Positions 1 to 64,000 of a stretch of 64,000 nt of DNA are shown here, piece by piece. The translations under genes and the position numbers were made by a program. Origin of the DNA: Roseofilum casamattae BLCC-M143 (GTDB lineage Bacteria > Cyanobacteriota > Cyanobacteriia > Cyanobacteriales > Desertifilaceae). Location of the stretch: the NCBI RefSeq assembly GCF_030068455.1, contig NZ_JAQOSQ010000003.1, forward strand, positions 124,001-188,000. Direction: 5' to 3'. Numbering within the stretch: position 1 is the first letter of the stretch; every line of letters starts with the position of its first letter. A model generated the notes under the pieces. The model worked only from the letters and a program-made list of their open reading frames with translations. It searched no databases and was not told the DNA's origin.

Positions 1-2
1 GA

Positions 3-986
3 GCGAGTATTGGAGTCACTGGCGCAACGGCTGACTATCAGCTACCCGATGAACTCTTGCGCGATGCCGACTTGGCAATGTACCAGGCAAAAGCGAAAGG
101 AGGCGGGCAATTTGTCTGTTTTGAGAAAATTATGCATCCTCGGGCTGTTGCCCGCTTGCAACTCGAACACGATCTCACTCGTGCCCTCGAGTTAGAGGAA
201 CTTTCCCTGTGCTATCAACCTGTCATTTGCTTAAGAACTGGAGATCTAAAAGGATTTGAGGCTCTGCTACGCTGGAATCATACTCAAAAAGGATGGATTT
301 CACCGGCTGAGTTTATTCCAGTTGCCGAAGAAGTTGGATTTATTGGGAAATTAGGTTGGTGGGTTTTGCAACAGAGTTGCGCCCAGTTGCAACATTGGCG
401 AGAGCACTTATCTCGGACTCGAACTCTGGCAATCAATGTGAATTTATCACTGGTGCAACTGAAACAAACCAATTTAGTCGGACGGATTGAGAATTTATTG
501 CGATCGCACCATCTTCCCGGCAGTTGCCTCAACCTCGAAATTACCGAAACCAGCTTTATGGAAACCTCCCAGCTCGATGCCTCCATTTTACAGCAGCTCA
601 AGGGCTTGGGCTTGGGATTATCTATCGACGATTTTGGTACTGGGTACTCGTCTCTGAGTCGCTTGCACCAATTACCTCTGGATATTATCAAGATCGACCG
701 CGCCTTCGTTGATGGTATCGAAACCGACAGTAGCAAAGAGGCGATCGCGCAAACCATTATCTCTCTCGCCCACCATCTGGGGGCCCAACTCGTCTGTGAA
801 GGGATTGAAACTACTGCCCAATGCTTAAAACTACAAGAACTCGGTTGTGAATACGGACAAGGCTACCTCTTTTCCCGCCCTCTCACCACTGATGCAACAA
901 CGAAACTCTTGCAGCAGTCTGATTTCCAGCAGGCCATCAATTGGTCGGCTTGCAATAACTCGCAACAAACCTCTTCTGACACCTAA
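3..986 (+). CDS. GGDEF-EAL cyclic-di-GMP signalling protein (5' truncated)
   Basis: The reading frame is open from the window edge, so the protein starts upstream. The first residues (SIGVT ... LLRDADLAMYQAK) are the typical end of a GGDEF domain. A full EAL domain follows. Seen: the EALLRW signature, NVNLS, EITET, DDFGTGYSSL, KIDRAFV, EGIET and QGYLFSRPL, so the metal-binding and catalytic residues of an active cyclic-di-GMP phosphodiesterase are retained. The GGDEF active-site loop lies outside the window, so I cannot say whether the cyclase half is active. Sensory domains are probably further upstream. The inferred role is turnover of cyclic-di-GMP, which in cyanobacteria affects motility and aggregation. 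The end is the TAA after SSDT. No partner gene is visible. Confidence 0.93.
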   Translation, partial: ASIGVTGATADYQLPDELLRDADLAMYQAKAKGGGQFVCFEKIMHPRAVARLQLEHDLTRALELEELSLCYQPVICLRTGDLKGFEALLRWNHTQKGWISPAEFIPVAEEVGFIGKLGWWVLQQSCAQLQHWREHLSRTRTLAINVNLSLVQLKQTNLVGRIENLLRSHHLPGSCLNLEITETSFMETSQLDASILQQLKGLGLGLSIDDFGTGYSSLSRLHQLPLDIIKIDRAFVDGIETDSSKEAIAQTIISLAHHLGAQLVCEGIETTAQCLKLQELGCEYGQGYLFSRPLTTDATTKLLQQSDFQQAINWSACNNSQQTSSDT

Positions 987-1121
987 GTCCAAACATTCTG
1001 CCAAGCATTGGCTGACAGAGTAGAGTAAATTAGATACAATTCGCTTAGGAGTAAAAATTGCATCTCCCTTGTTCTCTCTGCTGAGTTAGCTAAACCCAAT
1101 CTCAATCATCCCCATTTACTC

Positions 1122-2405
1122 ATGAGCCGTTCTGCTCAACTTAATGTCGAGTCTTGTTTGCTCGACCTGAACCTGCAAGATTTTCAAGTCAGTCCAACCA
1201 CATTAACTCAAGTGGTTTTAAATCAATTCGATCAGCGCCCCGACTTAGCTGGAGTTATTATTGCCAATCCTCAAAGATTTGTGGGCACGATCTCTCGCCG
1301 CTTATTTTACGAACATTTAAGCGAAAGTTTGAGCCTAGAGAAATTATTAAAAAATCCCATTCAATACTTTTTTAACGAAATGAGAATTAAGGGAAAACCT
1401 TTACAACTTTCCTATCTTGAAAAAATTGGAACGGCAGTGAGCCTAGCTCTCGCTCGCGATCGGCAAATGGTCTACGAACCGATTGTCGTTACCTTTGCAG
1501 AAGCAGCAGTTCCGGGAATTTGTGCTTACTTTTTATTGGATTTTCAAACCTTGATTTTGGCCCAGTCAAAAATTTTGTCCGATCTCAATCTTGATATCGA
1601 ACAAAAGCAAATGGAATCTCAACAAAACACTCTAAAATTAGAACGGCAAAATCAAAAAGTCGAGGCCTATGCTAGATTGCTTGAAGACCAATTAGCAACC
1701 ATTCACGAACGCAACCAACTCTTGGAATTTCAACAAAAAGAGTTAGTCCGCAAAAATGAAGAAGTTGCAGAATTTAATCATCGTTTCATTGAAATCGGTC
1801 GAATTTTATCTCAATCTGGAAAACGTGCTTTTCGCGCAACGTTTTCTGGAGTCAATGTAATTTGCAGTCAAACGGATAAAATTGTCGAAACTGGCGATTT
1901 ACTTGAAGAAGAATTAAAAACAATTGACGATACCTCGAAGTTGATCGAACGAGTAAGCCAACAAGTCCGCCACCTTGCCGTACAGCTAGCAATTATTGCG
2001 AACCAAATGAGTTCGGAAATGCGAGGATTTAGCAGTATTAGCTCCGAAATTAGCCAACTGGTGACGCAAACCTTTGAAGCCGGACAACAAATGAAACGAG
2101 TGTCCAATCGCTTTCGCCAAAGAATTCAAGATTTTACTGAATATGCCCAAACCGGAAATCAAGTGGCAACCTCTCTGGTGGATAAAATCGAACGAGCGCA
2201 AACGGCTCTTGGGGATCTCGAGGTATTAGTGAAGTTTCAGGCGAATAAATCAACTCCTCAACTGCCTCCCTCTCTTGCACAAAAGAAAGCAAAACGGATG
2301 AAAGAAGAGAGCACTGAGGCTGAGGTAAAGGAATCTACCAATGGAGATATCCCTACCCTGGAAGCTATCAATCATGCACCCAAGTCTCAATCTGCTGAGG
2401 GATAG
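1122..2405 (+). CDS. Sensor-module protein with long coiled coil, no output domain
   Basis: 427 aa. Residues about 30-150 resemble the module found at the N-terminus of many cyanobacterial diguanylate cyclases and phosphatases: LAGVIIANPQRFVG-TISRRLFYEHLS, then VYEPIVV and LLDFQTLILAQSKIL (family likeness from memory). Usually a GGDEF, PP2C or kinase domain follows. Here residues about 155-225 form a Gln/Glu-rich coiled coil, then a second helical stretch (about 230-370) spaced like the cytoplasmic rod of chemoreceptors, with no catalytic motif and no transmembrane segment. The tail (375-427) is charged and low-complexity. It lies 135 bp after the GGDEF-EAL gene on the same strand. Function unknown; a scaffold or signalling adaptor is an inference. 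Confidence 0.8.
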   Translation: MSRSAQLNVESCLLDLNLQDFQVSPTTLTQVVLNQFDQRPDLAGVIIANPQRFVGTISRRLFYEHLSESLSLEKLLKNPIQYFFNEMRIKGKPLQLSYLEKIGTAVSLALARDRQMVYEPIVVTFAEAAVPGICAYFLLDFQTLILAQSKILSDLNLDIEQKQMESQQNTLKLERQNQKVEAYARLLEDQLATIHERNQLLEFQQKELVRKNEEVAEFNHRFIEIGRILSQSGKRAFRATFSGVNVICSQTDKIVETGDLLEEELKTIDDTSKLIERVSQQVRHLAVQLAIIANQMSSEMRGFSSISSEISQLVTQTFEAGQQMKRVSNRFRQRIQDFTEYAQTGNQVATSLVDKIERAQTALGDLEVLVKFQANKSTPQLPPSLAQKKAKRMKEESTEAEVKESTNGDIPTLEAINHAPKSQSAEG

Positions 2406-2541
2406 TAAAAGGAAAGTTAGAGGCATTCAATCCTCGCATCTAATCCCTTGTCTTGTCTCGCTAAATTACCTAGCTGAATCATAGTATTTGCGTTACCCTA
2501 GATGCCAGGAAATAGAGGACGTACAACACTAGACAGGTATT

Positions 2542-4764
2542 ATGGCAGCAGATCATAACTTTATTTTAGATTTAACGGTGGTGTTGGGTGCTTCTGCTCT
2601 GGGAGGGTATGTGGCTAGTCGCCTGCGACAACCGGTGCTGCTGGGATATCTCGCTAGTGGGTTTATTGTGGGTCCATTTGGATTCCAGTTATTAACAGAA
2701 GTCGAACAAATTAAACCCTTAGCTGAGATTGGTGTGGCTTTTTTACTCTTTGCTTTGGGAGTTGAGTTTTCCTTAGCCGAGCTAAAACGAGTGAAGGAAA
2801 TTGCAATTCAGGGAAGTTTATTACAAATTGGTTTAACGTTAAGCTTAGTTGCCATTGCCACGAGTCTTTTGGGTTGGGCAGAAGGCTGGAACCAAGCTGT
2901 TTTTCTGGGATCCATTTTATCTCTATCTTCTACAGCAGTGGTGTTGAAAACGTTGACGGAGCGAGGAGAAGTTAATACGCTCCACGGACAGGTGATGTTG
3001 GCGATCCTAATTGCTCAGGATCTGGCTTTGGGATTAATGCTGGCGATTTTACCGGCATTGGATAATCCGGAGAATTTATGGCCGACATTAGGAGGAGCTT
3101 TGTTGAAGGCGCTGATTTTCTTCGGTTTGGCGATCGCCTTTGGGAAATGGGTGGTTCCTCCTGCAATCAAAAGTGTGGCTCGCACGGAAAGTAGCGAGTT
3201 GTTTTTGCTGACCACGATTGCTTTATGTTTGGGGGTGGCCTTAGTCACCGCTGCTCTCGGACTCTCGATTGAAATGGGAGCTTTCGTCGCCGGATTAATG
3301 ATGTCAGAAATTGACTATGCCGATCAAGCACTAGCGAAAATTTTGCCACTTCGCGATACATTTGCCAGTTTGTTTTTCGCCTCAATTGGCATGTTGATCG
3401 ATCCGCGAATATTGCTGGATAATTTTGGCATAATTTTGGCATTAGTGATTCTGGTTATGCTGGGTAAAGCCTTAATTATTTTGCCGACTGTACTCAATTT
3501 TGGCTATTCGTTCAAAACCGCAACGATCGCAGCCTTAGGCTTAAACCAAATTGGAGAATTTTCGTTTGTTCTTGCCTTGAAAGGTTTTGACTTAGGACTG
3601 TTGAGTGAAGAAAAATATTTCTTAATTTTAGGCACGACTGCCATTACCCTCGTGCTCACTCCTTTGGGGATTCGCAGCGCTCCTCGATTAGTCGATTGGT
3701 TCGGAAGTATACCTGCTTTAGCTAATATTCTGCGCCGCTTTCAACAGGTGAAAGAATTATCTCTGCCGGAAACTATGGATAACCATGTGGTTCTGGCTGG
3801 ATACGGGCGAGTGGGGGAAGCGATCGCGAGAATTATGCACAATCGCGGTTATCCTCTATTAGTCGTGGAAAATAGTGAAGCAGCGATTCAACGATTGCGG
3901 CAGAAAAATATTCCATATATCTTCGGCGATGCAGACTCGGAATTAGTTTTGGAAAAAACTCATTTAGAAAAAGCCAAAGCTCTAGCGATCGCTCTTCCCG
4001 ATCCGGCGAGCACTCGCTTGCTCTTAAAACGCGCCCTGGAGTTCGCGCCGAATTTAGATGTAGTCGCTCGCTCCCATAACAATAGTGAAATTGACGTGCT
4101 GACACAATTAGGCGCTCAAGAAGTCGTCCAACCCGAATTTGAAGCCGCCTTAGAAATGGGGGCCCACTTGTTATCCACTTTGGGAGAATCTCAATGGGCC
4201 ATTCAGTCAGCAATTCAAACCATTCACCAAGAGCGCTATCAAAGCGTTCGTCCGGACAGTATGGTGAGTATTCAACAGAAGTGGATTGCCGATGCCACTG
4301 AATCGTTGCATCATGAGTGGGTAGTCGTTGACCAAACTTCTTCTCTCGATTGGATGACCTTAACGGCTACAGATATTCGCCATTTAACTGGAGTAACCGT
4401 GATGGCAATTCAGCAAGGGGACGATCTGCTCTATTATCCGAAAAAACAAATTACGTTGCGATCGGGCGACCAACTGTTAGTGGTGGGCGAACCGGATGAA
4501 ATTAATGCCTTCCGCGATTTAGTCGAAGGACGTTGTTTGTTAGCTGAAGGAGTGAGTCACTGGTTAATTTTGAGCGATCGCTCTGCCCTCGTTAATCTTA
4601 CCCCAAACCAAATTTGGTACCAATATCAGGTGGCCATTCAAGCCATTCGTCGCCATGGAAAACTTTATCATCCTGTAGATGGCGCAATGCATTTAGAAAT
4701 TGAAGATTGCTTGCTCCTGCGGGCTGATGGCGATCGCTTGCAACAGGTCATTGGCTTGCTCTAA
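2542..4764 (+). CDS. CPA2-type cation:proton antiporter with TrkA-N and TrkA-C domains
   Basis: 740 aa, the length expected for KefB/Na+/H+ exchanger fusions. Residues about 5-385 are a polytopic membrane domain with the family-typical stretches ASALGGYVASRLRQP, GVAFLLFALGVEFSL and LSSTAVVLKTL. Residues about 410-530 are a RCK/TrkA-N Rossmann domain (VVLAGYGRVGEAIARIM; a GxGxxG-like nucleotide loop and GDADSELVLE). Residues about 560-650 are a TrkA-C ligand-binding domain. A further C-terminal segment (about 660-740) resembles a second, degenerate TrkA-C. It exports K+ or Na+ in exchange for protons across the plasma or thylakoid membrane; nucleotide gating is inferred from the RCK domain. 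It could be a K+ efflux or a Na+/H+ type. Monocistronic by spacing. Confidence 0.93.
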   Translation: MAADHNFILDLTVVLGASALGGYVASRLRQPVLLGYLASGFIVGPFGFQLLTEVEQIKPLAEIGVAFLLFALGVEFSLAELKRVKEIAIQGSLLQIGLTLSLVAIATSLLGWAEGWNQAVFLGSILSLSSTAVVLKTLTERGEVNTLHGQVMLAILIAQDLALGLMLAILPALDNPENLWPTLGGALLKALIFFGLAIAFGKWVVPPAIKSVARTESSELFLLTTIALCLGVALVTAALGLSIEMGAFVAGLMMSEIDYADQALAKILPLRDTFASLFFASIGMLIDPRILLDNFGIILALVILVMLGKALIILPTVLNFGYSFKTATIAALGLNQIGEFSFVLALKGFDLGLLSEEKYFLILGTTAITLVLTPLGIRSAPRLVDWFGSIPALANILRRFQQVKELSLPETMDNHVVLAGYGRVGEAIARIMHNRGYPLLVVENSEAAIQRLRQKNIPYIFGDADSELVLEKTHLEKAKALAIALPDPASTRLLLKRALEFAPNLDVVARSHNNSEIDVLTQLGAQEVVQPEFEAALEMGAHLLSTLGESQWAIQSAIQTIHQERYQSVRPDSMVSIQQKWIADATESLHHEWVVVDQTSSLDWMTLTATDIRHLTGVTVMAIQQGDDLLYYPKKQITLRSGDQLLVVGEPDEINAFRDLVEGRCLLAEGVSHWLILSDRSALVNLTPNQIWYQYQVAIQAIRRHGKLYHPVDGAMHLEIEDCLLLRADGDRLQQVIGLL

Positions 4765-4896
4765 CTTGCCTTTTGAGTATGGGTTTGCCCTGGAACTCCC
4801 GGTGCGATCGCATGTCGAACCCGAAACCCTCCGAACTGAGTAGCGATCGCTTTGTATCTGGAAAGAAGAAAGATGTTCGATCTCAGGAGAACCAAA

Positions 4897-5574
4897 ATGC
4901 TTAACACTTACCTTAACCGACTGATTCATTTCAGCGCGATCGCCATTAGCGTGAGCGCAACCCTTTCTCCCGCTCAATCTCGCGATCTCCCCGTCGATAC
5001 TCAACCCGCTCCAGCAGAACCAACAGATGGAGTCGTTGTCGAGATTCAACCTCGCTTTACCTGCGAAACCAATGGAGGATATCCCACCGTAATGTATCGT
5101 CCCGTCAGTCAACCCGATCGCGTTTATGCCTGGGCAACTCCCATTGAACTCGGAGGAGGTTGGACTCCGGAACGCCGCTGCATGGAAATTAGCCGCCGCC
5201 TCGAATTTTATCGTCCCGATGGTTTGCTGCAATTGCAGACCGGACGAGAAAATGGCTACAATACCGTCTGTGCTACTACTCAAGCCGACGATCGCTGTCG
5301 CATCGTATTCACCGTTCCCCCTGGAGAAAACCCAGAATTCATTCGCGATCGCGTTTTCGAGAATTTAGCGATCGCCGATCGAGGCGAAACTACGCAACCC
5401 GTCAGCACCTTTGTTGAAGGCAAACCCACCCAAACTTGGCTAGAACTCCTCGGTCAACTCTCCGATCTCGATCGGTCTGAAAACACCCGTACAGGCGATC
5501 TCCACCGCGATCGTATCGAGCTGCGTCCATTTCTCGATCCAGCCGATGGCGGAACCGGTCAATATTTAAAGTAA
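4897..5574 (+). CDS. COP23-domain secreted protein
   Basis: 225 aa from the ATG at 4897, chosen because AGGAGA lies 6 nt upstream and the product then begins with a plausible signal peptide (a hydrophobic run ending near SPAQS). In-frame starts at 4852 (TTG) and 4873 (ATG) are less likely. The mature part matches the cyanobacterial COP23 (circadian oscillating polypeptide) family from memory: RFTCETNGGYPTVMYRP, GGWTPERRCMEISRRLE, NGYNTVCA and CRIVFTVPPGENP, including conserved Cys residues that probably form disulfides. COP23-type proteins were described as membrane-associated and clock-regulated in cyanobacteria; biochemical function is not known. The C-terminal 40 residues are Asp/Arg-rich. 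Seven HIP1-like CGATCG sites fall within the gene. Confidence 0.85.
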   Translation: MLNTYLNRLIHFSAIAISVSATLSPAQSRDLPVDTQPAPAEPTDGVVVEIQPRFTCETNGGYPTVMYRPVSQPDRVYAWATPIELGGGWTPERRCMEISRRLEFYRPDGLLQLQTGRENGYNTVCATTQADDRCRIVFTVPPGENPEFIRDRVFENLAIADRGETTQPVSTFVEGKPTQTWLELLGQLSDLDRSENTRTGDLHRDRIELRPFLDPADGGTGQYLK

Positions 5575-5654
5575 TTTTAGCTTCAGTGAAACCAGGAATG
5601 CCAGAACCGGGAAGTAGTGCTGTCATCGTCAACAGTCAATTATCCACTATCCCC

Positions 5655-5660
5655 TATAAT
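5655..5660 (+). promoter_or_regulatory. Candidate -10 element (TATAAT)
   Basis: A perfect TATAAT lies 40 nt before the ATG of the gene at 5701. No good -35 is visible at 16-18 bp spacing, so this rests on the -10 match only. Confidence 0.35.
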
Positions 5661-5700
5661 ACGATCGGATCGAACTGAACACTGAATAATACCGAAATCT

Positions 5701-6069
5701 ATGACTGTTTCCTGTCACTTCATCGTTGAAGGCAATCCAGTAGTTGTTTACGCCAGCCGGCACGGCACTCCGAAAAAAGTTGTGCCCAAACTTCAACGAT
5801 TCCTCAATACATTTACTCAAGAGCGCCAGACTATGGGAGAAACGGTACATACTCCCGAATGTTTAGTGGCACAAATCATCGTTCGATTTGGTTTTGAGCT
5901 ATGCGAGGATGACTTTTCTAACCTGCGCGTCGGTTTAAGTTACGATCCTAAGATAGACTATCTTTATCAAGTGACCGATACCTTTGATATTAAAGTGCTG
6001 GAACCTTTAGATGCTTACCGAAATAACCCGGATTTAGGTTTAAATGGGTGTAAAGAAGTAAACGTTTAA
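5701..6069 (+). CDS. Conserved-looking hypothetical protein, 122 aa
   Basis: I do not recognise the family. The product is soluble, with no signal peptide or membrane segment. The N-terminal part (VSCHFIVEGNPVVVYASRHG, then KKVVPKLQRFLNTF) reads like a small alpha/beta fold, and the C-terminal part (FELCEDDFSNLRVGLSYDP ... YLYQVTDTFDIKVL) is strand-rich. Cysteines are at about positions 5, 50, 67 and 117 with no metal-binding spacing. It lies 41 nt upstream of the TPR-CHAT gene on the same strand, so co-transcription is likely and a functional link is possible but unproven. A TATAAT lies 40 nt upstream of its start. Confidence 0.7.
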   Translation: MTVSCHFIVEGNPVVVYASRHGTPKKVVPKLQRFLNTFTQERQTMGETVHTPECLVAQIIVRFGFELCEDDFSNLRVGLSYDPKIDYLYQVTDTFDIKVLEPLDAYRNNPDLGLNGCKEVNV

Positions 6070-6110
6070 TATCGCGGGTTCCATCTTTTTCCTTCGCCTT
6101 TTCTCCAACA

Positions 6111-8651
6111 ATGAAACTCCAGCATTTCTTATCTAGCTTGGCAATAACTATTCTCGTTCTCTTCCCTCAAGCAAGTGGGTCTCTGCCAGCAGACGGACAA
6201 CGGGAAGTTTATCAAAACATGTTGGAAACCTATCCCCAGGAGTTAGAGCAAGCGAGAGAGTCAGGCGATCCCCTATTTGAATTAGGAGTATTGAATAAAG
6301 GAGCGTCAGCCCATCAATATTTTGGCCAATTTGAACGAGCGATCGCCCTCTACGAAAAAGCTCTGGCGATCGCCAAACAGGTTGAAGATTCAGAGTTGCA
6401 AGGCAGTATTCTCTGGAGCTTAGCTGTAGCTCACAGCAAGTTAGGCGATGCCTATGGAATTAACTTTCTCGAATCTCAGTTAGCAGAGGAGAAACGGCCG
6501 AAACCCCGTTCGGTTATTCTCAAATATTTGAGTATTGCTTACAGTCAATCACAGGATCTAGAACGATCCTTAGTCCTGCGCGAGGACTATGTACAGCTCG
6601 TACGCCAAATTGGCACGAAGATGGAAGAAGTGAGTGCCCTTAACGATTTAGGCTTAGCTTATTTTGCTCTGCAACAATACGATCGCGCAATTGCCATACA
6701 AGAGGAAGCTTTAGCCTTAGCAAAAGGTGTTGGAAACGCGGTCTTGCATGGCGGTATTTTAGTTCATTTAGGCATTAGTTACAGCTATGCCGATCGCGAA
6801 GATAAAGCGCTCGAACAATTTGAAGCCTTATTAGAATTGGGAAGAGAAGCAGGCAATAGTTATCAACAAGACCAAGCGCTGAACACGATTTCTGAATATT
6901 ACACCATTCGGGAAGATTATCAGCGCGCGATCGCCATTCAGAACGATCGCCTGGAGCTGGCGAGAAAACAGAAACACTTTACCGATGAAGCCTTTGCTCT
7001 ACAAGATTTAAGTCGTATTTATTACTGGTCGGGAGAACTAGAGCGAGCGATCGCCATTCAAGAAGAGTCTCTAGAGCGAATTGACCGAGGATTTAAGCAA
7101 CAGCAAGCTGAGGTTCCCGCAGCAGCAGAAGCTTTAGAATATTCCTCTTCGATCGCTCAAGCCTTAGGGTATGAAAAATTAGGCTTTCTCTGGTTGCAAG
7201 CGAATAATCTACCAAAAGCGCGATCGAGTTTTCGCAATGCTCTGGAAGGATTGGAACAACAGCGACAGCAAACTCTAATTAATCCGAATTTCGTCAATAT
7301 GAGTAAAGACCAACTTTCGGTTTTTGCTTACGACCAATCTACAGATATTTATCGCTTGCTGCAACAAATTGCCGTCAAAGAAAATCAACCTTTGCGAGGA
7401 TTAGAGCTATCAGAAGCCGGACGAGCCAGAGCGCTAGTAGACTTGCTGGTGAGCAAACTTTCAACCAATCCAACGGCGATCGCCAAAACCCCACCCCCGA
7501 CAATCGAACAAATTCGCCAAATTGCCAAAACCGAAAACAGCACTCTAGTTACCTACACCATTCAATACGAATACGGACGCTTTTATCAATACGGTCCCGG
7601 ACAATGGTTAAAAGGAGATCCTCCAGAAAAAATTGCCACAGAACTCTACATTTGGGTCATTCAACCCACTGGCAAGATAACTTTCCGCTCGGTTCCCCTA
7701 AATTTTGTTCTGGACGATTTAGTTAGAAACGCCCGCAATTCAATTATTGTGGAAGGACAAGGACGCTTGCGTCGCCGCCGTTCATCTGGAGAACCCTTAA
7801 AAGAGCTGCACGGTTATCTGATCGAACCCATCGCCGATCTCCTCCCCACCGATCCGCAAGAGCGAGTTACGTTTATTCCTCAAGATAGCCTGCTCTTAGT
7901 TCCCTTTCCTGCTCTGCAAGATACCAATGGAACTTATCTGGTAGAACAGCATACCCTAATGACCTCCCCTTCCATTCAAGTCTTGGATCTGACTCGGAAA
8001 AACCGCTTGCGAAATCAACAACAACGACGAACGGATACTCAACCTCTAGTGGTTGGTAATCCAACAATGCCGGAGATTAAGCTCGAAGGGGGAGAAGTCA
8101 GCGTACAACTCGATCCCTTACCGGGTGCAGAACAAGAAGCACAAACCATTGCTACATTATTGCAAACCGAAGCTTTAATTGGCGATGCGGCCACTAAACC
8201 GGCAACGATCGCCCGAATGCAGTCCGCGCCGATTATTCATTTAGCCACTCACGGCCTGCTCGACGATCGCGGTGGCTTTCTCAGCTCCCTCGCTCTCGCT
8301 CCCACCAGTGACGATGCCGGTTTTCTGACGGCCAAAGAAATTGCCGGACTCTCTTTAGCTACAGAGCTAGCCGTACTCAGTGCCTGCGATACCGGACGAG
8401 GCACTATTAATGGAGATGGAGTGGTGGGGTTGTCCCGTGCTTTTGTTAGTGCGGGAGCCGAAGGTGTTTTAGTTTCTCTCTGGGCAATTCCCGATCGCCC
8501 CACTGTTATTTTGATGGAAGAATTTTATCGACAACTGCAACAAGGAAAGGACAAGGCAAGTGCGTTGCGATCGGCAATGGCCATGGCAAAACAACAATTC
8601 CCAGAACCTCATAATTGGGCGGCATTTACCTTTATTGGCGTCTCGGAATAG
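6111..8651 (+). CDS. TPR-CHAT domain protein (caspase-like protease fold)
   Basis: 846 aa. An N-terminal signal peptide-like run (LAITILVLFPQASGSLPA) suggests export. Residues about 50-350 hold roughly six to seven TPR repeats (for example YDRAIAIQEEALALAKGVGN). Residues about 380-440 contain the linker usual for these proteins (ELSEAGRARALVDLL). Residues about 530-846 are the CHAT peptidase domain with the His in HLATHG and the Cys in LSACDTGRG, followed by GLSRAFVSAGAEGVLVSLW. Both catalytic residues are intact. CHAT proteases relate to separase and caspases, and some act in defence or regulated proteolysis; in cyanobacteria TPR-CHAT proteins are abundant and mostly uncharacterised. The 122-aa gene just upstream is a possible partner. 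The 3' end converges on the aspartic protease-like gene with 30 nt between stops. Confidence 0.92.
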   Translation: MKLQHFLSSLAITILVLFPQASGSLPADGQREVYQNMLETYPQELEQARESGDPLFELGVLNKGASAHQYFGQFERAIALYEKALAIAKQVEDSELQGSILWSLAVAHSKLGDAYGINFLESQLAEEKRPKPRSVILKYLSIAYSQSQDLERSLVLREDYVQLVRQIGTKMEEVSALNDLGLAYFALQQYDRAIAIQEEALALAKGVGNAVLHGGILVHLGISYSYADREDKALEQFEALLELGREAGNSYQQDQALNTISEYYTIREDYQRAIAIQNDRLELARKQKHFTDEAFALQDLSRIYYWSGELERAIAIQEESLERIDRGFKQQQAEVPAAAEALEYSSSIAQALGYEKLGFLWLQANNLPKARSSFRNALEGLEQQRQQTLINPNFVNMSKDQLSVFAYDQSTDIYRLLQQIAVKENQPLRGLELSEAGRARALVDLLVSKLSTNPTAIAKTPPPTIEQIRQIAKTENSTLVTYTIQYEYGRFYQYGPGQWLKGDPPEKIATELYIWVIQPTGKITFRSVPLNFVLDDLVRNARNSIIVEGQGRLRRRRSSGEPLKELHGYLIEPIADLLPTDPQERVTFIPQDSLLLVPFPALQDTNGTYLVEQHTLMTSPSIQVLDLTRKNRLRNQQQRRTDTQPLVVGNPTMPEIKLEGGEVSVQLDPLPGAEQEAQTIATLLQTEALIGDAATKPATIARMQSAPIIHLATHGLLDDRGGFLSSLALAPTSDDAGFLTAKEIAGLSLATELAVLSACDTGRGTINGDGVVGLSRAFVSAGAEGVLVSLWAIPDRPTVILMEEFYRQLQQGKDKASALRSAMAMAKQQFPEPHNWAAFTFIGVSE

Positions 8652-8681
8652 CGATCGCAAATTCTTCTATCAGACCTGCTG

Positions 8682-9125
8682 CTACAAAATCGTGAGATAA
8701 GTTTCAATTGATTCTTCCGGTAAAACTTTTAATTGTTGATTCTTTAAATCTAACTCAATTCCTAGTGCTTCCAGGGGAATCACGCCTAAAAGCGGTTCTC
8801 GTCCTCCCGGTAATTCCAAGCATTCAAAGGTTCCTTCTCGTCCCAATAAAGAAATCCTTGCGTCTTGGAAAATTCTTGCTTTACTGAACCCGCTAGCGGT
8901 GGCCACATCTACTTCTTTCAGTAATTCTAAACCCAGTTGCTCTATTGCATCTGGAGGTAAGCACAAAGTGGTGGCACCGGTATCGACAAGTACGTTATTT
9001 AAAGTGAGTGATCGCACTTCCTCTTCCGGAATATACCCTCGCGTAGCAGCAGATTGGTCGGCACGGTTAAGAATGGTTAGCGTTGCAATAATTTTGCCCA
9101 TGGGTCTTTCGGTTGTATTGGTCAT
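8682..9125 (-). CDS. Clan AA (retropepsin-like) aspartic protease family protein
   Basis: 147 aa, a single-domain protein. The catalytic signature VDTGATTLCLP sits near residue 47, followed by a retropepsin-like pattern (a hydrophobic strand, then LLGVIPLEALGIELDL near the C-terminus, equivalent to the second psi-loop strand). Retropepsins work as homodimers, so one DTG per chain is expected. No signal peptide. Cyanobacteria carry many such small proteins; substrates are unknown. A second, more diverged member is at 21522. The start at 9125 is an ATG; an internal ATG at 9101 would remove eight residues. It appears to be monocistronic, convergent with the CHAT gene. Confidence 0.85.
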   Translation of the reverse strand: MTNTTERPMGKIIATLTILNRADQSAATRGYIPEEEVRSLTLNNVLVDTGATTLCLPPDAIEQLGLELLKEVDVATASGFSKARIFQDARISLLGREGTFECLELPGGREPLLGVIPLEALGIELDLKNQQLKVLPEESIETYLTIL

Positions 9126-9269
9126 ACCCTCTTTTATTCTAGCTCGGTTATGACTAATTTTTGAATAGAAGAGTGATGGGATTATTTGGAGATCGCGTCA
9201 GAGTAAGAGTATCTCGATCGCACGAAAACCATACGCGCGATCGCCAACCTATGTCACAATACTCGGCAA

Positions 9270-10064
9270 TCAAGACCCTAACTCTTGCGATCGCCGACAA
9301 GCTGCGACAACTGCCTCCATGAATGCCGATCGCACTCCAGCTTGCTCCAGTTCGCGCAACCCCGTGATGGTCGTGCCTCCGGGACTGGTGGCCCGGTCTT
9401 TCAGTTGTCCGGTATGGAGTCCCGTTTCTTGTAGCAGTTGTGCCGTTCCCAAGACCGTTTGGATGGCTAGGGGGGTTGCGATCGTCCTTGGTAGTCCTGC
9501 GGCGACTCCACCATCAGAAAGCGCCTCGATCGCCAAAGCTACAAATGCGGGTCCCGAACCAGAAAGTCCAGTGACTGCATCCATCATTTTCTCGGGAACT
9601 TCTACCACTTCTCCCACCGCAGCGAGCAAGGTTTTCGCTTGTTCGACTTGCCCTGGAGTGGCTTGAGAACCGGCTGCGATCGCGCTCATTCCAGCGCCAA
9701 CCGTTGCCGGAGCATTAGGCATCACCCGGATCGCCGCCGAACTGGGAAACCCGGTTTCCAGCTTGCTCAGGGGTATTCCGGCGAGGATGGAAACGACCAA
9801 AGGCACGGAAATATCGCCCAGTTCCCTGGCGATCGCGTCAAAGATTTGTGGCTTAATTGCCAGTAATAAAATCTCGCTCCCACTCGTAACTTCCCGGTTA
9901 TCTGCCGTCACTTGTACGCCGTAGCGCTCTACCAACTCCTGACGGCGATCGGCTCTCGGTTCGCTCACTTGTATCTGACTCGGAAGATAAATCTTTTCTG
10001 CCAAAAGCCGAGAGAATATCGCTTCGGCCATCATTCCACCGCCAATAATCCCCAACTGCACCAT
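9270..10064 (-). CDS. proC: Pyrroline-5-carboxylate reductase
   Basis: 264 aa from the ATG at 10064. Upstream codons remain open to a non-ATG at 10124, but the family starts right at the nucleotide-binding strand (VQLGIIGGGMMAEAI), so the shorter form is chosen. It catalyses NAD(P)H-dependent reduction of 1-pyrroline-5-carboxylate to L-proline in the cytoplasm. Seen: the Rossmann GGGMMAEA motif, LAIKPQ, RVMPNAPATVGAGM, and the C-terminal dimer/substrate signature VTGLSGSGPAFV and ATSPGGTTITGLRELE. Length matches the family (about 265-275 aa). It stands alone on the minus strand, divergent from ddl. Confidence 0.97.
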   Translation of the reverse strand: MVQLGIIGGGMMAEAIFSRLLAEKIYLPSQIQVSEPRADRRQELVERYGVQVTADNREVTSGSEILLLAIKPQIFDAIARELGDISVPLVVSILAGIPLSKLETGFPSSAAIRVMPNAPATVGAGMSAIAAGSQATPGQVEQAKTLLAAVGEVVEVPEKMMDAVTGLSGSGPAFVALAIEALSDGGVAAGLPRTIATPLAIQTVLGTAQLLQETGLHTGQLKDRATSPGGTTITGLRELEQAGVRSAFMEAVVAACRRSQELGS

Positions 10065-10240
10065 AATCTCGTGTCCCACAACTAACGCTCTCGCTAGGCT
10101 ATCAAGATAATTAACAATTAACAATTAATAATTAATAATGGGGATGGGTGGTGGAGATTTAGGAACGGCAAGGCAAGCATTACCGCCCTCGGGAGTATAA
10201 TGAACCATTGACTGTAGATGCGCAAAATCGAGCCAAAGTT

Positions 10241-11296
10241 ATGAGCCAAAAACGAATAGGGTTACTGTTTGGGGGATGTTCTGGAGAGCATGAAGTCTCT
10301 ATTGTTTCCGCCAAAACGATCGCCAATGCTTTAAGTCAGGACGAAAATCGCGATCGCTATCAAGTGCTTCCCTTCTATATTCGTAAAGATGGCTATTGGT
10401 ATAGCGATGATACCGCCGCACGAGTGCTCGAGTCTACCACGCCACTTTCCACCGACTCTCCTTGCGATCGCACCCTATGGCAGTTCCCCGATAGCGCGGC
10501 AGAAGTAGACGTATGGTTTCCCGTGTTGCACGGGCCGAATGGAGAAGATGGCTCCATCCAAGGATTATTGCAACTGATGCAAGTACCTTATGTGGGTTCT
10601 GGCATTGTTGGCTCATCTGTTGGTATGGATAAAATTGCGATGAAAATGGCCTTTGCGCAAGCAGGTTTGCCGCAAGTAAAGTATGAAGCCGTAACTCGCG
10701 CTCAAGTGTGGTCGGACTCCTGCGTGTTTCCGAAACTCTGCGATGATATTGAAGCGTCTCTCGGTTATCCTTGTTTTGTCAAACCCGCCAATCTCGGATC
10801 GTCGGTGGGTATTGCGAAAGTGCGATCGCGCCAAGAACTCGAAGCTGCTCTGGATAATGCTGCTAGTTACGATCGCCGCATTATTGTGGAAGCGGGAGTC
10901 ACGGCTCGCGAGGTGGAGTGTGCGGTCTTGGGTAACGATTATCCCAAAGCGTCAGTCGTCGGCGAGATTACCTTCGACAGCGATTTTTACGACTACGAAA
11001 CGAAATATACGGCGGGTAAATCCCAGCTCTTTATTCCGGCGAACCTTCCGGAAGAGGTAATAGAGCAGATTCGGGAACGAGCAATACAAGGCTTTCAGGC
11101 TGTTGATGCTGCCGGAGAAGCGCGAGTAGACTTTTTCTATATTGAAGCGACAGGAGAAGTATTGATCAATGAAATTAATACTCTGCCTGGTTTTACGGCA
11201 ACGAGCATGTATCCTCAGCTTTGGGCTGCAACTGGCATTCCCCTTCCAGAACTGGTGCATCGGTTAGTCGAGTTGGCGATCGAACGACATCCTTAA
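10241..11296 (+). CDS. ddl: D-alanine--D-alanine ligase
   Basis: 351 aa from the ATG at 10241; an in-frame TTG at 10208 would add 11 residues that the family lacks. It is the ATP-grasp enzyme joining two D-Ala for peptidoglycan precursors. Seen: [15 protein letters not shown] at the N-terminus (Glu of the first D-Ala site), [45 protein letters not shown], and [20 protein letters not shown] holding the Mg2+ ligands near the end. All catalytic motifs appear intact. Length is typical for cyanobacterial Ddl. The C-terminal HIP1-rich end is followed after 100 nt by a membrane protein gene on the same strand. Confidence 0.97.
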
Positions 11297-11396
11297 GACC
11301 TGCCAGAGAGCCATTGCGATTGGTACAAAATTCGGTAAGATGAGGGTCGGACGCGCGAGAGTCGGTCTTGTTAACCTAAAGCTAGGACATGTATCT

Positions 11397-12188
11397 ATGG
11401 TTCGCAAACCTAAACCAGCCCATCGATCGACGAACAAGAAAAACTCAGGCCGACTCAATTTTATCTTCAAATCCATGCGCGATCGCACTTTACTGGTTTG
11501 GAGTATTTTCGCACTTGTGTCCATTACAATTGGCTATCAAGCTCTGAGCGTGTTGATGAGTCCGGGGGAGATCGAACCGGAAAATACCGCTGAGGATCGG
11601 GAGGCGATCGCGCAAGTTGAAGTCTCTGACGAACCCCCAACCTTCCCGTCAGAACAAGTTGGCGATGGGGTGGAGAGAGAAATTGCTATTCCTTGGCTGT
11701 GGATGGGGGCGATCGCACTTGGAGTAGGAAGTACGATGGTGCTCTGGCGATGGTTGCAAAGTCCGAACTCCCACAAACGAGCCGCCCTAAAACGCCGTCG
11801 CCGTCAAGGTAGCATTTTATCCAGTCGTCCCGCACCGTTTCGAGTTCCCAAACGCGATCTCCCCATGGGGTCTCAACAGAAAGTGGCGCCATCCCAACCC
11901 GTTGCTGAAGTGACTGAAATACCAGAGATTACGCCGCAACCGCTCCCGAGTCCAGAGCCTCCTCTACCTGCTAGAACTGAAGCCATCGCAAACGCTTACC
12001 ACTCAGATCCGAGACCGTTTAACTTTGAAGTTAGCCGTACCGAGCAACCTCCATCTCCCTCAACGTTACAAGTTCCTAACTTTCCCAAACTTGCCCCTCA
12101 AACTGCACTACCGCCACCGATGAAGCCGGTTCGTAAAGACCGCAAGGAGGACGATCTCGACGATCGCGATCTCCGCATTTCGTCGTAA
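11397..12188 (+). CDS. Hypothetical protein with two transmembrane segments and Pro-rich tail
   Basis: 263 aa from the ATG at 11397; an in-frame ATG at 11340 would add 19 less plausible residues. I do not recognise the family. Seen: a basic N-terminus, one transmembrane helix (about 28-50, TLLVWSIFALVSITIGYQAL), an acidic loop (about 52-95), a second helix (about 98-118, PWLWMGAIALGVGSTMVLW), then a very basic stretch (KRAALKRRRRQGS) and a Pro-rich, disordered tail ending in an Asp/Arg cluster. The basic residues after helix two suggest a cytoplasmic C-terminus. A membrane-anchored scaffold is possible; no function is claimed. Confidence 0.65.
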   Translation: MVRKPKPAHRSTNKKNSGRLNFIFKSMRDRTLLVWSIFALVSITIGYQALSVLMSPGEIEPENTAEDREAIAQVEVSDEPPTFPSEQVGDGVEREIAIPWLWMGAIALGVGSTMVLWRWLQSPNSHKRAALKRRRRQGSILSSRPAPFRVPKRDLPMGSQQKVAPSQPVAEVTEIPEITPQPLPSPEPPLPARTEAIANAYHSDPRPFNFEVSRTEQPPSPSTLQVPNFPKLAPQTALPPPMKPVRKDRKEDDLDDRDLRISS

Positions 12189-12301
12189 TCTAGACTGATA
12201 GTATACAGGAGATTGTCAGGGTGAAGTATCGCGATCGCCATTATCTTCATCATCTTATCGATCGCTTGCTCTGTGAATTTGTAACGTAAGGGTCTATTGT
12301 T

Positions 12302-14881
12302 ATGACATACATTCTCACTGCTAACGCAAAACCCGATCGCCAATACTTGGGAGGTAAGGCGGCTTCCTTAGCGCGTCTATGTGCTTTAGATTGCTCTATT
12401 CCCGATTGGTTCGCGGTTTCGCCTCGCGCGTTTGCGGAGAGTTTAAGGAAGGAGCAATACAATAAGCTAGAGGCAGGCACTATTTCTGAAGATACTGCAC
12501 AATGGCATATTCAAGATAACATCAAAATTGAGTTGGAGCAAGCCCTAAAACAGCTTTGTCCGAATGGCGAACAAGTGGCCGTGCGATCGTCGGCGGTGGA
12601 TGAAGATGGAATGGCGTATTCCTTTGCCGGACAACTGGAGAGCTTCTTATTCGTGCCACCGGAAGAGGTTGGCGATCGCATTATTCAAGTGTGGCAGTCG
12701 GGCTTTAGCGATCGCATCCTTGCCTATCGCCAGCAGCACGATCTGGGATTGCCGAAACCCCCAGCAGTTCTGGTGCAGCGCATGGTGGATGCGGAGGTAG
12801 CGGGAGTAGCGTTTGCGGCCGATCCGGTGACCGGACAGCGCGGTATCGTCACGATCGCGGCAACGAAGGGCGTGGGCGAGGGATTGGTGTCTGGGGAAGT
12901 TGATGGCGAGACGTATCGGATTAATCGGTATGGAGAGTTGGTGTCTGAGGCGATCGCAGATGGATTGTTGACGCAAGAGAACTGGCAGGCGATCGCGAGC
13001 TTAGTTCGGGAAGTTAGTCAGGAGTTTGGCTGTCCGCAAGATATCGAGTGGGCGATCGCAAACAATAGGCTCTATTTATTGCAATCTCGTCCGATTACCA
13101 GCTTGGTTAACCAACTCGATCCCGACGGACAATTAAACCTTTGGGATAATAGCAATATCGCCGAAAGCTATAGCGGCGTAACCACTCCTCTCACATTTTC
13201 TTTCGCTCGCCGCGCCTATGAAGAAGTGTATCGGCAATTTTGCATTCTCATGGGCGTTCCCAAGCCAGATATTGACAATAACTCGGAGACCTTTAGCCGC
13301 ATGTTGGGGTTAATTCAAGGACGAGTCTATTATAACCTGCTTAGTTGGTATAAAGTGCTTTCTCTCTTGCCTGGATTTCGAGTTAATCGGCAGTTTATGG
13401 AACAGATGATGGGAGTGAAAGAAGGAATCCCAGACCGACTGTTAGAATCAATTGGCATTAAACCCAACGAACGTCCGTCTTTTCGGACGAAAATAATGGA
13501 GACATTTCGTCTGGTGAGTACGGTTGAAGGGTTATTGCTGAATTTAGTCTTACTCGATTATAAGATAAAACGATTTTACGACAAGTTGGCGCGCGTGTTG
13601 GATGCTCCATTTCAAGGATTAGAGTTAACGGAGTTGCGCGCGGATGAATTAACGGCATATTATCGCGAGTTAGAACGAGAATTATTGCGCAGTTGGGACG
13701 CGCCGTTAATTAATGATTTCTTTGCCATGATTTTCTATGGAATTTTGCAAAAGTTAAGTCAATCTTGGTGCGGCGATGAGAATGGCACGTTGCAAAACGA
13801 TCTGATTAGCGGCGAAGGGGGAATGATTAGCGCGGAACCAGCGATGCGAGTCAAACAATTAGCGGAGATCGCCAGAAAAGATAAAGAGGTCGTTCGGGTG
13901 TTATGTGAAGGCGAGCTAACGGAAATTTTGGCGACTATGAAAACTATGCCGGAGCTGCAAAACGGCTATCAGGAGTATTTACAGAAATTTGGCGATCGCT
14001 GTTTGGGAGAGCTGAAGTTAGAAAGTTCGACCCTATTCGATAATCCGCTAACGTTGTTGCGCTCTATCGGTCAGTTAGCCAAGTCTCCGGTATTGGAGAA
14101 ACCCAAAGTTCCTGTAGATTTGCGATCGCAAGCGGAAGCTAAAGTTCGGGAGAGTTTGCAAGATTCGCGCTGGAAACCCATGGTGTTTAATTGGGTTTTG
14201 CAAAATGCGAGAGCGCGAGTGCGCGATCGGGAAAATTTGCGGTTCGAGCGCACTCGGTTATTCGGTCGCGTGCGCCGCATTTTTGTCGAGTTAGGAAAGC
14301 GGTTTGTTAATCTCGATATACTGGAGCATTATCGCGATATCTTTTATTTAGAAGTGGATGAAATTTTAGGCTTTGTTGAAGGTACAGCGACTTGTACGAA
14401 GTTGAAAGATTTGGTAGAATTGAGGAAGAATGAATTTCAGGAATACGAACAGGAAGAAATTGGCGATCGCTTTGAAACCAGCGGCATCGTTTATCATGGA
14501 AATAAATACGAACCTGCATCATCAGATAATCCAGTTATCGAAAATTCAGATAGCGAAACCATTCAAGGTTTAGGCTGTTGTCCGGGAATCGTGAAAGCGC
14601 GAGTTAGAGTCATTCATAATCCGGAAAACGCCGTACTCGAACCTGGAAGTATTCTGGTGGCCGAGCGCACCGATCCCGGTTGGATTATGCTCTTTCCGTC
14701 TGCTGCGGGAGTTTTGGTAGAACGGGGAAGTTTGCTCTCTCATTCGGCAATTGTTGCCCGAGAAATGGGTATTCCCGCGATCGTCGCTATTCCCAAGGTG
14801 ACTAAAGTTTTACAGGATGGAGATTGGGTGGAAATGGATGGGAGTACGGGAGTTGTGCGGCGGGTAAACAGTTGTCAATAA
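12302..14881 (+). CDS. PEP synthase-like dikinase (ATP-grasp + phosphohistidine domain)
   Basis: 859 aa. Residues about 1-270 are a PPDK-type ATP-binding domain (GGKAASLARL, VAVRSSAVDEDG, AGQLESFLFV, QRMVDAEVAGVAF, DIEWAI ... LLQSRPIT). Residues about 275-760 are a large helical region starting WDNSNIAESYSGVTTPLTFSF. Residues about 770-859 are the swivelling phosphohistidine domain (LVERGSLLSHSAIVAREMGIPAIV; catalytic His in LSHSA). True PEP synthase and PPDK have a PEP-binding TIM barrel after the His domain; it is absent. The order matches dikinases that phosphorylate small molecules, such as rifampin phosphotransferase (family knowledge), so PEP synthase would probably be a misannotation. 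The substrate is unknown. It converges on the GTPase island with only 6 nt between stop codons. Confidence 0.85.
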   Translation: MTYILTANAKPDRQYLGGKAASLARLCALDCSIPDWFAVSPRAFAESLRKEQYNKLEAGTISEDTAQWHIQDNIKIELEQALKQLCPNGEQVAVRSSAVDEDGMAYSFAGQLESFLFVPPEEVGDRIIQVWQSGFSDRILAYRQQHDLGLPKPPAVLVQRMVDAEVAGVAFAADPVTGQRGIVTIAATKGVGEGLVSGEVDGETYRINRYGELVSEAIADGLLTQENWQAIASLVREVSQEFGCPQDIEWAIANNRLYLLQSRPITSLVNQLDPDGQLNLWDNSNIAESYSGVTTPLTFSFARRAYEEVYRQFCILMGVPKPDIDNNSETFSRMLGLIQGRVYYNLLSWYKVLSLLPGFRVNRQFMEQMMGVKEGIPDRLLESIGIKPNERPSFRTKIMETFRLVSTVEGLLLNLVLLDYKIKRFYDKLARVLDAPFQGLELTELRADELTAYYRELERELLRSWDAPLINDFFAMIFYGILQKLSQSWCGDENGTLQNDLISGEGGMISAEPAMRVKQLAEIARKDKEVVRVLCEGELTEILATMKTMPELQNGYQEYLQKFGDRCLGELKLESSTLFDNPLTLLRSIGQLAKSPVLEKPKVPVDLRSQAEAKVRESLQDSRWKPMVFNWVLQNARARVRDRENLRFERTRLFGRVRRIFVELGKRFVNLDILEHYRDIFYLEVDEILGFVEGTATCTKLKDLVELRKNEFQEYEQEEIGDRFETSGIVYHGNKYEPASSDNPVIENSDSETIQGLGCCPGIVKARVRVIHNPENAVLEPGSILVAERTDPGWIMLFPSAAGVLVERGSLLSHSAIVAREMGIPAIVAIPKVTKVLQDGDWVEMDGSTGVVRRVNSCQ

Positions 14882-14887
14882 ACTCCA

Positions 14888-16300
14888 TTATTGTCGTTCA
14901 AATGCTGACCATGAATCTTTACCCCCTGTGTTATCTCGCCCTGATTGAATAGCGTTCTGGCTCAGTTTCTTTTCAAGAGCTTTCATTTTGAGATCGATCT
15001 CTGAAGTTTGCTTTTGAAAAGCTTCTTCAAGGCGATCGATCTTTTTGGTTTTAGTCTTTAATTCTGCCTTCAGGTCATCAATTTCTCTCGTCTTAGCAGT
15101 TAATTCTGCTTTAAGGCGATCGATCTCTACACTTTGGGCTAAAGCATTCTTCTGCAATGCTTCTAGCTCATTAATTCGTGCCAGCATTGACTCTATTGGT
15201 GTTAAAGACATATCAGTACCTACTTCATGTTTGTTTTGACTTGAGTAAATCAAAGCAGTTTTGGCACGAGCATCTTGCCAGAGACCGCATAATCTACCAT
15301 ACTTGACCCACTCTTCTAAGAGATCTTGTTTCAAAGCTGGGGCATTCCTGAATATGGCAACTGTCCTCCAGGATTCAAGTTGAAGTTGACCATAGGTTTC
15401 GACAATAACCTGAATCGAAGTTGTTTCGTTCAAAGAAGCTAAAGCCTCACTCTTCATTCGATTATATACCTGAATATCATTACCACTTGGTTGGTTCAGA
15501 CCTCGGCGAATCTCAGTACGCTCTGCTGTCTGCCTTTGATCCACTAATTGTTCAAGATCTTCAGCACGATCGAAGAAATGATCGACTTGCTTTCCCAAAT
15601 CTTGGAAAAACTCTTTTTCTAGAAATTTGATTTCTTCTAATGTTGGTTTAACCAGTTTTTCTCTAAATGCCTCTGGACTAAACCGATCGGCAATCTCTAT
15701 TGCAAAAGTGATAACTTCCATCACCAAGATAGCAACCTGATTAATTCGTTTTTCCAGGACAGCATCGACTTCACCCACCACACTCCTGATATCAGAGATA
15801 GTTCTCTCTCTTGCTTGATCAATAGCATTAATAGTTATGACCAGGTTGCTTTGGTACTTTTTCTCGACCTTGTTAATCAAGTAATTCTTAGTTGCTGTGT
15901 CTACAATCTTTAAGCCTGTACCAACTAAACCACCAGCCAAAATATTCCCAGTTGCAGCTTTTCCTGCAGTTAAGAGTAGGTTACTTCCTACAGTGTTAAC
16001 CGATCCCCCGATGAAATCAGTTACAGTGCCTCCAAGAGTAGACTGGAAGTTTCTAAAGAAAGCATCCATTATATTAATTGTTGTACCTTCTACATGCTTG
16101 GATAATTTCCAAGTTACATCCGTTTGTTGGTCTAAGAATCCACCTACTTGATTCAGAATTTTAGGGAGTTCATCATTGAGGCGATCGAATAATACTTGGC
16201 TAGATTGATCGGCTGCTTTTTCGGCAATCTTTGGGATGAGAATTCTGGCAACAGCACCAATTATTATAGGTGTAAGAAGTCCATACATAGTTTTAAACAC
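14888..16300 (-). CDS. GTPase-island protein D: hydrophobic N-terminus, long coiled coil
   Basis: 470 aa, family not recognised. The N-terminus (about 5-25, GLLTPIIIGAVARILIPKI) is a hydrophobic helix. Residues about 92-135 are Gly/Ala-rich and hydrophobic (FIGGSVNTVGSNLLLTAGKA, then LAGGLVGTGLKIV) and could lie in or on a membrane. Residues about 140-300 are long amphipathic helices. Residues about 378-450 are a clear heptad coiled coil (IDRLKAELTAKTREIDDLKAE). The last residues contain DSWSAF, a motif shared with island proteins C and A. It is the last gene of the operon, 73 nt after C. Codon choice is A/T-rich and no exact HIP1 site is present. A membrane-linked effector or scaffold for the GTPases is inference only. 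Confidence 0.7.
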   Translation of the reverse strand: MFKTMYGLLTPIIIGAVARILIPKIAEKAADQSSQVLFDRLNDELPKILNQVGGFLDQQTDVTWKLSKHVEGTTINIMDAFFRNFQSTLGGTVTDFIGGSVNTVGSNLLLTAGKAATGNILAGGLVGTGLKIVDTATKNYLINKVEKKYQSNLVITINAIDQARERTISDIRSVVGEVDAVLEKRINQVAILVMEVITFAIEIADRFSPEAFREKLVKPTLEEIKFLEKEFFQDLGKQVDHFFDRAEDLEQLVDQRQTAERTEIRRGLNQPSGNDIQVYNRMKSEALASLNETTSIQVIVETYGQLQLESWRTVAIFRNAPALKQDLLEEWVKYGRLCGLWQDARAKTALIYSSQNKHEVGTDMSLTPIESMLARINELEALQKNALAQSVEIDRLKAELTAKTREIDDLKAELKTKTKKIDRLEEAFQKQTSEIDLKMKALEKKLSQNAIQSGRDNTGGKDSWSAFERQ

Positions 16301-16373
16301 TCTAGAACTCGAATTATTTTAACTTAGCCATGTTTTTGCAGTCATACCACTCTAATGATTACTTAACTTCATC

Positions 16374-17495
16374 TTACTGGTTAACCTCAGTACGATCGTC
16401 AGGAATATCATCATTGTCGATCTGACTATCAGTATTATCATTTGGTTGCCATTGCTTCTGTGAATCTGAATTAAAAGCAGACCAGGCATCACTACTGCTT
16501 AATTGTTCTACATTATTTTGAAGCTTGCGTTGTTCGGAGTTTATTTTGATTCCCATCATGAAAGAAGTAGACTCCAGATTCTGGTTTTCCTCGTTCGCTA
16601 GTTCATCATCATAGTGATTAGCTGACTGCGATGTATCCTTATCTATCATAGAGAAACCCTTATCTATCATGGAGATCCCCCTAGATAAACTCTTACCTAT
16701 CATGGAGAACCCCTTATCTATTAGGGAGCTGTGATCCGATCTAGATACTTTCTGATCGGTTTGTTTGGGTTCAGGTTGAGGTCGGTTAATGTCATTGTAT
16801 GGTTCCCAAAAACCTGGTTTCGTCACATTTAAGAAAGGACTATAGATAATATCTCTATCTCGTTGTAAGCCCAGACATACAGAGGTTGACTCTAAAGAAC
16901 ATGCAGCAGTTTGCCAAAGGTATTGTTTACTTTCCTCTGAATCTGGAAAAAGCCTAATTTTGTCTTTATTGTTATTGAGGTTATCAAGGATAATCTGGCA
17001 TTCAAAATCCTGTTGCTGTTTGAATTCTAGGTTATGATACTGGCTACGAATTGGTTCATTAATTTGTTTCTCGTTCCACCTCTGAATGACGTACTCATAA
17101 GGTTCACGAAATGCATCAAGATCTCTGCCTAAATTCAATATTTCTTGGGGATCTCCAGGTGACCTAGCTACATACCCAGCAAACACATACAGAGGTCTAT
17201 TGAAAGAGTCTCTAGTGTACTCTTGTTGTTTTTTATCAACTAAGTCTCGCGCCATGCAAGTGACACCAACCACACAATAAGATTTGTTTTTGAAGAGAGA
17301 CCAAATTGGATCTCCTTCTCGAAGTTGCTCTGGGTATCGCATGGTTCCATAAATATGAGCCATTGCCCATTCTAAATGAGATGATTCAAAGTCTTTGGGA
17401 ATTATAATAGTAAAGCCTTTGGGAATTACAATAGTGCGGAAGTCTACCTCATAAGTACGAGCATAAACAAGGGCATCCCAGTGAGTGCTAGTCAT
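16374..17495 (-). CDS. GTPase-island protein C: unknown domain plus heptapeptide repeats
   Basis: 373 aa. Its ATG overlaps the end of GTPase B by 8 nt, indicating translational coupling. Residues about 1-235 form a globular domain I cannot assign with confidence (WDALVYARTYEVDFRT, CVVGVTCMARDLVDKK, RPLYVFAGYVARSPGDP); it occupies the place where double-GTPase systems encode a GTPase-associated protein (GAP1-like families, recollection). Residues about 257-287 contain four copies of S-[LM]-I-[DG]-K-[GS]-F-like repeats. Residues about 290-373 are acidic, Asn/Gln/Ser-rich and probably disordered, with DAWSAF at 336-341. It has no signal peptide or membrane helix. Function unknown; a regulator or adaptor of the GTPases is a guess based on coupling. 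Confidence 0.7.
   Translation of the reverse strand: MTSTHWDALVYARTYEVDFRTIVIPKGFTIIIPKDFESSHLEWAMAHIYGTMRYPEQLREGDPIWSLFKNKSYCVVGVTCMARDLVDKKQQEYTRDSFNRPLYVFAGYVARSPGDPQEILNLGRDLDAFREPYEYVIQRWNEKQINEPIRSQYHNLEFKQQQDFECQIILDNLNNNKDKIRLFPDSEESKQYLWQTAACSLESTSVCLGLQRDRDIIYSPFLNVTKPGFWEPYNDINRPQPEPKQTDQKVSRSDHSSLIDKGFSMIGKSLSRGISMIDKGFSMIDKDTSQSANHYDDELANEENQNLESTSFMMGIKINSEQRKLQNNVEQLSSSDAWSAFNSDSQKQWQPNDNTDSQIDNDDIPDDRTEVNQ
16637..16728 (-). repeat. Four degenerate ~18-bp repeats inside gene C
   Basis: On the plus strand, copies related to CTTATCTATCATGGAGA start near 16637, 16658, 16691 and 16711. The 21-33-21 bp spacing keeps them in frame, and each encodes a version of S-[ML]-I-[DG]-K. The repeat probably arose by slippage or duplication and makes a short amphipathic region in protein C. 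Confidence 0.85.
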
Positions 17496-18459
17496 CTATT
17501 TCCACCTCCTGTCCGTTGAGAAACAGTGTTACTTTTCTTAACTCTCTACAGAGTAACCTCAATTTAGGTTCTATCTCCTCTTCTATTTCGTTACCTAAAC
17601 TCTTTATCCGCTCTTTTCCATCACGAATTTCACTTCGCTTGAACCATTGTCTGATCCTCCCAGTCTGAAGATTACTAACTTTTGTTTTTTCAGATGAAAG
17701 CTTATTCTTCCTAGCAACATATTGCTGCTTGAATTCAGAGTACACAGCAAAGAAAACTGGAAGCGCAAGATTTATAGGTTCAATTTGACCCTGACTAGGA
17801 TTATCCGCTAATTCCAGACCTAAACTGACTGGGCAAATCATGACAAAAAATCCACTGTTCTCAGTGAAAAATCCTTGAAAAAGTCCCTGTACACGATCTA
17901 TTATTTCTTCCTTAGAAAGATCTTTACAGAGATCGAATTTTGTAACTACTACTGCCACAGGATAAGGATTCTCTGGACTGATGCTTCTTGACGAGAGTAA
18001 CTTATTAATTAATGTATTGACTCTACGCACTGCACTGCGCAGCTTTTGAGCGCCTTTCTGGTCTTTGAGATATTCCCCAGAAATAGAAATAAATAGAGAA
18101 GAACTATCCTTAATATTTTTAAACAGAGCTTGGGTATCTTCTTTGTTTTCTTGATCCTTTAATGCACCCCCTCGATAGTCCCACCACTCAAAGTCAATTA
18201 CTGGCTTGAACCCATAATTTAAGGAGAACACATAATTTTTGCTTTCACCTAATTGTGTTGGTGGTGGCCATCGGTCTTCTCCTTTATTATCTACCAGGTT
18301 ATCATAGCGATTTGATAACTCTAAGTCTAAATCGAGGTTTTTAGCATGGAATGTCAAACCATTGTAGCCTATTGCCATGTAAGCGTACATGCCAATCATG
18401 TAGCATGTTTTGCCCGATCCGGTCGTGCCTAGCATGGTTATTTTTACTTTGTCGCTCAT
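17488..18459 (-). CDS. GTPase-island GTPase B (double-GTPase type)
   Basis: 323 aa P-loop GTPase. Seen: Walker A GTTGSGKT at residues 11-18, a switch-II signature WWDYRGGAL at about 92-100 in the position of the usual DxxG, the base-specificity motif TKFD at about 173-176, and a G5-like CPVSLG at about 208. A basic helical segment (about 240-300) precedes a C-terminal strand motif LFLNGQEVEIDD. It is clearly paralogous to GTPase A: same P-loop, DYRGGAL and C-terminal NG strand, though diverged elsewhere. Tandem paralogous GTPases with this look correspond, in my recollection, to the DO-GTPase (double-GTPase) families proposed for bacterial conflict systems. It lies 39 nt after A and overlaps C by 8 nt. 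Unlike A, C and D it lacks the D-x-[WF]-x-A-F tail. Confidence 0.85.
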   Translation of the reverse strand: MSDKVKITMLGTTGSGKTCYMIGMYAYMAIGYNGLTFHAKNLDLDLELSNRYDNLVDNKGEDRWPPPTQLGESKNYVFSLNYGFKPVIDFEWWDYRGGALKDQENKEDTQALFKNIKDSSSLFISISGEYLKDQKGAQKLRSAVRRVNTLINKLLSSRSISPENPYPVAVVVTKFDLCKDLSKEEIIDRVQGLFQGFFTENSGFFVMICPVSLGLELADNPSQGQIEPINLALPVFFAVYSEFKQQYVARKNKLSSEKTKVSNLQTGRIRQWFKRSEIRDGKERIKSLGNEIEEEIEPKLRLLCRELRKVTLFLNGQEVEIDD

Positions 18460-18498
18460 GATTTAAATTCTCCAATAAGTTCAAGTTTTCACAAGTGT

Positions 18499-19515
18499 TT
18501 ATTCAAATGCTTTGAAGGGATCGAATGGAGGTCTATTCAATCCTGATGATATTTGATAAATAGATTGTCCACGTCTAGCTTCCTCAATTAGGTTCTTGTA
18601 TTCTTTTAATGTTATCCCTGTACAAACCTTTGGCAATCCATTAACTACTATGTTTAATGATGCAATAACTTCTAAATTATTCTCAAAAGCTTTTCCGTGA
18701 CCCATAGCATCTTGAATATAAGATGCAGCTAATTGCCGATCGGTAGCATATCCCTTGAATTGATCAGAAATCCACCGACCAAAACCTACAATTCCTTTGC
18801 TTTTTTCGTGATATTCTTCAGCCCTGGATAAGCACCGGTATAAGTCCATAATTTTGCTAGTACCTAACTGAGTTATTGCTTCAGAGTGCAGTGTAAACAA
18901 CAGAGGTAAAGCAACATTGACTATTCTCTTTCCACAAGCAATAGGGATAAATGCTCCATCAATGCAATCGCTAGCTTCAATAGCTGAGATTAATCCCTGA
19001 AAAGGATTAAGCATCTCTAAAGAAAATTGCTTGATGGTGTCTGATTTAGTCAGTAAAATCGCCAGAGACAAAGGTTTATCTAACTTTTGGACAGCTTGAC
19101 TCACTAAGCGAACTATACGAGCCAAGTGCTTTTGGCGGTTTGCATTTTGAGCCAATACTTGACAATCACAAAATATCATCAAACCATCAGCGTCTTCTAG
19201 ATCTCCAGCTAAGAATCGAGCTTGCTGACTGTTTTGGGTTTCTAGCAATGCTCCCCCTCGATAATCAGCCCATGTTATTGGCAAAACAGTTTTCCCTTGA
19301 TAGCGCAACTCAAACTGATACTCACTCCTCTGATTCGTCGCTGCGGGATATTGACCTAATAATACATTATCGGCTAATTCGAGGAGATTTTTACGCTCTT
19401 CTGGATCGGTTGCTCTCAAGGTAAAGCCTTTGACATCTCGCTGTAAGATTCCGTAAACGGATGCCATATAGGTTGTTTTACCGACTCCAGTCGGGCCAAG
19501 CATGACAATTTTCAT
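18499..19515 (-). CDS. GTPase-island GTPase A (double-GTPase type)
   Basis: 338 aa from the ATG at 19515, chosen because it places the first beta strand (MKIVMLG) at the N-terminus as in its paralogue; the frame is open to a TTG at 19593. Seen: Walker A GPTGVGKT at residues 7-14, WADYRGGAL at about 82-90, LLTKSD at about 154-159, and IPIACGK at about 190-196 as the G5 loop. A helical region (about 220-290) leads to a strand LNIVVNG that matches NG in GTPase B. The protein ends exactly with DPFKAFE, related to DSWSAFE in D. First gene of the four-gene operon; the region just upstream (19555-19590) is very A+T-rich and could hold its promoter, while argJ ends 139 nt before the start on the same strand. 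Confidence 0.85.
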   Translation of the reverse strand: MKIVMLGPTGVGKTTYMASVYGILQRDVKGFTLRATDPEERKNLLELADNVLLGQYPAATNQRSEYQFELRYQGKTVLPITWADYRGGALLETQNSQQARFLAGDLEDADGLMIFCDCQVLAQNANRQKHLARIVRLVSQAVQKLDKPLSLAILLTKSDTIKQFSLEMLNPFQGLISAIEASDCIDGAFIPIACGKRIVNVALPLLFTLHSEAITQLGTSKIMDLYRCLSRAEEYHEKSKGIVGFGRWISDQFKGYATDRQLAASYIQDAMGHGKAFENNLEVIASLNIVVNGLPKVCTGITLKEYKNLIEEARRGQSIYQISSGLNRPPFDPFKAFE

Positions 19516-19654
19516 CGATACGAGTTCATGGGTGTAGATTGGAGGTACTGTTTTTGTGGCATTGTATATTGTATACTTTATATGACCTAACAAGAATTAG
19601 CAATAGTGAAAGTTTCCACGATCGCCTAATTCTTATCCAAAACTGACATAGAGG

Positions 19655-20896
19655 TTAGGTCGTGTACTCGGCGTTAATCTTCACATAGTCATAACTCAAG
19701 TCGCATCCCCACGCCTTCGACGTTCCCGAACCGTGACCGATAGAAACCGCGATATAAACCGTATCCTCCTGCAAATAAGCTCCAGCAGACGCTTGTTTCA
19801 TGTATTCGCTCGCTGCCGCACCATCGAACTCCAGAGGTTGACCGTTGCGCATCAGTTCAAACTCACCTAAACGAATATTGAGATCGGTGGCTTCAAAATG
19901 AACCCCAGCTCGTCCCGCAGCAGCGGCAATGCGTCCCCAGTTCGGATCGCGGCCGAAAATAGCAGATTTCACCAAAGAGGAGCCGACAATGGTTTTCGCC
20001 ACTTTGCTCGCGTCCGCTTCATTCTGCGCTCCGGAGACCTCCACTTCCACCAAACAAGTTGCTCCTTCGCCATCGCGGGCGATCGCCTTCGCCAAATGCT
20101 GGCATACTGCCGTTAGCATTGCCTCTAGTTTGTCTGCTTCCGGCCCCCCCATCGTAATGGCTGGAGTGCGAGACTGGCCGTTGGCCAGGGCAATTAAACT
20201 ATCATTAGTACTGGTATCGCCATCCACCGTAATTTGATTGAAACTGCGATCGGCAGCTCTCGAGAGCATTTCTTGCCACAGATGAGGCGAAACCGTGGCA
20301 TCGCAGGTGACGAATCCGAGCATGGTAGCCATGTTCGGGTGAATCATGCCAGAACCTTTGGCAATACCGCCAACCCGTACCGGGCGATCGCCAAACATGG
20401 CTTCCAAGGCAATGGTTTTCGGCACTAAGTCCGTCGTCGTAATTGCTTTTGCCGCACTGTCAGAACCCTCACTCGACAAACTGGCTGCTACTTCCCCAAT
20501 ACCCGTCCGCATGGCATCCATCTTAATTCGCTTGCCAATAACTCCCGTAGACGCCAGCAACACCGTCTCGGAGGTCAGATTCAAAGCCTTTGCCAGGAGA
20601 TCGGCGCACTCGATCGCATCATTCCATCCCGCTTCTCCCGTCGCCGCATTCGCTTGCCCCGCATTGCACAAAATTGCTTTCGCGCTCGCCTTTTTCTCCA
20701 ATTGTTCTCGGCAATAATCGACACAAGCAGCACGGACTTGAACATTTGTAAAGACTCCCGCCGCGATCGCTTCCACATCCGAAACAATCAATGCTAAATC
20801 CGGTTGCCCGGAGGGTTTGAGTCCGGCTGTAATGCCTGCAGCTTGATATCCTTTGGGTGCGGTGACTCCGCCTTCGATGACTTGCCAGTCTGACAT
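19655..20896 (-). CDS. argJ: Bifunctional ornithine acetyltransferase / N-acetylglutamate synthase
   Basis: 413 aa. It transfers the acetyl group from N-acetylornithine to glutamate (and can acetylate glutamate with acetyl-CoA), closing the cyclic arginine pathway. Seen: the N-terminal VTAPKGYQAAGI, ILCNAGQANAATG, STGVIGKRIKMD, TTDLVPK, the self-cleavage site KGSGMIHPNMATML (precursor splits before the Thr into alpha and beta chains), FNQITVDGDTSTNDS and the C-terminal DLSYDYVKINAEYTT. Length is typical. The presence of the N-terminal acetyl-CoA-competent form cannot be judged by sequence alone. It precedes the GTPase island on the same strand; nothing suggests a functional link. Confidence 0.97.
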   Translation of the reverse strand: MSDWQVIEGGVTAPKGYQAAGITAGLKPSGQPDLALIVSDVEAIAAGVFTNVQVRAACVDYCREQLEKKASAKAILCNAGQANAATGEAGWNDAIECADLLAKALNLTSETVLLASTGVIGKRIKMDAMRTGIGEVAASLSSEGSDSAAKAITTTDLVPKTIALEAMFGDRPVRVGGIAKGSGMIHPNMATMLGFVTCDATVSPHLWQEMLSRAADRSFNQITVDGDTSTNDSLIALANGQSRTPAITMGGPEADKLEAMLTAVCQHLAKAIARDGEGATCLVEVEVSGAQNEADASKVAKTIVGSSLVKSAIFGRDPNWGRIAAAAGRAGVHFEATDLNIRLGEFELMRNGQPLEFDGAAASEYMKQASAGAYLQEDTVYIAVSIGHGSGTSKAWGCDLSYDYVKINAEYTT

Positions 20897-21192
20897 GACC
20901 TGTGAATTCCCCTGCTGTCAATGGGTACAACCGGTGATTATAGCGCTTTGCGATCGGGAATAGGGAATAGAGTTGTGGTACATGGCTTTGAGGACTCAAC
21001 ACTGTATTTCATCGCAGTGCCAAGTGCTGTAAGTGAAACCCCAGCCGATAACTGCGATCGCATTTCAATATTCACAATGGATAAAAGGCGATGAATAAAG
21101 GGAAAAGACTTTAAGATCGTCAACGATTTATTTCAACTTTTTGCCAAATACAAACTGTTCAATTTTCCTAATCTGAAAAGATTTGATGCTTT

Positions 21193-21220
21193 TTCACAAT
21201 TCATTGAGATTTGCTATAGT
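21193..21220 (+). promoter_or_regulatory. Candidate promoter for the 21250 module
   Basis: TTCACA at 21193-21198 and TATAGT at 21215-21220 are separated by 16 bp, ending 29 nt before the ATG at 21250. The rest of the 353-bp gap between argJ and this gene (20897-21249) shows no supported gene. Confidence 0.45.
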
Positions 21221-21249
21221 TAGACAGCAGTTGAAATAGGGTCAAGCTA

Positions 21250-21525
21250 ATGACAGTTCGACAACCTCGCTACAGCAAAGAAGACTTTGCTCGACGTGGC
21301 AATGAAATCTATGAAACTCAGGTACGCGATCGCGTTGAGGAAGGCAACCATGGTAGGATTGTGGCGATCGACATCGAAACCGGAGCCTTTGAGGTAGCAG
21401 ATGGCCCAATGGTAGCAGTCGATCGACTGTATGAACGTGAACCCGATGCTCAACCCTGGGTGATTCGGATTGGACATCGAGCAGTCTTCCGCTTTGGCAG
21501 CCGCAGCCAGAGGAACTCTGTATGA
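21250..21525 (+). CDS. Small partner protein of an aspartic protease-like gene
   Basis: 91 aa. I recognise the type only as a small cyanobacterial protein often found immediately before a clan AA protease-like gene; no named function. Seen: an amphipathic basic N-terminus (RYSKEDFARRGNEIYETQVR), then a compact strand-rich part (GRIVAIDIETGAFEVAD) and VIRIGHRAVFRFG. Its stop overlaps the start of the next gene (ATGA at 21522-21525), so the two are translationally coupled. A toxin-antitoxin-like or processing pair is possible, but nothing in the sequence proves it. Confidence 0.75.
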   Translation: MTVRQPRYSKEDFARRGNEIYETQVRDRVEEGNHGRIVAIDIETGAFEVADGPMVAVDRLYEREPDAQPWVIRIGHRAVFRFGSRSQRNSV

Positions 21526-21893
21526 TGTTTGGTGTGGTCAACAATAATTGTGAAGCGATCGTCAAAATTGCCGTGGGACGTATCGGTTCGCCCAAAATAA
21601 CCGTTGATGCAGTTATTGATACCGGATTTACCAGCTTTTTATCTTTACCACTTTCTCTCATCAGAGAGCTTGACTTGCCTTGGTATTACCGGGACATTGG
21701 TACATTAGGTGACGGGAGCGAAGTTGTTTTTGAAATATATAAAGCGGCTGCGATCTGGGATGGTCAGAATCGGATCGTTGATGTAGCGGCTTCCGATGCA
21801 GATCCGCTAGTTGGGATGAGTTTTTTCTATGGGTTTAAGCTTCAAATTGAGGCGGTTGAAGGGGGCCGCGTTATAATTGAAGCCTTGCAGTAG
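21522..21893 (+). CDS. Clan AA aspartic protease-like protein
   Basis: 123 aa. Seen: VIDTGFTSFLSLP near residue 31 carrying the DTG triad, and VGMSFFYGFKLQIEAVEGG near the C-terminus in the place of the second retropepsin strand. The residue after DTG is Phe rather than the Ala/Ser typical of active retropepsins, so activity is uncertain. It overlaps the 91-aa gene by 4 nt. Two adjacent ATG codons (21522, 21525) could start it. Compared with the protein at 8682 it is shorter and diverged, so it is probably not a recent duplicate. Confidence 0.8.
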   Translation: MMFGVVNNNCEAIVKIAVGRIGSPKITVDAVIDTGFTSFLSLPLSLIRELDLPWYYRDIGTLGDGSEVVFEIYKAAAIWDGQNRIVDVAASDADPLVGMSFFYGFKLQIEAVEGGRVIIEALQ

Positions 21894-22337
21894 AGTAAGG
21901 AACCAATGCGATTAGTGAAATGCGATCGCCACTCAAGCTCGATTGAGGTAGATTTTTTCATGAAGTTCAATGGTCAGAGGATAGAAAAGTTAAATTATTA
22001 GGTAAGAATAAATTGAAATAACTATTCAGTAAAAATGAAGAGATAATGACGGTAGAGATAGGTTAACGTAGCTAAATTGTATAGTGATGACAACTGCTCA
22101 AACAATTTAGAAAAAAGCGCAAACAACTCGTAATCCAATACTGTGATACCTAACTGCAGGATAGTTCCTGAACCTATTTGCGGAGCGACAAGATGCTGGA
22201 ATATCTTTCCAAGAGCCACTACGTACCGTACAACTCTTTTATCCTTTTTGATTGCCTGTCTCGGTCGAATTGTCACTTTCATCGCTTATCGGATCGTAAC
22301 AGCTTACTGAACGTTACGAGATTAATCACACGTTCGG
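21894..22337. other. 444-bp gap without a supported gene
   Basis: A+T-rich non-coding stretch. Short open frames exist on both strands (for example 22022-22282 minus, 86 codons) but show no recognisable motif or ribosome-binding site, and they lie mostly antisense to one another. I see no RNA gene here. Confidence 0.5.
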
Positions 22338-23054
22338 TTATCGGCGATCGCAATCTCCCCCAATCAACGACAATACTACAATCGGAGCGGTAACGGCGCG
22401 CAAAATGCGTTGACCTAAAGAAACCGGTTGAAACCCGACTTGTATTGCTCCTGCAATTTCTTTCTCTGTCCATCCCCCTTCCGGTCCCGTTGCGACAAAC
22501 ATCGATGCTCCTGCTGGGGGTAACTCGTATGCGAGCAAGTGAGGTAACTGTCCTCTCGCAACGCACAAATAAGCAGAAGAAGAAGAGTAATCCTCAGAAT
22601 GGAGTATTTGAGTAAAGGATAGCGGTTCGTCAATACTCGGAACGGTTTGCCGCTCTGACTGTTCTGCCGCTTCTGTCGCAATACGCCGCCACCGCTGCAC
22701 CTTTTGCGCGCTGGGTTTAAGTAGAGTGCGATCGCTCATTACTGGTACGATCTTCATGACCCCAAGTTCCGTACAGCAACGGACAACCTCATCAAACCCA
22801 TGTTTCGGTAGTGCGGCAATTAATGTCACCGAAACCGGTAGCTCCGTTTGTATGGGAATCTGCTCTAGCCGTATTGCCCTCTGACCGCCATCCAGCTCGC
22901 TCAACCACCACTGACCAGCTATAATAGCAAAAAAGCGATCGCCTGTTTGCAAGCGCAACACCCGATGCAGATAACGATATTGATCGGCGGTCAGCCGTAT
23001 CTCTTCGCCACTCAACTGCTCTAAAGCAATAACCAGCCGCTGCAATTGAGTCAT
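22338..23054 (-). CDS. rsmE: 16S rRNA (uracil-1498-N3)-methyltransferase
   Basis: 238 aa SPOUT methyltransferase that methylates U1498 in the ribosomal decoding region using S-adenosylmethionine. Seen: an N-terminal PUA-like part (LTADQYRYLHRVLRLQTGDRF), KHGFDEVVRCCTELGV, ATEAAEQSERQTVP, and the trefoil-knot SAM site VATGPEGGWTEKE followed by LGQRILRAVTAP. Most family members read LGxRILRxETA; here the Glu is Val (codon GTT), a change in a normally very conserved loop. Start ATG at 23054. It lies next to tRNA-Gln on the same strand. Confidence 0.93.
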   Translation of the reverse strand: MTQLQRLVIALEQLSGEEIRLTADQYRYLHRVLRLQTGDRFFAIIAGQWWLSELDGGQRAIRLEQIPIQTELPVSVTLIAALPKHGFDEVVRCCTELGVMKIVPVMSDRTLLKPSAQKVQRWRRIATEAAEQSERQTVPSIDEPLSFTQILHSEDYSSSSAYLCVARGQLPHLLAYELPPAGASMFVATGPEGGWTEKEIAGAIQVGFQPVSLGQRILRAVTAPIVVLSLIGGDCDRR

Positions 23055-23079
23055 AAGACTAAGATTGTTTGGATTAAAA

Positions 23080-23151
23080 CTGGGGTGCTAGGATTCGAAC
23101 CTAGGAATGTCGGGACCAAAACCCGATGCCTTACCGCTTGGCGACACCCCA
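23080..23151 (-). tRNA. tRNA-Gln (UUG)
   Basis: Cloverleaf on the minus strand: 7-bp acceptor stem TGGGGTG/CACCCCA, D-loop AAGCGGTAAGG, anticodon stem TCGGG/CCCGA around loop TTTTGGT (anticodon TTG), T-arm CTAGG-TTCGAAT-CCTAG. The discriminator base is G, as expected for tRNA-Gln. CCA is not encoded. Confidence 0.97.
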
Positions 23152-23272
23152 TTGACATCACCTTTGATATGATAGCTTTAAACACGGGTCATTTGTCAAG
23201 GGTTTGCTCAAAACTTTTGGTCAAGCCAAACTTGAAGAACTATTTCTCAACCGTTTACGCGATTAAACCACT

Positions 23273-23668
23273 GTGCTGTTTTCAACTCCTCCATCTCTTC
23301 CCAAAGTTCTCGCTGTTGACGACAGCCCCATCGTCCAGATGCTGGTTCGGAATGCGCTACAAGACCGAGACGTTGAAGTCCTCGTTGCTGATAATGCCCT
23401 TGATGCGCTTAACCTCCTCTATAGTGAGACAATCGCAATTATTCTGCTTGATGTTTCTATGCCAGGAGTCGATGGCTTAGAACTCTGTCGCACGATCCGA
23501 GGCATCCCTCAATTTGGAGAACTACCGATTGTCATGGTGACAGCTAGAGATAGCCCTTTCGATAAAGTCCAAGGTACACTTGCCGGAGCCAGCGAGTATC
23601 TCACCAAGCCCTTTACTCCTGAAACGTTACGAGAAATTGTCCAGCGCTTTCTCCAGAATGCCAATTAG
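23273..23668 (+). CDS. Single-domain response regulator (CheY-like)
   Basis: 131 aa, one receiver domain and no output domain. Seen: VLAVDDSPIVQMLV (acidic pocket DD), the phosphoacceptor Asp in IILLDVSMPGVDG, VMVTAR with the switch Thr, and YLTKPFTPETL with the conserved Lys. All residues for phosphorylation are present. The start is a GTG at 23273; no ATG is close. The partner kinase is not encoded nearby. Its likely role is phosphotransfer or protein-protein signalling. Confidence 0.92.
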   Translation: MLFSTPPSLPKVLAVDDSPIVQMLVRNALQDRDVEVLVADNALDALNLLYSETIAIILLDVSMPGVDGLELCRTIRGIPQFGELPIVMVTARDSPFDKVQGTLAGASEYLTKPFTPETLREIVQRFLQNAN

Positions 23669-23728
23669 TGGGAATCAGGGGAAGCGTTCCCCTCTTCCCA
23701 TATTCTCTCCGGCAGAGGCGATCGCAAT

Positions 23729-24184
23729 TTAAGAACTCGCCGTTTGAGTTGCCAGCATCTCTTTAAGTTTCTCGAGATCGGCAGCCCAACGAGGATCGGG
23801 TTGAATCGAACCATTATCGCTGTGGCCCGATGGAGACGAACCTCTTTTGCCTTTATTTTTCTTGCGACCGCTAGAGCTTGCCGTTGCCGTACTCGCCGCC
23901 GCATTGGCTTCGGCACCGCCACCCTCTTTGCCCTTACTCCGAGGTTGGGCTTTCTCAATTTTCAGGGCGCTTTCTTTCAGCATAAACCCATTAAATTGCT
24001 CGATGATTTGGTCGGCTTGCTCGTCATTTTTCACGGTAACAAAGCCAAAACCCCGACACTTGCCTGTTTTGCGATCGACGATCACCTTTGTAGACACTTT
24101 GGGTTCGGTTTGTTCAAAAATGGCTTCTAGCTCTTGCTTTTCCGTTTCTTTCGGCAAGTTACCAACGTATAAACGTACAGACAT
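23729..24184 (-). CDS. RRM-domain RNA-binding protein (cyanobacterial Rbp type)
   Basis: 151 aa from the ATG at 24184, preceded by GGAGGTC about 9 nt upstream. Residues about 2-80 are one RRM with RNP2 (RLYVGNL) and RNP1 (KCRGFGFVTV). A low-complexity linker rich in Gly, Ala, Ser and Lys follows (about 85-130), then the conserved-looking C-terminal peptide QPDPRWAADLEKLKEML. Cyanobacterial Rbp proteins bind RNA, and several are cold-induced or involved in mRNA localisation near thylakoids (family knowledge). The longer-linker form with the PDPRWA tail resembles the non-glycine-rich subgroup. Confidence 0.92.
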   Translation of the reverse strand: MSVRLYVGNLPKETEKQELEAIFEQTEPKVSTKVIVDRKTGKCRGFGFVTVKNDEQADQIIEQFNGFMLKESALKIEKAQPRSKGKEGGGAEANAAASTATASSSGRKKNKGKRGSSPSGHSDNGSIQPDPRWAADLEKLKEMLATQTASS

Positions 24185-24640
24185 TGATAAGACCTCCGTA
24201 ATTAGTCTGAAGTAACATATATAGGGCACAATTTAGCGGGACGATTTGCTAACGCAGAATCGACGCCATCAAAGACAGGAGTCAACATGACAAACCTTTC
24301 ACCTTAGTTGATAAACCTGAACGATCCAGCCCCGATCGGACATCCCATCGATCGCTGATTTTCATGGAAAGCTTTTTCTTCTCCGAAATATTCGGCAAAA
24401 GAAGAACTGGGTTTCCTGTTGAAGTTACTGTAAAATTTCCAGATATTTCTATCGGTGTCGAGCACATATTTTTCTAATTTAGGTGGCTCTGCCATGTTTA
24501 GTTCGTGCCGTACTTAACCTATCATGTTTTGGCAGATGAAGCTACCCAAAACTCAATTATTTTATCTCGATCTGAATATTTTGTCATCCCCTGACTCCTT
24601 GCCATCCCTCATTTGCCTCTTTTGGCCGCCCGCAAACAGT
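24185..24640. other. Non-coding gap upstream of the RRM gene
   Basis: It should contain the 5' leader and promoter of the RRM gene (leftward). A 63-codon minus-strand frame at 24304-24495 exists but has no family resemblance that I can see. Nothing else is supported. Confidence 0.4.
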
Positions 24641-24668
24641 AAAAACCAGCCGAGTTGAGCGGCTGGTT
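24641..24668 (-). terminator. Rho-independent terminator for the M48-like gene
   Basis: A perfect 9-bp inverted repeat AACCAGCCG/CGGCTGGTT with a 7-nt loop; read leftward it runs directly into TTTTTAC. It lies about 145 nt after the stop codon of the leftward gene ending at 24813. Confidence 0.75.
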
Positions 24669-24812
24669 AACTTGCTGTGTTGGGAGGAAGAACACATGAT
24701 TCCAAAGCAGTTTCCCTGCACTTGCATCTAAAATGTTGCGCAATTCACTGTTCTGGTTCGCGCCTTCATGTAAAGAAATGTAACACAAGCAGAGAAATAA
24801 AACAATCTTTCG

Positions 24813-27062
24813 TTACGTTTGCCAAATGAGATAAGCGGCTCTGAGGCCGCAAACGATCGCGATCGCGGCTAAAACAATAGGATGATAGCTCCAGCTCGGA
24901 ATTGGCGATCGCCCTTGGAGATAAGATAGATCGAGCATAGATGTATGAGTGCGGCGAAACCATCCTCCCACCGAAACTGACTGACCGATGGAATCTTTGG
25001 GCGAGACGACATTCACGCCAACATCGCCAAAAATACTGGCCGACGGACAATGGCGCAGAATCATCAATTTATCGCGAGTTTGCAATATTAAGTTCTGGCC
25101 CAAACCATTACGAACTCCTCGGCGTCCCAGCAACTTACCTTGCAATCGTAGAATCGGGCGATCGCTCGGCGTGCCTTGAGGATCGACCGCCAGAGCCTGT
25201 ACGGTTTCCCAACTACTATTGGTCTGAGAGCGACTTTTCGTCGGCTTAACTTCCGGATAATACCCATTCAGGCGAATCATTACGATAATGCTGAATGCCA
25301 TGAACCAACAGGCTTGCATCAGATCGCCATATCGATCTTCCATCAACCAAACCAATTGACCGATATAAAGAAAATAGGCGATCGCGCCAGTAAGAGCGAG
25401 TAATAAACGCAATCCCACTGCCCCTATTGTACTTTGCAGCAAGGCACTGGGTAACAGTGGCAAGCCCCGAGAAATAGCGCGCCAGGTCACGCGAACGAGT
25501 ACGAATAATCTTTTTAAACCGTCTGGAATATTAGCAGGCATTGACGGACGATGAGACCGCATTGAGGGCAAATCCAACTCCGTCTCTATCCGAAAAAAAC
25601 GGGCATAATCGGCTAATCGTTGCAGGCGATCGCCCAACAGTCCGTGACTGCTCCCTAGACTCAACCCATACCGATAAGGATTGTGTAAATCCCATTGGAA
25701 CAGGGTTTCTAAGGGTTCCGAGGCGGGAATATTACCGATAGCAACTCCTTGCTCCCAAGACAGGGGCAACAGTAAATCGAATCGTTCTATTAACTCGGGA
25801 GTTACAGATGTTCGCGCGATGCACTGATGCCACGCTTCTCCTAATTTTAATAAGGCACGGGTCAGAGCATTAGGATTGCCGGTAATGCTGGTTGCGGCGC
25901 GATCGCTATAAAGCAATCGCCATCGAGATAGGAGAAGCAAGGGCCAGCGCAAGAGCCGATCGAAGGTATAGCTCAGATTCGCCAGCAAGAGAGAACTGTG
26001 CCACAACAGGAATTCGAGGGCGGGAACTTCAATGCGATCGCTCAGTTTCTCTCCCCATTTTGCGATCGACCAATAGCAGGTATAAGGCAGTTGCAGGACG
26101 CAGACACTGACTGAAAGTAAAACAAAATCCCAATGAACAATCTGACTCAGTTGAGTGACATACAGCGCGGCCAGTTCCTCATCGTTCAAGCAATCGATCG
26201 TTCCTTGAGAAATAATAATCCGGGCAGTTTGCGGCAAATTGCCATAAGTAAAGATTACCGGAGTAGTTGTCGGCAAAATCCCCAGAGTGGGTTGAGGCAG
26301 TTTGCGCTGGCGACAAAACCGTTGGATCGCAGTAGCAGACTCCGGACGGATGGCTTGCAAATTCTCCAGAGTTAGGGGAGCGAGCTGATAGCTGCGCTTG
26401 AGAAGTGCTGAAAGAATCCAAGGCGATCCGAGCAGAATAATTGAAAATAAGATAAGTAGGGCTAACGTTGGATCGGCGCTCAACCCTCTCCACGGACTTA
26501 CCCATGGCAGAACCAGTAACAGTTGGTGCACCAGCAACCCTGCGACTTTGATAACGATCGCGCTCCAATAAAAAAAAGCGATCGCTACCACAACTTGCGC
26601 TCCCCATAACCAGCGCAGATCCGAGCCAACTTCCCCGGTTTTCGGCAAGCTGTTCCAGCGTTTGGCTCCTGGTGCTTGTCGCCACTGTCGAAACCCCGGC
26701 CCCTTTTCCTCTTCATCCGTTTGCTTGCGAAACTCCGGTGGAATCTCGAATTGAATGGTTTCATCCGAGATAACCGGCGCTGGAATTGGCTCGGAGAGTT
26801 CCTTCAATGTTTGAACCGCCAAATTTTGCAGGTTGGGATTGCTCGATTCCACTAAACCTTGACATAATGCGATCGCCCGCTCGACTTGTCCCAGTTCGCG
26901 ATAGGTCATCGCCAGTCCCATGCGAGCGCGTTCGGTACGAGAACTTTCCGGTTCGCGATCGCAAACGCCTTGCAAATGAGCGATGGCGCGATCGTAATCT
27001 TTCTGTTTTAGTGCGTTTAAACCTGCTGTCAGAGAAGGACGCTTGGGGGGAGATGATGGCAT
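24813..27062 (-). CDS. TPR / M48 peptidase-like membrane protein lacking zinc ligands
   Basis: 749 aa. Residues about 10-90 are TPR-like repeats (GLNALKQKDYDRAIAHLQGV). Hydrophobic segments near 150-190 and 200-222 flank the start of an HtpX/M48-like region. The typical context of the active site is present (DEELAAL before it, HWDF after it) but the HExxH position reads TQLSQ (about 303-307). The third zinc-ligand region, usually REYxAD, reads RLLYSDRAA (about 382-390), and the later GDRLQRL helix of M48 proteins is retained. So the fold looks like M48 but the catalytic and zinc residues are gone, consistent with a pseudopeptidase. The C-terminal about 110 residues (LQGKLLGRRGVRNGLGQ...) form an OB- or SH3-like region plus a last membrane helix. 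Role unknown; a membrane quality-control adaptor is a guess. Confidence 0.75.
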   Translation of the reverse strand: MPSSPPKRPSLTAGLNALKQKDYDRAIAHLQGVCDREPESSRTERARMGLAMTYRELGQVERAIALCQGLVESSNPNLQNLAVQTLKELSEPIPAPVISDETIQFEIPPEFRKQTDEEEKGPGFRQWRQAPGAKRWNSLPKTGEVGSDLRWLWGAQVVVAIAFFYWSAIVIKVAGLLVHQLLLVLPWVSPWRGLSADPTLALLILFSIILLGSPWILSALLKRSYQLAPLTLENLQAIRPESATAIQRFCRQRKLPQPTLGILPTTTPVIFTYGNLPQTARIIISQGTIDCLNDEELAALYVTQLSQIVHWDFVLLSVSVCVLQLPYTCYWSIAKWGEKLSDRIEVPALEFLLWHSSLLLANLSYTFDRLLRWPLLLLSRWRLLYSDRAATSITGNPNALTRALLKLGEAWHQCIARTSVTPELIERFDLLLPLSWEQGVAIGNIPASEPLETLFQWDLHNPYRYGLSLGSSHGLLGDRLQRLADYARFFRIETELDLPSMRSHRPSMPANIPDGLKRLFVLVRVTWRAISRGLPLLPSALLQSTIGAVGLRLLLALTGAIAYFLYIGQLVWLMEDRYGDLMQACWFMAFSIIVMIRLNGYYPEVKPTKSRSQTNSSWETVQALAVDPQGTPSDRPILRLQGKLLGRRGVRNGLGQNLILQTRDKLMILRHCPSASIFGDVGVNVVSPKDSIGQSVSVGGWFRRTHTSMLDLSYLQGRSPIPSWSYHPIVLAAIAIVCGLRAAYLIWQT

Positions 27063-27122
27063 CGGTTTAATGCAGCCTTGAATGTTAAACGACCTACGCT
27101 CCTCCCTGGCACAAACAATTGT

Positions 27123-28004
27123 CTAGCGAGTCGCGTCATAGACTTTCATCATAGCCTGAGTTCCCAACTCCTCTCCACTGCCGTTATCTAAGACACTTAC
27201 TGCTTGGAAATAGCGATTGGCTAATTCGGTTCCCGGTAACTGCTCCGCTTCCATCATCTCTAATACTAAGCGCAGATCTTTTAAAATATGTTTAATCGCA
27301 AATCCAGGAGCAAAGTCCGAAGTCGTAATTTTCGGTCCCAAATTCGATAAAACCCAAGAGCCAGCCGCTCCACCGCTACAGACTTCTACAATTAAGTTCG
27401 GGTCGATCTGTTGCTGTTGCGCCAATTTTATCGCCTCGCACAGTCCGAGCGTATTAGCGGAACAAAGGACTTGGTTGCACAGTTTCACCCCTTGTCCGCT
27501 ACCCACCGGCCCGCAGAGATGAATGGATTTTCCCATAATTTGAAATAAGGGCAAGCATTCTTGGAAATCTGCCTCCCTCGCCCCCACCATAATGGTTAGA
27601 GTGCCTTGTTGCGCGCCAATATCGCCGCCAGAAACCGGAGCATCCACGAACCGCAGTTTTTTTTCCTCGAGAGTTTGGTAAATCGCCCGTGCAGACCTCG
27701 GCCCTATGGTACTCATATCCACTACCAAAGTTCCCGGACGAGCAAAATCAGTCACGCCGCCAGGAGCACAGAGGACTTCTTCCACATCCGGCACATCGCC
27801 AACACAAGAAAAAACGACATCGGCCGTGGCTACGGCTTCTGCAATTGAAGATACTATTTCTACGCCACCGGCGATCGCCACTTCCACCCCCGGACGGTCT
27901 GGAGTACGATTCCATCCCTTCACCGAATATCCAGCACGAGCCAGATTGGCGCTCATCGGCCCTCCCATAACGCCTAATCCCAGAAATGCGAGTTGTTGAT
28001 TCAT
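27123..28004 (-). CDS. NAD(P)-dependent 3-hydroxyisobutyrate dehydrogenase-family oxidoreductase
   Basis: 293 aa from the ATG at 28004; the frame extends to 28217 but the added residues are low-quality Arg/Ser-rich sequence. Seen: FLGLGVMGGPMSANL (GxGxMG dinucleotide loop), NRTPDRP suggesting NADP preference, VDAPVSGGDIGAQQGTL (substrate-binding signature), the catalytic Lys region GQGVKLCNQ, and KHILKDLRL in the C-terminal helical domain. Members reduce or oxidise beta-hydroxyacids such as glyoxylate/succinic semialdehyde or tartronate semialdehyde; the substrate cannot be chosen from sequence. It follows a Gfo/Idh/MocA gene by 53 nt on the same strand, so the two may form an operon. Confidence 0.92.
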   Translation of the reverse strand: MNQQLAFLGLGVMGGPMSANLARAGYSVKGWNRTPDRPGVEVAIAGGVEIVSSIAEAVATADVVFSCVGDVPDVEEVLCAPGGVTDFARPGTLVVDMSTIGPRSARAIYQTLEEKKLRFVDAPVSGGDIGAQQGTLTIMVGAREADFQECLPLFQIMGKSIHLCGPVGSGQGVKLCNQVLCSANTLGLCEAIKLAQQQQIDPNLIVEVCSGGAAGSWVLSNLGPKITTSDFAPGFAIKHILKDLRLVLEMMEAEQLPGTELANRYFQAVSVLDNGSGEELGTQAMMKVYDATR

Positions 28005-28057
28005 AACTGTTGATTGATAACGCGATTGATACGCGTTTGTACTCGATTGCAGCTTAG

Positions 28058-29125
28058 TTAAACGGTGAGTACTGGGGAATGGAGAACCCCAGAATGAGGA
28101 TCTAGCTCGCGATCGGATTGGCCCTCGAGAGCCATCTGTTCGATCGAACTCGCCAGTCGCAACGCTCTGAGAGCTTGTTCTCCTCCCACCGAAGGTTGAT
28201 CGCCACCGCGAACGCAAGTAACAAAATGCTCCAGTTCGGCATGTAGGGGTTCGATATTGCTGGTATAGACTTTTTCAATTAATCCATCTTGGCGATAGAG
28301 GACTTGACCGTATTCCGTGCGGTAGTTTGCCGTCGTTTGCCGATGAATGGAGATTTCATTATTGAGGAAATCCGCTTCCGTTAAGGAATTTTTGCAATGA
28401 GCGGCAATGCGCCGGATTTTGCAGTGGGTTACTTTGCTCGCGGTTAGCGTAGCAACAATGCCATTCTTAAATCCCAAGGTAGCGGTGACGTAGTCTAAAT
28501 AACCGGAGTCAGAGGCGCGGTTGCCACTGGCTGTTAAGTTCGTCACTGGAGCAGCAGCAAGCTCCAGGAGCAGGTCGATGTCATGAATCATTAAGTCCAA
28601 CACCACCGAAACATCGTTGGCTCGGTTCGAGTACGGACTCATGCGATGGGCTTCGATCGCCAGAATTTCTTCGGTTTTCAGGACGTTGCTCAGTTCCTGA
28701 AAGGCGGGATTAAACCGTTCGATATGGCCCACTTGCAAGATTCGGTTGCATTGGGCCGCTAGGTTCACTAGGTTTTCGGCTTCTTCAATACTGGCAGCGA
28801 TCGGTTTTTCGATCAGCACGTGAACTCCCGCTTCCAAACAGGCGGTTCCCACTTCGTGATGGAGACGAGTCGGAACGGCGATGCAAACGGCATCAACATG
28901 GGGGAGGAGGTCGTGGTAGTTTTCAAAGAAGCGAACTTGATACTTTCCGGCTGTATCTAATCCTCGCTCGACATCAACATCAGATACACCGATTAAGTGT
29001 ACGTCTCTGAGCAGGCTGAGAACTCTGGTATGATGCTGGCCCATATGACCGACACCAATGACTCCGAGTCGAATCGGATTGGGAGAATTGCGCGCTCCAT
29101 TGGCATTGGAATTTCCCGATGACAT
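28058..29125 (-). CDS. Gfo/Idh/MocA-family oxidoreductase
   Basis: 355 aa from the ATG at 29125, with GGAG 11 nt upstream; a TTG at 29164 is in frame but less likely. N-terminal Rossmann domain (RLGVIGVGHMGQHHTRVL), then the family motif HVLIEKPIA with the conserved Lys/Pro, and DLMIHDIDLLLEL with the His/Asp pair used in catalysis. The C-terminal half is the alpha/beta substrate domain. These enzymes act on sugars or related compounds with NAD(P); the substrate is not evident. Similar proteins in cyanobacteria are often annotated as inositol or UDP-sugar dehydrogenase-like. It probably forms an operon with the downstream 3-hydroxyisobutyrate dehydrogenase-like gene. Confidence 0.92.
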   Translation of the reverse strand: MSSGNSNANGARNSPNPIRLGVIGVGHMGQHHTRVLSLLRDVHLIGVSDVDVERGLDTAGKYQVRFFENYHDLLPHVDAVCIAVPTRLHHEVGTACLEAGVHVLIEKPIAASIEEAENLVNLAAQCNRILQVGHIERFNPAFQELSNVLKTEEILAIEAHRMSPYSNRANDVSVVLDLMIHDIDLLLELAAAPVTNLTASGNRASDSGYLDYVTATLGFKNGIVATLTASKVTHCKIRRIAAHCKNSLTEADFLNNEISIHRQTTANYRTEYGQVLYRQDGLIEKVYTSNIEPLHAELEHFVTCVRGGDQPSVGGEQALRALRLASSIEQMALEGQSDRELDPHSGVLHSPVLTV

Positions 29126-29318
29126 GATATCTGGCACTCCTGTCTTTTGCTCCACCACCGCCAAGGTTTTTTGTGGGTGTATGTCTGACTCGATCGAGCC
29201 ATCAAGATAGTAACATAGCTGCTCGATTCTGCTCTAGGAGTTGAGACCTGATTTTCTTCTCAACTCCTCTTGGCGCGATCGCTCTCACCAGAACTCAAAG
29301 GATTCTCGCCAGAATGGT

Positions 29319-29621
29319 TTAGGTAATGTAAGATCGAATGTCGTAGTCGAGATCGCTTAGAAAGCACAAACACCGGAACCGCAAGCTCATCAACTCTTCA
29401 TAGAGAGGATTCAGTTTGCACAGGGGTGGAATGCAAATCAGGGTACGGCCGAAACATTTAATTTCTCGGGCAAATGGACATTGAGCCGGTATTAAATTGA
29501 GGACTGCACGGGCGAATTGAGGTCGGTGAATCTCCAGGCCATTCAGCCATTGACGTGCTGGGTGCAGTAGATCGAATTTGGGTGAGAATTTGAACGGATT
29601 TGGACTCATCTTAACTCGCAT
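29319..29621 (-). CDS. Mo-dependent nitrogenase C-terminal-domain protein (orphan)
   Basis: 100 aa from the ATG at 29621 (AAGGA 4 nt upstream); an internal ATG at 29609 is also possible. The whole protein matches my memory of the Mo-nitro_C domain: DLLHPARQWLNGLEIH, IPAQCPFAREIKCFGRTL, IPPLCKLNPLYEELMSLRFR. The name comes from its occurrence with nitrogenase genes, but free-standing copies are common in cyanobacteria that do not fix nitrogen, and no nif gene is in this window. Conserved Cys residues are at about 48, 56, 63 and 68 and could bind metal or form disulfides. No function is established. Confidence 0.85.
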   Translation of the reverse strand: MRVKMSPNPFKFSPKFDLLHPARQWLNGLEIHRPQFARAVLNLIPAQCPFAREIKCFGRTLICIPPLCKLNPLYEELMSLRFRCLCFLSDLDYDIRSYIT

Positions 29622-29785
29622 AAAATCCTTACTCCTCGTAGCGAAATGGATCGATTGCTATCGATCGGGGGAAAAGACAAACAGAATGACAAAACATACT
29701 GAGTGTCTCGTTAATTACTGTGAGATTTCAGAGCGCTCTTGACCTTAATGATTGATGCAACCTGGAAAAGGTTCCCTCCGGATCG

Positions 29786-30076
29786 ATGAGGAAAATCTTT
29801 ATCATACCGAGGCATCTGGCGATTGCGATCGCCGGCATTACCTCAGTATCGTACAACAGTTCTTCAGAATTCGCGGGTGTATGGGGTGGTCTATTTTTGT
29901 ACTCCTTTGCACGCTCTTTTCCTAGGGTGACTCCCAGAGCGGCAGTTGCGAAGGGTAATGTTACAATTTTTGAAGATTCTCAACAGTTCCCTAACTTTTG
30001 CAATATCTCTTCGTCAGCTCTTCAGAATGGATTCAGAAGTATAGTTGATGCAAATACCAGTGAGATATGGTTGTAG
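29786..30076 (+). CDS. Possible small exported protein, doubtful
   Basis: 96 codons starting ATG AGG AAA ATC, with a mildly hydrophobic N-terminus (IFIIPRHLAIAIAGITSVSY). No family is recognised and no strong ribosome-binding site is visible. Its stop codon falls inside the 30-bp palindrome at 30072-30101. It may be a non-coding frame or a decayed gene. Confidence 0.25.
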   Translation: MRKIFIIPRHLAIAIAGITSVSYNSSSEFAGVWGGLFLYSFARSFPRVTPRAAVAKGNVTIFEDSQQFPNFCNISSSALQNGFRSIVDANTSEIWL

Positions 30077-30101
30077 GGGCGAACGGCCGTTCGCCCCTAC
30101 A
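30072..30101. repeat. 30-bp perfect palindrome
   Basis: TGTAGGGGCGAACGG followed by its exact reverse complement. Palindromes of this GTAGGGGCGAAC type are dispersed in many cyanobacterial genomes (family knowledge). Here it sits between an uncertain ORF and the 3' end of acs, so it may also act as a bidirectional transcript end. Confidence 0.9.
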
Positions 30102-30140
30102 GTCGCCTATGTTGTAGATGAATAGTAAAGCTGACGCTAA

Positions 30141-32111
30141 CTAAGCGTCGTTCCGGAGTTTGTCGAGGACGGTGCGGTCTTCTAAGGTGGATGTGTCGCC
30201 AGCAATTTCCTGACCTCCGGCAAGCGATCGCAATAACCGGCGCATAATCTTACCGGATCGCGTTTTCGGCAGGGCATCGGTAAAGCGAATTTCTCCCGGC
30301 CGGGCGATCGCGCCAATCTCCCCTACCACATGCTGCTTTAACTCGGCTTTCAACTCTTCCGAAGCAGTATGAGTACCTTCAAGGGTGACAAAGGCGACGA
30401 TTTCTTCTCCTTTAATCTCATCTGGCTTACTCACGACAGCCGCCTCGGCGACGGAAGCATGGGAGACCAACGCCGACTCCACCTCCATGGTTCCCAAACG
30501 GTGTCCGGAAACATTGACCACATCATCAACCCGGCCCATGACCCAAAAATAGCCGTCCTCATCTTTGCGCGCCCCATCCCCGGCAAAATACAAATACTTG
30601 CCATCTTTCGGGGCAATATGCTCCCAATAGGTGCGGCGGAAGCGGTCTGGATCGCCATAAACCGTGCGCATCATGCTCGGCCAGGGATGGCGAACAACTA
30701 AATATCCGCCTTCGTTGTCGGCAACTGAATTGCCGTCCATGTCTACCACGTCAGCTAGAATGCCGGGGAATGGCAGGGTAGCCGAACCGGGTTTAGTAGG
30801 AATGGCACCGGGAAGAGGGGTCAGCATAAATCCGCCGGTTTCTGTTTGCCACCAGGTATCGACAATAGGGCATTGTTCGTTACCAATAATCCGGTGATAC
30901 CACATCCAGGCTTCCGGGTTAATGGGTTCGCCGACGGTGCCGAGAATGCGCAGGGAGGAAAGGTCGCGAGCATTGGGGTGCTGTTCGCCCAATTTAATAA
31001 AGGCGCGAATGGCAGTCGGAGCAGTATAGAAAATGGTGACGCCATATTTTTCTACCACATCCCACAAACAACCGGGATTGGAAGCGCGGGGGGCCCCTTC
31101 ATACATGACGGTGGTGGCTCCATTGGAGAGGGGGCCGTAGACGATATAGCTATGACCGGTAATCCAACCGACATCAGCGGTACACCAGTAAACGTCGGTC
31201 TCTTGCAGGTCAAAGGCCCATTTTAGGGTCATGTGGGTGTAGAGGTTATAGCCTGCGGTGCTATGGACGACTCCTTTGGGTTTGCCGGTGGTGCCAGAGG
31301 TGTAGAGGATGAAGAGCATGTCTTCGCTGTCCATGGGTTCGGCCGGACAATTGGCGGAAGCCTCAGCTTGCAGGTCGTGCCACCAACAATCTCGTCCGGG
31401 TTCCATGTGAACGTCCTGCTTCGTGCGCTGCACGACAAGGACATTATCAACGGAGGGAACCGCATTATCGGCGAGGGCTTTGTCTACTTGCGGTTTGAGG
31501 GGAACGATCGCATCTTTGCGCCATCCCCCGTCGGCAGTAATCACCAGTTTGGCTTCGGCATCAACTAAGCGGTCTTTCAAGGCTTCGGCGCTGAATCCAC
31601 CAAAAATGACGGTGTGGGGAGCGCCAATACGAGCGCAGGCTAATAGAGCGATCGCGGCTTCTGGAATCATGGGCATGTAGATGCCGACGCGATCGCCTTT
31701 TTGTACGCCCAGTTGCTTTAAGACATTGGCCATCTGGCACACTTCTCGATGCAGTTGGCTGTAGGTGAGGGTGCGCGAGTCTCCTGGTTCTCCTTCCCAA
31801 ATCAGGGCGGCTTTATTTTTGCGCCAAGTGGTGAGATGGCGATCGAGACAATTGTAAGAAATGTTAATTTTTCCACCGACAAACCATTTCGCGAAAGGAG
31901 GTTGCCAGTCCAGGATTTGGTTCCATTTTTCAAACCAATCGAGTTCTTTTTCCGCCAGCTCTGCCCAGAATCCTTCCGGGTCAGCTTTGGCTTTTTCGTA
32001 GAGTTGGCGATACTCGTCTAGGCTTTTGATCTGAGCATTTTGGGCAAATTCAGATGAGGGGGGAAATTGGCGTTTTTCCTTAAGGATGGATTCAATAGTA
32101 GGTTGCGACAT
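30141..32111 (-). CDS. acs: Acetyl-CoA synthetase
   Basis: 656 aa, standard length for AMP-forming acetate-CoA ligase. It activates acetate to acetyl-AMP and then acetyl-CoA. Seen: the N-terminal ACAS domain ([20 protein letters not shown]), the ATP-binding motif [25 protein letters not shown] (acetate pocket and Trp), [32 protein letters not shown] and the C-terminal [11 protein letters not shown] whose Lys is the regulatory acetylation site. Monocistronic by spacing, ending 40 nt before the 30-bp palindrome. Confidence 0.98.
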
Positions 32112-32205
32112 ATCACAATCGAGGGTATCTCAATGAAAAGGGTCTAACCCATTGTTAATCTAGAGTTACCCGAATGTGTTTTTAGTTTCATTAAGTTATG
32201 GGGAT

Positions 32206-32862
32206 TTAATAGACTCGACCTCGATACACCCGTTTCTGACGAGATTTATCGGGAGGATTGGTGGGAGTTGCAATTGGGCGCAGTTGAGGTTGGGGATCGG
32301 GAGCGATCGCCGATTCCACTGGATTTGGCGTAGTGGATGATACAAATTGAGTTAAGGAAGGCGATGTCTCTAAGTCTTGTTTTAAGGCGAGCAAACAGGA
32401 GACTAAGGCATCATTATCAATGGCTAGTCCTCCTAAAGCGGAGACGACTTTTTTAATGCCAGCAATCCCTTTAAGAGCCAAATTATCAGCTTGGAATGCA
32501 GGTAAAATATCAACGGCTCCATAGGCGATCGCCATTTGTCGTTCTTCGTGAGAAATATCGGTTTGCGCGCTCTCTAGAAGCATCACTGCCGCACTGGGGA
32601 AGGTTTCAGTACACCACCGACAAAATTTTTCTGGCTGGACTCCCGATATTTGTCGGTCAATAAGAATCAGCACGGGGGTCGTTGCTGCTTTCTGTGTTAT
32701 TTCTAGCAAAAGTGATGCTAAATTAGTTTCTGATGCAACAGATAGTGTTGCTAAATTTTGAGATGTGAGAATTCTTTGCCATACCGAGTTTTGGAATTCA
32801 TCGGGCTGACATAATAGAACAGTCGCTCTTGGATCGATCGTGGGCATAACAGACAACTGCAT
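32206..32862 (-). CDS. Degenerate receiver-like protein with disordered tail
   Basis: 218 aa. Residues about 12-125 have the order of a receiver domain: a strand ATVLLCQPDEF, a strand PVLILIDRQISG, then AVMLLESAQTD and a helix. The acidic pair of the first loop is reduced to a single Asp (QPDE), and the position of the phosphoacceptor holds Asp in LIDRQ, so phosphorylation is uncertain. The C-terminal part (about 165-218) is Pro/Thr-rich and ends in RVYRGRVY, a short basic-aromatic tail. Start ATG at 32862 (alternative 32847). Function unknown; a phosphorylation-independent signalling adaptor is possible. Confidence 0.7.
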   Translation of the reverse strand: MQLSVMPTIDPRATVLLCQPDEFQNSVWQRILTSQNLATLSVASETNLASLLLEITQKAATTPVLILIDRQISGVQPEKFCRWCTETFPSAAVMLLESAQTDISHEERQMAIAYGAVDILPAFQADNLALKGIAGIKKVVSALGGLAIDNDALVSCLLALKQDLETSPSLTQFVSSTTPNPVESAIAPDPQPQLRPIATPTNPPDKSRQKRVYRGRVY

Positions 32863-33010
32863 GAGAGTAATATTGATGTTTGTTGTAATATAAGTTAAGT
32901 TTATAACTTAATTCTGCGATAAACCTTAACCTTGTACTAACAAAACTGGGATGAAAATTCTGTATCATTTAATTCATTTAATTGGCGAAAATTTCCCCCC
33001 ATTTCCCACC

Positions 33011-33036
33011 TGGAACTCTAGTCTGGAACTCTAGTC
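33011..33036 (+). repeat. 13-bp tandem duplication upstream of amt
   Basis: TGGAACTCTAGTC occurs twice in direct succession, followed by TAGA. It lies about 105 nt before the amt start, in the leader or promoter region. Confidence 0.85.
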
Positions 33037-33141
33037 TAGATGTCCTTTGAAGGCTGGATTTCTGCTGACGCTTATTTGTACACCCCAAGTAAAGCAAAAA
33101 ATTACACTTCATCAATACCGTAAAATCAGTGTATTTTGGAT

Positions 33142-34638
33142 ATGAAACAACAGCATCCCTCCATCCAGTTTAGAGCATCAAAGCAAAAATGTCATAACCA
33201 ACGGGTGACAAAGAGATACCGATTGGCAATCTCCATAGGTTTGGGAGTTATCCTTGCTCTTCTGCCTTGGGGAGTCGGAGCGATCGCAGAGACTGGCTCT
33301 TTCCCTGCTGACCTAGATTCTACCATTCCACAAAATATTCAAGTAGTCTTGAATACAATATGGGTGATTTTCGCTAGTACTCTGGTTTTTTTTATGAATG
33401 CCGGTTTTGCGATGCTGGAAACTGGCTTTTGTCGTCACAAAAGTGCGGTAAATATCCTGGCGAAAAACCTAATTGTCTTTGCTTTGTCCTCCCTTGCCTT
33501 TTGGATCGCTGGTTTTGCCTTTATGTTTGGTGATGGCAACTCCTTTATCGGACTACACGGTTTCTTCCTCAGCGGTCCGGATAATAGCCCCTCTATTGGT
33601 GACGCCTATGATGGGATCTATCGATCGCTAGACTGGGCCGCTATTCCTCTGAAGGTGAAATTTTTCTTCCAGCTCGTCTTTGCAGGGACGGCTGCAACCA
33701 TTGTTTCTGGAGCTGTAGCCGAACGCATCAAGTTCGTGGCGTTTACGCTCTTTAGTCTGGGTTTAGTTGGCTTGGCTTATGGCACGATCGGTCACTGGAT
33801 TTGGGGAAATGGATGGTTAGCTCAATTGGGCTTTTGGGACTTCGCTGGATCGACAGTCGTGCATTCAGTTGGAGGTTGGGCCGCATTTATTGGAGCGTTA
33901 CTCTTGGGACCTCGGAGAGATAAGTATCCGAAAGGTCAAATTGCTGCAATTCCCGGTCATAACTTAGCAATTTCGACCCTAGGCTGTCTGATTTTATGGT
34001 TGGGATGGTTTGGGTTTAACCCCGGTTCGACTCTATCGGCCGATCCAGAAGCGATCGCTCATATTATGGTCACAACTAATATGGCTGCTAGTGCCAGCGG
34101 ACTCTCTGCTACTCTCGTCTCTTGGATTTATTTTGGCAAGCCGGATCTAACCATGATTATTAACGGGGTATTGGCAGGATTAGTGGCAGTTACGGCTTCT
34201 TGTGCTTATGTCAATATAAGTAGTGCTATGCTTATCGGAATAATTTCCGGGATTTTGGTGGTCTTTTCCGTGGTGTATTTGGAACAATGGCAAATTGACG
34301 ATCCGGTGGGGGCTATTTCCGTACATTTGGTTTGCGGTATTTGGGGAACGCTAGCAGTTGGCTTATTCAGCGTCGGCCCGGAGATTTATACTTGGTATGG
34401 CGAAGCCGGAGGTCCCTTAGTCGGGCTGTTATTTGGCGGCGGTTATTCTCAATTGCTCAATCAGCTCTTGGGAGTACTAGCGGTTGGGTTTACTATGATT
34501 GGCTTTAGTTTGCTCTTATGGCTGGCGCTGAATTTTACGGTGGGTATACGAGTTAGTGCTGATGAGGAGTTAGCAGGATTAGATTTAAGCGAACATAGCA
34601 TGGAAGCCTACAGCGGGTTTTATAAAGAGCAAGATTAG
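33142..34638 (+). CDS. amt: Ammonium transporter
   Basis: 498 aa from the ATG at 33142 (a TTG two codons earlier is unnecessary). The N-terminal about 50 residues contain a basic segment and a hydrophobic run ending GAIAETG, resembling a cleavable signal as in many Amt proteins. The channel follows with about 11 membrane helices. Seen: [50 protein letters not shown] carrying the first pore His, GWFGFNPGS, and [16 protein letters not shown] with the second pore His. It conducts ammonium into the cell. No glnB/glnK gene is adjacent. I see no exact GTA-N8-TAC NtcA site in the 279-bp upstream gap. Confidence 0.97.
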
Positions 34639-34665
34639 CACGATCTTGTCAGAAAAAGACTGCCA

Positions 34666-35580
34666 TTATTGCCCGATCTTTTGGAGTAATTGGGCGGTCG
34701 CGATCGCCCATTGTTGATTGCCTTGTTTTTCGTAAAGTTCTCGGGCAAATTCCAAGACTCGTCGCGCTTCTCGATAATTCTTCTGCTGGAGGAAAACTAA
34801 CCCCGCTCCATAGTAAGCATTGCCATAATTGGGATTGGCAGCAGCAGACTGACGAAAGGCTTTTAGGGCTTCGCGATCGCGGGATTGTTGCAGTAAAATT
34901 GAACCGGCAGAATAATGAGCCTCGGCATATTTAGGATTATGTGCAATGGCTCGATTAAAGGCAGCGATCGCCGGTTCGAGTTGTCCTTGTTGTTGATAAA
35001 TTAAACCGAGATAGTAGTGGGGTTCCGGGGCATTTGGTGACAAGCGAATGGCGTTTTGAAATGAGGCGATCGCATTTCTTTCTTCTCCTTGCAATCGCTG
35101 CACTAATCCTAAATTATAATGACCGACACCCAATTTTGGATCGAGTTCCACCGCCATTTTCAGATAATCGCGAGCTTGCTCTAGATTATTTCCTTCTAAT
35201 AATGCCGCTCCCAGATTTGCATAAGCGATCGCAAAATTCGGATCGGCTTGAATGGCTTGATAAAATGCGCTTGCCGCCTCTTGTAACTGTCCGGCTTGTC
35301 GCAGAGCTAACCCCAAGTTATAGCGAGCGGGAGCTAAATTAGGTGCTAGCCGTGCCGACTCGGAAAAACTAGCGATCGCTCGTTCGAGTTCTCCCGCTTG
35401 CACTTGTTGCAATCCTTGGTTGAGATATTCAACGGCAGTTTCGGAAACTTCGACCTGAGCTAATTCTAGCGGTTGCAGTCTCGAATTTTCTAGGGGGGCG
35501 ATCGCCCAACTTGCTGGTGGCAATATTGCCGAGCTACTCAGTAACAGCACACAACCCAAGCAAAACCTATAATTACTCAT
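34666..35580 (-). CDS. Exported TPR-repeat protein
   Basis: 304 aa from the ATG at 35580; an ATG at 35595 is in frame, but a TATAAT at 35602-35607 would put the transcript start at about that codon. The N-terminus is a signal peptide (FCLGCVLLLSSSAILPPASW, then AIA). Residues about 50-295 contain about seven TPR units, several canonical (AEAHYSAGSILLQQSRDREA; NYGNAYYGAGLVFLQQKNYR). TPR arrays bind proteins; partners are unknown. Located after amt on the opposite strand, 27 nt between stops. Confidence 0.88.
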   Translation of the reverse strand: MSNYRFCLGCVLLLSSSAILPPASWAIAPLENSRLQPLELAQVEVSETAVEYLNQGLQQVQAGELERAIASFSESARLAPNLAPARYNLGLALRQAGQLQEAASAFYQAIQADPNFAIAYANLGAALLEGNNLEQARDYLKMAVELDPKLGVGHYNLGLVQRLQGEERNAIASFQNAIRLSPNAPEPHYYLGLIYQQQGQLEPAIAAFNRAIAHNPKYAEAHYSAGSILLQQSRDREALKAFRQSAAANPNYGNAYYGAGLVFLQQKNYREARRVLEFARELYEKQGNQQWAIATAQLLQKIGQ

Positions 35581-35601
35581 GCTCAACTTAAACATTGTCT
35601 C

Positions 35602-35607
35602 ATTATA
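35602..35607 (-). promoter_or_regulatory. Candidate -10 (TATAAT) for the TPR gene
   Basis: A leftward TATAAT lies about 22 nt before the chosen ATG (35580). No convincing -35 is visible. Confidence 0.4.
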
Positions 35608-35665
35608 AAGATTTCTACCCCAATTGCTAAGATCGAACGTCCGTCAATACAGCATTAACAGACAA

Positions 35666-36322
35666 CTAAGATCGGGAATTTGGAACCTCTTTTTTCAGTA
35701 AATTCACCACCCGACGGAGCACTCCATTAATAAATCGAAATTCCTCCTCGCCGCTGTAGCGCTTCGCCAGCTTCACAGCCTCATCGATCGCAATTTGTTC
35801 CGGCAGTTGCAAATAGAGTATTTCCGCCACCGAAATGCGCAAAATGTCGCTATCGATGCGCGCCAGTCGTTCTAACTGCCAATTAACCATCGCCTTTGAG
35901 ATTAAAGAATCTAGCTCTTGGCGATTTTGAGCGACCAAACTGAGCAATTGCAACGCATAATCTCGCACGGCTTTATGGTCATCATATTGGTGAATCAGTT
36001 GCGGAAATGCGATCGCATGTCCCAAGCGATTAATTGCTGTTTCCGTCAGATCGATCGCCTCTTTCACCATCGTGCGAGCGCTACCAAGACTGGGTGCTAC
36101 TGTTTCGCTATCGAGCAAGCGAGCGTTTCCTCGCTGCAATTCAGCCGCTGCCATTTCCAGGGTTTCCGATGTTTCCATTTGCAGAGTCCTCACCGCTATT
36201 GAGAGCAGTTTCTGAAGCGCTTCGGGATCGTCCTGAGGTGGGCGATTGGATAATTGCGAAAGGCTCAGTAGAGCAAGTTCGCGAGCAATTTGGGGAGGTC
36301 GAGGAATGTCGGGAGATGGCAT
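35666..36322 (-). CDS. nusB: Transcription antitermination factor NusB
   Basis: 218 aa from the ATG at 36322. NusB with NusE binds boxA RNA and promotes rRNA antitermination. Seen: the N-terminal RELALLSLSQLSNRP, and the C-terminal signature LARIDSDILRISVAEILYLQ ... IAIDEAVKLAKRYSGEEEFRFINGVLRRV. Cyanobacterial NusB is longer than the E. coli form (about 140 aa) because of an insert, here about residues 40-130, which contains several helices. It starts 24 nt after the DUF502 gene, suggesting an operon, an arrangement common in cyanobacteria. Confidence 0.95.
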   Translation of the reverse strand: MPSPDIPRPPQIARELALLSLSQLSNRPPQDDPEALQKLLSIAVRTLQMETSETLEMAAAELQRGNARLLDSETVAPSLGSARTMVKEAIDLTETAINRLGHAIAFPQLIHQYDDHKAVRDYALQLLSLVAQNRQELDSLISKAMVNWQLERLARIDSDILRISVAEILYLQLPEQIAIDEAVKLAKRYSGEEEFRFINGVLRRVVNLLKKEVPNSRS

Positions 36323-36346
36323 AATTCTTAAGAAGCAGTTCAATCG

Positions 36347-37117
36347 TTAATGCTGGTCGAGTTGAGGAGAGTCCTCAACCGCGAAAGAAACTCCCATACC
36401 GAGGTTTTCATTAACAGAGGGACTCGATGGAGGGGTTTTCCGATTTTCTAGTGTATATCCAGATGCTCCTTCTTGCGGCAAAGATAATGCTACCGTAGGA
36501 CTCACAATTCCGGCTGAGACGACTACTTTGAAGGCTTCTTCCACGGATAAAGATAAATTAATCACTTCTTCTTCCGGCACGATCGCGTACCATCCCGTCG
36601 TGGGATTGGGAGTGGTGGGAATAAAGATATTAATCATCGGTTTCGGAAATTTCGACTGAAACTCCAGACCGATCGCTCCGGTAACAAATCCTAAAGACCA
36701 CAACCCTTCTCGGGGATATTCCACTAAGACCACGCGACGAAACTTATCGTTAGAGTCTTTCAGCAAGGTTTCTAATAACTGTTTCAGAGTTTTATAGACC
36801 GAACCGGCTAAAGGGATGGCTTGGACAATGCGCTCGCCCAGATCGAGCAACCAGCGTCCGGCAATATTGCGAGCCATTAAGCCAATGACTAGAATGCTGA
36901 GTATGGGAACCGCTAAACCCACAATCAGATTGAGGACATAGACTAAAATTGGATGCAGTCCATCAAAGGGGTTCACTTGTTTGGGAATCCGAGTGAGGAT
37001 ATTGACCACCCAACTGGCGATCGCGATGGTGAGCCAAATGGTTGTGGCTAAAGGAATCACCACCAGCAATCCGGCGATCGCATCATTCTTGAGATCCTGC
37101 TTTAAGCGTTGCAGCAC
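36347..37117 (-). CDS. DUF502 family membrane protein
   Basis: 256 aa. GTG start at 37117. Seen: the N-terminal KQDLKNDAIAGLLVVIPLATTIWL, the second hydrophobic segment VYVLNLIVGLAVPILSILVIGLMARN, then the family pattern IPLAGSVYKTLKQLLETLL, VVLVEYPREGLWSLGFVTG and PTTPNPTTGWYAIVPEEEV. Two membrane helices and a soluble C-terminal domain with conserved beta strands. Homologues include plant LIKE COV proteins; molecular function is not established. Forms an operon with nusB. Confidence 0.92.
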   Translation of the reverse strand: MLQRLKQDLKNDAIAGLLVVIPLATTIWLTIAIASWVVNILTRIPKQVNPFDGLHPILVYVLNLIVGLAVPILSILVIGLMARNIAGRWLLDLGERIVQAIPLAGSVYKTLKQLLETLLKDSNDKFRRVVLVEYPREGLWSLGFVTGAIGLEFQSKFPKPMINIFIPTTPNPTTGWYAIVPEEEVINLSLSVEEAFKVVVSAGIVSPTVALSLPQEGASGYTLENRKTPPSSPSVNENLGMGVSFAVEDSPQLDQH

Positions 37118-37281
37118 AAACGTACTCGACTCTGGTTTTAACGGGTTCGGGGAAGATGGCTATCTCTAACCGATCCCCGCTTTTGCTTATCTTAAAACAC
37201 TTTATGGTTTTCTGTAACACAGGCAACTAAAATTGCAATGCCAATGAGAGCTGAGGGAATAGTAGCTTCGGCTTCGCTCAG

Positions 37282-38562
37282 CTACCAGTCACGAAATAGA
37301 GAGAAATAGTAGCCGACGAGATAGAGAGAACCGCAGAGAACGATGGTGGGTGGAGAGGACAGGACTGCTGCATCGAGAGCCTTCCCAAGATCGGGATAAG
37401 TCTCACAGGACTTGAGTTGCGGTTGTAGGGTTTGCGCGAGTTCGGCCAGCTCTTCTGGCGAGGCAGTGCGATGGTTGGGGACGGGAACCAAATAGAGCGT
37501 GTCTCCAGGACGCAGTAAGGTTTGGAAGATGTCGTGATGGGATTTTTTGGTTAACATACCCATGACCCAGGTAATGGAGGCATCTTTGCTCTGAATGCGA
37601 TCGCTGCTATCGAGATAGTCCCGCAGAGCAATGGCCGATTCGGGATTATGAGCGCCATCCACCAGTAGGGGATAGTCTTGCCAATAGCTCCACTGCAACC
37701 GTCCGCGCCATCGAGTTCGGGCGATCCCTTCCGCGATCGCATCTGCGGAAATCTGCCACTTTTGAGGATCGAGAACTTGCATTGCAGCGATCGCGAGGGC
37801 GGAATTCGATAACTGATGTTTGCCTTCCAGGGGTAAGGAATATTGAATATTGCCGTATTGCGCTCGTCCATTGCCCAGATCTATGGCGGGTTCTGGCTCG
37901 ATCGGCAGACAGTTAACTCGGGCAACACAAGTGTCAATGGCTTGTTTCGCCTCCGGAGGAACCGGCCCGATAATGGCAGGACAGCCTGGTTTGAGAATAC
38001 CTGCTTTTTCGCGCGCAATATCGGCTAGAGTCGGGCCGAGGATCTGGGCGTGATCCCAGCCGATTGAAACAATAATTGCAGCCAGGGGGCGATCGCAAAC
38101 ATTGGTGGCATCCAAACGCCCTCCCAGTCCGACTTCCATCACTGCTAAGTCGCAGCCAGATTGGGCAAAGTAGAGCCAAGCTGCAGCCACGAGCAGTTCA
38201 AACGAAGTCGGAGCCTCCACGGTGCCGGCCGCGTCCAGGACTTGCACGAGGACTTGGTGGAGGGTTTCCATAGCAATGGGTTCCCCATTGATACAGATCC
38301 GTTCAGTCCAGTCAATTAGGTGGGGAGAAGTGTATCGTCCGACGCGATAGCCTGCCGTGGCGAAAATGGAGGATAAGTAAGCACAAACCGATCCTTTACC
38401 ATTGGTTCCGGCAACGTGGACCATGGGAATACGATGGTGTGGGTTCCCTAATGCGGCTAACAGGGCCTTAATCCGGTCTAATCCCAAGGACATGACCGCG
38501 CTTTGTTGGGGAGGCAACAGAGCCGCGATCGCCTCCTGTCGCTTGTCTCTATTATTCTTCAA
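37282..38562 (-). CDS. folC: Bifunctional folylpolyglutamate synthase / dihydrofolate synthase
   Basis: 426 aa. It adds L-glutamate to dihydropteroate and to folates. Seen: HVAGTNGKGSVCAYLSSI (P-loop), YTSPHLIDWTERI, VMEVGLGGRLDATNV, IGWDHAQILG, EKAGILKPG and LLVDGAHNPESAIAL. Start is TTG at 38562 because the conserved LGLDRI region lies only about 25 residues in; it overlaps the upstream secreted-protein gene by 11 nt. No ATG fits the family N-terminus. Translational coupling with the upstream gene is likely. A short hairpin (37262-37285) spans its stop codon. Confidence 0.95.
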   Translation of the reverse strand: MKNNRDKRQEAIAALLPPQQSAVMSLGLDRIKALLAALGNPHHRIPMVHVAGTNGKGSVCAYLSSIFATAGYRVGRYTSPHLIDWTERICINGEPIAMETLHQVLVQVLDAAGTVEAPTSFELLVAAAWLYFAQSGCDLAVMEVGLGGRLDATNVCDRPLAAIIVSIGWDHAQILGPTLADIAREKAGILKPGCPAIIGPVPPEAKQAIDTCVARVNCLPIEPEPAIDLGNGRAQYGNIQYSLPLEGKHQLSNSALAIAAMQVLDPQKWQISADAIAEGIARTRWRGRLQWSYWQDYPLLVDGAHNPESAIALRDYLDSSDRIQSKDASITWVMGMLTKKSHHDIFQTLLRPGDTLYLVPVPNHRTASPEELAELAQTLQPQLKSCETYPDLGKALDAAVLSSPPTIVLCGSLYLVGYYFSLFRDW

Positions 38563-38971
38563 GTTGCAATCTCAGATTCACGGTTCCAGACGGTCGTTTC
38601 TCTCCCGGTGCGCCAAACAACCCGAGGCTATCGTCTTTTCGATACAATACATCAACTCGTTCGTTTAATCTGACCTGCGGAAAAGCCTGACGGTATTGAC
38701 CGGCATTCAGGTCGGGGTTATTGTTCAATGCTTCTCGAGAGCGAAGTCCGGGGAAATCTCCCGTGCTGCGACTTTCAACAGTTTGTAGAGAATCTCCTCT
38801 GAGGGTAACGCTCTCGTCTTGGGCGCGGGCGGGTAAACTGGGGAAAGCAGTCAGAGCAGTTAGGCTGGCTGATAGGGTGACTGCGGCGATCGCAACTAAG
38901 GTCTCAGTTGCTGTCCGAGTCGATTTGAGAGCAAAGGGGGGTTGAACGAGGGCAGGAAGTAAGCGCTTCAT
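38552..38971 (-). CDS. Hypothetical secreted protein
   Basis: 139 aa. Basic N-terminus then a hydrophobic run ending at a signal-peptidase-like site (SLPARAQ|DES). The mature part (about 90 residues) is hydrophilic with NNNPDLNAGQYRQAFPQVRLNERVDVLYR, resembling small cyanobacterial exported proteins of unknown function. No catalytic motif or cysteine. Its 3' end overlaps the folC start by 11 nt, so the pair is co-transcribed. Function unknown. Confidence 0.75.
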   Translation of the reverse strand: MKRLLPALVQPPFALKSTRTATETLVAIAAVTLSASLTALTAFPSLPARAQDESVTLRGDSLQTVESRSTGDFPGLRSREALNNNPDLNAGQYRQAFPQVRLNERVDVLYRKDDSLGLFGAPGEKRPSGTVNLRLQLEE

Positions 38972-39075
38972 AACATTGGCAATAATGACTAATGGTAGCG
39001 ATCTACGGCCATTTTAACGTCTTGCTCCAATGGTAGTTGGGTAGAACAGAAAGCCATTCTACCCCACCTTCGCGC

Positions 39076-39195
39076 TTAGGATTCGTCACTTAAGAGTCTT
39101 TGGACTTGATCGATTGCTGCTGAAGCGATATTCAATAAAGCCCAGCCTCCAGCAATGGCGATCGGCAATAAGACAATGACAATACGCCAATCCAT
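39076..39195 (-). CDS. psbY: Photosystem II protein Y
   Basis: 39 aa; found by direct reading. It begins MDWRIVIVLLPIAIAGGWAL and ends LLSDES, matching the PsbY pattern (MDWR start, one membrane helix, AAxxQ segment). The ATG at 39195 is preceded by GGAGGAG 6 nt away. PsbY is a small peripheral membrane subunit near cytochrome b559 in photosystem II. A possible -10 TATAAT lies at 39285-39290, giving a leader of about 80 nt. It stands alone between the folC operon and the gamma carbonic anhydrase-like gene. Confidence 0.93.
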   Translation of the reverse strand: MDWRIVIVLLPIAIAGGWALLNIASAAIDQVQRLLSDES

Positions 39196-39305
39196 AGTAT
39201 TCTCCTCCAAGTTTCGTAAAGTTTTTTATCGATTTTTCATCTCTCTTAGTTGTACCGCAAAGCGAGACGCTTGGGTAGTCGGGGATTATAATTATGTATG
39301 CCTCG

Positions 39306-39854
39306 TTAAGAGTCTGTGGGATAAAAGCCCAGATCCTTGCCTCGATTGCTGTGAACGAGGGCTAACTGATAGTATTTCCGGGCATGTTCGATGAGTTCGG
39401 CGGCTTGCTCTGGAGAGATTTCGCGCAATCGTCTGGCTGGCATTCCCACGACGAGGGAGAAGGGAGGAACATCTTTGGTGACCACGGCTCCAGCACCGAC
39501 CATGGAGCCTTCTCCAACGGTAACGCCATCGAGAATAGTGGCGCCAATGCCAATCAACGATCCCCGACAGATCCGCGCGCTGTGAATCGTCGCGCGATGG
39601 CCGATGGTGACATAATCTTCTAAAACTGTAACTTTTCCCGGATCGCCATGCAATACGGCGCCATCTTGGACGTTACTATATTCGCCAATCTCGATCGCCT
39701 CGACATCGGCTCGAACTACGGCACCGTACCAAATGCTCGATCCGATGCCGAGGGTAACGTCGCCAATAACGGTGGCATTGGGGGCAACAAAAGCGGCTGG
39801 AGAGAGATCGGGAGGTTCCCAGTAGCTGGGAGTGTCGGGATGGGGAAAATTCAC
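39306..39854 (-). CDS. Gamma carbonic anhydrase-family (left-handed beta-helix) protein
   Basis: 182 aa with hexapeptide repeats (VAPNATVIGDVTLGIGSSIWYGAVVRAD, read in I-G-x-x-x-x turns) forming a left-handed beta-helix. Seen: VRADVEAIEIGEYSNVQDGAVLH and GHRATIHSARICRGSLIGIGATI, with His residues that bind metal in the trimer. The C-terminal helix (RLREISPEQAAELIEHARKY) closes the coil. Members include gamma-CA-like and PaaY-like proteins; activity cannot be told from sequence, and CcmM has extra domains absent here. Single gene, upstream of nothing on the same strand until psbY, 110 nt away. Confidence 0.93.
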   Translation of the reverse strand: MNFPHPDTPSYWEPPDLSPAAFVAPNATVIGDVTLGIGSSIWYGAVVRADVEAIEIGEYSNVQDGAVLHGDPGKVTVLEDYVTIGHRATIHSARICRGSLIGIGATILDGVTVGEGSMVGAGAVVTKDVPPFSLVVGMPARRLREISPEQAAELIEHARKYYQLALVHSNRGKDLGFYPTDS

Positions 39855-39981
39855 GCTGCGATCGCCTATTTTCTGAAATTATGACAAAGTTTACAACAAA
39901 ATTATGGAGGAACTGAGTCTCTGGTTATAATACGATGGCAAAGTGCTATTTTTTTGCAATTGCTTCTGGCGATAACGCTTC

Positions 39982-40491
39982 ATGCTCAATCCCGCTTTAC
40001 AATATCCAGTTTTCGGACCGGAGATTCACTGTCCCCATTGTCGTCAAGAGATTCCCGCGTTAACTTTGACCGATACTTATCTCTGTCCGCGTCATGGCGC
40101 CTTTGAAGCCGATCCGAACACGAAAGAACTGGTTCATCTACAGTCGGGCCGTCATTGGCGGCTGTGGGAGAGCCAATGGTATCGACAGCATACCCATCCG
40201 GATGGGATTCGGTTCGAGATTCATGAAGCATTAGACCGGTTGTATACCCAAGGTTATCGAGCAACCAAGGTCACGATTGCCCGTCGCTATCGGGAGTTAA
40301 TTAGTTCGTATTTAGAGCGCAATGCCACTCGAAAAACGCCGGAACACTCTGCCGTTCCGAAGTTATATGGATTGCCGGTAGAATTTAGTCCCGATCCGGC
40401 AGAGGAGCCGTGTTGGGACGTGATTAATTTTAATTTGGATAAGGAACCTGGCGCGCCGGTGCGCTATCCCTATTTCCGGTTATTTGAATAG
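39982..40491 (+). CDS. TIGR02652-type cyanobacterial protein
   Basis: 169 aa. N-terminus IHCPHCRQEIPAL then CPRHGAFEADP forms a probable zinc ribbon (CxxC plus C-x-x-H). This is followed by LVHLQSGRHWRLWESQWYRQHTHPDGIRFEIHEALDRL and ATKVTIARRYRELI, matching my memory of a protein family restricted to cyanobacteria (TIGR02652). No function is known. It is 9 nt upstream of the glyoxalase-like gene, and the two are probably co-transcribed. Confidence 0.85.
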   Translation: MLNPALQYPVFGPEIHCPHCRQEIPALTLTDTYLCPRHGAFEADPNTKELVHLQSGRHWRLWESQWYRQHTHPDGIRFEIHEALDRLYTQGYRATKVTIARRYRELISSYLERNATRKTPEHSAVPKLYGLPVEFSPDPAEEPCWDVINFNLDKEPGAPVRYPYFRLFE

Positions 40492-40503
40492 AGGTGTAGA
40501 TTG

Positions 40504-40926
40504 ATGCATCATGCCTCGATTCGTACCAAGGATATTCACCAGGCCATCGCCTTTTACGAGATATTGGGTTTTGCGGTGGCGGAGCGCTTTACGGCGGGAA
40601 CGACGCTTGCCTGCTGGATGGAAGGGTTAGGCGGACGCATTGAGTTAATCCAAATCCCGGAACCTCGTCCGGCGGCTGATGCGTTTGGGGACGAGCATTA
40701 TACGGGATACTATCATCTGTCGTTCGATCTCACTGAGAAAGTTGCCGATCTACCCAGTTGGTTGGGGGAGTTACGCGATCGCATTTCTGCCGCGTCGCAA
40801 CTGCCACCGCTGCGAGTGTTGCTGGAACCGATGCAACAGGCGATCGGCGATCGCATTTATGAAGTTACTTTTATTGCCGATACGGATGGATTGCCCTTAG
40901 AGTTTTTGCGAGATTTGTCAGGGTAA
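40504..40926 (+). CDS. VOC (glyoxalase/dioxygenase) superfamily protein
   Basis: 140 aa from the ATG at 40504 (a TTG directly before is the alternative). One VOC fold made of two beta-alpha-beta-beta-beta modules: HHASIRTKDIHQAIAFYEIL at the start and YYHLSFDLTEKVADL in the second module, ending VTFIADTDGLPLEFLRDL. The metal-ligand positions His (near residue 3), Glu (IELIQI) and His (YHLSF) are plausible and a fourth Glu is in LEFL. Substrate unknown. Downstream partner of the TIGR02652 gene. Confidence 0.88.
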   Translation: MHHASIRTKDIHQAIAFYEILGFAVAERFTAGTTLACWMEGLGGRIELIQIPEPRPAADAFGDEHYTGYYHLSFDLTEKVADLPSWLGELRDRISAASQLPPLRVLLEPMQQAIGDRIYEVTFIADTDGLPLEFLRDLSG

Positions 40927-40949
40927 GAAGAATATAGCACTTTGCGCTC

Positions 40950-41837
40950 TCATGAGATTCCCCGACCCATACCATTTTCCAGGAGTCTCCAGCGTTTCTT
41001 CCAATGGGTACTTAGTTCTAGGGGACTCGTCTGTTGTTCTTGTCGGCGGCGATCGCAAATTACTCGAGCCGAATCGTTTAAACTGGGATCTCGATAGGGA
41101 ACTGCCGCGCGCGTTTGCAGATGTTCTTCTGCCTTCTGCGATAGCGAAATTAAGCCTTCATTCAGATGGCGCGCCAGAGTTCCTGGAGATTTTCTTCCCG
41201 TAGGTAAAGTGGTTCCTATCTGTAATTGAGATACCTTTAAAGCTTGGCGCACTGCCGCCGCACAAGAATAGGTCGCTAAATAGCCATCCCGTTGCAGCGC
41301 TCTGGCAGCGAGAGAAAGAAACTCCACCGTCCAGAGTTGGGGACAAGTAGGAGGCGAAAAGGGATCGAGGAAAATGGCATCGGCGCGAAAGCCTTGGCGG
41401 ACGAGGTGCTGTAGGGTTTGGCGAGCATCTCCGAGATAGAGTGTTCCGCGAAAGTTGTCGGTTTCGGCTTCGTTTTTGGCGGCTAATTCTCGTACAATAG
41501 AACCGATAGAATGGGGCCATTCGCGATCGAAATGATGGGCGATCGCCATTTGCGCCACTCGGCGATCGGATTCTAGTCCTATCCAAGTAATCTGGCATTG
41601 GGGATGAATCGACCATATGGCTTCCAGAGCGCTGGCACTGTTGTATCCCAGTCCGTAACAAATATCTAGGATTGTTAATTGCGATCGCACCGCCCTCTGC
41701 GGTAGTTGCGTCGGTTCCACAAATTTCTTATACGCCTCTTGTTTCGCCCCATGATGGGAATGAAATAACTCTCCAAACTCCGAGGAAAAAAATGTCCAAG
41801 AACCATCGCCAGTTGGTTGTGGGGTAAACTCAGTCAT
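40950..41837 (-). CDS. MnmD-type tRNA wobble-uridine methyltransferase
   Basis: 295 aa. It resembles MnmC's methyltransferase half: WTFFSSEFGELFHSHHGAKQEAYKKFV, ILDICYGLGYNSASALEAI (SAM-binding loop), and DAIFLDPFSPPTCPQLWT followed by YLATYSCAAAVRQAL. These enzymes methylate aminomethyl-2-thiouridine at tRNA position 34. The FAD-dependent MnmC oxidase half is absent, as in the stand-alone MnmD of plants and some bacteria. Last gene of the tatA-pth-DUF3146-mnmD group; the gap to DUF3146 is 35 nt. Confidence 0.88.
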   Translation of the reverse strand: MTEFTPQPTGDGSWTFFSSEFGELFHSHHGAKQEAYKKFVEPTQLPQRAVRSQLTILDICYGLGYNSASALEAIWSIHPQCQITWIGLESDRRVAQMAIAHHFDREWPHSIGSIVRELAAKNEAETDNFRGTLYLGDARQTLQHLVRQGFRADAIFLDPFSPPTCPQLWTVEFLSLAARALQRDGYLATYSCAAAVRQALKVSQLQIGTTLPTGRKSPGTLARHLNEGLISLSQKAEEHLQTRAAVPYRDPSLNDSARVICDRRRQEQQTSPLELSTHWKKRWRLLENGMGRGIS

Positions 41838-41872
41838 ATCAAGTCCGGCATCTCCCTATTCCCTAACCCATG

Positions 41873-42136
41873 TTAAAACTGAGCGCGAATGATAAAACTA
41901 TAGTCTCCTCCCGGTTCCAGTTGATAGTCTTTGGCCTCTAGGAAACGCCCCAAAGGTTCTTGAATCAAAGCGCGCCCTAAAGAAGGAGTCACCAACAGTA
42001 GCCCTTGGCGAAAATGCCACTCAAACTCCCATTGATATTCATCCGCCAATACTTCTCCTTCCAGCTTACCCTGTTGCCAAGAATGGCGAAATATGCGGAC
42101 GTAAACGGTAGTTTCAGGTAGACGCTTGGAACTCAC
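41873..42136 (-). CDS. DUF3146 family protein
   Basis: 87 aa from the GTG at 42136, chosen because the family starts close to the Val-Ser-Ser-Lys sequence; a TTG at 42154 is the only longer alternative. Seen: YVRIFRHSWQQGKLEGEV, the aromatic-rich YQWEFEWHFRQG and the C-terminal LGRALIQEPLGRFLEAKDYQ plus GGDYSFIIRAQF, which I recall from cyanobacterial DUF3146 proteins. No known function. It lies between pth and mnmD on the same strand. Confidence 0.8.
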   Translation of the reverse strand: MSSKRLPETTVYVRIFRHSWQQGKLEGEVLADEYQWEFEWHFRQGLLLVTPSLGRALIQEPLGRFLEAKDYQLEPGGDYSFIIRAQF

Positions 42137-42187
42137 GATGGGAGAGGAGAGCAAAAGGTAATAGGTAATTAGGAAATGGAATAAGGA

Positions 42188-42895
42188 TTAAACTGAGGGC
42201 GATGGCGACTTTGCAGATTTGTCTGGTTCTGAGGGTTTTGGCGGTTTTGATGGCTTTGCTATAGGGCCAAAAACGCGACTGTTATAGAGATTCATGGCTT
42301 TCTCGACTCCGTGTTTCAGACTCGCTTCCACCGCATCCGCCGCTGCTGGGACGATCTCAGTCATAATTTTTGCTTCCGAGGGTGCAAATTTACCGAGAAC
42401 GTGGGAGATCGTTTCTTTATTACCAGTTTCGGGCGATTTTGAGGAACCAATGCCCACGCGCAAGCGCGGGAAATTCTGCCCTCCTAAGTGAGAAATGGCA
42501 CTTTTCATACCATTATGTCCTCCCGCAGAACCCGACAGGCGCAACCGAATGCGTCCGACAGGCAGATCCATATCATCGTAGATAACTAGGACAGAGGTCT
42601 GTGGTAGCTTATACCAATCAGTAACAGCACGGATGGATTGTCCGGAGCGGTTCATGTACGTGGAAGGTTTGAGCAAGCGCAGTTTATTTCCGCCGGGAAA
42701 TGGAGCTTCGGCAAACCATCCTTGAAATTTCTTGTTCGCGCTCCCCGTAGCGCCCCAACGTCGGGCAATTTCATCGACAATTTCAAAGCCGATGTTATGG
42801 CGCGTTCGGTCGTATTCAGCTCCGGGATTGCCCAATCCGACAATCAGTTGCGGGTAGACTGGAGTGGGTTTGGTTTCGGCAGAGCGATCGCTCAT
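42188..42895 (-). CDS. pth: Peptidyl-tRNA hydrolase
   Basis: 235 aa. Releases tRNA from peptidyl-tRNAs that drop off the ribosome. Seen: LIVGLGNPGAEYDRTRHNIGF (catalytic His in RHN), LLKPSTYMNRSG, VIYDDMDLPVGRIRLR and GGHNGMKSAISHLG. The core ends at about residue 205; an added Pro/Ser/Lys-rich tail (about 212-235) is unusual and probably disordered. It starts 4 nt after tatA, so it is co-transcribed. Confidence 0.96.
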   Translation of the reverse strand: MSDRSAETKPTPVYPQLIVGLGNPGAEYDRTRHNIGFEIVDEIARRWGATGSANKKFQGWFAEAPFPGGNKLRLLKPSTYMNRSGQSIRAVTDWYKLPQTSVLVIYDDMDLPVGRIRLRLSGSAGGHNGMKSAISHLGGQNFPRLRVGIGSSKSPETGNKETISHVLGKFAPSEAKIMTEIVPAAADAVEASLKHGVEKAMNLYNSRVFGPIAKPSKPPKPSEPDKSAKSPSPSV

Positions 42896-42899
42896 CGGT

Positions 42900-43202
42900 T
42901 TAGCTAGCTTGAGTAGAATTACTGGTTTCAGTGGCGCTCGGTTCGGCCGGGGCCTTTTGCTCTGTTGGCATGGGGTTGGGGTTCATGCTCGGTTCGATGG
43001 CGGCTGGGGTTTTTACGGAAGCTTCAAGTTCTGCGGCTTCCCGTTTAAATTCTTGTTCAAATTCTTTGGAGGCTTCTTGGAAACTTCTCAAGGTTTTGGC
43101 GATCGCTTTGCCAATTTCCGGGAGTTTTTTCGGGCCGAAAATCAGCAGAGCAACAATAGTGATGACAGCCATTTCTGGTAAGCCAATGCCAAAAATATTC
43201 AC
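42900..43202 (-). CDS. tatA: Twin-arginine translocase TatA/E-family subunit
   Basis: 100 aa. GTG start at 43202 with GGAGG about 8 nt upstream. Seen: the short N-terminal helix GIGLPEMAVITIVALLIFGPKKLPEIGKAIAK (FGPKKLPE is the family hallmark), an amphipathic helix, and a disordered acidic/Pro-rich tail. It forms the protein-conducting element of Tat transport, which exports folded cofactor proteins across plasma and thylakoid membranes. First of an operon with pth, DUF3146 and mnmD. A terminator separates it from psbH upstream. Confidence 0.93.
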   Translation of the reverse strand: MNIFGIGLPEMAVITIVALLIFGPKKLPEIGKAIAKTLRSFQEASKEFEQEFKREAAELEASVKTPAAIEPSMNPNPMPTEQKAPAEPSATETSNSTQAS

Positions 43203-43245
43203 GGGGTTTCCTCCTGGGCGAGCGAGCCATTTTTTTGATGCGATG

Positions 43246-43280
43246 TGAAAAAACTCGGCTTATCAACTAAACCGAGTTTT
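43246..43280 (-). terminator. Rho-independent terminator after psbH
   Basis: Leftward AAAACTCGG ... CCGAGTTTT (9-bp perfect stem, 13-nt loop) followed by TTTTTTCAC. It lies 66 nt past the psbH stop and before tatA, so psbH is likely a separate transcript. Confidence 0.8.
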
Positions 43281-43345
43281 GGGAATTTACCAAACATTCT
43301 ATATGGGTTCCGCCCGTTGCGAGCGGACTGCAGGTTGGTTTTATC

Positions 43346-43549
43346 CTAGTTACCCAGACTGGTCCAGTCTACATCGAGTCCTTCCAGAATGAGGGAGGAG
43401 TTGTAGATTTGCAGGATAATCAACAAGAATACTAAGAATAGCAGCATGAACGTGCCCATTAAGGGGGTGGTTCCCCAACCGGGAGCAACTTTTCCGTATT
43501 CAGAGTTGAGGGGTCTGAGAATATCTCCTAAACGAGTGCGTTGTGCCAT
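43346..43549 (-). CDS. psbH: Photosystem II reaction centre protein H
   Basis: 67 aa. Begins [20 protein letters not shown], matching cyanobacterial PsbH without the extended phosphorylated N-terminus of plants, and has one membrane helix ([20 protein letters not shown]) then [13 protein letters not shown]. PsbH is needed for stable CP47 assembly and electron flow between quinones. GGAGAC precedes the ATG. It is transcribed away from psbN; the 154-bp gap holds both promoters. Confidence 0.97.
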
Positions 43550-43579
43550 ATGTCTCCTATAGTCTGTTCTGGTTCTTCG

Positions 43580-43587
43580 ATTTTACA
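43580..43587 (-). promoter_or_regulatory. Extended -10 TGTAAAAT for psbH
   Basis: Leftward TGTAAAAT about 31 nt before the psbH ATG, compatible with a short leader. No clear -35 is seen. Confidence 0.45.
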
Positions 43588-43668
43588 CTGCTGCGCGATC
43601 GCGCGCGCTGTCTGTCCTAGAGAACAAGCCAGAAGGCGATCGCTGCCAAATGTAAATTTTTGTAATAC

Positions 43669-43674
43669 TATAAT
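43669..43674 (+). promoter_or_regulatory. -10 TATAAT for psbN, in a short dyad
   Basis: Rightward TATAAT lies 29 nt before the psbN ATG. It sits inside the inverted repeat TACTAT/ATAGTA (43666-43684), which could bind a regulator. Confidence 0.5.
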
Positions 43675-43703
43675 TAGGATAGTATATCTTAGTTGAGAAT
43701 TTT

Positions 43704-43835
43704 ATGGAAACAGCAACGGTTCTTAATACTGGAATTGTCGCGATCGTTATTGTCCTCACCGGAATATCCCTGTATACCTCTTTCGGCCCGCCTTCGGAAG
43801 CCCTCGACGATCCCTTCGACGACCATGAAGATTAA
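43704..43835 (+). CDS. psbN: PsbN protein
   Basis: 43 aa, read directly. Begins METATVLNTGIVAIVIVLTG (one membrane helix) and has LYTSFGPPSEALDDPFDDHED at the end, matching PsbN. PsbN is not a photosystem II subunit but an assembly factor for its reaction centre. The opposite orientation relative to psbH is conserved in cyanobacteria and chloroplasts. The following 20 bp lead to a pair of palindromic repeats. Confidence 0.95.
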   Translation: METATVLNTGIVAIVIVLTGISLYTSFGPPSEALDDPFDDHED

Positions 43836-43855
43836 TAATCTCCTGATGTGAGGCG

Positions 43856-43918
43856 AGAAACCGGGTTTCTGCCACCGATGCAACTTCTAGCTTCAGGTAA
43901 GTAAGAAACCCGGTTTCT
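43856..43918. repeat. Paired AGAAACC(C/G)GGTTTCT palindromes
   Basis: AGAAACCGGGTTTCT (43856-43870) and AGAAACCCGGTTTCT (43904-43918) are reverse complements of each other with a 33-nt spacer. Similar GAAACCCGGTTTC repeats are dispersed in filamentous cyanobacteria (recollection). They lie between the convergent psbN and FMN reductase genes and could terminate transcripts from both sides. Confidence 0.85.
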
Positions 43919-43926
43919 GAGATACC

Positions 43927-44520
43927 TTAAACACCACCATGGAGTTTCGCCACCAACTCCGTTAACTTAGCGCCGAGTGCTTCAACAGAGGCTTGTTGCT
44001 TTGTATCTTTCAACTGTCCGGACTCATCAAACATATCGTAAGCATTGGGAATGGTCTTCTGGTCCGGCAATACGATCGTACCGATATTACCGAGAATAGC
44101 TCGCAAATGAACTAATCCTCGAATTCCGCCCAAACCACCGGGAGAAGTACTCATAATTGCCGCCACTTTCCCGCGAAAACAGGTTAAACCCAGAGGAGGT
44201 TCTCCTGGTTCGGGACGAGAAGCCCAATCAATGGCATTTTTTAATAAAGCAGTTAGGGAACTATTATACTCGGGCGAGGCAATTAAAAATCCTTGATGCT
44301 CTTTTAAAATCTGCTTGAATTGCAACGCGGTGCGCGGAAATCCAGAAGCTTCCTGCAAGTCTTGGTCGTAAATTGGCATGGGAAAATCACGCAAGTCAAT
44401 AAAAGTGGTTTCGGCTCCAGCCTCGGCCGCACCTTTTGCAGCAATTTTGACCAATTTTTTGTGAAATGAATCGGTGCGAGCGCTGCCAGCAAAGGCTAAG
44501 ATTTTCGGTGTTTGAGACAT
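43927..44520 (-). CDS. NADPH-dependent FMN reductase-family flavoprotein
   Basis: 197 aa flavodoxin-like fold. Seen: LAFAGSARTDSFHKKLV (FMN phosphate loop), FPMPIYDQDLQ, FLIASPEYNSSLTALLKNAIDW and AIMSTSPGGLGGIRG. These match the NADPH-dependent FMN/quinone reductase group (azoreductase, chromate reductase-like). It transfers hydride to FMN or quinones and can relieve redox stress. It follows the pirin gene by 66 nt on the same strand, and an HxlR regulator faces them, so the three form a probable redox-response unit. Confidence 0.92.
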   Translation of the reverse strand: MSQTPKILAFAGSARTDSFHKKLVKIAAKGAAEAGAETTFIDLRDFPMPIYDQDLQEASGFPRTALQFKQILKEHQGFLIASPEYNSSLTALLKNAIDWASRPEPGEPPLGLTCFRGKVAAIMSTSPGGLGGIRGLVHLRAILGNIGTIVLPDQKTIPNAYDMFDESGQLKDTKQQASVEALGAKLTELVAKLHGGV

Positions 44521-44586
44521 AATTGAGATAAGAATTTTAATTCATAAATAGAGGTTACAGCACTTTTCTATCTTGTCTCCCTTCAT

Positions 44587-45312
44587 TTAAGCCAGATCGA
44601 AGAGCAAGAATTCAGCCGATGTTTGGCTTTCTAGCTCTAAAGTTTCAACGCCGGAAATTGCCGCACCGTCTGAGGTCTCTAGCTCGATGCCATTCACAGA
44701 GAGGGAGCCGCGCACGACTTGGAGCCAACCGTAGCGATCGCTCTCTAAATTATGAGTAACAGATTTTCCGGCTTCCAGCACCGAACCATACAAGCGCATA
44801 TTTTGATGGACGATAACCGAACCCTCTTGTCCGTCCGGAGAGACCAATAATTTCAGTCGATCTTGCTTCGCTTCTGGGGCAAAATATTGCTGTTGATAGC
44901 CTGGTGTTAGATTTTTGCGATCGGGCAGAATCCAGATTTGCAAAAAGTGGGCGAGATCGGTTTGGGAATGATTGTATTCGCTATGAGTGACTCCCTCTCC
45001 CGCACTCATGATTTGCACTTCTCCAGGAGAGATAACGGCTACATTTCCCATACTATCTTTATGCTCGAGAGCACCTTCAATAACATAAGAAATTATTTCC
45101 ATATCTCGATGGGAATGGGTACCAAATCCAGAGCCTCCAGTAATCCTGTCTTCATTAATGACCCTTAAGTGGCGAAATCCTTGATAGTTAGGATCGTAAT
45201 AACTAGCAAAGGAAAATGTATGATAAGAATTGAGCCATCCGTGGTGGGCATGGCCTCGTTCTGCGGCTTTGCGAACGGTAATTTCTGGTGTTTTCAATGC
45301 TGTGTTTGCCAT
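44587..45312 (-). CDS. Pirin-family protein (bicupin)
   Basis: 241 aa from the ATG at 45312 (family N-terminus begins close to TVRKAAERGHAHHGWL); an ATG at 45336 is in frame. Seen: GWLNSYHTFSFASYYDP, GFGTHSHRDMEIISYV with the metal-binding His-x-His, and VQIMSAGEGVTHSEYNHS with the remaining His/Glu ligands. Many pirins show quercetinase or redox-sensor activity with Fe. The gene precedes the FMN reductase and is divergent from hxlR, with a palindrome between them. Confidence 0.94.
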   Translation of the reverse strand: MANTALKTPEITVRKAAERGHAHHGWLNSYHTFSFASYYDPNYQGFRHLRVINEDRITGGSGFGTHSHRDMEIISYVIEGALEHKDSMGNVAVISPGEVQIMSAGEGVTHSEYNHSQTDLAHFLQIWILPDRKNLTPGYQQQYFAPEAKQDRLKLLVSPDGQEGSVIVHQNMRLYGSVLEAGKSVTHNLESDRYGWLQVVRGSLSVNGIELETSDGAAISGVETLELESQTSAEFLLFDLA

Positions 45313-45377
45313 AACCTCAATTGCCAACTCAACCATTAAGTCTTACTGTAGATCCGATAAACTGAAGATGTAAAGAT

Positions 45378-45393
45378 GGTACTTTAAAGTGCC
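45378..45393. promoter_or_regulatory. Candidate HxlR operator in the pirin/hxlR gap
   Basis: GGTACTTTAAAGTGCC is palindromic at 14 of 16 positions, with a perfect ACTTTAAAGT core, and lies 21 bp before the hxlR ATG in the 101-bp divergent gap. Position and symmetry suit an autoregulatory dimer-binding site. The match is by shape only; no experimental motif was used. Confidence 0.5.
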
Positions 45394-45413
45394 TCAGTAC
45401 CCAAAAGGTAACG

Positions 45414-45752
45414 ATGGAAGCCAAAGTTCAGCTATCGGAACGTCTCACCTGTGCGGTAGAAACCACGATTAAGGTCATTGGAGGGCGCTGGAAGGTGCTG
45501 ATTCTGCGCGAGTTATTTTCTGGGGTAAAACGGTTCGGCCAGTTGCAGCGCGCCCTTGTCCCTGTCACCCAGAAGATGCTAACACAGCAGTTACGCGAAA
45601 TGGAGCAGGATGGATTGATTCAGCGCGTTGTCTATGCTCAGGTACCTCCCAAGGTAGAATATTCGTTAACGGCTACGGGCCATAGCCTAGAACCCGTGCT
45701 CAAAGCTATGCATGATTGGGGGGTGGACTATCTCGACTCCCATCGCGAGTAA
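45414..45752 (+). CDS. HxlR-type transcriptional regulator
   Basis: 112 aa winged helix protein. Seen: CAVETTIKVIGGRWKVLILREL, FGQLQRALVPVTQKMLTQQLREM (recognition helix region) and LIQRVVYAQVPPKVEYSLTATG (wing). A single Cys sits at residue 13, at the start of the DNA-binding domain. This is where redox-sensing HxlR members such as YodB and HypR carry their reactive Cys (family knowledge), so thiol-based sensing of quinones or disulfide stress is plausible. Divergent from pirin and FMN reductase genes, its probable targets. Confidence 0.92.
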   Translation: MEAKVQLSERLTCAVETTIKVIGGRWKVLILRELFSGVKRFGQLQRALVPVTQKMLTQQLREMEQDGLIQRVVYAQVPPKVEYSLTATGHSLEPVLKAMHDWGVDYLDSHRE

Positions 45753-45846
45753 TGTTAACCTCATTCAGGATAAGGATAGTTGACCGGAGGCGCGTATTGG
45801 TTTTAGGTTCAATTTTTCATTGAATTGGCCCATACTTGGAGAGATT

Positions 45847-46266
45847 ATGTTAAGTAGTGTCGATCGATTGCTATTTGTGCGAGGCGTTCCCATCTTTAAG
45901 GAGTTGCGGGACGATTTTTTAGTGCGATTGGCATCTATTATGGACGAGTTATCGTTTCCGGCACAACAAACAATTTTTACCCAAGGACAGGAAGGACGCT
46001 CTCTCTACATTGTGGTGTCCGGACGGGTACGGGTACATATTGGCGATCGCGATCTGGCATATCTTGATAAGGGGACGACGTTTGGCGAGATGTCGTTGTT
46101 TGATGCAGAACCGCGCTCGGCTTCGGTGACGGCGATCGAAACCTGTGACTGTTTGGTGCTCACGCAACAGCAATTATATGATGCGATCGATGAAACTCCA
46201 GGTATTGCGGTGAATATCATTCGCTTGCTCTCGCGACGCATTCGGGAGTTGAATACCAACGATTAA
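45847..46266 (+). CDS. Cyclic nucleotide-binding domain protein
   Basis: 139 aa from the ATG at 45847 with GGAGAG upstream; ORF extends back to 45820 without ATG. It is a stand-alone CAP/cNMP domain: QEGRSLYIVVSGRVRVHI, YLDKGTTFGEMSLFDAEPRSASVTAIE (the phosphate-binding cassette FGEMSL..PRSASV is intact) and the C-helix IRLLSRRIREL. There is no DNA-binding or membrane domain. It may bind cAMP or another nucleotide and act as a sensor subunit. No partner gene is adjacent. Confidence 0.9.
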   Translation: MLSSVDRLLFVRGVPIFKELRDDFLVRLASIMDELSFPAQQTIFTQGQEGRSLYIVVSGRVRVHIGDRDLAYLDKGTTFGEMSLFDAEPRSASVTAIETCDCLVLTQQQLYDAIDETPGIAVNIIRLLSRRIRELNTND

Positions 46267-46422
46267 TGCAAAAGAGAGTGAAGATGCCTAATACTGAACA
46301 CTAATATTTTTGCACTTCTCCCTAGCCTTTCCACCCCCATAGTGTTAGGGTTGTTTTAGGGAGAGCTAGTCTTCTAATTTATTAATGGGAGAGAGTCCAC
46401 CCTAAGGGTCGTACTTTTCGTA

Positions 46423-46493
46423 AGCGGGTAGGGGGAATCGAACCCCCATCAATAGCTTGGAAGGCTATGGTTTTACCACTAAACTATACCCGC
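46423..46493 (-). tRNA. tRNA-Gly (UCC)
   Basis: Minus-strand cloverleaf: acceptor GCGGGTA/TACCCGC, D-loop TTTAGTGGTAAAA, anticodon stem ATAGC/GCTAT with loop CTTCCAA (anticodon TCC), T-arm GGGGG-TTCGATT-CCCCC. The base after the acceptor is T, as usual for tRNA-Gly discriminators. CCA is not encoded. Confidence 0.97.
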
Positions 46494-46601
46494 GAGTTCG
46501 AGCTTGTTAGATCGGCTTGCTCGCCGTGAGTAACGTTATTACCCACTCTTGCTAGAGTAGCACGAGCCACAAGGAAAGGCAAGAAAAAAAAATCGAGTAA
46601 G

Positions 46602-46919
46602 TTAAATCGAGGCATTCAGCCGTTCGACTAACGGTTGCAGTTTCATGGCTCCTTCAATGCGATCGACAGGCTGGCCTTCCTTAAAGAGAACCAAGGTTGG
46701 AAGTGCTTGAATATGATATTTAGAGGCCAGTTGCGGATACTTATCGGAATCAATCTTCACCACCTGTAGTTGCTTGCCCATCCGAGCTTGCAGATCGGCC
46801 AAGATAGGCACCATGAGCTGACAGGGGCCGCACCAGGTTGCATAGAAATCCACTAAAACCGGCACATCCGATTGAGCCAAGAGGTCGTCGAAGTTCTTAA
46901 ATTGCTTTTTGACAGCCAT
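46602..46919 (-). CDS. Thioredoxin
   Basis: 105 aa from the ATG at 46919, the family start; the frame opens to 46985 with non-homologous residues. Active site ATWCGPCQ, cis-Pro region ALPTLVLFKEGQ. Reduces target disulfides in the cytoplasm; cyanobacteria have several types, and this one resembles the m/x/y group only loosely, so I do not give a letter. It starts 75 nt after the SUMF1 gene on the same strand. Confidence 0.95.
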   Translation of the reverse strand: MAVKKQFKNFDDLLAQSDVPVLVDFYATWCGPCQLMVPILADLQARMGKQLQVVKIDSDKYPQLASKYHIQALPTLVLFKEGQPVDRIEGAMKLQPLVERLNASI

Positions 46920-46994
46920 GTTAGACAATGTCCTTAATCCGATACAGACTGCGAAACCGAAAAATGCTTCCTCAATTGTAGACACAATGACTCT

Positions 46995-47963
46995 CTATTG
47001 TCTATTTTCCCGGACTAAGCGAAATCCAAAGAGAATATGACGCGATCGCACCGGGCGAGTATGGCGATAGGCTGCCCGACAAAATCCGGGAGAATCATCC
47101 CAAGAGCAGCCTTTCATGACGCTAACTTGCCCGATGTTGCGCTCTTCTAAAGTGGAGGTATATTCAAAAATATTTCCTGCCATTTCCCCTACTCCATAAG
47201 GACTGGTGCTCCTTGGAAAGGCGCCGATGGGAGAGGTATGGTACGGGTTGTTTCCCCCCCAGTTGGTAGCATCAGCTTGCCATAGGTTGCCCCAGGGAAA
47301 ATAGCGGCCATCCGTACCGCGTGCAGCTTTTTCCCATTCCTCAGCCGTGGGTAAGCGATAGGAAAACCCGTCGCGCTCTCCTTTCCATCGGGCAAAGGCT
47401 CGGGCATCTTCGTAGGAAACTAAGACAACCGGATGCTCGCCTTCTCCTTGAGGATAATGGTTTTGCCGCCATAAGTAGGGGATAACCTCTGCATAGGGAT
47501 GGACGAGAAATCCTTGTTCTTGATATTCTGCGGCAGTAATTCCAGGCTGTGGGTAGTTGGTGGCGCGAATAAATTGTTGGTATTCGGCATTGGTAACCGG
47601 ATAGGTTTGCAGGCAAAAATTGGGGAGATTTTTTTTCTGGGGATTGGGTTCGCGATCGAACCATCCTTGTTGCCTTAAGCGCGCTTCAACCTCTTCAAGA
47701 GAGCGCGTTTGACTTGCCCTTACGGCTGCTGAAATGCGATAGCCATAATCTCGTTCTAGCTGAGTACTTCCGAATTTGAATTCTCCAGCCGGAATAAAGG
47801 TAAATTGACCGTCCGCTTCGCATGGGTTGCGATCGATCGCGATCGTTTGCGGCTGGAAACTCAGGACAAAAATACAGATAAGAAGAACGATCGCAAAGCC
47901 ACCGATCGCGATTGGCGATTTTGCGATCGCATTCTTTACTTTCTCCAATAATTGCCGTCCCAT
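46995..47963 (-). CDS. Membrane-anchored SUMF1 (formylglycine-generating enzyme-like) protein
   Basis: 322 aa. An N-terminal helix (about 16-35, PIAIGGFAIVLLICIFVLSF) anchors it facing outwards. The FGE-sulfatase domain follows: FTFIPAGEFKFGSTQLERDY, YPVTNAEYQQFIRATNYP, HPVVLVSYEDARAFARWKGE, RLPTAEEWEKAARGTDGRYFPWG and GGNNPYHTSPIGAFP. Near the C-terminus KGCSWDDSPGFCRAAYRH has only the second of the two Cys that form the copper site in true formylglycine-generating enzymes (the first position is Asp), so sulfatase maturation is unlikely. SUMF1 folds are used widely as binding domains. It lies 18 nt after the wHTH-membrane gene. Confidence 0.9.
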   Translation of the reverse strand: MGRQLLEKVKNAIAKSPIAIGGFAIVLLICIFVLSFQPQTIAIDRNPCEADGQFTFIPAGEFKFGSTQLERDYGYRISAAVRASQTRSLEEVEARLRQQGWFDREPNPQKKNLPNFCLQTYPVTNAEYQQFIRATNYPQPGITAAEYQEQGFLVHPYAEVIPYLWRQNHYPQGEGEHPVVLVSYEDARAFARWKGERDGFSYRLPTAEEWEKAARGTDGRYFPWGNLWQADATNWGGNNPYHTSPIGAFPRSTSPYGVGEMAGNIFEYTSTLEERNIGQVSVMKGCSWDDSPGFCRAAYRHTRPVRSRHILFGFRLVRENRQ

Positions 47964-47981
47964 AAGTCTGTTTTTTCAATC

Positions 47982-49253
47982 CTAAGACTGCTCCTCTGGG
48001 AGGCGATCGATGGCTTGTTCGAGTAAATCCGTTTCTGTCGTATAGATCGGATTATCTGAGGCAACAGTTAGGTCAGTTTCTAACTGTTTGGCATAGTCTA
48101 TTTTCCTCTGCAGTGTTGGATTCGGATTCTGTAGTGTAGAGGATCGCTCTTTGCGATCGCGATTGCGTTTCTCGATTTTCTCATTGGCAGATCCCAACCA
48201 CAGATAACGTACCAAAGGAATTGCCAGAAAACCAATCCCATAACCTAAGAGAATGGGGTAAATGGAGGCAACCAAAGCAACCAAACCACCGAGCTGCGAG
48301 GCAATCTGAGCATCGGTTAATAAACTCCCTAACACCAGAGCGCCAATGAGATTAGCCGCTCCCAAACCAATCGCCAGCATCACTTGGCTCGAACTGGCCG
48401 AACTAAATTTCCATTTTTTTTCTTTTAAATAGGTTGGATAGTCAATCTCGATCGCCTGGTTCGCTGTCACTTGCAAATCGGGAAACTGATAGACCAAACC
48501 TCCTTCCGGCGTCACATCAGGAAGTCCATTAAATTTCACTAACACCGGCAGCAAATAATTTTCATACTCCCGATGATAGCCTTGTCCCAACTCATCTAAA
48601 TACGGAGAGAGTTGTTCGGCAACCACCGCACCCTTGCGATGGCGAATGGCAGCCGCGATCGCTCGCCAACGACGTTCTTCTAAATTCCGATTGGGATTGC
48701 CATCACCAAACAGGAACGAGAACACGGACTCAAAAAAATTCATTTTCCGATCCGACTTACCCGAACGAATGCGCCGATTTCTATAATAATTATTGGGTGA
48801 AAATAGCCAGAAAATGTCGAAGATATCCCAAGGAAACCAGAAGAACCCCCACGATCGCCGTCCCCCACCGGAATCGCTATCATTAGCAGATTGCAGGCTA
48901 ACGATAATAATCGCGATCGCGACAACAATCAGAATTAATGATAAAACCAAAATGGTCGCAAACGACACTCTAATCAGGTAAAATACAATCCGCCAAATTC
49001 GCGCGCCTATTTTTTGCCAGCGCAACCGTACAAACTTCCGTTGCAAGACGCCACGCAAATCTTTGGGGAACTGATAAACAATATCTCCAGACTCAGACAC
49101 CTGGAGGTTTCCCCCAGTATCCGACGCCAGAGCCAAGAGTCCCTGTCTCGTTTCCGCCAAACTCCATCCGCTCCGAGCAGCAACATCAGCAACAGTGACT
49201 TCGTAACCTAGATTTTCTACGGCATCGATTAGATTTAGATGTGCCACGCTCAT
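47982..49253 (-). CDS. Membrane protein with N-terminal winged helix; homologue of plant At5g03900
   Basis: 423 aa. Residues about 5-65 form a winged-helix-like domain (NLGYEVTVADVAARSGWSLA ... LQVSESGDIVYQFPKDLR). A membrane helix follows (about 100-125). Middle: WFPWDIFDIFWLFSPNNYYR, MNFFESVFSFLFGDGNPNRNLEERRW, a second wHTH-like part (VAEQLSPYLDELG ... LPVLVKFNGLPDVTPEGGLVYQFP). C-terminal: KKWKFSSASSSQVMLAIGLGAANLIGALVLG and three membrane helices. From memory this follows the plant chloroplast protein At5g03900 almost along its length. Function unknown. First gene of a SUMF1-thioredoxin group. Confidence 0.82.
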   Translation of the reverse strand: MSVAHLNLIDAVENLGYEVTVADVAARSGWSLAETRQGLLALASDTGGNLQVSESGDIVYQFPKDLRGVLQRKFVRLRWQKIGARIWRIVFYLIRVSFATILVLSLILIVVAIAIIIVSLQSANDSDSGGGRRSWGFFWFPWDIFDIFWLFSPNNYYRNRRIRSGKSDRKMNFFESVFSFLFGDGNPNRNLEERRWRAIAAAIRHRKGAVVAEQLSPYLDELGQGYHREYENYLLPVLVKFNGLPDVTPEGGLVYQFPDLQVTANQAIEIDYPTYLKEKKWKFSSASSSQVMLAIGLGAANLIGALVLGSLLTDAQIASQLGGLVALVASIYPILLGYGIGFLAIPLVRYLWLGSANEKIEKRNRDRKERSSTLQNPNPTLQRKIDYAKQLETDLTVASDNPIYTTETDLLEQAIDRLPEEQS

Positions 49254-49363
49254 CGTCTATCGCCTCTTTATCGCTCTCCATCCTATTGTATTCCTTCTGA
49301 CCTACTCTCGGTGACCTATCCTTGTTACAATGTAAACTCTAGATCTCTGGATAATAAACCATC

Positions 49364-49885
49364 ATGCCCAGAACCCAGCGTAACGATAACTTTATTGATA
49401 AAAGCTTTACGGTAATGGCAGATATCATTTTGAAAATTCTGCCCACCAGCAATAAAGCGAAAACTGCCTTCGCCTACTATCGAGATGGGATGTCAGCGCA
49501 AGCGGATGGAGAATATGCAGAAGCTTTAGATAATTACTACGAAGCTCTAGAACTGGAAGACGACCCCAACGATCGCAGTTATATCTTGTATAATATCGGT
49601 TTGATTCATGCCAGTAATGGCGAGCACGATAAGGCAATTGAGTACTATCAGCAAGCTCTGGAGCTGAATGAAAAAATGCCGCAAGCCATGAATAATATTG
49701 CCGTTATTTATCATTATAAGGGCGAGCAGATGAAAGCGGGTGGAGACAATGAGGGAGCTGAGGAGTTTTTTGACACGGCTGCCGATTATTGGAAGCAAGC
49801 GATTCAACTGGCGCCCAATAATTATATTGAAGCTCAAAATTGGCTGAAAAATACCGGCCGATCGCAAGGCGATATCTTTTTCTAG
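49364..49885 (+). CDS. ycf3: Photosystem I assembly protein Ycf3
   Basis: 173 aa, the family length. Three TPRs: [40 protein letters not shown], and [18 protein letters not shown]. The N-terminus ([20 protein letters not shown]) is diagnostic. Ycf3 chaperones PsaA/PsaB assembly at the thylakoid surface. It is followed 54 nt later by gatC on the same strand. Confidence 0.97.
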
Positions 49886-49939
49886 AGATTCAGAAGAAAT
49901 TGATGATTGTTCGTGGCTACCATAACCAAAGATAAAATT

Positions 49940-50230
49940 ATGCTCGATCGAGACCAAGTCCGTAAAGTTGCCCACCTAGCTCGCTTAGCCTTAACTCCAG
50001 AAGAAGAGGAAAAATTTAGCACGGAACTCAGTAAAATTTTAGAATATGTGGAGCAATTAAACGAGTTAGATACTGAAGGCGTTCCTCCGACCACTCGTGC
50101 CATTGAATTAAGCAATATCACCCGTACGGATTCTCTCAATACCGATCGCGATCGCGAAGCTCTTCTAGACAATGCTCCCGATCGCGACGGCGACTTCTTT
50201 AAAGTCCCGCAAATTATGAGCGAATCCTAA
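49940..50230 (+). CDS. gatC: Glutamyl-tRNA(Gln) amidotransferase subunit C
   Basis: 96 aa from the ATG at 49940; an in-frame GTG-type start at 49907 would add 11 residues. Seen: [40 protein letters not shown] and FFKVPQIMS. GatC stabilises the GatCAB complex that converts misacylated Glu-tRNA(Gln) to Gln-tRNA(Gln). A tRNA-Gln gene is in the same window (23080), though not linked. Confidence 0.96.
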
Positions 50231-50247
50231 ACATAATGATGGTAATT

Positions 50248-50285
50248 TCTCTCCTGCATAATTATCTATAGATACGCGGGAGAGA
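50248..50285 (+). terminator. Hairpin after gatC (possible terminator)
   Basis: TCTCTCCTGC and GCGGGAGAGA form a 10-bp stem with one G-U pair around an 18-nt A+T-rich loop, starting 18 nt past the gatC stop. No T-run follows, so termination efficiency is uncertain. Confidence 0.4.
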
Positions 50286-50356
50286 ATGGTTTGGAAATGA
50301 TGAGAATTGGGAGTGTATTTTAGAATTTGAGTTAGTCATCCGGAGCTTTAAGACTA

Positions 50357-50590
50357 ATGGAAGAGATTATGATTCCAGTAGATTCTCAAGTGGCAAAAGC
50401 CTATCGCGAAGCTGATGCCAAACAGCAGCGGCAAATGCAAATTCTGGTCAATGTTGTCCTTTCAACAATGGTGCACGAGGCGGACATCCGAGAAGCACGA
50501 GATCGTCGGAATAAACCGGTAAGCGATCGCCAAGGGGCTTGGCATATCCTAAACTCAGTCTTAACCCACAGTCCCCCTAGCGATCCCTAA
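50357..50590 (+). CDS. Small antitoxin-like protein
   Basis: 77 aa (an ATG at 50369, with GGAAGAG upstream, would give 73). IPVDSQVAKAYREADAKQQRQMQ resembles the N-terminus of small cyanobacterial antitoxin-like proteins that are usually followed by a PIN or RelE toxin (from memory). No toxin gene follows; a CCB-like gene lies convergent and overlaps its last 14 nt. The C-terminus is diverged. It may be an orphan. Confidence 0.6.
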   Translation: MEEIMIPVDSQVAKAYREADAKQQRQMQILVNVVLSTMVHEADIREARDRRNKPVSDRQGAWHILNSVLTHSPPSDP

Positions 50591-51224
50591 TCGTCTCAGT
50601 AATCTTGTCCGCAATTCCCGCAATCCACGCTTCATCTTGTTTCGTATAACTGCGCGGTGCATTGGCTCCCAAGATCATTATGCCGCGATCGCCCAACGGC
50701 TGACAAATAACACCTTGCGTATTTTCCGGCAAATAATCAAACTCAATTTTACCGGGATATAGGTTTAAATTGACCAAATACACCGGACGCCCCTTATCCA
50801 ACACCCGCTGTAAAATCGGGCCGACGGTCACCTGGGACTTCTCTCCCAAAATCCCTCGGCGCAAGAGCACCCGATCTTGGTAATAGACAACCAGCGATCG
50901 CGTTACCGTATTCGTCAGTAAAAGCTGGGAAGCCCAAGCCAACTCCGTTTTCACCTCATCGCTCAAATCCGGGAGTAACTCAAAGCCTTCCTCCCCAATG
51001 AGCTGCACCCGATCTGGAGGTGCTGGCTGTACCCGCTCCCACAGCAACCCAGTCAAAATAAGTACGGCACTGAGCATGACCCCCAGCACATCAGAACGCC
51101 CCTGAGAGGGAGTTAGCGCTGGCGTAAACAGGCGATTGACCATGAAAAGAGTCCCCCCGAGTACTCCTACCCAAATAGGCAACTGGCGTAAAATTCGGTT
51201 GGAATCGGCGCGCTTTCCGGTCAT
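50577..51224 (-). CDS. CCB2/CCB4-type cytochrome b6f haem ci assembly factor
   Basis: 215 aa from the ATG at 51224. Seen: two membrane helices near the N-terminus (PIWVGVLGGTLFMVNRLF and VMLSAVLILTGLLWERVQP), then a soluble domain with ELAWASQLLLTNTVTRSLVVYYQDRVLLRRG, GRPVYLVNLNLYPGKIEF, LPENTQGVICQPLGDRGIMILG. This pattern matches the family Cofactor assembly of complex C subunit B (CCB2/CCB4), which helps attach haem ci covalently to cytochrome b6. Usually two paralogues exist in a cell. Divergent from the DUF1517 gene. Confidence 0.88.
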   Translation of the reverse strand: MTGKRADSNRILRQLPIWVGVLGGTLFMVNRLFTPALTPSQGRSDVLGVMLSAVLILTGLLWERVQPAPPDRVQLIGEEGFELLPDLSDEVKTELAWASQLLLTNTVTRSLVVYYQDRVLLRRGILGEKSQVTVGPILQRVLDKGRPVYLVNLNLYPGKIEFDYLPENTQGVICQPLGDRGIMILGANAPRSYTKQDEAWIAGIADKITETIRDR

Positions 51225-51276
51225 GATAAAACAATAAACCCAATAATTAATTTCCTCATTCTCAATCCATTGACTT

Positions 51277-51846
51277 ATGGCTAGAACTCGATTTGTTGTC
51301 TGTCGCCTCATGCTGCACTTAGCAGGAGATGAGATTGTCCCTCTGCTGGGAATTTTAAACCAAAACGCGCAACAGGCTATTGAAGCTGAAGGAGACTTGA
51401 GCGTTATGGGAGAAGGCTTAGTTGAGATTAGCGAGAGTTTGTTGCAATATCAACCTTACTGGCGATCGGCAGCCAATGAAGGGGATGCCATGCACAATGA
51501 AGGAGAAGCGGGCGATTACGTGCAAGAATTATTTACCGATTCTGCCGATCGCTATTTAAGTCAGCCCGATCTGGGCGAGACCTTCGAGGAGGACGATTTA
51601 TTATCAATTCCGATTACGGCGAATCTGGTGGTGATGATTACTGTTGCTTTTGAGGGGAAATGCGCGGAGTTAGAAACCGATCTTTCCAGTTTAAGTGCTA
51701 TGAGTATGGGATTAAAAGCATTAATTAATTTGCACTACCAAGAGCGACTGCGGGCAATTCAGGTCCACTTTTCTCCAGCCCGACTCGGCGATCGCCTCAC
51801 GGAAGACCAGTTATTACTGAATTTTTCCGAACTGCTTCCTCTATAA
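51277..51846 (+). CDS. DUF1517-type protein
   Basis: 189 aa. The C-terminal half reads IPITANLVVMITVAFEGKC, then LERLRAIQVHFSP-like (RLRAIQVHFSPARLGDRLTEDQLLL), matching DUF1517 proteins of cyanobacteria and chloroplasts as I remember them. The N-terminal half (VCRLMLHLAGDEIVPLLGIL; NQNAQQAIEAEGDL) is helical. There is no signal peptide or membrane segment, whereas many DUF1517 proteins are membrane-anchored; this is a short soluble version. Function unknown. Divergent from the CCB-like gene with a 52-nt gap. Confidence 0.8.
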   Translation: MARTRFVVCRLMLHLAGDEIVPLLGILNQNAQQAIEAEGDLSVMGEGLVEISESLLQYQPYWRSAANEGDAMHNEGEAGDYVQELFTDSADRYLSQPDLGETFEEDDLLSIPITANLVVMITVAFEGKCAELETDLSSLSAMSMGLKALINLHYQERLRAIQVHFSPARLGDRLTEDQLLLNFSELLPL

Positions 51847-51917
51847 GAGCCGAGAACAATAGCACAGTAGAATTATAGTCTAGTTGTCCAAGATAACTTA
51901 ATCTCAATTGAAATCTC

Positions 51918-52781
51918 ATGTTTCGTAAACTACTCGTTTTATTACTGTCCTTCACCTTACTGCTGACCAGTACAGCGTGCAGTGGAGCATCAACATCATC
52001 CAATTTCACCTCTCAGTCAGCTCAAGCCGCTCGCGCTCCCATTACCAATAACTTGAATAATGGCGAATATCCCGTACAACAAGCCACCTATGACGATGGC
52101 ACGGGAGAATATAGCTTCATGCTGTTGAATACTCCAGCAGGTAGCCGGCCTCTATTTCGGTCAACAGACGTGCAGATGGCGCGCTTAAGTACAGAGCAAC
52201 TCGAGGAAGGGAAAAGCACTTATGCCGCCATTGAAGGCGATCGCGCTACTCTATATATGACCGAAGACTTCAAGATTGAATACGTTCACAATGTGGCGGA
52301 AGAGAGAACCAATCCGCAAACCGGACAAACCGAAACCATTATCGTCCGTCGCGAGTCTAACTTCTGGAGTCCCTTTGCTGGAGTACTTGCCGGACAAGCT
52401 CTTGCTAGCGTACTCTTTCGCCCCACCTACTACGTGCCTCCCGTCTATCAAACCAGTGGAGTCATGACCGGATATGGCGGTTATGGCAGCACCTATAGGC
52501 AAGCCGTCAATAGCTATCAAAGTCGCTATAACGAACCTCCAGCCGCCGCGCGCAACCGCAAAACCTTGCGGACAACGGGCAATCTTCGGTCTCCTAGCTC
52601 CACGGCAACCACTGGCAAACCCAAGTCTACCAATGCGAACCGTTCGACGGGTGCCGGATATGGCAGTTCGACCTTACGCTCTTCGAGTCAATCCAACTCA
52701 AAACGGCGTAAGAATAGCTTCGGCAGCGGTACCTCGCGTCGTTCTTCCGGATTCCGCAGTGGAGGAAGACGGCGGCGCTAG
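51918..52781 (+). CDS. Putative lipoprotein with Ser/Arg/Gly-rich tail
   Basis: 287 aa. N-terminal signal with lipobox LTSTAC|S, so Cys21 is probably lipid-anchored. The middle (about 35-135) is globular: YPVQQATYDDGTGEYSFMLL, and EDFKIEYVHNVAEERTNPQTG. A short hydrophobic segment (SPFAGVLAGQALASVLFRPTYYVPPVY) follows. The last about 110 residues are Ser, Arg, Gly and Thr-rich, end in GGRRRR and are likely disordered. No family recognised. It converges on the double-trypsin gene with 23 nt between stops. Confidence 0.72.
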   Translation: MFRKLLVLLLSFTLLLTSTACSGASTSSNFTSQSAQAARAPITNNLNNGEYPVQQATYDDGTGEYSFMLLNTPAGSRPLFRSTDVQMARLSTEQLEEGKSTYAAIEGDRATLYMTEDFKIEYVHNVAEERTNPQTGQTETIIVRRESNFWSPFAGVLAGQALASVLFRPTYYVPPVYQTSGVMTGYGGYGSTYRQAVNSYQSRYNEPPAAARNRKTLRTTGNLRSPSSTATTGKPKSTNANRSTGAGYGSSTLRSSSQSNSKRRKNSFGSGTSRRSSGFRSGGRRRR

Positions 52782-52804
52782 ATGGCCCGATCGATGACTG
52801 ATGA

Positions 52805-55225
52805 CTAACTTTCAATTTTTTGCAATACTTCCAGAGCGCGTTGAAAATTAGTCACATCAGCTTGGGAATCAAACAAAGCTGCGGCTTGTTCTAAATCGGC
52901 GATCGCCCCTTCACGATCGCCCAAGCGAGACCGAGCTAAACCCCGGTTGCCGTAAGTGACTGGGTTTTTCGGTTGTAGAGTTAAGGCTTGACTATAGTCA
53001 GCGATCGCTTCAATCCACTGCTCTTGTTTGGCATAAATATTGCCTCGATTAATATAAGCTAAGGATAAATTAAGCATTAGTTTGGTTTCGCGATTGCGAT
53101 CGCTAATCCCACCCAGTTTTTCCACCACATCTCCTCGAGAGTCTTTCCCATTCCGGTACAGCCAGGCCAGATCTGGCTCCAGAGGCAATACAGGGGAGCG
53201 TTCTACTGCCGCCAACAGATTGCCCCGACTTTGAGCATCCAGGCTGTGCCGAGCGCCGTGTAATGCCAGTGCGGTTTCGTAGGTGATAATTGCCTCAGAG
53301 TAACGTTGCAATCGTTGGAGCAAATGGCCTTGAAATTCATACAACGTGACATCATTTGGAGCTAAAGCGATCGCCTCTCGAATGGAATGCAACGCTTCTT
53401 CATTCTGTTGCAACCAGACTAACTCTTCCGCTCGCGCTCGCCAAGCTGGAGCAAAGCTTCCTCCACTCTCGGCGATCGCTCGTTCAAAGGCAATTAATGC
53501 GCGATCGTACTGTTCCTCCAGTCGCAACATCATTCCCCGGCCGTACCATGCCCTATAGAGACTGCTATCTTGGGCGATCGCCCGGTCAAACGATTGCAAA
53601 GCATCGGCATATTGTTCCAGTTGCCATAACCTCATGCCGCGATTGAACCAAGCGATCGTATCGGTTTCGCTCTCAGGCGTTTCTAGCTGCTCGAGCAAGG
53701 AGCGTTCCACTGCAGCCGTGCGAGCAGATGTCAGAGTTGGAGGAGCATTAGACTCAACATTAAGCCAAGCTCGCTCGATTCCAGCATCAGCCACCCGCTG
53801 CAAAAAGGCCTGAATCGGAATACCGACTCCATAACCAAATTTTAAGGGACGAATTCCGCCGAGATCGTCCTCAATTACTTCACCCGAACCCCGGCCGTGA
53901 ATGCCGATGGTCCGGCCTTCGCTATCTAAGATCGAGCCACCGCTCATTCCTGGTGCGGTCAGATTAGAATAAACCATTTCATAGCCATAGGTTAGGGATA
54001 GGGCATTAATTTTGCCTTGGGCATTGGTTCGTTCTAGGGCATCTTGGATTTGATGTTCCTGACTGAGCAATCGACCGCTGGTTAAGAGGCGAGTTGGCGA
54101 TGTTTGCGAGTTTTCGGGGGCAGCCACCGGCCAGCCGGAGACAAAAACATAATCCGATGGCGATTTCGCGCGCCAGTTGTAGTCGGCTAAGGTGGCAACG
54201 CGGTAGGGGGTATTGCTGGTGAATTCGAGGATAGCGAGATCGACGTCTTCAAACTTATGAGCCGTTTCCAGATCGCTGCTGTAGCACTGGCCGTCGGGAG
54301 CAACAATGTTGTATTTCGCGCGATCGCGAATGACATGCTCTGCGGTTAGCACGTAGTAGGTGGACTCGTTACGAGCAACAATTGTTCCGGAACCGACATT
54401 TTCCGAGTTACCAATCAAAACCGTACTTTCTCTGGCGATCGCATCAATGGTTTCGACGACGTTGAGCGCAACGGACTCAGGAGCCGTACGGGCAATGCGA
54501 TCGATCGGAATTCCCCAAGCCGTTTCCCGCATTTGTTTCTGCACCAAAGGGTTAGGACGAGAACCGTCTTCAAAAATATAAGGATTGCCCCAGAGAGGAT
54601 AGGGCATCATGCCATTGATACTAATAACTTCTCCTTGCCAATTCAGTAGCGGCCCGCCGCTCATTCCCTTATGAATAGAATTGGTATATCCAATTTGATA
54701 TCCCTGTTTCAGACTGCGATTGGGTAGCAGTGCGATTTGTCCTTTGGTAATGCTGAGTCCCTCTCGATCTGCCGCAAATCCTGCAGCGAGAACTTGGCGA
54801 GTTGGACTTAATGCTTCTGAAGAGCCTAACTTCGCAATTTGATAGGATTGTGGCGATTGAAATTGCAATAGGGCAATGTCGTTACCTTGGTTAGATAAAT
54901 TTTGAACGTCTGTTACCTCATGAACTTGACCGTCTGAGGTATGGATGTGGTAGGTTTGCCCGGTGGCGATCGTGTGGGCAGTGGTCAGTACCGTATAGGT
55001 CTCTCCCTCTTGGCTAATTAAGGTTCCCGAACCTCCTGTACTGCCGGTTTTGACTTGTACCGAGATGGATTGAGCTAACTCTTTTAACTGATGATAAGAG
55101 AGATTCTGCGATCGCGAGGCAATCGTACAGTAGGAATGGGACGCTTGATGGTGCAGCAGCTTTAGGGATAGCCCGAGGGATACGCTGCTTAAACCCGTCA
55201 CTAATAGTATGATGATGCGCTTCAT
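52805..55225 (-). CDS. Double trypsin-like serine protease with C-terminal TPRs
   Basis: 806 aa. A signal peptide or anchor at the N-terminus (IIILLVTGLSSVSLGLSL). Protease domain 1 (about 45-215): triad His in LTTAHT, Asp in NDIALLQF, Ser in GMSGGPLL. Protease domain 2 (about 265-480): His in LTAEHV, Asp in VDLAILEF, Ser in GMSGGSIL. Both triads look complete. Residues about 530-800 contain five or more TPR units (for example ALQSFDRAIAQDSSLYRAW). No PDZ domain, unlike HtrA. Periplasmic or lumenal location is inferred. Two active proteases in one chain with TPRs suggests substrate recruitment. Confidence 0.9.
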   Translation of the reverse strand: MKRIIILLVTGLSSVSLGLSLKLLHHQASHSYCTIASRSQNLSYHQLKELAQSISVQVKTGSTGGSGTLISQEGETYTVLTTAHTIATGQTYHIHTSDGQVHEVTDVQNLSNQGNDIALLQFQSPQSYQIAKLGSSEALSPTRQVLAAGFAADREGLSITKGQIALLPNRSLKQGYQIGYTNSIHKGMSGGPLLNWQGEVISINGMMPYPLWGNPYIFEDGSRPNPLVQKQMRETAWGIPIDRIARTAPESVALNVVETIDAIARESTVLIGNSENVGSGTIVARNESTYYVLTAEHVIRDRAKYNIVAPDGQCYSSDLETAHKFEDVDLAILEFTSNTPYRVATLADYNWRAKSPSDYVFVSGWPVAAPENSQTSPTRLLTSGRLLSQEHQIQDALERTNAQGKINALSLTYGYEMVYSNLTAPGMSGGSILDSEGRTIGIHGRGSGEVIEDDLGGIRPLKFGYGVGIPIQAFLQRVADAGIERAWLNVESNAPPTLTSARTAAVERSLLEQLETPESETDTIAWFNRGMRLWQLEQYADALQSFDRAIAQDSSLYRAWYGRGMMLRLEEQYDRALIAFERAIAESGGSFAPAWRARAEELVWLQQNEEALHSIREAIALAPNDVTLYEFQGHLLQRLQRYSEAIITYETALALHGARHSLDAQSRGNLLAAVERSPVLPLEPDLAWLYRNGKDSRGDVVEKLGGISDRNRETKLMLNLSLAYINRGNIYAKQEQWIEAIADYSQALTLQPKNPVTYGNRGLARSRLGDREGAIADLEQAAALFDSQADVTNFQRALEVLQKIES

Positions 55226-55685
55226 CGTTAATGTGCTCCTGTAAAATTAATTCTTGTTAACTCACACTATTTCTGGTAACTTTGACTTATCCAAATCCAC
55301 TGCAACTACCACATAATCTTTTCAAAGAAGTATATTAATTTACATTTTATTGCCTTCAGAGAAAATAAAGACCCTGAGTCATATGATGCCATTTTTAGCA
55401 TAGGGGGTAAAGCCCCTTATCAAAATTAAGCTAAAGAATATTTGATATATCATGCAATGTGTAATCTGGGGTGAGGGGTATAACACCTTAATTATTCAAC
55501 CGGGCGATGGGTAAACCAGGAAAATCGACAAAATTAGAGCTATCCACAGGCGAAGAGAGAGAAGGACTAGGCACAAGAATTCAGATACGGTGAAGGCAAA
55601 AAAATACCAGCCTGAAAGTGTTTCAAGTGGTAGGAACGCAGTCCTATCCAAATAATGTCTTCAGATAAAAAATCTCGAATCCCTA
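55226..55685. other. 460-bp A+T-rich gap
   Basis: No supported gene on either strand. Weak features only: AGGGG-loop-CCCCT (55402-55417) and a 55630-55680 stretch before the stop of the next gene. It should hold the promoter of the double-protease gene on its left side. Confidence 0.5.
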
Positions 55686-56339
55686 TTACCTATTTTTTGA
55701 AATAGAAGCCCTGGAAACTTGTATTAAGAGGTAACTTTTGAGGATAAAACTAGAACCATTTAACAAGAGTAACGACCAAGCGACTTCAAGGGGCATCGTT
55801 AGTCCAAAACCGACAGTGGCAAAGTCTTTGACGACCAGACTAAGCAAGAGAGTTCCGGAGAGGGGAATATTTGGGACGGTTGCGAACAGACGAATTTGGT
55901 GTAGGATTCCATATGCAAGGATCGCGGCGATCGCAACAGCCAGCAGATCGGCACTAATACTGATGGCAAAGGGTAAAGGTCTTAGCATCATCAACACTAC
56001 CCCAATACTCAAGGCGATCGCCGTTGCGATAACACTAACGATACTGAAATGAGAACGGCGATCGAGATGAATTTCCCAAAGTACAGCAATCATCAAGAAT
56101 AGAGCACCCAAGCGCGGCCATACCAGGTAATGATTAAATTCAGGACGGGTCAATCCTAAAAAGAAAATTGCGAAACAGGCTGCAAAGCTCGTGAGAAATT
56201 GTTGTGCAGAGAGGTGGTGAGTATATTTTTGCAGGCCAAGTTGACGGCGATCGCGCAGGAGTTGGAATTGATGGAAAAATCCATACCAAGTACAGAAATA
56301 CAGGAATGAACTGACTATCCCCCAAACATGGAACTGCAT
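55686..56339 (-). CDS. Polytopic membrane protein, unknown
   Basis: 217 aa with six to seven hydrophobic segments, for example VWGIVSSFLYFCTWYGFF, FLTSFAACFAIFFLGL, LGALFLMIAVLW, FSIVSVIATAIALSIGVVLM, AISISADLLAVAIAAILAYG, LSGTLLLSLVVKDFATVG. The order of short helices with QF-Q and polar turns recalls PQ-loop/SWEET-like proteins, but no PQ motif is present, so I leave it unassigned. It follows narB by 146 nt on the same strand and may be co-transcribed or independent. Confidence 0.65.
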   Translation of the reverse strand: MQFHVWGIVSSFLYFCTWYGFFHQFQLLRDRRQLGLQKYTHHLSAQQFLTSFAACFAIFFLGLTRPEFNHYLVWPRLGALFLMIAVLWEIHLDRRSHFSIVSVIATAIALSIGVVLMMLRPLPFAISISADLLAVAIAAILAYGILHQIRLFATVPNIPLSGTLLLSLVVKDFATVGFGLTMPLEVAWSLLLLNGSSFILKSYLLIQVSRASISKNR

Positions 56340-56485
56340 AGATGTATTGAATGCTAAACCGACACCAGAGAATATATCCCTTCTCTAGAGAATATAGAGC
56401 AATATCCCCGATCGTAGAGTATTTTTGAATACTCAAATATGCGATCGCCCGCGATCGTTCCTGCCGTCTATTTAACCGTACAGTT

Positions 56486-58684
56486 TTAAGTTTGGATTAA
56501 TGCAGTTTCCGGGATATTTTCTGAAGGAAGGGAGGCTTGGTCCGCCGATGACGGCTCGCTGATGATTGGAATTAACTGTACGGCGCACGCTTTCAGTTCC
56601 GGTTGTCCGGAAATCGGGCAAGATTCAGGGTGAGTCAACAGATTTGCTTCCGTATGCTCTCCCCACATGGCTCCCCAGTGCATGGGGGCGAAAATGGTTC
56701 CTTTAGTAATATTCTTAGTTAGCTTAGCCGGGAAACGACACCATCCGCGCCGCGATCGCACCTCCACCATCATGCCCTCAGTAATGTGCAGTCGATCTGC
56801 ATCGTAAGGATGAATTTCAATAACTGCCTCGGGGTGCATTTTCCGAATCTTCTCAATGCGACCGGTACGAGTCAGGGTATGCCAATGACCGTAAAGCCGT
56901 CCCACCGTTAACACGAACGGATATTCTCCATCCGGAGGCTCGGCTAACCCGCGCGAATGGAATGCAGCAAAGCGAGCGCGACCGTCTGGAGTATTAAATC
57001 GCCCATCCGTATACATGCGCGCTTGCGGCTCTTCACCTTCAGCACAGGGCCACTGTAGGGGTCCCTCAGCAATAAGGCGTTCGTAAGTAATCCCTCGTTG
57101 CTCGCAAGGCCGGCCCGCAGTTAGTTGCAAAAACTCATTGCGCACCGCTTCCGAGTCCGCAAACGCAAACTCTTGCTCAAACCCCAAGCGACGGCCGACC
57201 TCGGCAAAGATTTCCCAATCCGGACGCGCCATACCCGGAGCCGAACGAAACTGCGGACACAGAGTCACTCGGCGCTCGGAATTGGTCATCGTGCCCGTTT
57301 TCTCGCTCCACTGCGCCGCTGGCAACAGGACATGGGCATACTCAGCCGTCTCCGTCGGATAATACGCATCTTGATAAATCGTAAACGGCGATCGCAACAA
57401 TGCCTCTTTCGTTCGTTCCAAATCCGGCATACTCACCGCCGGATTCGTCGCCGCAATCCACAATACCCCAACTCTACCCTGCTCCAAACCGCGAATCATC
57501 TCCCAAGCCGACAAACCAGGCTTAGGATTAATACTTCCAGGAGTAAGTCCCCAAAGTTGTTCCACTTCCCGACGATGTTGGGGATTTTTCACCAAACGAT
57601 ATCCGGGGAGAATATGGGCTAACCCTCCTGCTTCGCGACCTCCCATGGCATTCGGCTGTCCCGTTAAAGAAAACGGCCCGGCTCCCGGCTTACCAATATT
57701 CCCCGTCATTAAATGGAGATTAATCAATGTGCGATTTTTCGCCGTTCCTTCCGAGGATTGGTTTAGTCCCATGGACCACATGGACAAGACTCGCCGAGAC
57801 TCTCCCCACCAACGAGCCGCTTGTTCCAGGTCTTCCACCGAAATTCCGCAATTGCCAGCCACCAGTTCCGGAGGATAGGATTGGATCGCGGTGACATAAT
57901 TGGGAAATCCTGTGGTTTGCTCGTCTACAAACAGAGAGTCAATATAGCCCCAGCGATGTAACAGGTGAGCAATACCATTCATTAAATCTATATCCGTACC
58001 GGGTTTAATCGCCAAATGCAGATCGGCCGCCGCTGCTGTTGGCGTGTGGCGAGGATCGACGACAATTAGTTTTACCTCTTTATTTTTCTTGCAATGAACG
58101 CGCAAGCGGTTAAAAATAATTGGGTGGCATTCTGCCGTGTTCGTACCGATTAAAAAAGCACAGTCAGTTAATTCCAGATCGTCGTAGCAGCAGGGGGGGC
58201 CGTCCGAGCCTAAGCTTTGGATATATCCAGAAACGGCTGAAGACATGCACAGCCGAGAGTTGGCATCAAAATTATTCGTTCTCAAACAGCCCTTGAGGAG
58301 TTTTTGGGCAATATAATAGTCTTCGGTTTGGAACTGTCCGGAACCATACATGCAAATGGCATCCGGTCCTTGGACTAACCGAGTCGTCTGAATTTGACCG
58401 ACAATATGATTGAGAGCTTCCTCCCAACTCACCGGACGAAAGGGTTCGTCGAGAGAGTCTCGCATCATCGGAGTTCTGAGGCGGTTTTTTTCTAATGACT
58501 CGCTAATGGTTGCTCCTTTGACACACACCTTACCGAGACTTGACGGATGTGCTTTATCTCCCATCACTTTCCAGATGGGGTTACCCTCGCGATCGCGGTT
58601 TGTAGCTTTGCCAGGAACTGCCGGAGGAGATACTTCTAAACCACAGCCAACTCCACAGTAAGGACAAAGGGTTTTGCTTGCCAT
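56486..58684 (-). CDS. narB: Ferredoxin-nitrate reductase
   Basis: 732 aa from the ATG at 58684 (a TTG at 58699 is in frame). Reduces nitrate to nitrite with electrons from ferredoxin. Seen: the [4Fe-4S] ligands [13 protein letters not shown] and KVCVKGA, molybdopterin-binding segments ([95 protein letters not shown]) and the C-terminal MopB domain ([24 protein letters not shown]). The Cys in CMSSAV is the Mo ligand. Length is typical. Last of nirA-nrtP-narB, all on the minus strand. Confidence 0.97.
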
Positions 58685-58801
58685 AGGTCGATAAGTCAAG
58701 ATAGATGTAAAAAGAGGGGAAGAGGAGAGTGCAGGGGTGTCATGATATGGATGACTATCCTCCCTATTCTCCTATCCCCCAACTCGAGATTAGTAGTGTG
58801 A

Positions 58802-60325
58802 TTAATCAATAGCTGCTGCTTCTGCATGAGCCATCGCACTCTCGTCCAACTCTCCTTCGTGGTGTTCGGCGAAGGAACCTTTCGGCTCCCTCAATATGAA
58901 GGCACAGAGGAAGGCGACAATCAGACTCGCAACACCGAGGACTTGGAAGAAGGTCGTGTAACCACTTTGGTCCTTAGGTAGGAGACTAAATAAGGTCAGA
59001 TAAGCTACAGCTCCAACGTTACCGTAAGCTCCGACGTTACCCGCGATTTGTCCGGTTACCCGCCGTTTCACCAAGGGAACGATAGCAAATGTCGAACCTT
59101 CTCCAGCTTGGACGAAGAACGAGCAAGCCATGGTCAGGACAACCGCCAGAGGCAAGAACCAACTTCCAGAAACCATACCCATCATTAGATAGCCAATGCC
59201 CATACATCCGGTCAGGACTGCCATAGTCATTCGACGACTGCCGAGGCGATCTGAAATCAAACCGCCACCGGGTCGAGACATAAGATTCATAAACGCATAG
59301 CTGGCAGCAATCATACCCGCTTGTTGTAGGGTCAAACCTTCACTTTCCTCAAATACCGTATAAAAGAAGGTGGGTAGCATGGAGACCACAGCCAACTCGG
59401 AACCAAAGTTGACAATGTAAGTTAGCTCTAGGATCGCGACTTGGGAAAATTGATAGCGGTCTTCAGGGGCATAGGTTTTGTGTCCGAGCATCAACTCTTT
59501 GTTCACATCCCAGCAGTTGTAAGCTTGGAACAGATACAGACCGAACAAACATGCCCAAACAATGTAGAGTTGGTTGACATTGAGGAAGCCTACTCTACTC
59601 AAGTTCCAAGCCAGAACAGCCAGAATTCCCGAAAGAGGTATATTCATAAGCATCAGGAACCAGAAGTCGCCTTTGCTAGTGACCTCCAAACCCGTGGCTT
59701 TGTTGGGTTTCTGATAAACTTTGCCAGGGGGGGTGTCTTGAACGTTGAAGAAGTAGAAAATACCGTAGAGAGCTGCAATAACCCCAGTTCCGGCGATCGA
59801 AACCCGCCAGTTAATGATATCTCCACCACTGAAGTTCAGGAAACCCGCAATAGTTGCTAGGGTGAAAGCAGAAGCCGCAGAACCGAAGTTCCCCCATCCA
59901 CCATAGATTCCTTCCGCCAAACCAATTTCCTTGGGAGGGAACCATTCTGCAACCATCCGAATCCCGATGACGAATCCGGCACCAACAATACCCAACGCTA
60001 ACCGGCTGATGACCAATTGGCTAAAGTTTTGGGCAGAGGCGAAGGCGATACAAGGAATCGCAGCGTACATCAGGAGGAGGGAGTAAGTAATACGAGGCCC
60101 GTACTTATCCAAGAGCATCCCAATGACGATCCGAGCGGGGACGGTGAGGGCAACATTACAAGCAGCGAGCGTCCGAATCTGACCATCTGTTAGATCGAAG
60201 GCATCTTGAACTGTGGGTGCTAGGGGAGCGAGGTTAAACCAAACGACGAAGGATAGGAAGAATGCAAACCAGGTCATGTGCAGGATTTTGTACCTGCCAC
60301 CAAATGACCACATTTCTTTTAGCAT
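58802..60325 (-). CDS. nrtP: Nitrate/nitrite transporter, MFS NNP family
   Basis: 507 aa with 12 membrane helices. Seen: the NNP N-terminus WFAFFLSFVVWFNLAPLAPT, RIVIGMLLDKYGPRITY (MFS loop), IVGAGFVIGIRMVAEWFPP and GGWGNFGSAASAF, and in the second half LMSRPGGGLISDRLGSRR and GNVGAYGNVGAVAYL. The two Arg and the G-N-x-G repeats are nitrate signatures. It imports nitrate (or nitrite) and replaces the NrtABCD ABC transporter found in some cyanobacteria. The tail is acidic. Sits between nirA (100 nt) and narB (117 nt), in the same operon. Confidence 0.96.
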   Translation of the reverse strand: MLKEMWSFGGRYKILHMTWFAFFLSFVVWFNLAPLAPTVQDAFDLTDGQIRTLAACNVALTVPARIVIGMLLDKYGPRITYSLLLMYAAIPCIAFASAQNFSQLVISRLALGIVGAGFVIGIRMVAEWFPPKEIGLAEGIYGGWGNFGSAASAFTLATIAGFLNFSGGDIINWRVSIAGTGVIAALYGIFYFFNVQDTPPGKVYQKPNKATGLEVTSKGDFWFLMLMNIPLSGILAVLAWNLSRVGFLNVNQLYIVWACLFGLYLFQAYNCWDVNKELMLGHKTYAPEDRYQFSQVAILELTYIVNFGSELAVVSMLPTFFYTVFEESEGLTLQQAGMIAASYAFMNLMSRPGGGLISDRLGSRRMTMAVLTGCMGIGYLMMGMVSGSWFLPLAVVLTMACSFFVQAGEGSTFAIVPLVKRRVTGQIAGNVGAYGNVGAVAYLTLFSLLPKDQSGYTTFFQVLGVASLIVAFLCAFILREPKGSFAEHHEGELDESAMAHAEAAAID

Positions 60326-60377
60326 GGTAAATTGGGGTAATGGTAATCAGTAATGGTTAACAATTTAGAGGTTTGAG

Positions 60378-60395
60378 CTGGGGGCAATCCCCCAG
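60378..60395 (-). promoter_or_regulatory. Intercistronic hairpin between nirA and nrtP
   Basis: CTGGGGG-CAAT/ATTG-CCCCCAG: a perfect 7-bp G/C stem with a 4-nt loop in the 100-nt gap. Neither side has a T-run long enough for a strong terminator, so it may set the ratio of nirA to nrtP mRNA by partial termination or stability. Confidence 0.5.
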
Positions 60396-60425
60396 TCTTG
60401 TTTTGCAGTGTTGACTGTAGCTCTA

Positions 60426-62279
60426 CTAAGCATCGATAACGATGTCTCCAACCGGAGAAGCACTACAGGTGAGGAGAGAACCCGGCGTATTATCCAAAGC
60501 CTCTGGTGTTTGAAGATAGTTAACTTCTCCAGAAACCAAAGTTTGCTGGCAGGTGCCGCAGGTTCCGGACTGACAACTGGAATCGAGATCGATTCCTTCT
60601 CGCTCTGCAGCCACTAGGATCGATTCGCCTTCGTAACAGGTAATGGTTTTGTTCGATCGCGCAAACCGGATGGTTCCTACAGGAGTAGAGGGGGTGGATG
60701 TCTTGCCATGTCCGTTCTCTTCTGGAGTGATGCTCGGAATATATCCGGCTTTCGGTTCGGCCCCAAATTTTTCGATTAGCAGGTCGCGTAACACGGATTT
60801 GAGGTCTTGGCACGGAATACCTTTCATCACTTTTTCGCCCAATTGAGCATCTTTCCCTACTTTGCCTCCCATGAAGATGTCTACACCTTCGAGGGTTTTG
60901 CCATCTTTACGGGTTTTGGTTCCCATTAAGCCGATGTCTGCGACTTGAGGTTGACCGCAGGAGTTGGGACATCCCGTCCAGTGGATGCGGACGGGTTCTT
61001 GCAGGGTCAGTTCTTGTTGCAATTCCTCAATCAGGATGTTCGCCCGATTTTTGGTTTCAATCAGGGCAAACTTACAAAATTGAGACCCCGTACACGATAC
61101 TAGGGCACGACTTAGAGGTTCGGGGTTTGGGGAGAATTTTTCTAAGAGAGGTTCGGCGAGAAAGGCTTCGAGGTTGGCGTCAGGAATGTTGGGAATGATG
61201 ATATTTTGCTCGACGGTGAGGCGGATTTCACCGCTGCCATACACTTCGGCCAGTCGAGCAAACTCAAATAGGTCTGGTGCCTGGAGGCGACCTACGGGAA
61301 CGTGCATTCCGACATAATTTAGTCCGGGTTGCTTTTGCGGGTAGACCCCAATGTGGTCTCGTTTCTCCCAGTCAAATTCGTCTTTGGGAGCAGCCGGCTG
61401 TAAGCGCTGGCCGTATTGCTCTTCGACGGTTGCCCGGAAGCGCTCGAGTCCCCATTCGTCAATGAGCCACATGAGTCGCGCCTTTTGTCGGTTTGCCCGC
61501 AGTCCGCTGTCGCGATAGACTTCCAGGATGGCACGAGAGATAGCAACGCACTGGTTTGGTTCGATCCATGCATCGAGGGGAATTGCGGCTTCACATCGTC
61601 TGCCGGAGAAAAAACCTCCAACAAGGACATTGAAACCAAGAATGCCATCTTTGTAGGCGGGAACGTAGGCAATATCGTTAATTTCCGCATGGACGGAGTT
61701 ATCTCGGCCGCCGGCGATCGCAATATTAAATTTGCGCGGTAGGTTGGTAAACTCTGGGTTTCCCGCCCCGCTGTTGGTGATTGTATCTTGAGTTTGCTGG
61801 ACGAGGGAGCGGGTGTCGATGAGTTCGGCACTATCAATTCCGGCAACAGGAGAACCGGTGATATTGCGTACGTTGTCCATACCCGACTGCATGGAAGTCA
61901 GTCCTACTTGCTCGAAGCGCTGGAAAATTTGCGGGATATCTTCGAGCCGAATACCTCGCAATTGCAAGTTTTGTCTTGTGGTAATATCAGCACTACCATC
62001 TTCTCCATAGCGCTGGGTCGTTTCTGCTAAGACTCGTACTTGTTCGGATGTTAGGATGCCGTTAGGGGTTCGCATCCGTAACATGAATTTACCTGGGGTA
62101 ACCGGTCGAAAGAAAATGCCCAGCCACTTGAGTCGTTGGTCTCGGTCGGTTTCATCAATTGCTTCCCAGCCAATACTGGCAAAGTGGTCTAATTCATTTT
62201 TGACTGCCAAGCCATCTTTCTCGGCTTTAAATCGTTCAAATTTGTTGAGTTTTACATTGGAGGGGGCTGTGGTTGTCAT
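60426..62279 (-). CDS. nirA: Ferredoxin-nitrite reductase with fused C-terminal [2Fe-2S] ferredoxin domain
   Basis: 617 aa; ordinary cyanobacterial NirA is about 510. Residues about 1-515 are the sirohaem/[4Fe-4S] enzyme: FFRPVTPGKFMLRMRTPNG, RQNLQLRGIRLEDIP, VSCTGSQFCKFALIETK and HWTGCPNSCGQPQVADIGLMG (the four Cys of the cluster). A linker (PEENGHGKTSTPSTPVG) leads to residues about 535-617, a plant-type ferredoxin: SSCQSGTCGTC and LLTCSASP give its four Cys ligands. Such fusions are known for a subset of filamentous cyanobacteria, for example Plectonema. It reduces nitrite to ammonium with six electrons. First gene of the operon, driven by the NtcA promoter at 62413-62454. Confidence 0.96.
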   Translation of the reverse strand: MTTTAPSNVKLNKFERFKAEKDGLAVKNELDHFASIGWEAIDETDRDQRLKWLGIFFRPVTPGKFMLRMRTPNGILTSEQVRVLAETTQRYGEDGSADITTRQNLQLRGIRLEDIPQIFQRFEQVGLTSMQSGMDNVRNITGSPVAGIDSAELIDTRSLVQQTQDTITNSGAGNPEFTNLPRKFNIAIAGGRDNSVHAEINDIAYVPAYKDGILGFNVLVGGFFSGRRCEAAIPLDAWIEPNQCVAISRAILEVYRDSGLRANRQKARLMWLIDEWGLERFRATVEEQYGQRLQPAAPKDEFDWEKRDHIGVYPQKQPGLNYVGMHVPVGRLQAPDLFEFARLAEVYGSGEIRLTVEQNIIIPNIPDANLEAFLAEPLLEKFSPNPEPLSRALVSCTGSQFCKFALIETKNRANILIEELQQELTLQEPVRIHWTGCPNSCGQPQVADIGLMGTKTRKDGKTLEGVDIFMGGKVGKDAQLGEKVMKGIPCQDLKSVLRDLLIEKFGAEPKAGYIPSITPEENGHGKTSTPSTPVGTIRFARSNKTITCYEGESILVAAEREGIDLDSSCQSGTCGTCQQTLVSGEVNYLQTPEALDNTPGSLLTCSASPVGDIVIDA

Positions 62280-62412
62280 AATAATGAAGAACTCTAGTCG
62301 TTCTCAAGGGGGAGCTGAGGGATTGCTGTTAGATGGCGATCGCCAAAGATGCTTGGACTCCAATCTTAGGTGAGTCCTGGGTTGAGTTAGGATTTTCCTG
62401 GAATTAGCGAAC

Positions 62413-62454
62413 ATCGTAGAGGGATTATCTTGAGTCTTTCGTATTAGACATTAC
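62413..62454 (-). promoter_or_regulatory. NtcA-activated (class II) promoter of nirA
   Basis: A perfect GTA-N8-TAC (62441-62454) is followed leftward, after exactly 22 nt, by TACGAT (62418-62413), which fits the TAN3T -10 box. This is the canonical layout for NtcA activation under nitrogen limitation. It gives a 5' leader of about 125 nt before nirA. The site is palindromic, but no TAN3T lies at the right distance for the rightward gene. Confidence 0.9.
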
Positions 62455-62643
62455 AAATTTTTTCTAATTATGAAGAAAGCATATACTAAATATGCGATTG
62501 TTGTATGGAGATTAGAGTTGAGATTGGCTGAAAGCTTTATGTGTTAAGAACTAAAGGGTTATGGGTATCGACTCAATCAATGTAAACAAATGATAAGTGA
62601 CCGAGAATCGGTAGAACAGATTAACGATTAAGGATATTTGCAA

Positions 62644-64000
62644 ATGCCAGAGGATTTTCCGAGACGCTCGGTCCCAAAGTCGTTGGACGACGAGGTGTTG
62701 GCCAAACTGCGAAATGCGTTGCTCCCTCCAGAAGAAACCGAGTCGAAAAGCGAACCCGAGGAACGAAAAGAGCAACTGACTCAGCGAAAGCAACAAGAGA
62801 GGCAGCCAAACGAGCGACTGCACGAGATAATGCCTGCGGTTCTCGAGCAAGTGAAACGCTATCTGATCGATTCTCCGACAACAGTGGCGCAATGGCTGAC
62901 TCCGGCAGTGCAAGAGGCGATCGCTGGCAACCGACGGCAAATTGCGGAAGGAATTGTTCCTCTATTGCCGCCATCTCTGGGGAGCCGAGAGCCGACGATG
63001 ACTCGCCAGAAGTGGGATCGCCTGTTAGAGATATTGATTGCGGAGGTTAACGATCGCCTCGAAGCGTCGGAGCACAGAACGCAGCAAGCTCTGGAACGGA
63101 TCGTTTTTGCATCTTTGATTGATGCGATCGCCCAGCAGTCTGGAGAATTAGTCGAAATTATCTTGCCGGAGCTGGTTCCTCCCCTACAAGCCCAACTAAA
63201 ACAGGCGCTCCAACCCTACCTACAGCAGCAAGAGCGCCTTCTGTCCGAGCAGCTGCAACAGGAGATCGATCGGTTAGTGGCGCAACGCCTAGAGAGTTGG
63301 AGAGATGAGTGGAAGGCTGCCTTGTCTCCAACCCAAGAGGCGATCGCAGCTTTGCCATCAGTAGAAGAATTACAGCCCGAGATCGCAGCTCAAGTACAGA
63401 GCCAATTGTCGCAACAGTTATCGCAACAATTACCCGAGTACGTGCAAACCCAAATTGCCGGACAATTACCCGACACTTCCCAATGGGTACAACAGTTGAC
63501 TCCCACCCTCGAGAGTTTAATCGAACAGCGGGTGGAACAAGTTCAAGAGGACTTATTAGAACAAGTCCAATTATCAGAGGCTCCAGATCTACAACGCATA
63601 GAATCTGCTATGCTAAATCGCTTACAAGGGTCAATTGACGATCGCATTCAAAGTGCCCTGGCTGAGTTACCTCCAGCACAGAGCGCAATTGAACCCATCA
63701 AGCAACCGACACCCGAAGAATTGATGGCAGCGATAAAACCCGCTCTGGAACAATTCATTCTCTCGCGCATTCCACCACCCGAATCTAGCCAAGCGCCTCC
63801 AATTGCCGGAACGGTAACGACTAAAAAGCGCCTGCCAGGTACCTCTATCTCCAAAAGAGGATGGATAATCGTTGCTGCCATTACCGCGATCGTTCTGTTA
63901 TCGGTAGGATGGCTATTCTACCGTTCGGTGCGGGCAACGCGGTTGAGCGAGAAACTCACTCAGCAATTAACGAATACTCCCGAGTTAGCGCCTTATCGCC
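62644..64000 (+). CDS. Long Gln/Glu-rich single-span membrane protein (3' truncated by the window)
   Basis: The frame is open from the ATG at 62644 (AAGGAT upstream) to the window end, 452 codons so far. The N-terminus is charged (PRRSVPKSLDDEVLAKLRN); about 60-390 are amphipathic helices with many Gln, Glu and Leu (LSQQLSQQLPEYVQTQIAGQ), then a basic patch and one membrane helix at about 405-425 (GWIIVAAITAIVLLSVGWLF), then SVRATRLSEKLTQQLTNTPEL. The outline matches cyanobacterial OmpA-family proteins, which carry a similar helical front, one helix, then BON/OmpA domains, but that part lies outside the window. It is divergent from nirA and shares its upstream region. Identity is provisional. 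Confidence 0.7.
   Translation, partial: MPEDFPRRSVPKSLDDEVLAKLRNALLPPEETESKSEPEERKEQLTQRKQQERQPNERLHEIMPAVLEQVKRYLIDSPTTVAQWLTPAVQEAIAGNRRQIAEGIVPLLPPSLGSREPTMTRQKWDRLLEILIAEVNDRLEASEHRTQQALERIVFASLIDAIAQQSGELVEIILPELVPPLQAQLKQALQPYLQQQERLLSEQLQQEIDRLVAQRLESWRDEWKAALSPTQEAIAALPSVEELQPEIAAQVQSQLSQQLSQQLPEYVQTQIAGQLPDTSQWVQQLTPTLESLIEQRVEQVQEDLLEQVQLSEAPDLQRIESAMLNRLQGSIDDRIQSALAELPPAQSAIEPIKQPTPEELMAAIKPALEQFILSRIPPPESSQAPPIAGTVTTKKRLPGTSISKRGWIIVAAITAIVLLSVGWLFYRSVRATRLSEKLTQQLTNTPELAPYR

Follow-up and report, generated by a model that had tools for sequence, protein, structure and literature searches.

A probable M48 pseudoprotease clade in Cyanobacteria, with TPR and OB-fold domains and a recurrent rbpG-type neighbor

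The gene and its predicted protein

We analyzed a stretch of 64,000 nucleotides from Roseofilum casamattae BLCC-M143 (contig NZ_JAQOSQ010000003.1), which we will call the window. A single open frame on its reverse strand encodes a membrane protein of 749 amino acids with N-terminal TPR repeats, an M48-like core that lacks the usual zinc motif, and a predicted OB-fold domain. Downstream of it, the next gene (also on the reverse strand) encodes an RbpG-type RNA-binding protein, and a short conserved element lies between the two genes (Table 1).

Table 1. Features of the locus, in window coordinates. Residue numbers are those of the 749-residue protein.
Feature	Coordinates	Strand	Residues	Basis or remark
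TPR-M48-OB membrane pseudoprotease CDS	24813..27062	-		single open frame
N-terminal TPR domain	26787..27041	-	about 8-92	Pfam TPR_19/TPR_16, model helices, LapB and Fis1 structure matches
First hydrophobic helix pair	26388..26630	-	145-225	model helices 145-184 and 199-225; 19-residue hydropathy 2.11 and 2.32
M48-like core with internal helix hairpin	25593..26378	-	229-490	Peptidase_M48 at 251-484, structure matches
Former HExxH site, TQLSQ	26142..26156	-	303-307	alignment of 134 members
Former REYxAD site, RLLYSD	25902..25919	-	382-387	alignment of 134 members
Retained active-site-plug motif (HPx4R), HGLLGDR	25626..25646	-	473-479	family tally and published motif
Later hydrophobic helices	25260..25457	-	536-601	model helices 536-565 and 580-601; hydropathy 1.82 and 1.55
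OB-fold domain with GWFRR motif	24915..25169	-	about 632-716	separate model, OB structure matches
C-terminal hydrophobic helix	24819..24884	-	727-748	model and hydropathy
Conserved CCCAACACAGCA with terminator-like stem-loop	24642..24684	-		between both genes; may be a small RNA or a terminator
Class II RNA-binding protein (RbpG/Rbp3 type), PDPRWA motif	23729..24184	-		start at 24229 in the ORF list; homologous Met at 24184

The domains are arranged in the order TPR, membrane, M48, membrane, OB fold, membrane. The Pfam TPR matches lie within residues 11-74 (TPR_19 at 17-74, E = 4.9e-7). Pfam's Peptidase_M48 model matches the window protein at its threshold (20.4 bits against a cut-off of 20.3), and it matches all 27 members of our family alignment, with E values of up to 0.01 and a best value of 4.6e-19. 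The best score of an NCBIfam HtpX model against the window protein is 64.1 bits (E = 1.2e-17). The protein does not reach HtpX equivalog status, as the curated cut-off for its best match is 341 bits; the cut-offs of the six best-matching HtpX models (275-422 bits) are all far above its score. Because family members match M48 and HtpX models, they could easily be misannotated as active proteases.

The window protein aligns end to end with relatives from three genomes of its own genus (54-55% identity), and in two pieces with relatives from two further genomes of the genus. A chance match or a wrong reading frame is ruled out by the single open frame, by the full-length alignments within the genus, and by the dN/dS ratios (below).

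A first-pass annotation, made from the DNA letters alone, had reported this open frame, with TQLSQ in place of HExxH and Leu in place of the Glu of REYxAD, and we confirmed all of this. It had also described HtpX-like motifs around these sites, and they are where it placed them: DEELAAL at residues 294-300, HWDF within VHWDF at 309-313, and GDRLQRL at 477-483, which overlaps the plug motif HPx4R. The N-terminal TPR region that it had proposed is supported by Pfam, and the several membrane helices by a structural model and hydropathy.

AlphaFold's model of the window protein (built on 77 sequences) has a mean pLDDT of 86.8. It comprises, in order, TPR helices, a hydrophobic pair, an M48-like core with an internal hairpin, and more hydrophobic helices; a beta domain follows, and one further hydrophobic helix closes the model. 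In Foldseek, the first three ranks were Ste24p (E = 0.0035), ZMPSTE24 (E = 0.014), and HtpX (E = 0.12). In VIA, the rows for the whole model were mostly TPR proteins. ZMPSTE24 was matched there at Z = 11.6 (4aw6, rmsd 9.2, 243 aligned) and Z = 11.2 (2ypt, rmsd 5.9, 211 aligned), which are middling matches, being below the caution level of about Z = 13 for helical proteins. Overall, the Pfam match just above its cut-off, the matches across the family, and the middling structural matches to ZMPSTE24, Ste24p, and HtpX place the core in the M48 fold, and the structure prediction that the first-pass annotation had called for gives a Ste24/ZMPSTE24- and HtpX-like fold.

We also modeled the beta domain alone (residues 627-726; mean pLDDT 74.7), and it has the five-stranded strand order of an OB fold. 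Its top Foldseek matches were chains of LysRS (best E = 0.0048). In VIA, the OB folds of PriB, SSB, and AsnRS were among the rows with Z of 6.8-8.0, with a best OB score of Z = 8.0. The net charge over residues 602-726 is +8.

Loss of the zinc site

We recruited relatives by similarity to the window protein, or by a conserved TGNPN pattern that was confirmed by tblastn; loss of the zinc motif was not a criterion. (A scan of contigs with the window protein as the single query found no relative.) The contig scan by TGNPN and tblastn yielded 517 relatives, and we used the best 80, many of which are from Nostoc; we will call these the named loci. For a tally of the zinc site, 143 rows were reduced to 134 distinct members, including the window protein. 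The tally omits L186, which is in pieces, and also L083 and L084, which match L095 and L097 in the lengths and scores of their pieces; the pieces L095, L097, and L099 were kept.

The first zinc-binding histidine (position 303) and the third-ligand glutamate (position 383) are each absent from all 134 members, which rules out a strain-specific loss of these two residues. The other positions of the site vary. The catalytic glutamate (304) is present in 46 members and the second histidine (307) in 86, with 33 members having both. Histidine is found at position 383 in nine members, six of which have His307 as well. The window protein lacks all three ligands (303, 307, and 383). His307 is kept in all five same-genus relatives examined, and it is Gln in the window protein and in two relatives from the same family. 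So the question posed by the first-pass annotation, whether the loss is ancestral or specific to the strain, has a different answer for each residue: the loss of the first histidine and the third glutamate is ancestral, and position 307 varies within the genus. The 33 members with Glu304 and His307, and the six with His383 and His307, speak against the reading of this family as pseudoproteases; members that keep Glu304 and His307, or that have His383, may bind metal, as far as their residues indicate.

In E. coli BepA, the histidine of the plug motif HPx4R, on the active-site plug, is the fourth zinc ligand (PMC7950410). This motif is retained: His473 is present in 129 of 134 members, Pro474 in 116 (it is Gly in the window protein), and Arg479 in all. 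Asp387 is also invariant, and Ser386 is present in 124 members. Of BepA's four zinc ligands, the window protein retains an equivalent of the plug histidine only. The first-pass annotation had claimed that all recognizable zinc ligands were lost; this is correct for the HExxH histidines and the third glutamate, but it overlooked His473, along with Arg479 of the same motif. In short, of the features of an active M48 zinc metallopeptidase, HExxH and the third glutamate are absent and the plug's histidine and arginine are present.

In the alignment of 134 members, we found no conserved cluster of Cys or His that could form a replacement zinc site. We considered a hidden substitute site, but the columns with over 50% Cys or His (67, 250, 307, 473, 585, 670, 671, and 727) are scattered across the domains. 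Judging from the aligned sequences, the catalytic metal site of this family is gone and the plug is retained.

Relatives with an intact HExxH do exist, and they form a separate group of paralogs. We call this cyanobacterial TPR-M48-OB family A2, as we found no published name for it. By hhalign, A2 and the pseudoprotease family match with 100% probability over 649 columns. They have the same architecture, and the GNPN, HPx4R, and GWFRRG motifs are common to both. Since A2 proteins carry the same domains, the architecture alone does not indicate a new function. The families differ in that HExxH and the glutamate are intact (HELGH...REYxAD) in 18 of the 24 A2 members examined; the other six comprise five with broken sites and one with a truncation there. 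The broken zinc sites are in L065, L066, L067, L070, and L174, with HELAQ, YQLGR, QALGR, or QQLGH.

Our careful tree has 70 rows (50 pseudoproteases, 16 A2 proteins, and four HtpX), and the four ligand columns were left out. In this tree, the 50 pseudoprotease representatives form one group with support of 98/98, and in 96% of 200 bootstrap trees their grouping needs one change. Two long rows, L073 and L069, had been removed. With them, a quick tree of 72 rows (the careful search was unfinished) placed A2 inside the pseudoprotease rows and did not recover the clade. That tree flagged the two long rows, and without them, a quick tree and a careful tree, each with 70 rows, both gave one group. 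(The tally of 134 includes L069 and the related L183, neither of which is in the careful tree.) The A2 group itself has weak support (44/29).

Because their absence is common to all members, the loss of the first histidine and the third glutamate is best placed at the stem of the clade; from these alignments and the tree, the loss is ancestral and preceded the clade's diversification. The second histidine and the catalytic glutamate appear to have been lost piecemeal, because parsimony requires at least 11 and at least 8 changes, respectively, within the 50 rows. Over the whole tree of 70 rows, there were at least five changes between intact and broken sites, and therefore some members of A2 have lost catalysis as well.

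Profile searches of 292 sampled genomes from the phylum (where scoring covered each genome's top three candidates, and each candidate was assigned to the family whose profile scored higher) identified the pseudoprotease in 69 genomes, all from the window's class. A2, including broken copies, was found in 34 genomes. Both families were found in 22 genomes, only the pseudoprotease in 47, and only A2 in 12. The window genome is 98% complete, and we found no A2 among its top three candidates. Because of this absence and of the 47 genomes with the pseudoprotease only, it is unlikely that the pseudoprotease generally needs A2. The window genome has six other M48 genes with HExxH (L071-L076), of which L072 encodes 525 amino acids.

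The first-pass annotation had also proposed a test for selection. From the 76 named genes that encode at least 650 amino acids (among the best 80 of 517 relatives), we took 26 independent pairs with dS of 0.03-1. The median dN/dS was 0.154 (range 0.087-0.255), and by this measure the gene is under purifying selection. In the same pairs, and among the regions compared, pooled pN/pS was lowest in the helix that held HExxH (0.107) and in the third-ligand helix (0.101); the whole protein gave 0.219 and the linker 0.437. The ligand columns themselves are variable, with entropy percentiles of 0.88 (residue 303) and 0.72 (residue 383) within residues 229-495.

With homology to proteases, loss of catalytic residues in the lineage, and purifying selection, the window protein almost certainly belongs to a clade of M48 pseudoproteases that arose long ago in cyanobacteria, as judged from these comparisons. 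The conserved pseudoprotease that was suggested at first is thus borne out by the tree, by the tally of 134 members, and by the selection on the gene.

The rbpG-type neighbor and the element between the genes

The neighboring protein has an RRM_1 domain (E = 4e-18) and a longer C-terminal region with PDPRWA, so it is a class II RNA-binding protein; the class II Rbp3/RbpG type is defined by the PDPRWA motif (PMC9333190). PDPRW is found in all 63 proteins of the neighbor's cluster, including the window's.

Among the named loci (the best 80 of 517 relatives), 73 have at least 1.5 kb of flanking sequence, and 60 of these have an rbpG-type gene within 2 kb on the same strand. (The other seven named loci were excluded because the flank was too short.) The 13 loci without this neighbor include every locus from Moorena and Symploca whose flank is long enough. 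The neighbor is also present in 16 of 20 representatives with under 60% identity, in 11 of 20 further loci that were chosen mostly from other lineages, and in both of two loci from the same genus, and it is absent from all ten A2 loci examined. The conserved gene order may reflect function or inheritance, and we consider it a lead.

On the upstream side, 8 of 19 representatives have the gene for release factor RF3 (prfC), as do 5 of the 20 further loci; it is absent in the window. In a set of 81 loci (L087-L166 and the window), RF3 is upstream in 52, and a gene for ALAD (hemB) is farther upstream on the opposite strand in 38.

In published work, Rbp3/RbpG is implicated in thylakoid organization and in the localization of photosynthetic mRNAs, and the RbpG of Anabaena sp. 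PCC 7120 (all4377) is reported to matter for the levels of photosynthetic mRNAs, thylakoid organization, and PSII repair (PMC11500504). Judging from related genomes, the gene on the upstream side of all4377 would be expected to encode a member of the pseudoprotease family. Published lists give all4376 as SpsB and all4377 as RbpG. We found no mention of all4378 in papers that name all4376 or all4377.

In the window, the CCCAACACAGCA motif is followed by a hairpin (CCAGCC-loop-GGCTGG) and then TTTT. Because of this terminator-like hairpin, and because 583-628 bp separate the two genes, the pseudoprotease gene and rbpG are probably not in one operon. An exact pattern for the element occurs once per genome in 18 of the 292 genomes, and the reversed control gave no matches. 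A looser pattern was found in 39 of the 60 named loci with the rbpG-type neighbor and in none of the 13 without it (both from the best 80 of 517 relatives). The element is possibly a small RNA or a conserved terminator. No Rfam family matched it at the gathering score. Above that score, Rfam reported one tRNA in positions 22000-29500 of the window and one tRNA in ten loci. A match in the element region below the gathering score (E = 0.74, to a human lncRNA family) was taken to be chance. A paper on small RNAs (PMC4734099) had no match in its main text to the neighbors' gene numbers or to the element's motif.

At one locus (L229), the element is upstream of rbpG, and about 4.5 kb separates it from the gene for the pseudoprotease, so the element may belong to rbpG. 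Another locus (L234) has the element in a genome with no pseudoprotease match at 1e-30; we found no rbpG in that 3-kb locus.

Possible roles of the pseudoprotease

Ste24 and ZMPSTE24 are active zinc CAAX proteases with no known TPR or OB domain. These M48A proteins were the window protein's top two structural matches in Foldseek and also matched in VIA. The window protein resembles HtpX (M48B) in its core fold, membrane helices, and plug motif, but it is far under the HtpX cut-offs, adds TPR and OB domains, and has lost zinc ligands. E. coli BepA differs from the window protein in being periplasmic and active; its TPR is located after its protease domain, and it is not known to have an OB domain. 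Like the window protein, BepA combines M48 with TPR and has a plug with HPx4R, and chaperone as well as protease roles are reported for it (PMC7950410). The FtsHi proteins are from the AAA+ FtsH family, whose fold is unrelated to M48. As inactive kin of a membrane protease, Arabidopsis FtsHi pseudoproteases are comparable to the window protein, and they have an important function (PMC8197885). Among the matches listed for openly licensed literature on M48/HtpX or on cyanobacterial pseudoproteases, we found no description of this clade. A paper on the Nostoc flagelliforme proteome names an M48/htpX protein, which we were unable to connect with the clade.

We propose, as the probable explanation, that the window protein is an ancient M48 pseudoprotease that acts as a membrane scaffold or chaperone for client proteins. 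It would hold no catalytic zinc and would cut no peptides. A membrane chamber like those of Ste24 and HtpX, still gated by the HPx4R plug, would bind segments of membrane proteins or of nascent proteins; the TPR domain would recruit partners; and the OB domain would contact RNA or another factor. Loss of catalysis in some A2 members as well fits a non-catalytic use of this scaffold. That client binding, rather than some other non-catalytic role, is the function is a tentative choice, not quite an even bet. The first-pass annotation had raised the binding of misfolded membrane proteins, and binding of membrane-protein clients is plausible. As the loss is ancient and clade-wide, with the fold and the plug kept, the family could show, as a natural experiment, what purpose an M48 chamber serves once catalysis is gone.

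It is also conceivable, though we consider it unlikely, that the protein takes part in RbpG-dependent thylakoid biogenesis, as an anchor or receptor in the membrane that contacts photosynthetic mRNA bound by RbpG, or the ribosomes of that mRNA, through its OB and TPR domains. The recurrent rbpG-type neighbor and its absence beside A2, the prfC gene upstream at some loci, the published roles of Rbp3/RbpG (PMC11500504), and the resemblance of the predicted OB fold to nucleic-acid binders all favor this. However, the two genes in the window are probably transcribed separately, the neighbor is missing from 13 of the 73 named loci and from 9 of the 20 further loci, and the adjacency may be in part an inherited gene order; the named loci are mostly from Nostoc and its relatives. 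A bolder version, which we regard as a long shot, combines this idea with the scaffold: early in cyanobacterial evolution, a protease fold would have lost its zinc and become a membrane receptor that serves thylakoid biogenesis. Photosynthetic mRNA bound by RbpG, with its ribosomes, would dock on the OB and TPR domains, and the empty M48 chamber, gated by its plug, would hold emerging photosystem proteins uncut. The recurrent rbpG neighborhood offers an entry point to the question of which factor serves as the thylakoid-membrane receptor for photosynthetic mRNA.

It is common for pseudoproteases to regulate active members of their families. We also considered the first-pass annotation's suggestion of a regulatory subunit, which would pair with an active M48 paralog, HtpX, or FtsH and tune its activity. 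Partners are available, in that the window genome has the six other M48 genes with HExxH and A2 accompanies the pseudoprotease in 22 of its 69 genomes. But the closest paralog was not found, among the top three candidates scored, in the window genome or in 47 of the 69 genomes with the pseudoprotease, so the suggestion is not supported in the form given, and we think such a role rather improbable.

An unusual active enzyme, with a different metal site formed by His473, Asp387, and sometimes His307 or Glu304, is very improbable: the plug histidine is nearly always kept and a quarter or so of members keep both Glu304 and His307, but the window protein matches just one of BepA's four ligands and no conserved Cys/His cluster replaces the rest. 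Least probable of all is a decaying gene without function. In L095 (Hormoscilla) and L099 (a MAG from the Chroococcidiopsidaceae), two open frames take the place of one, which favors decay, but dN/dS is at most 0.255 in all 26 pairs, the gene is present in 69 of 292 genomes, and 76 of the 80 named loci (the best 80 of 517) have an open frame of the expected length (at least 650 amino acids). The two frames of L095 (at 5917-8530) overlap, and L083 (at 378-2991), with its equal piece lengths and scores, may be from the same genome.
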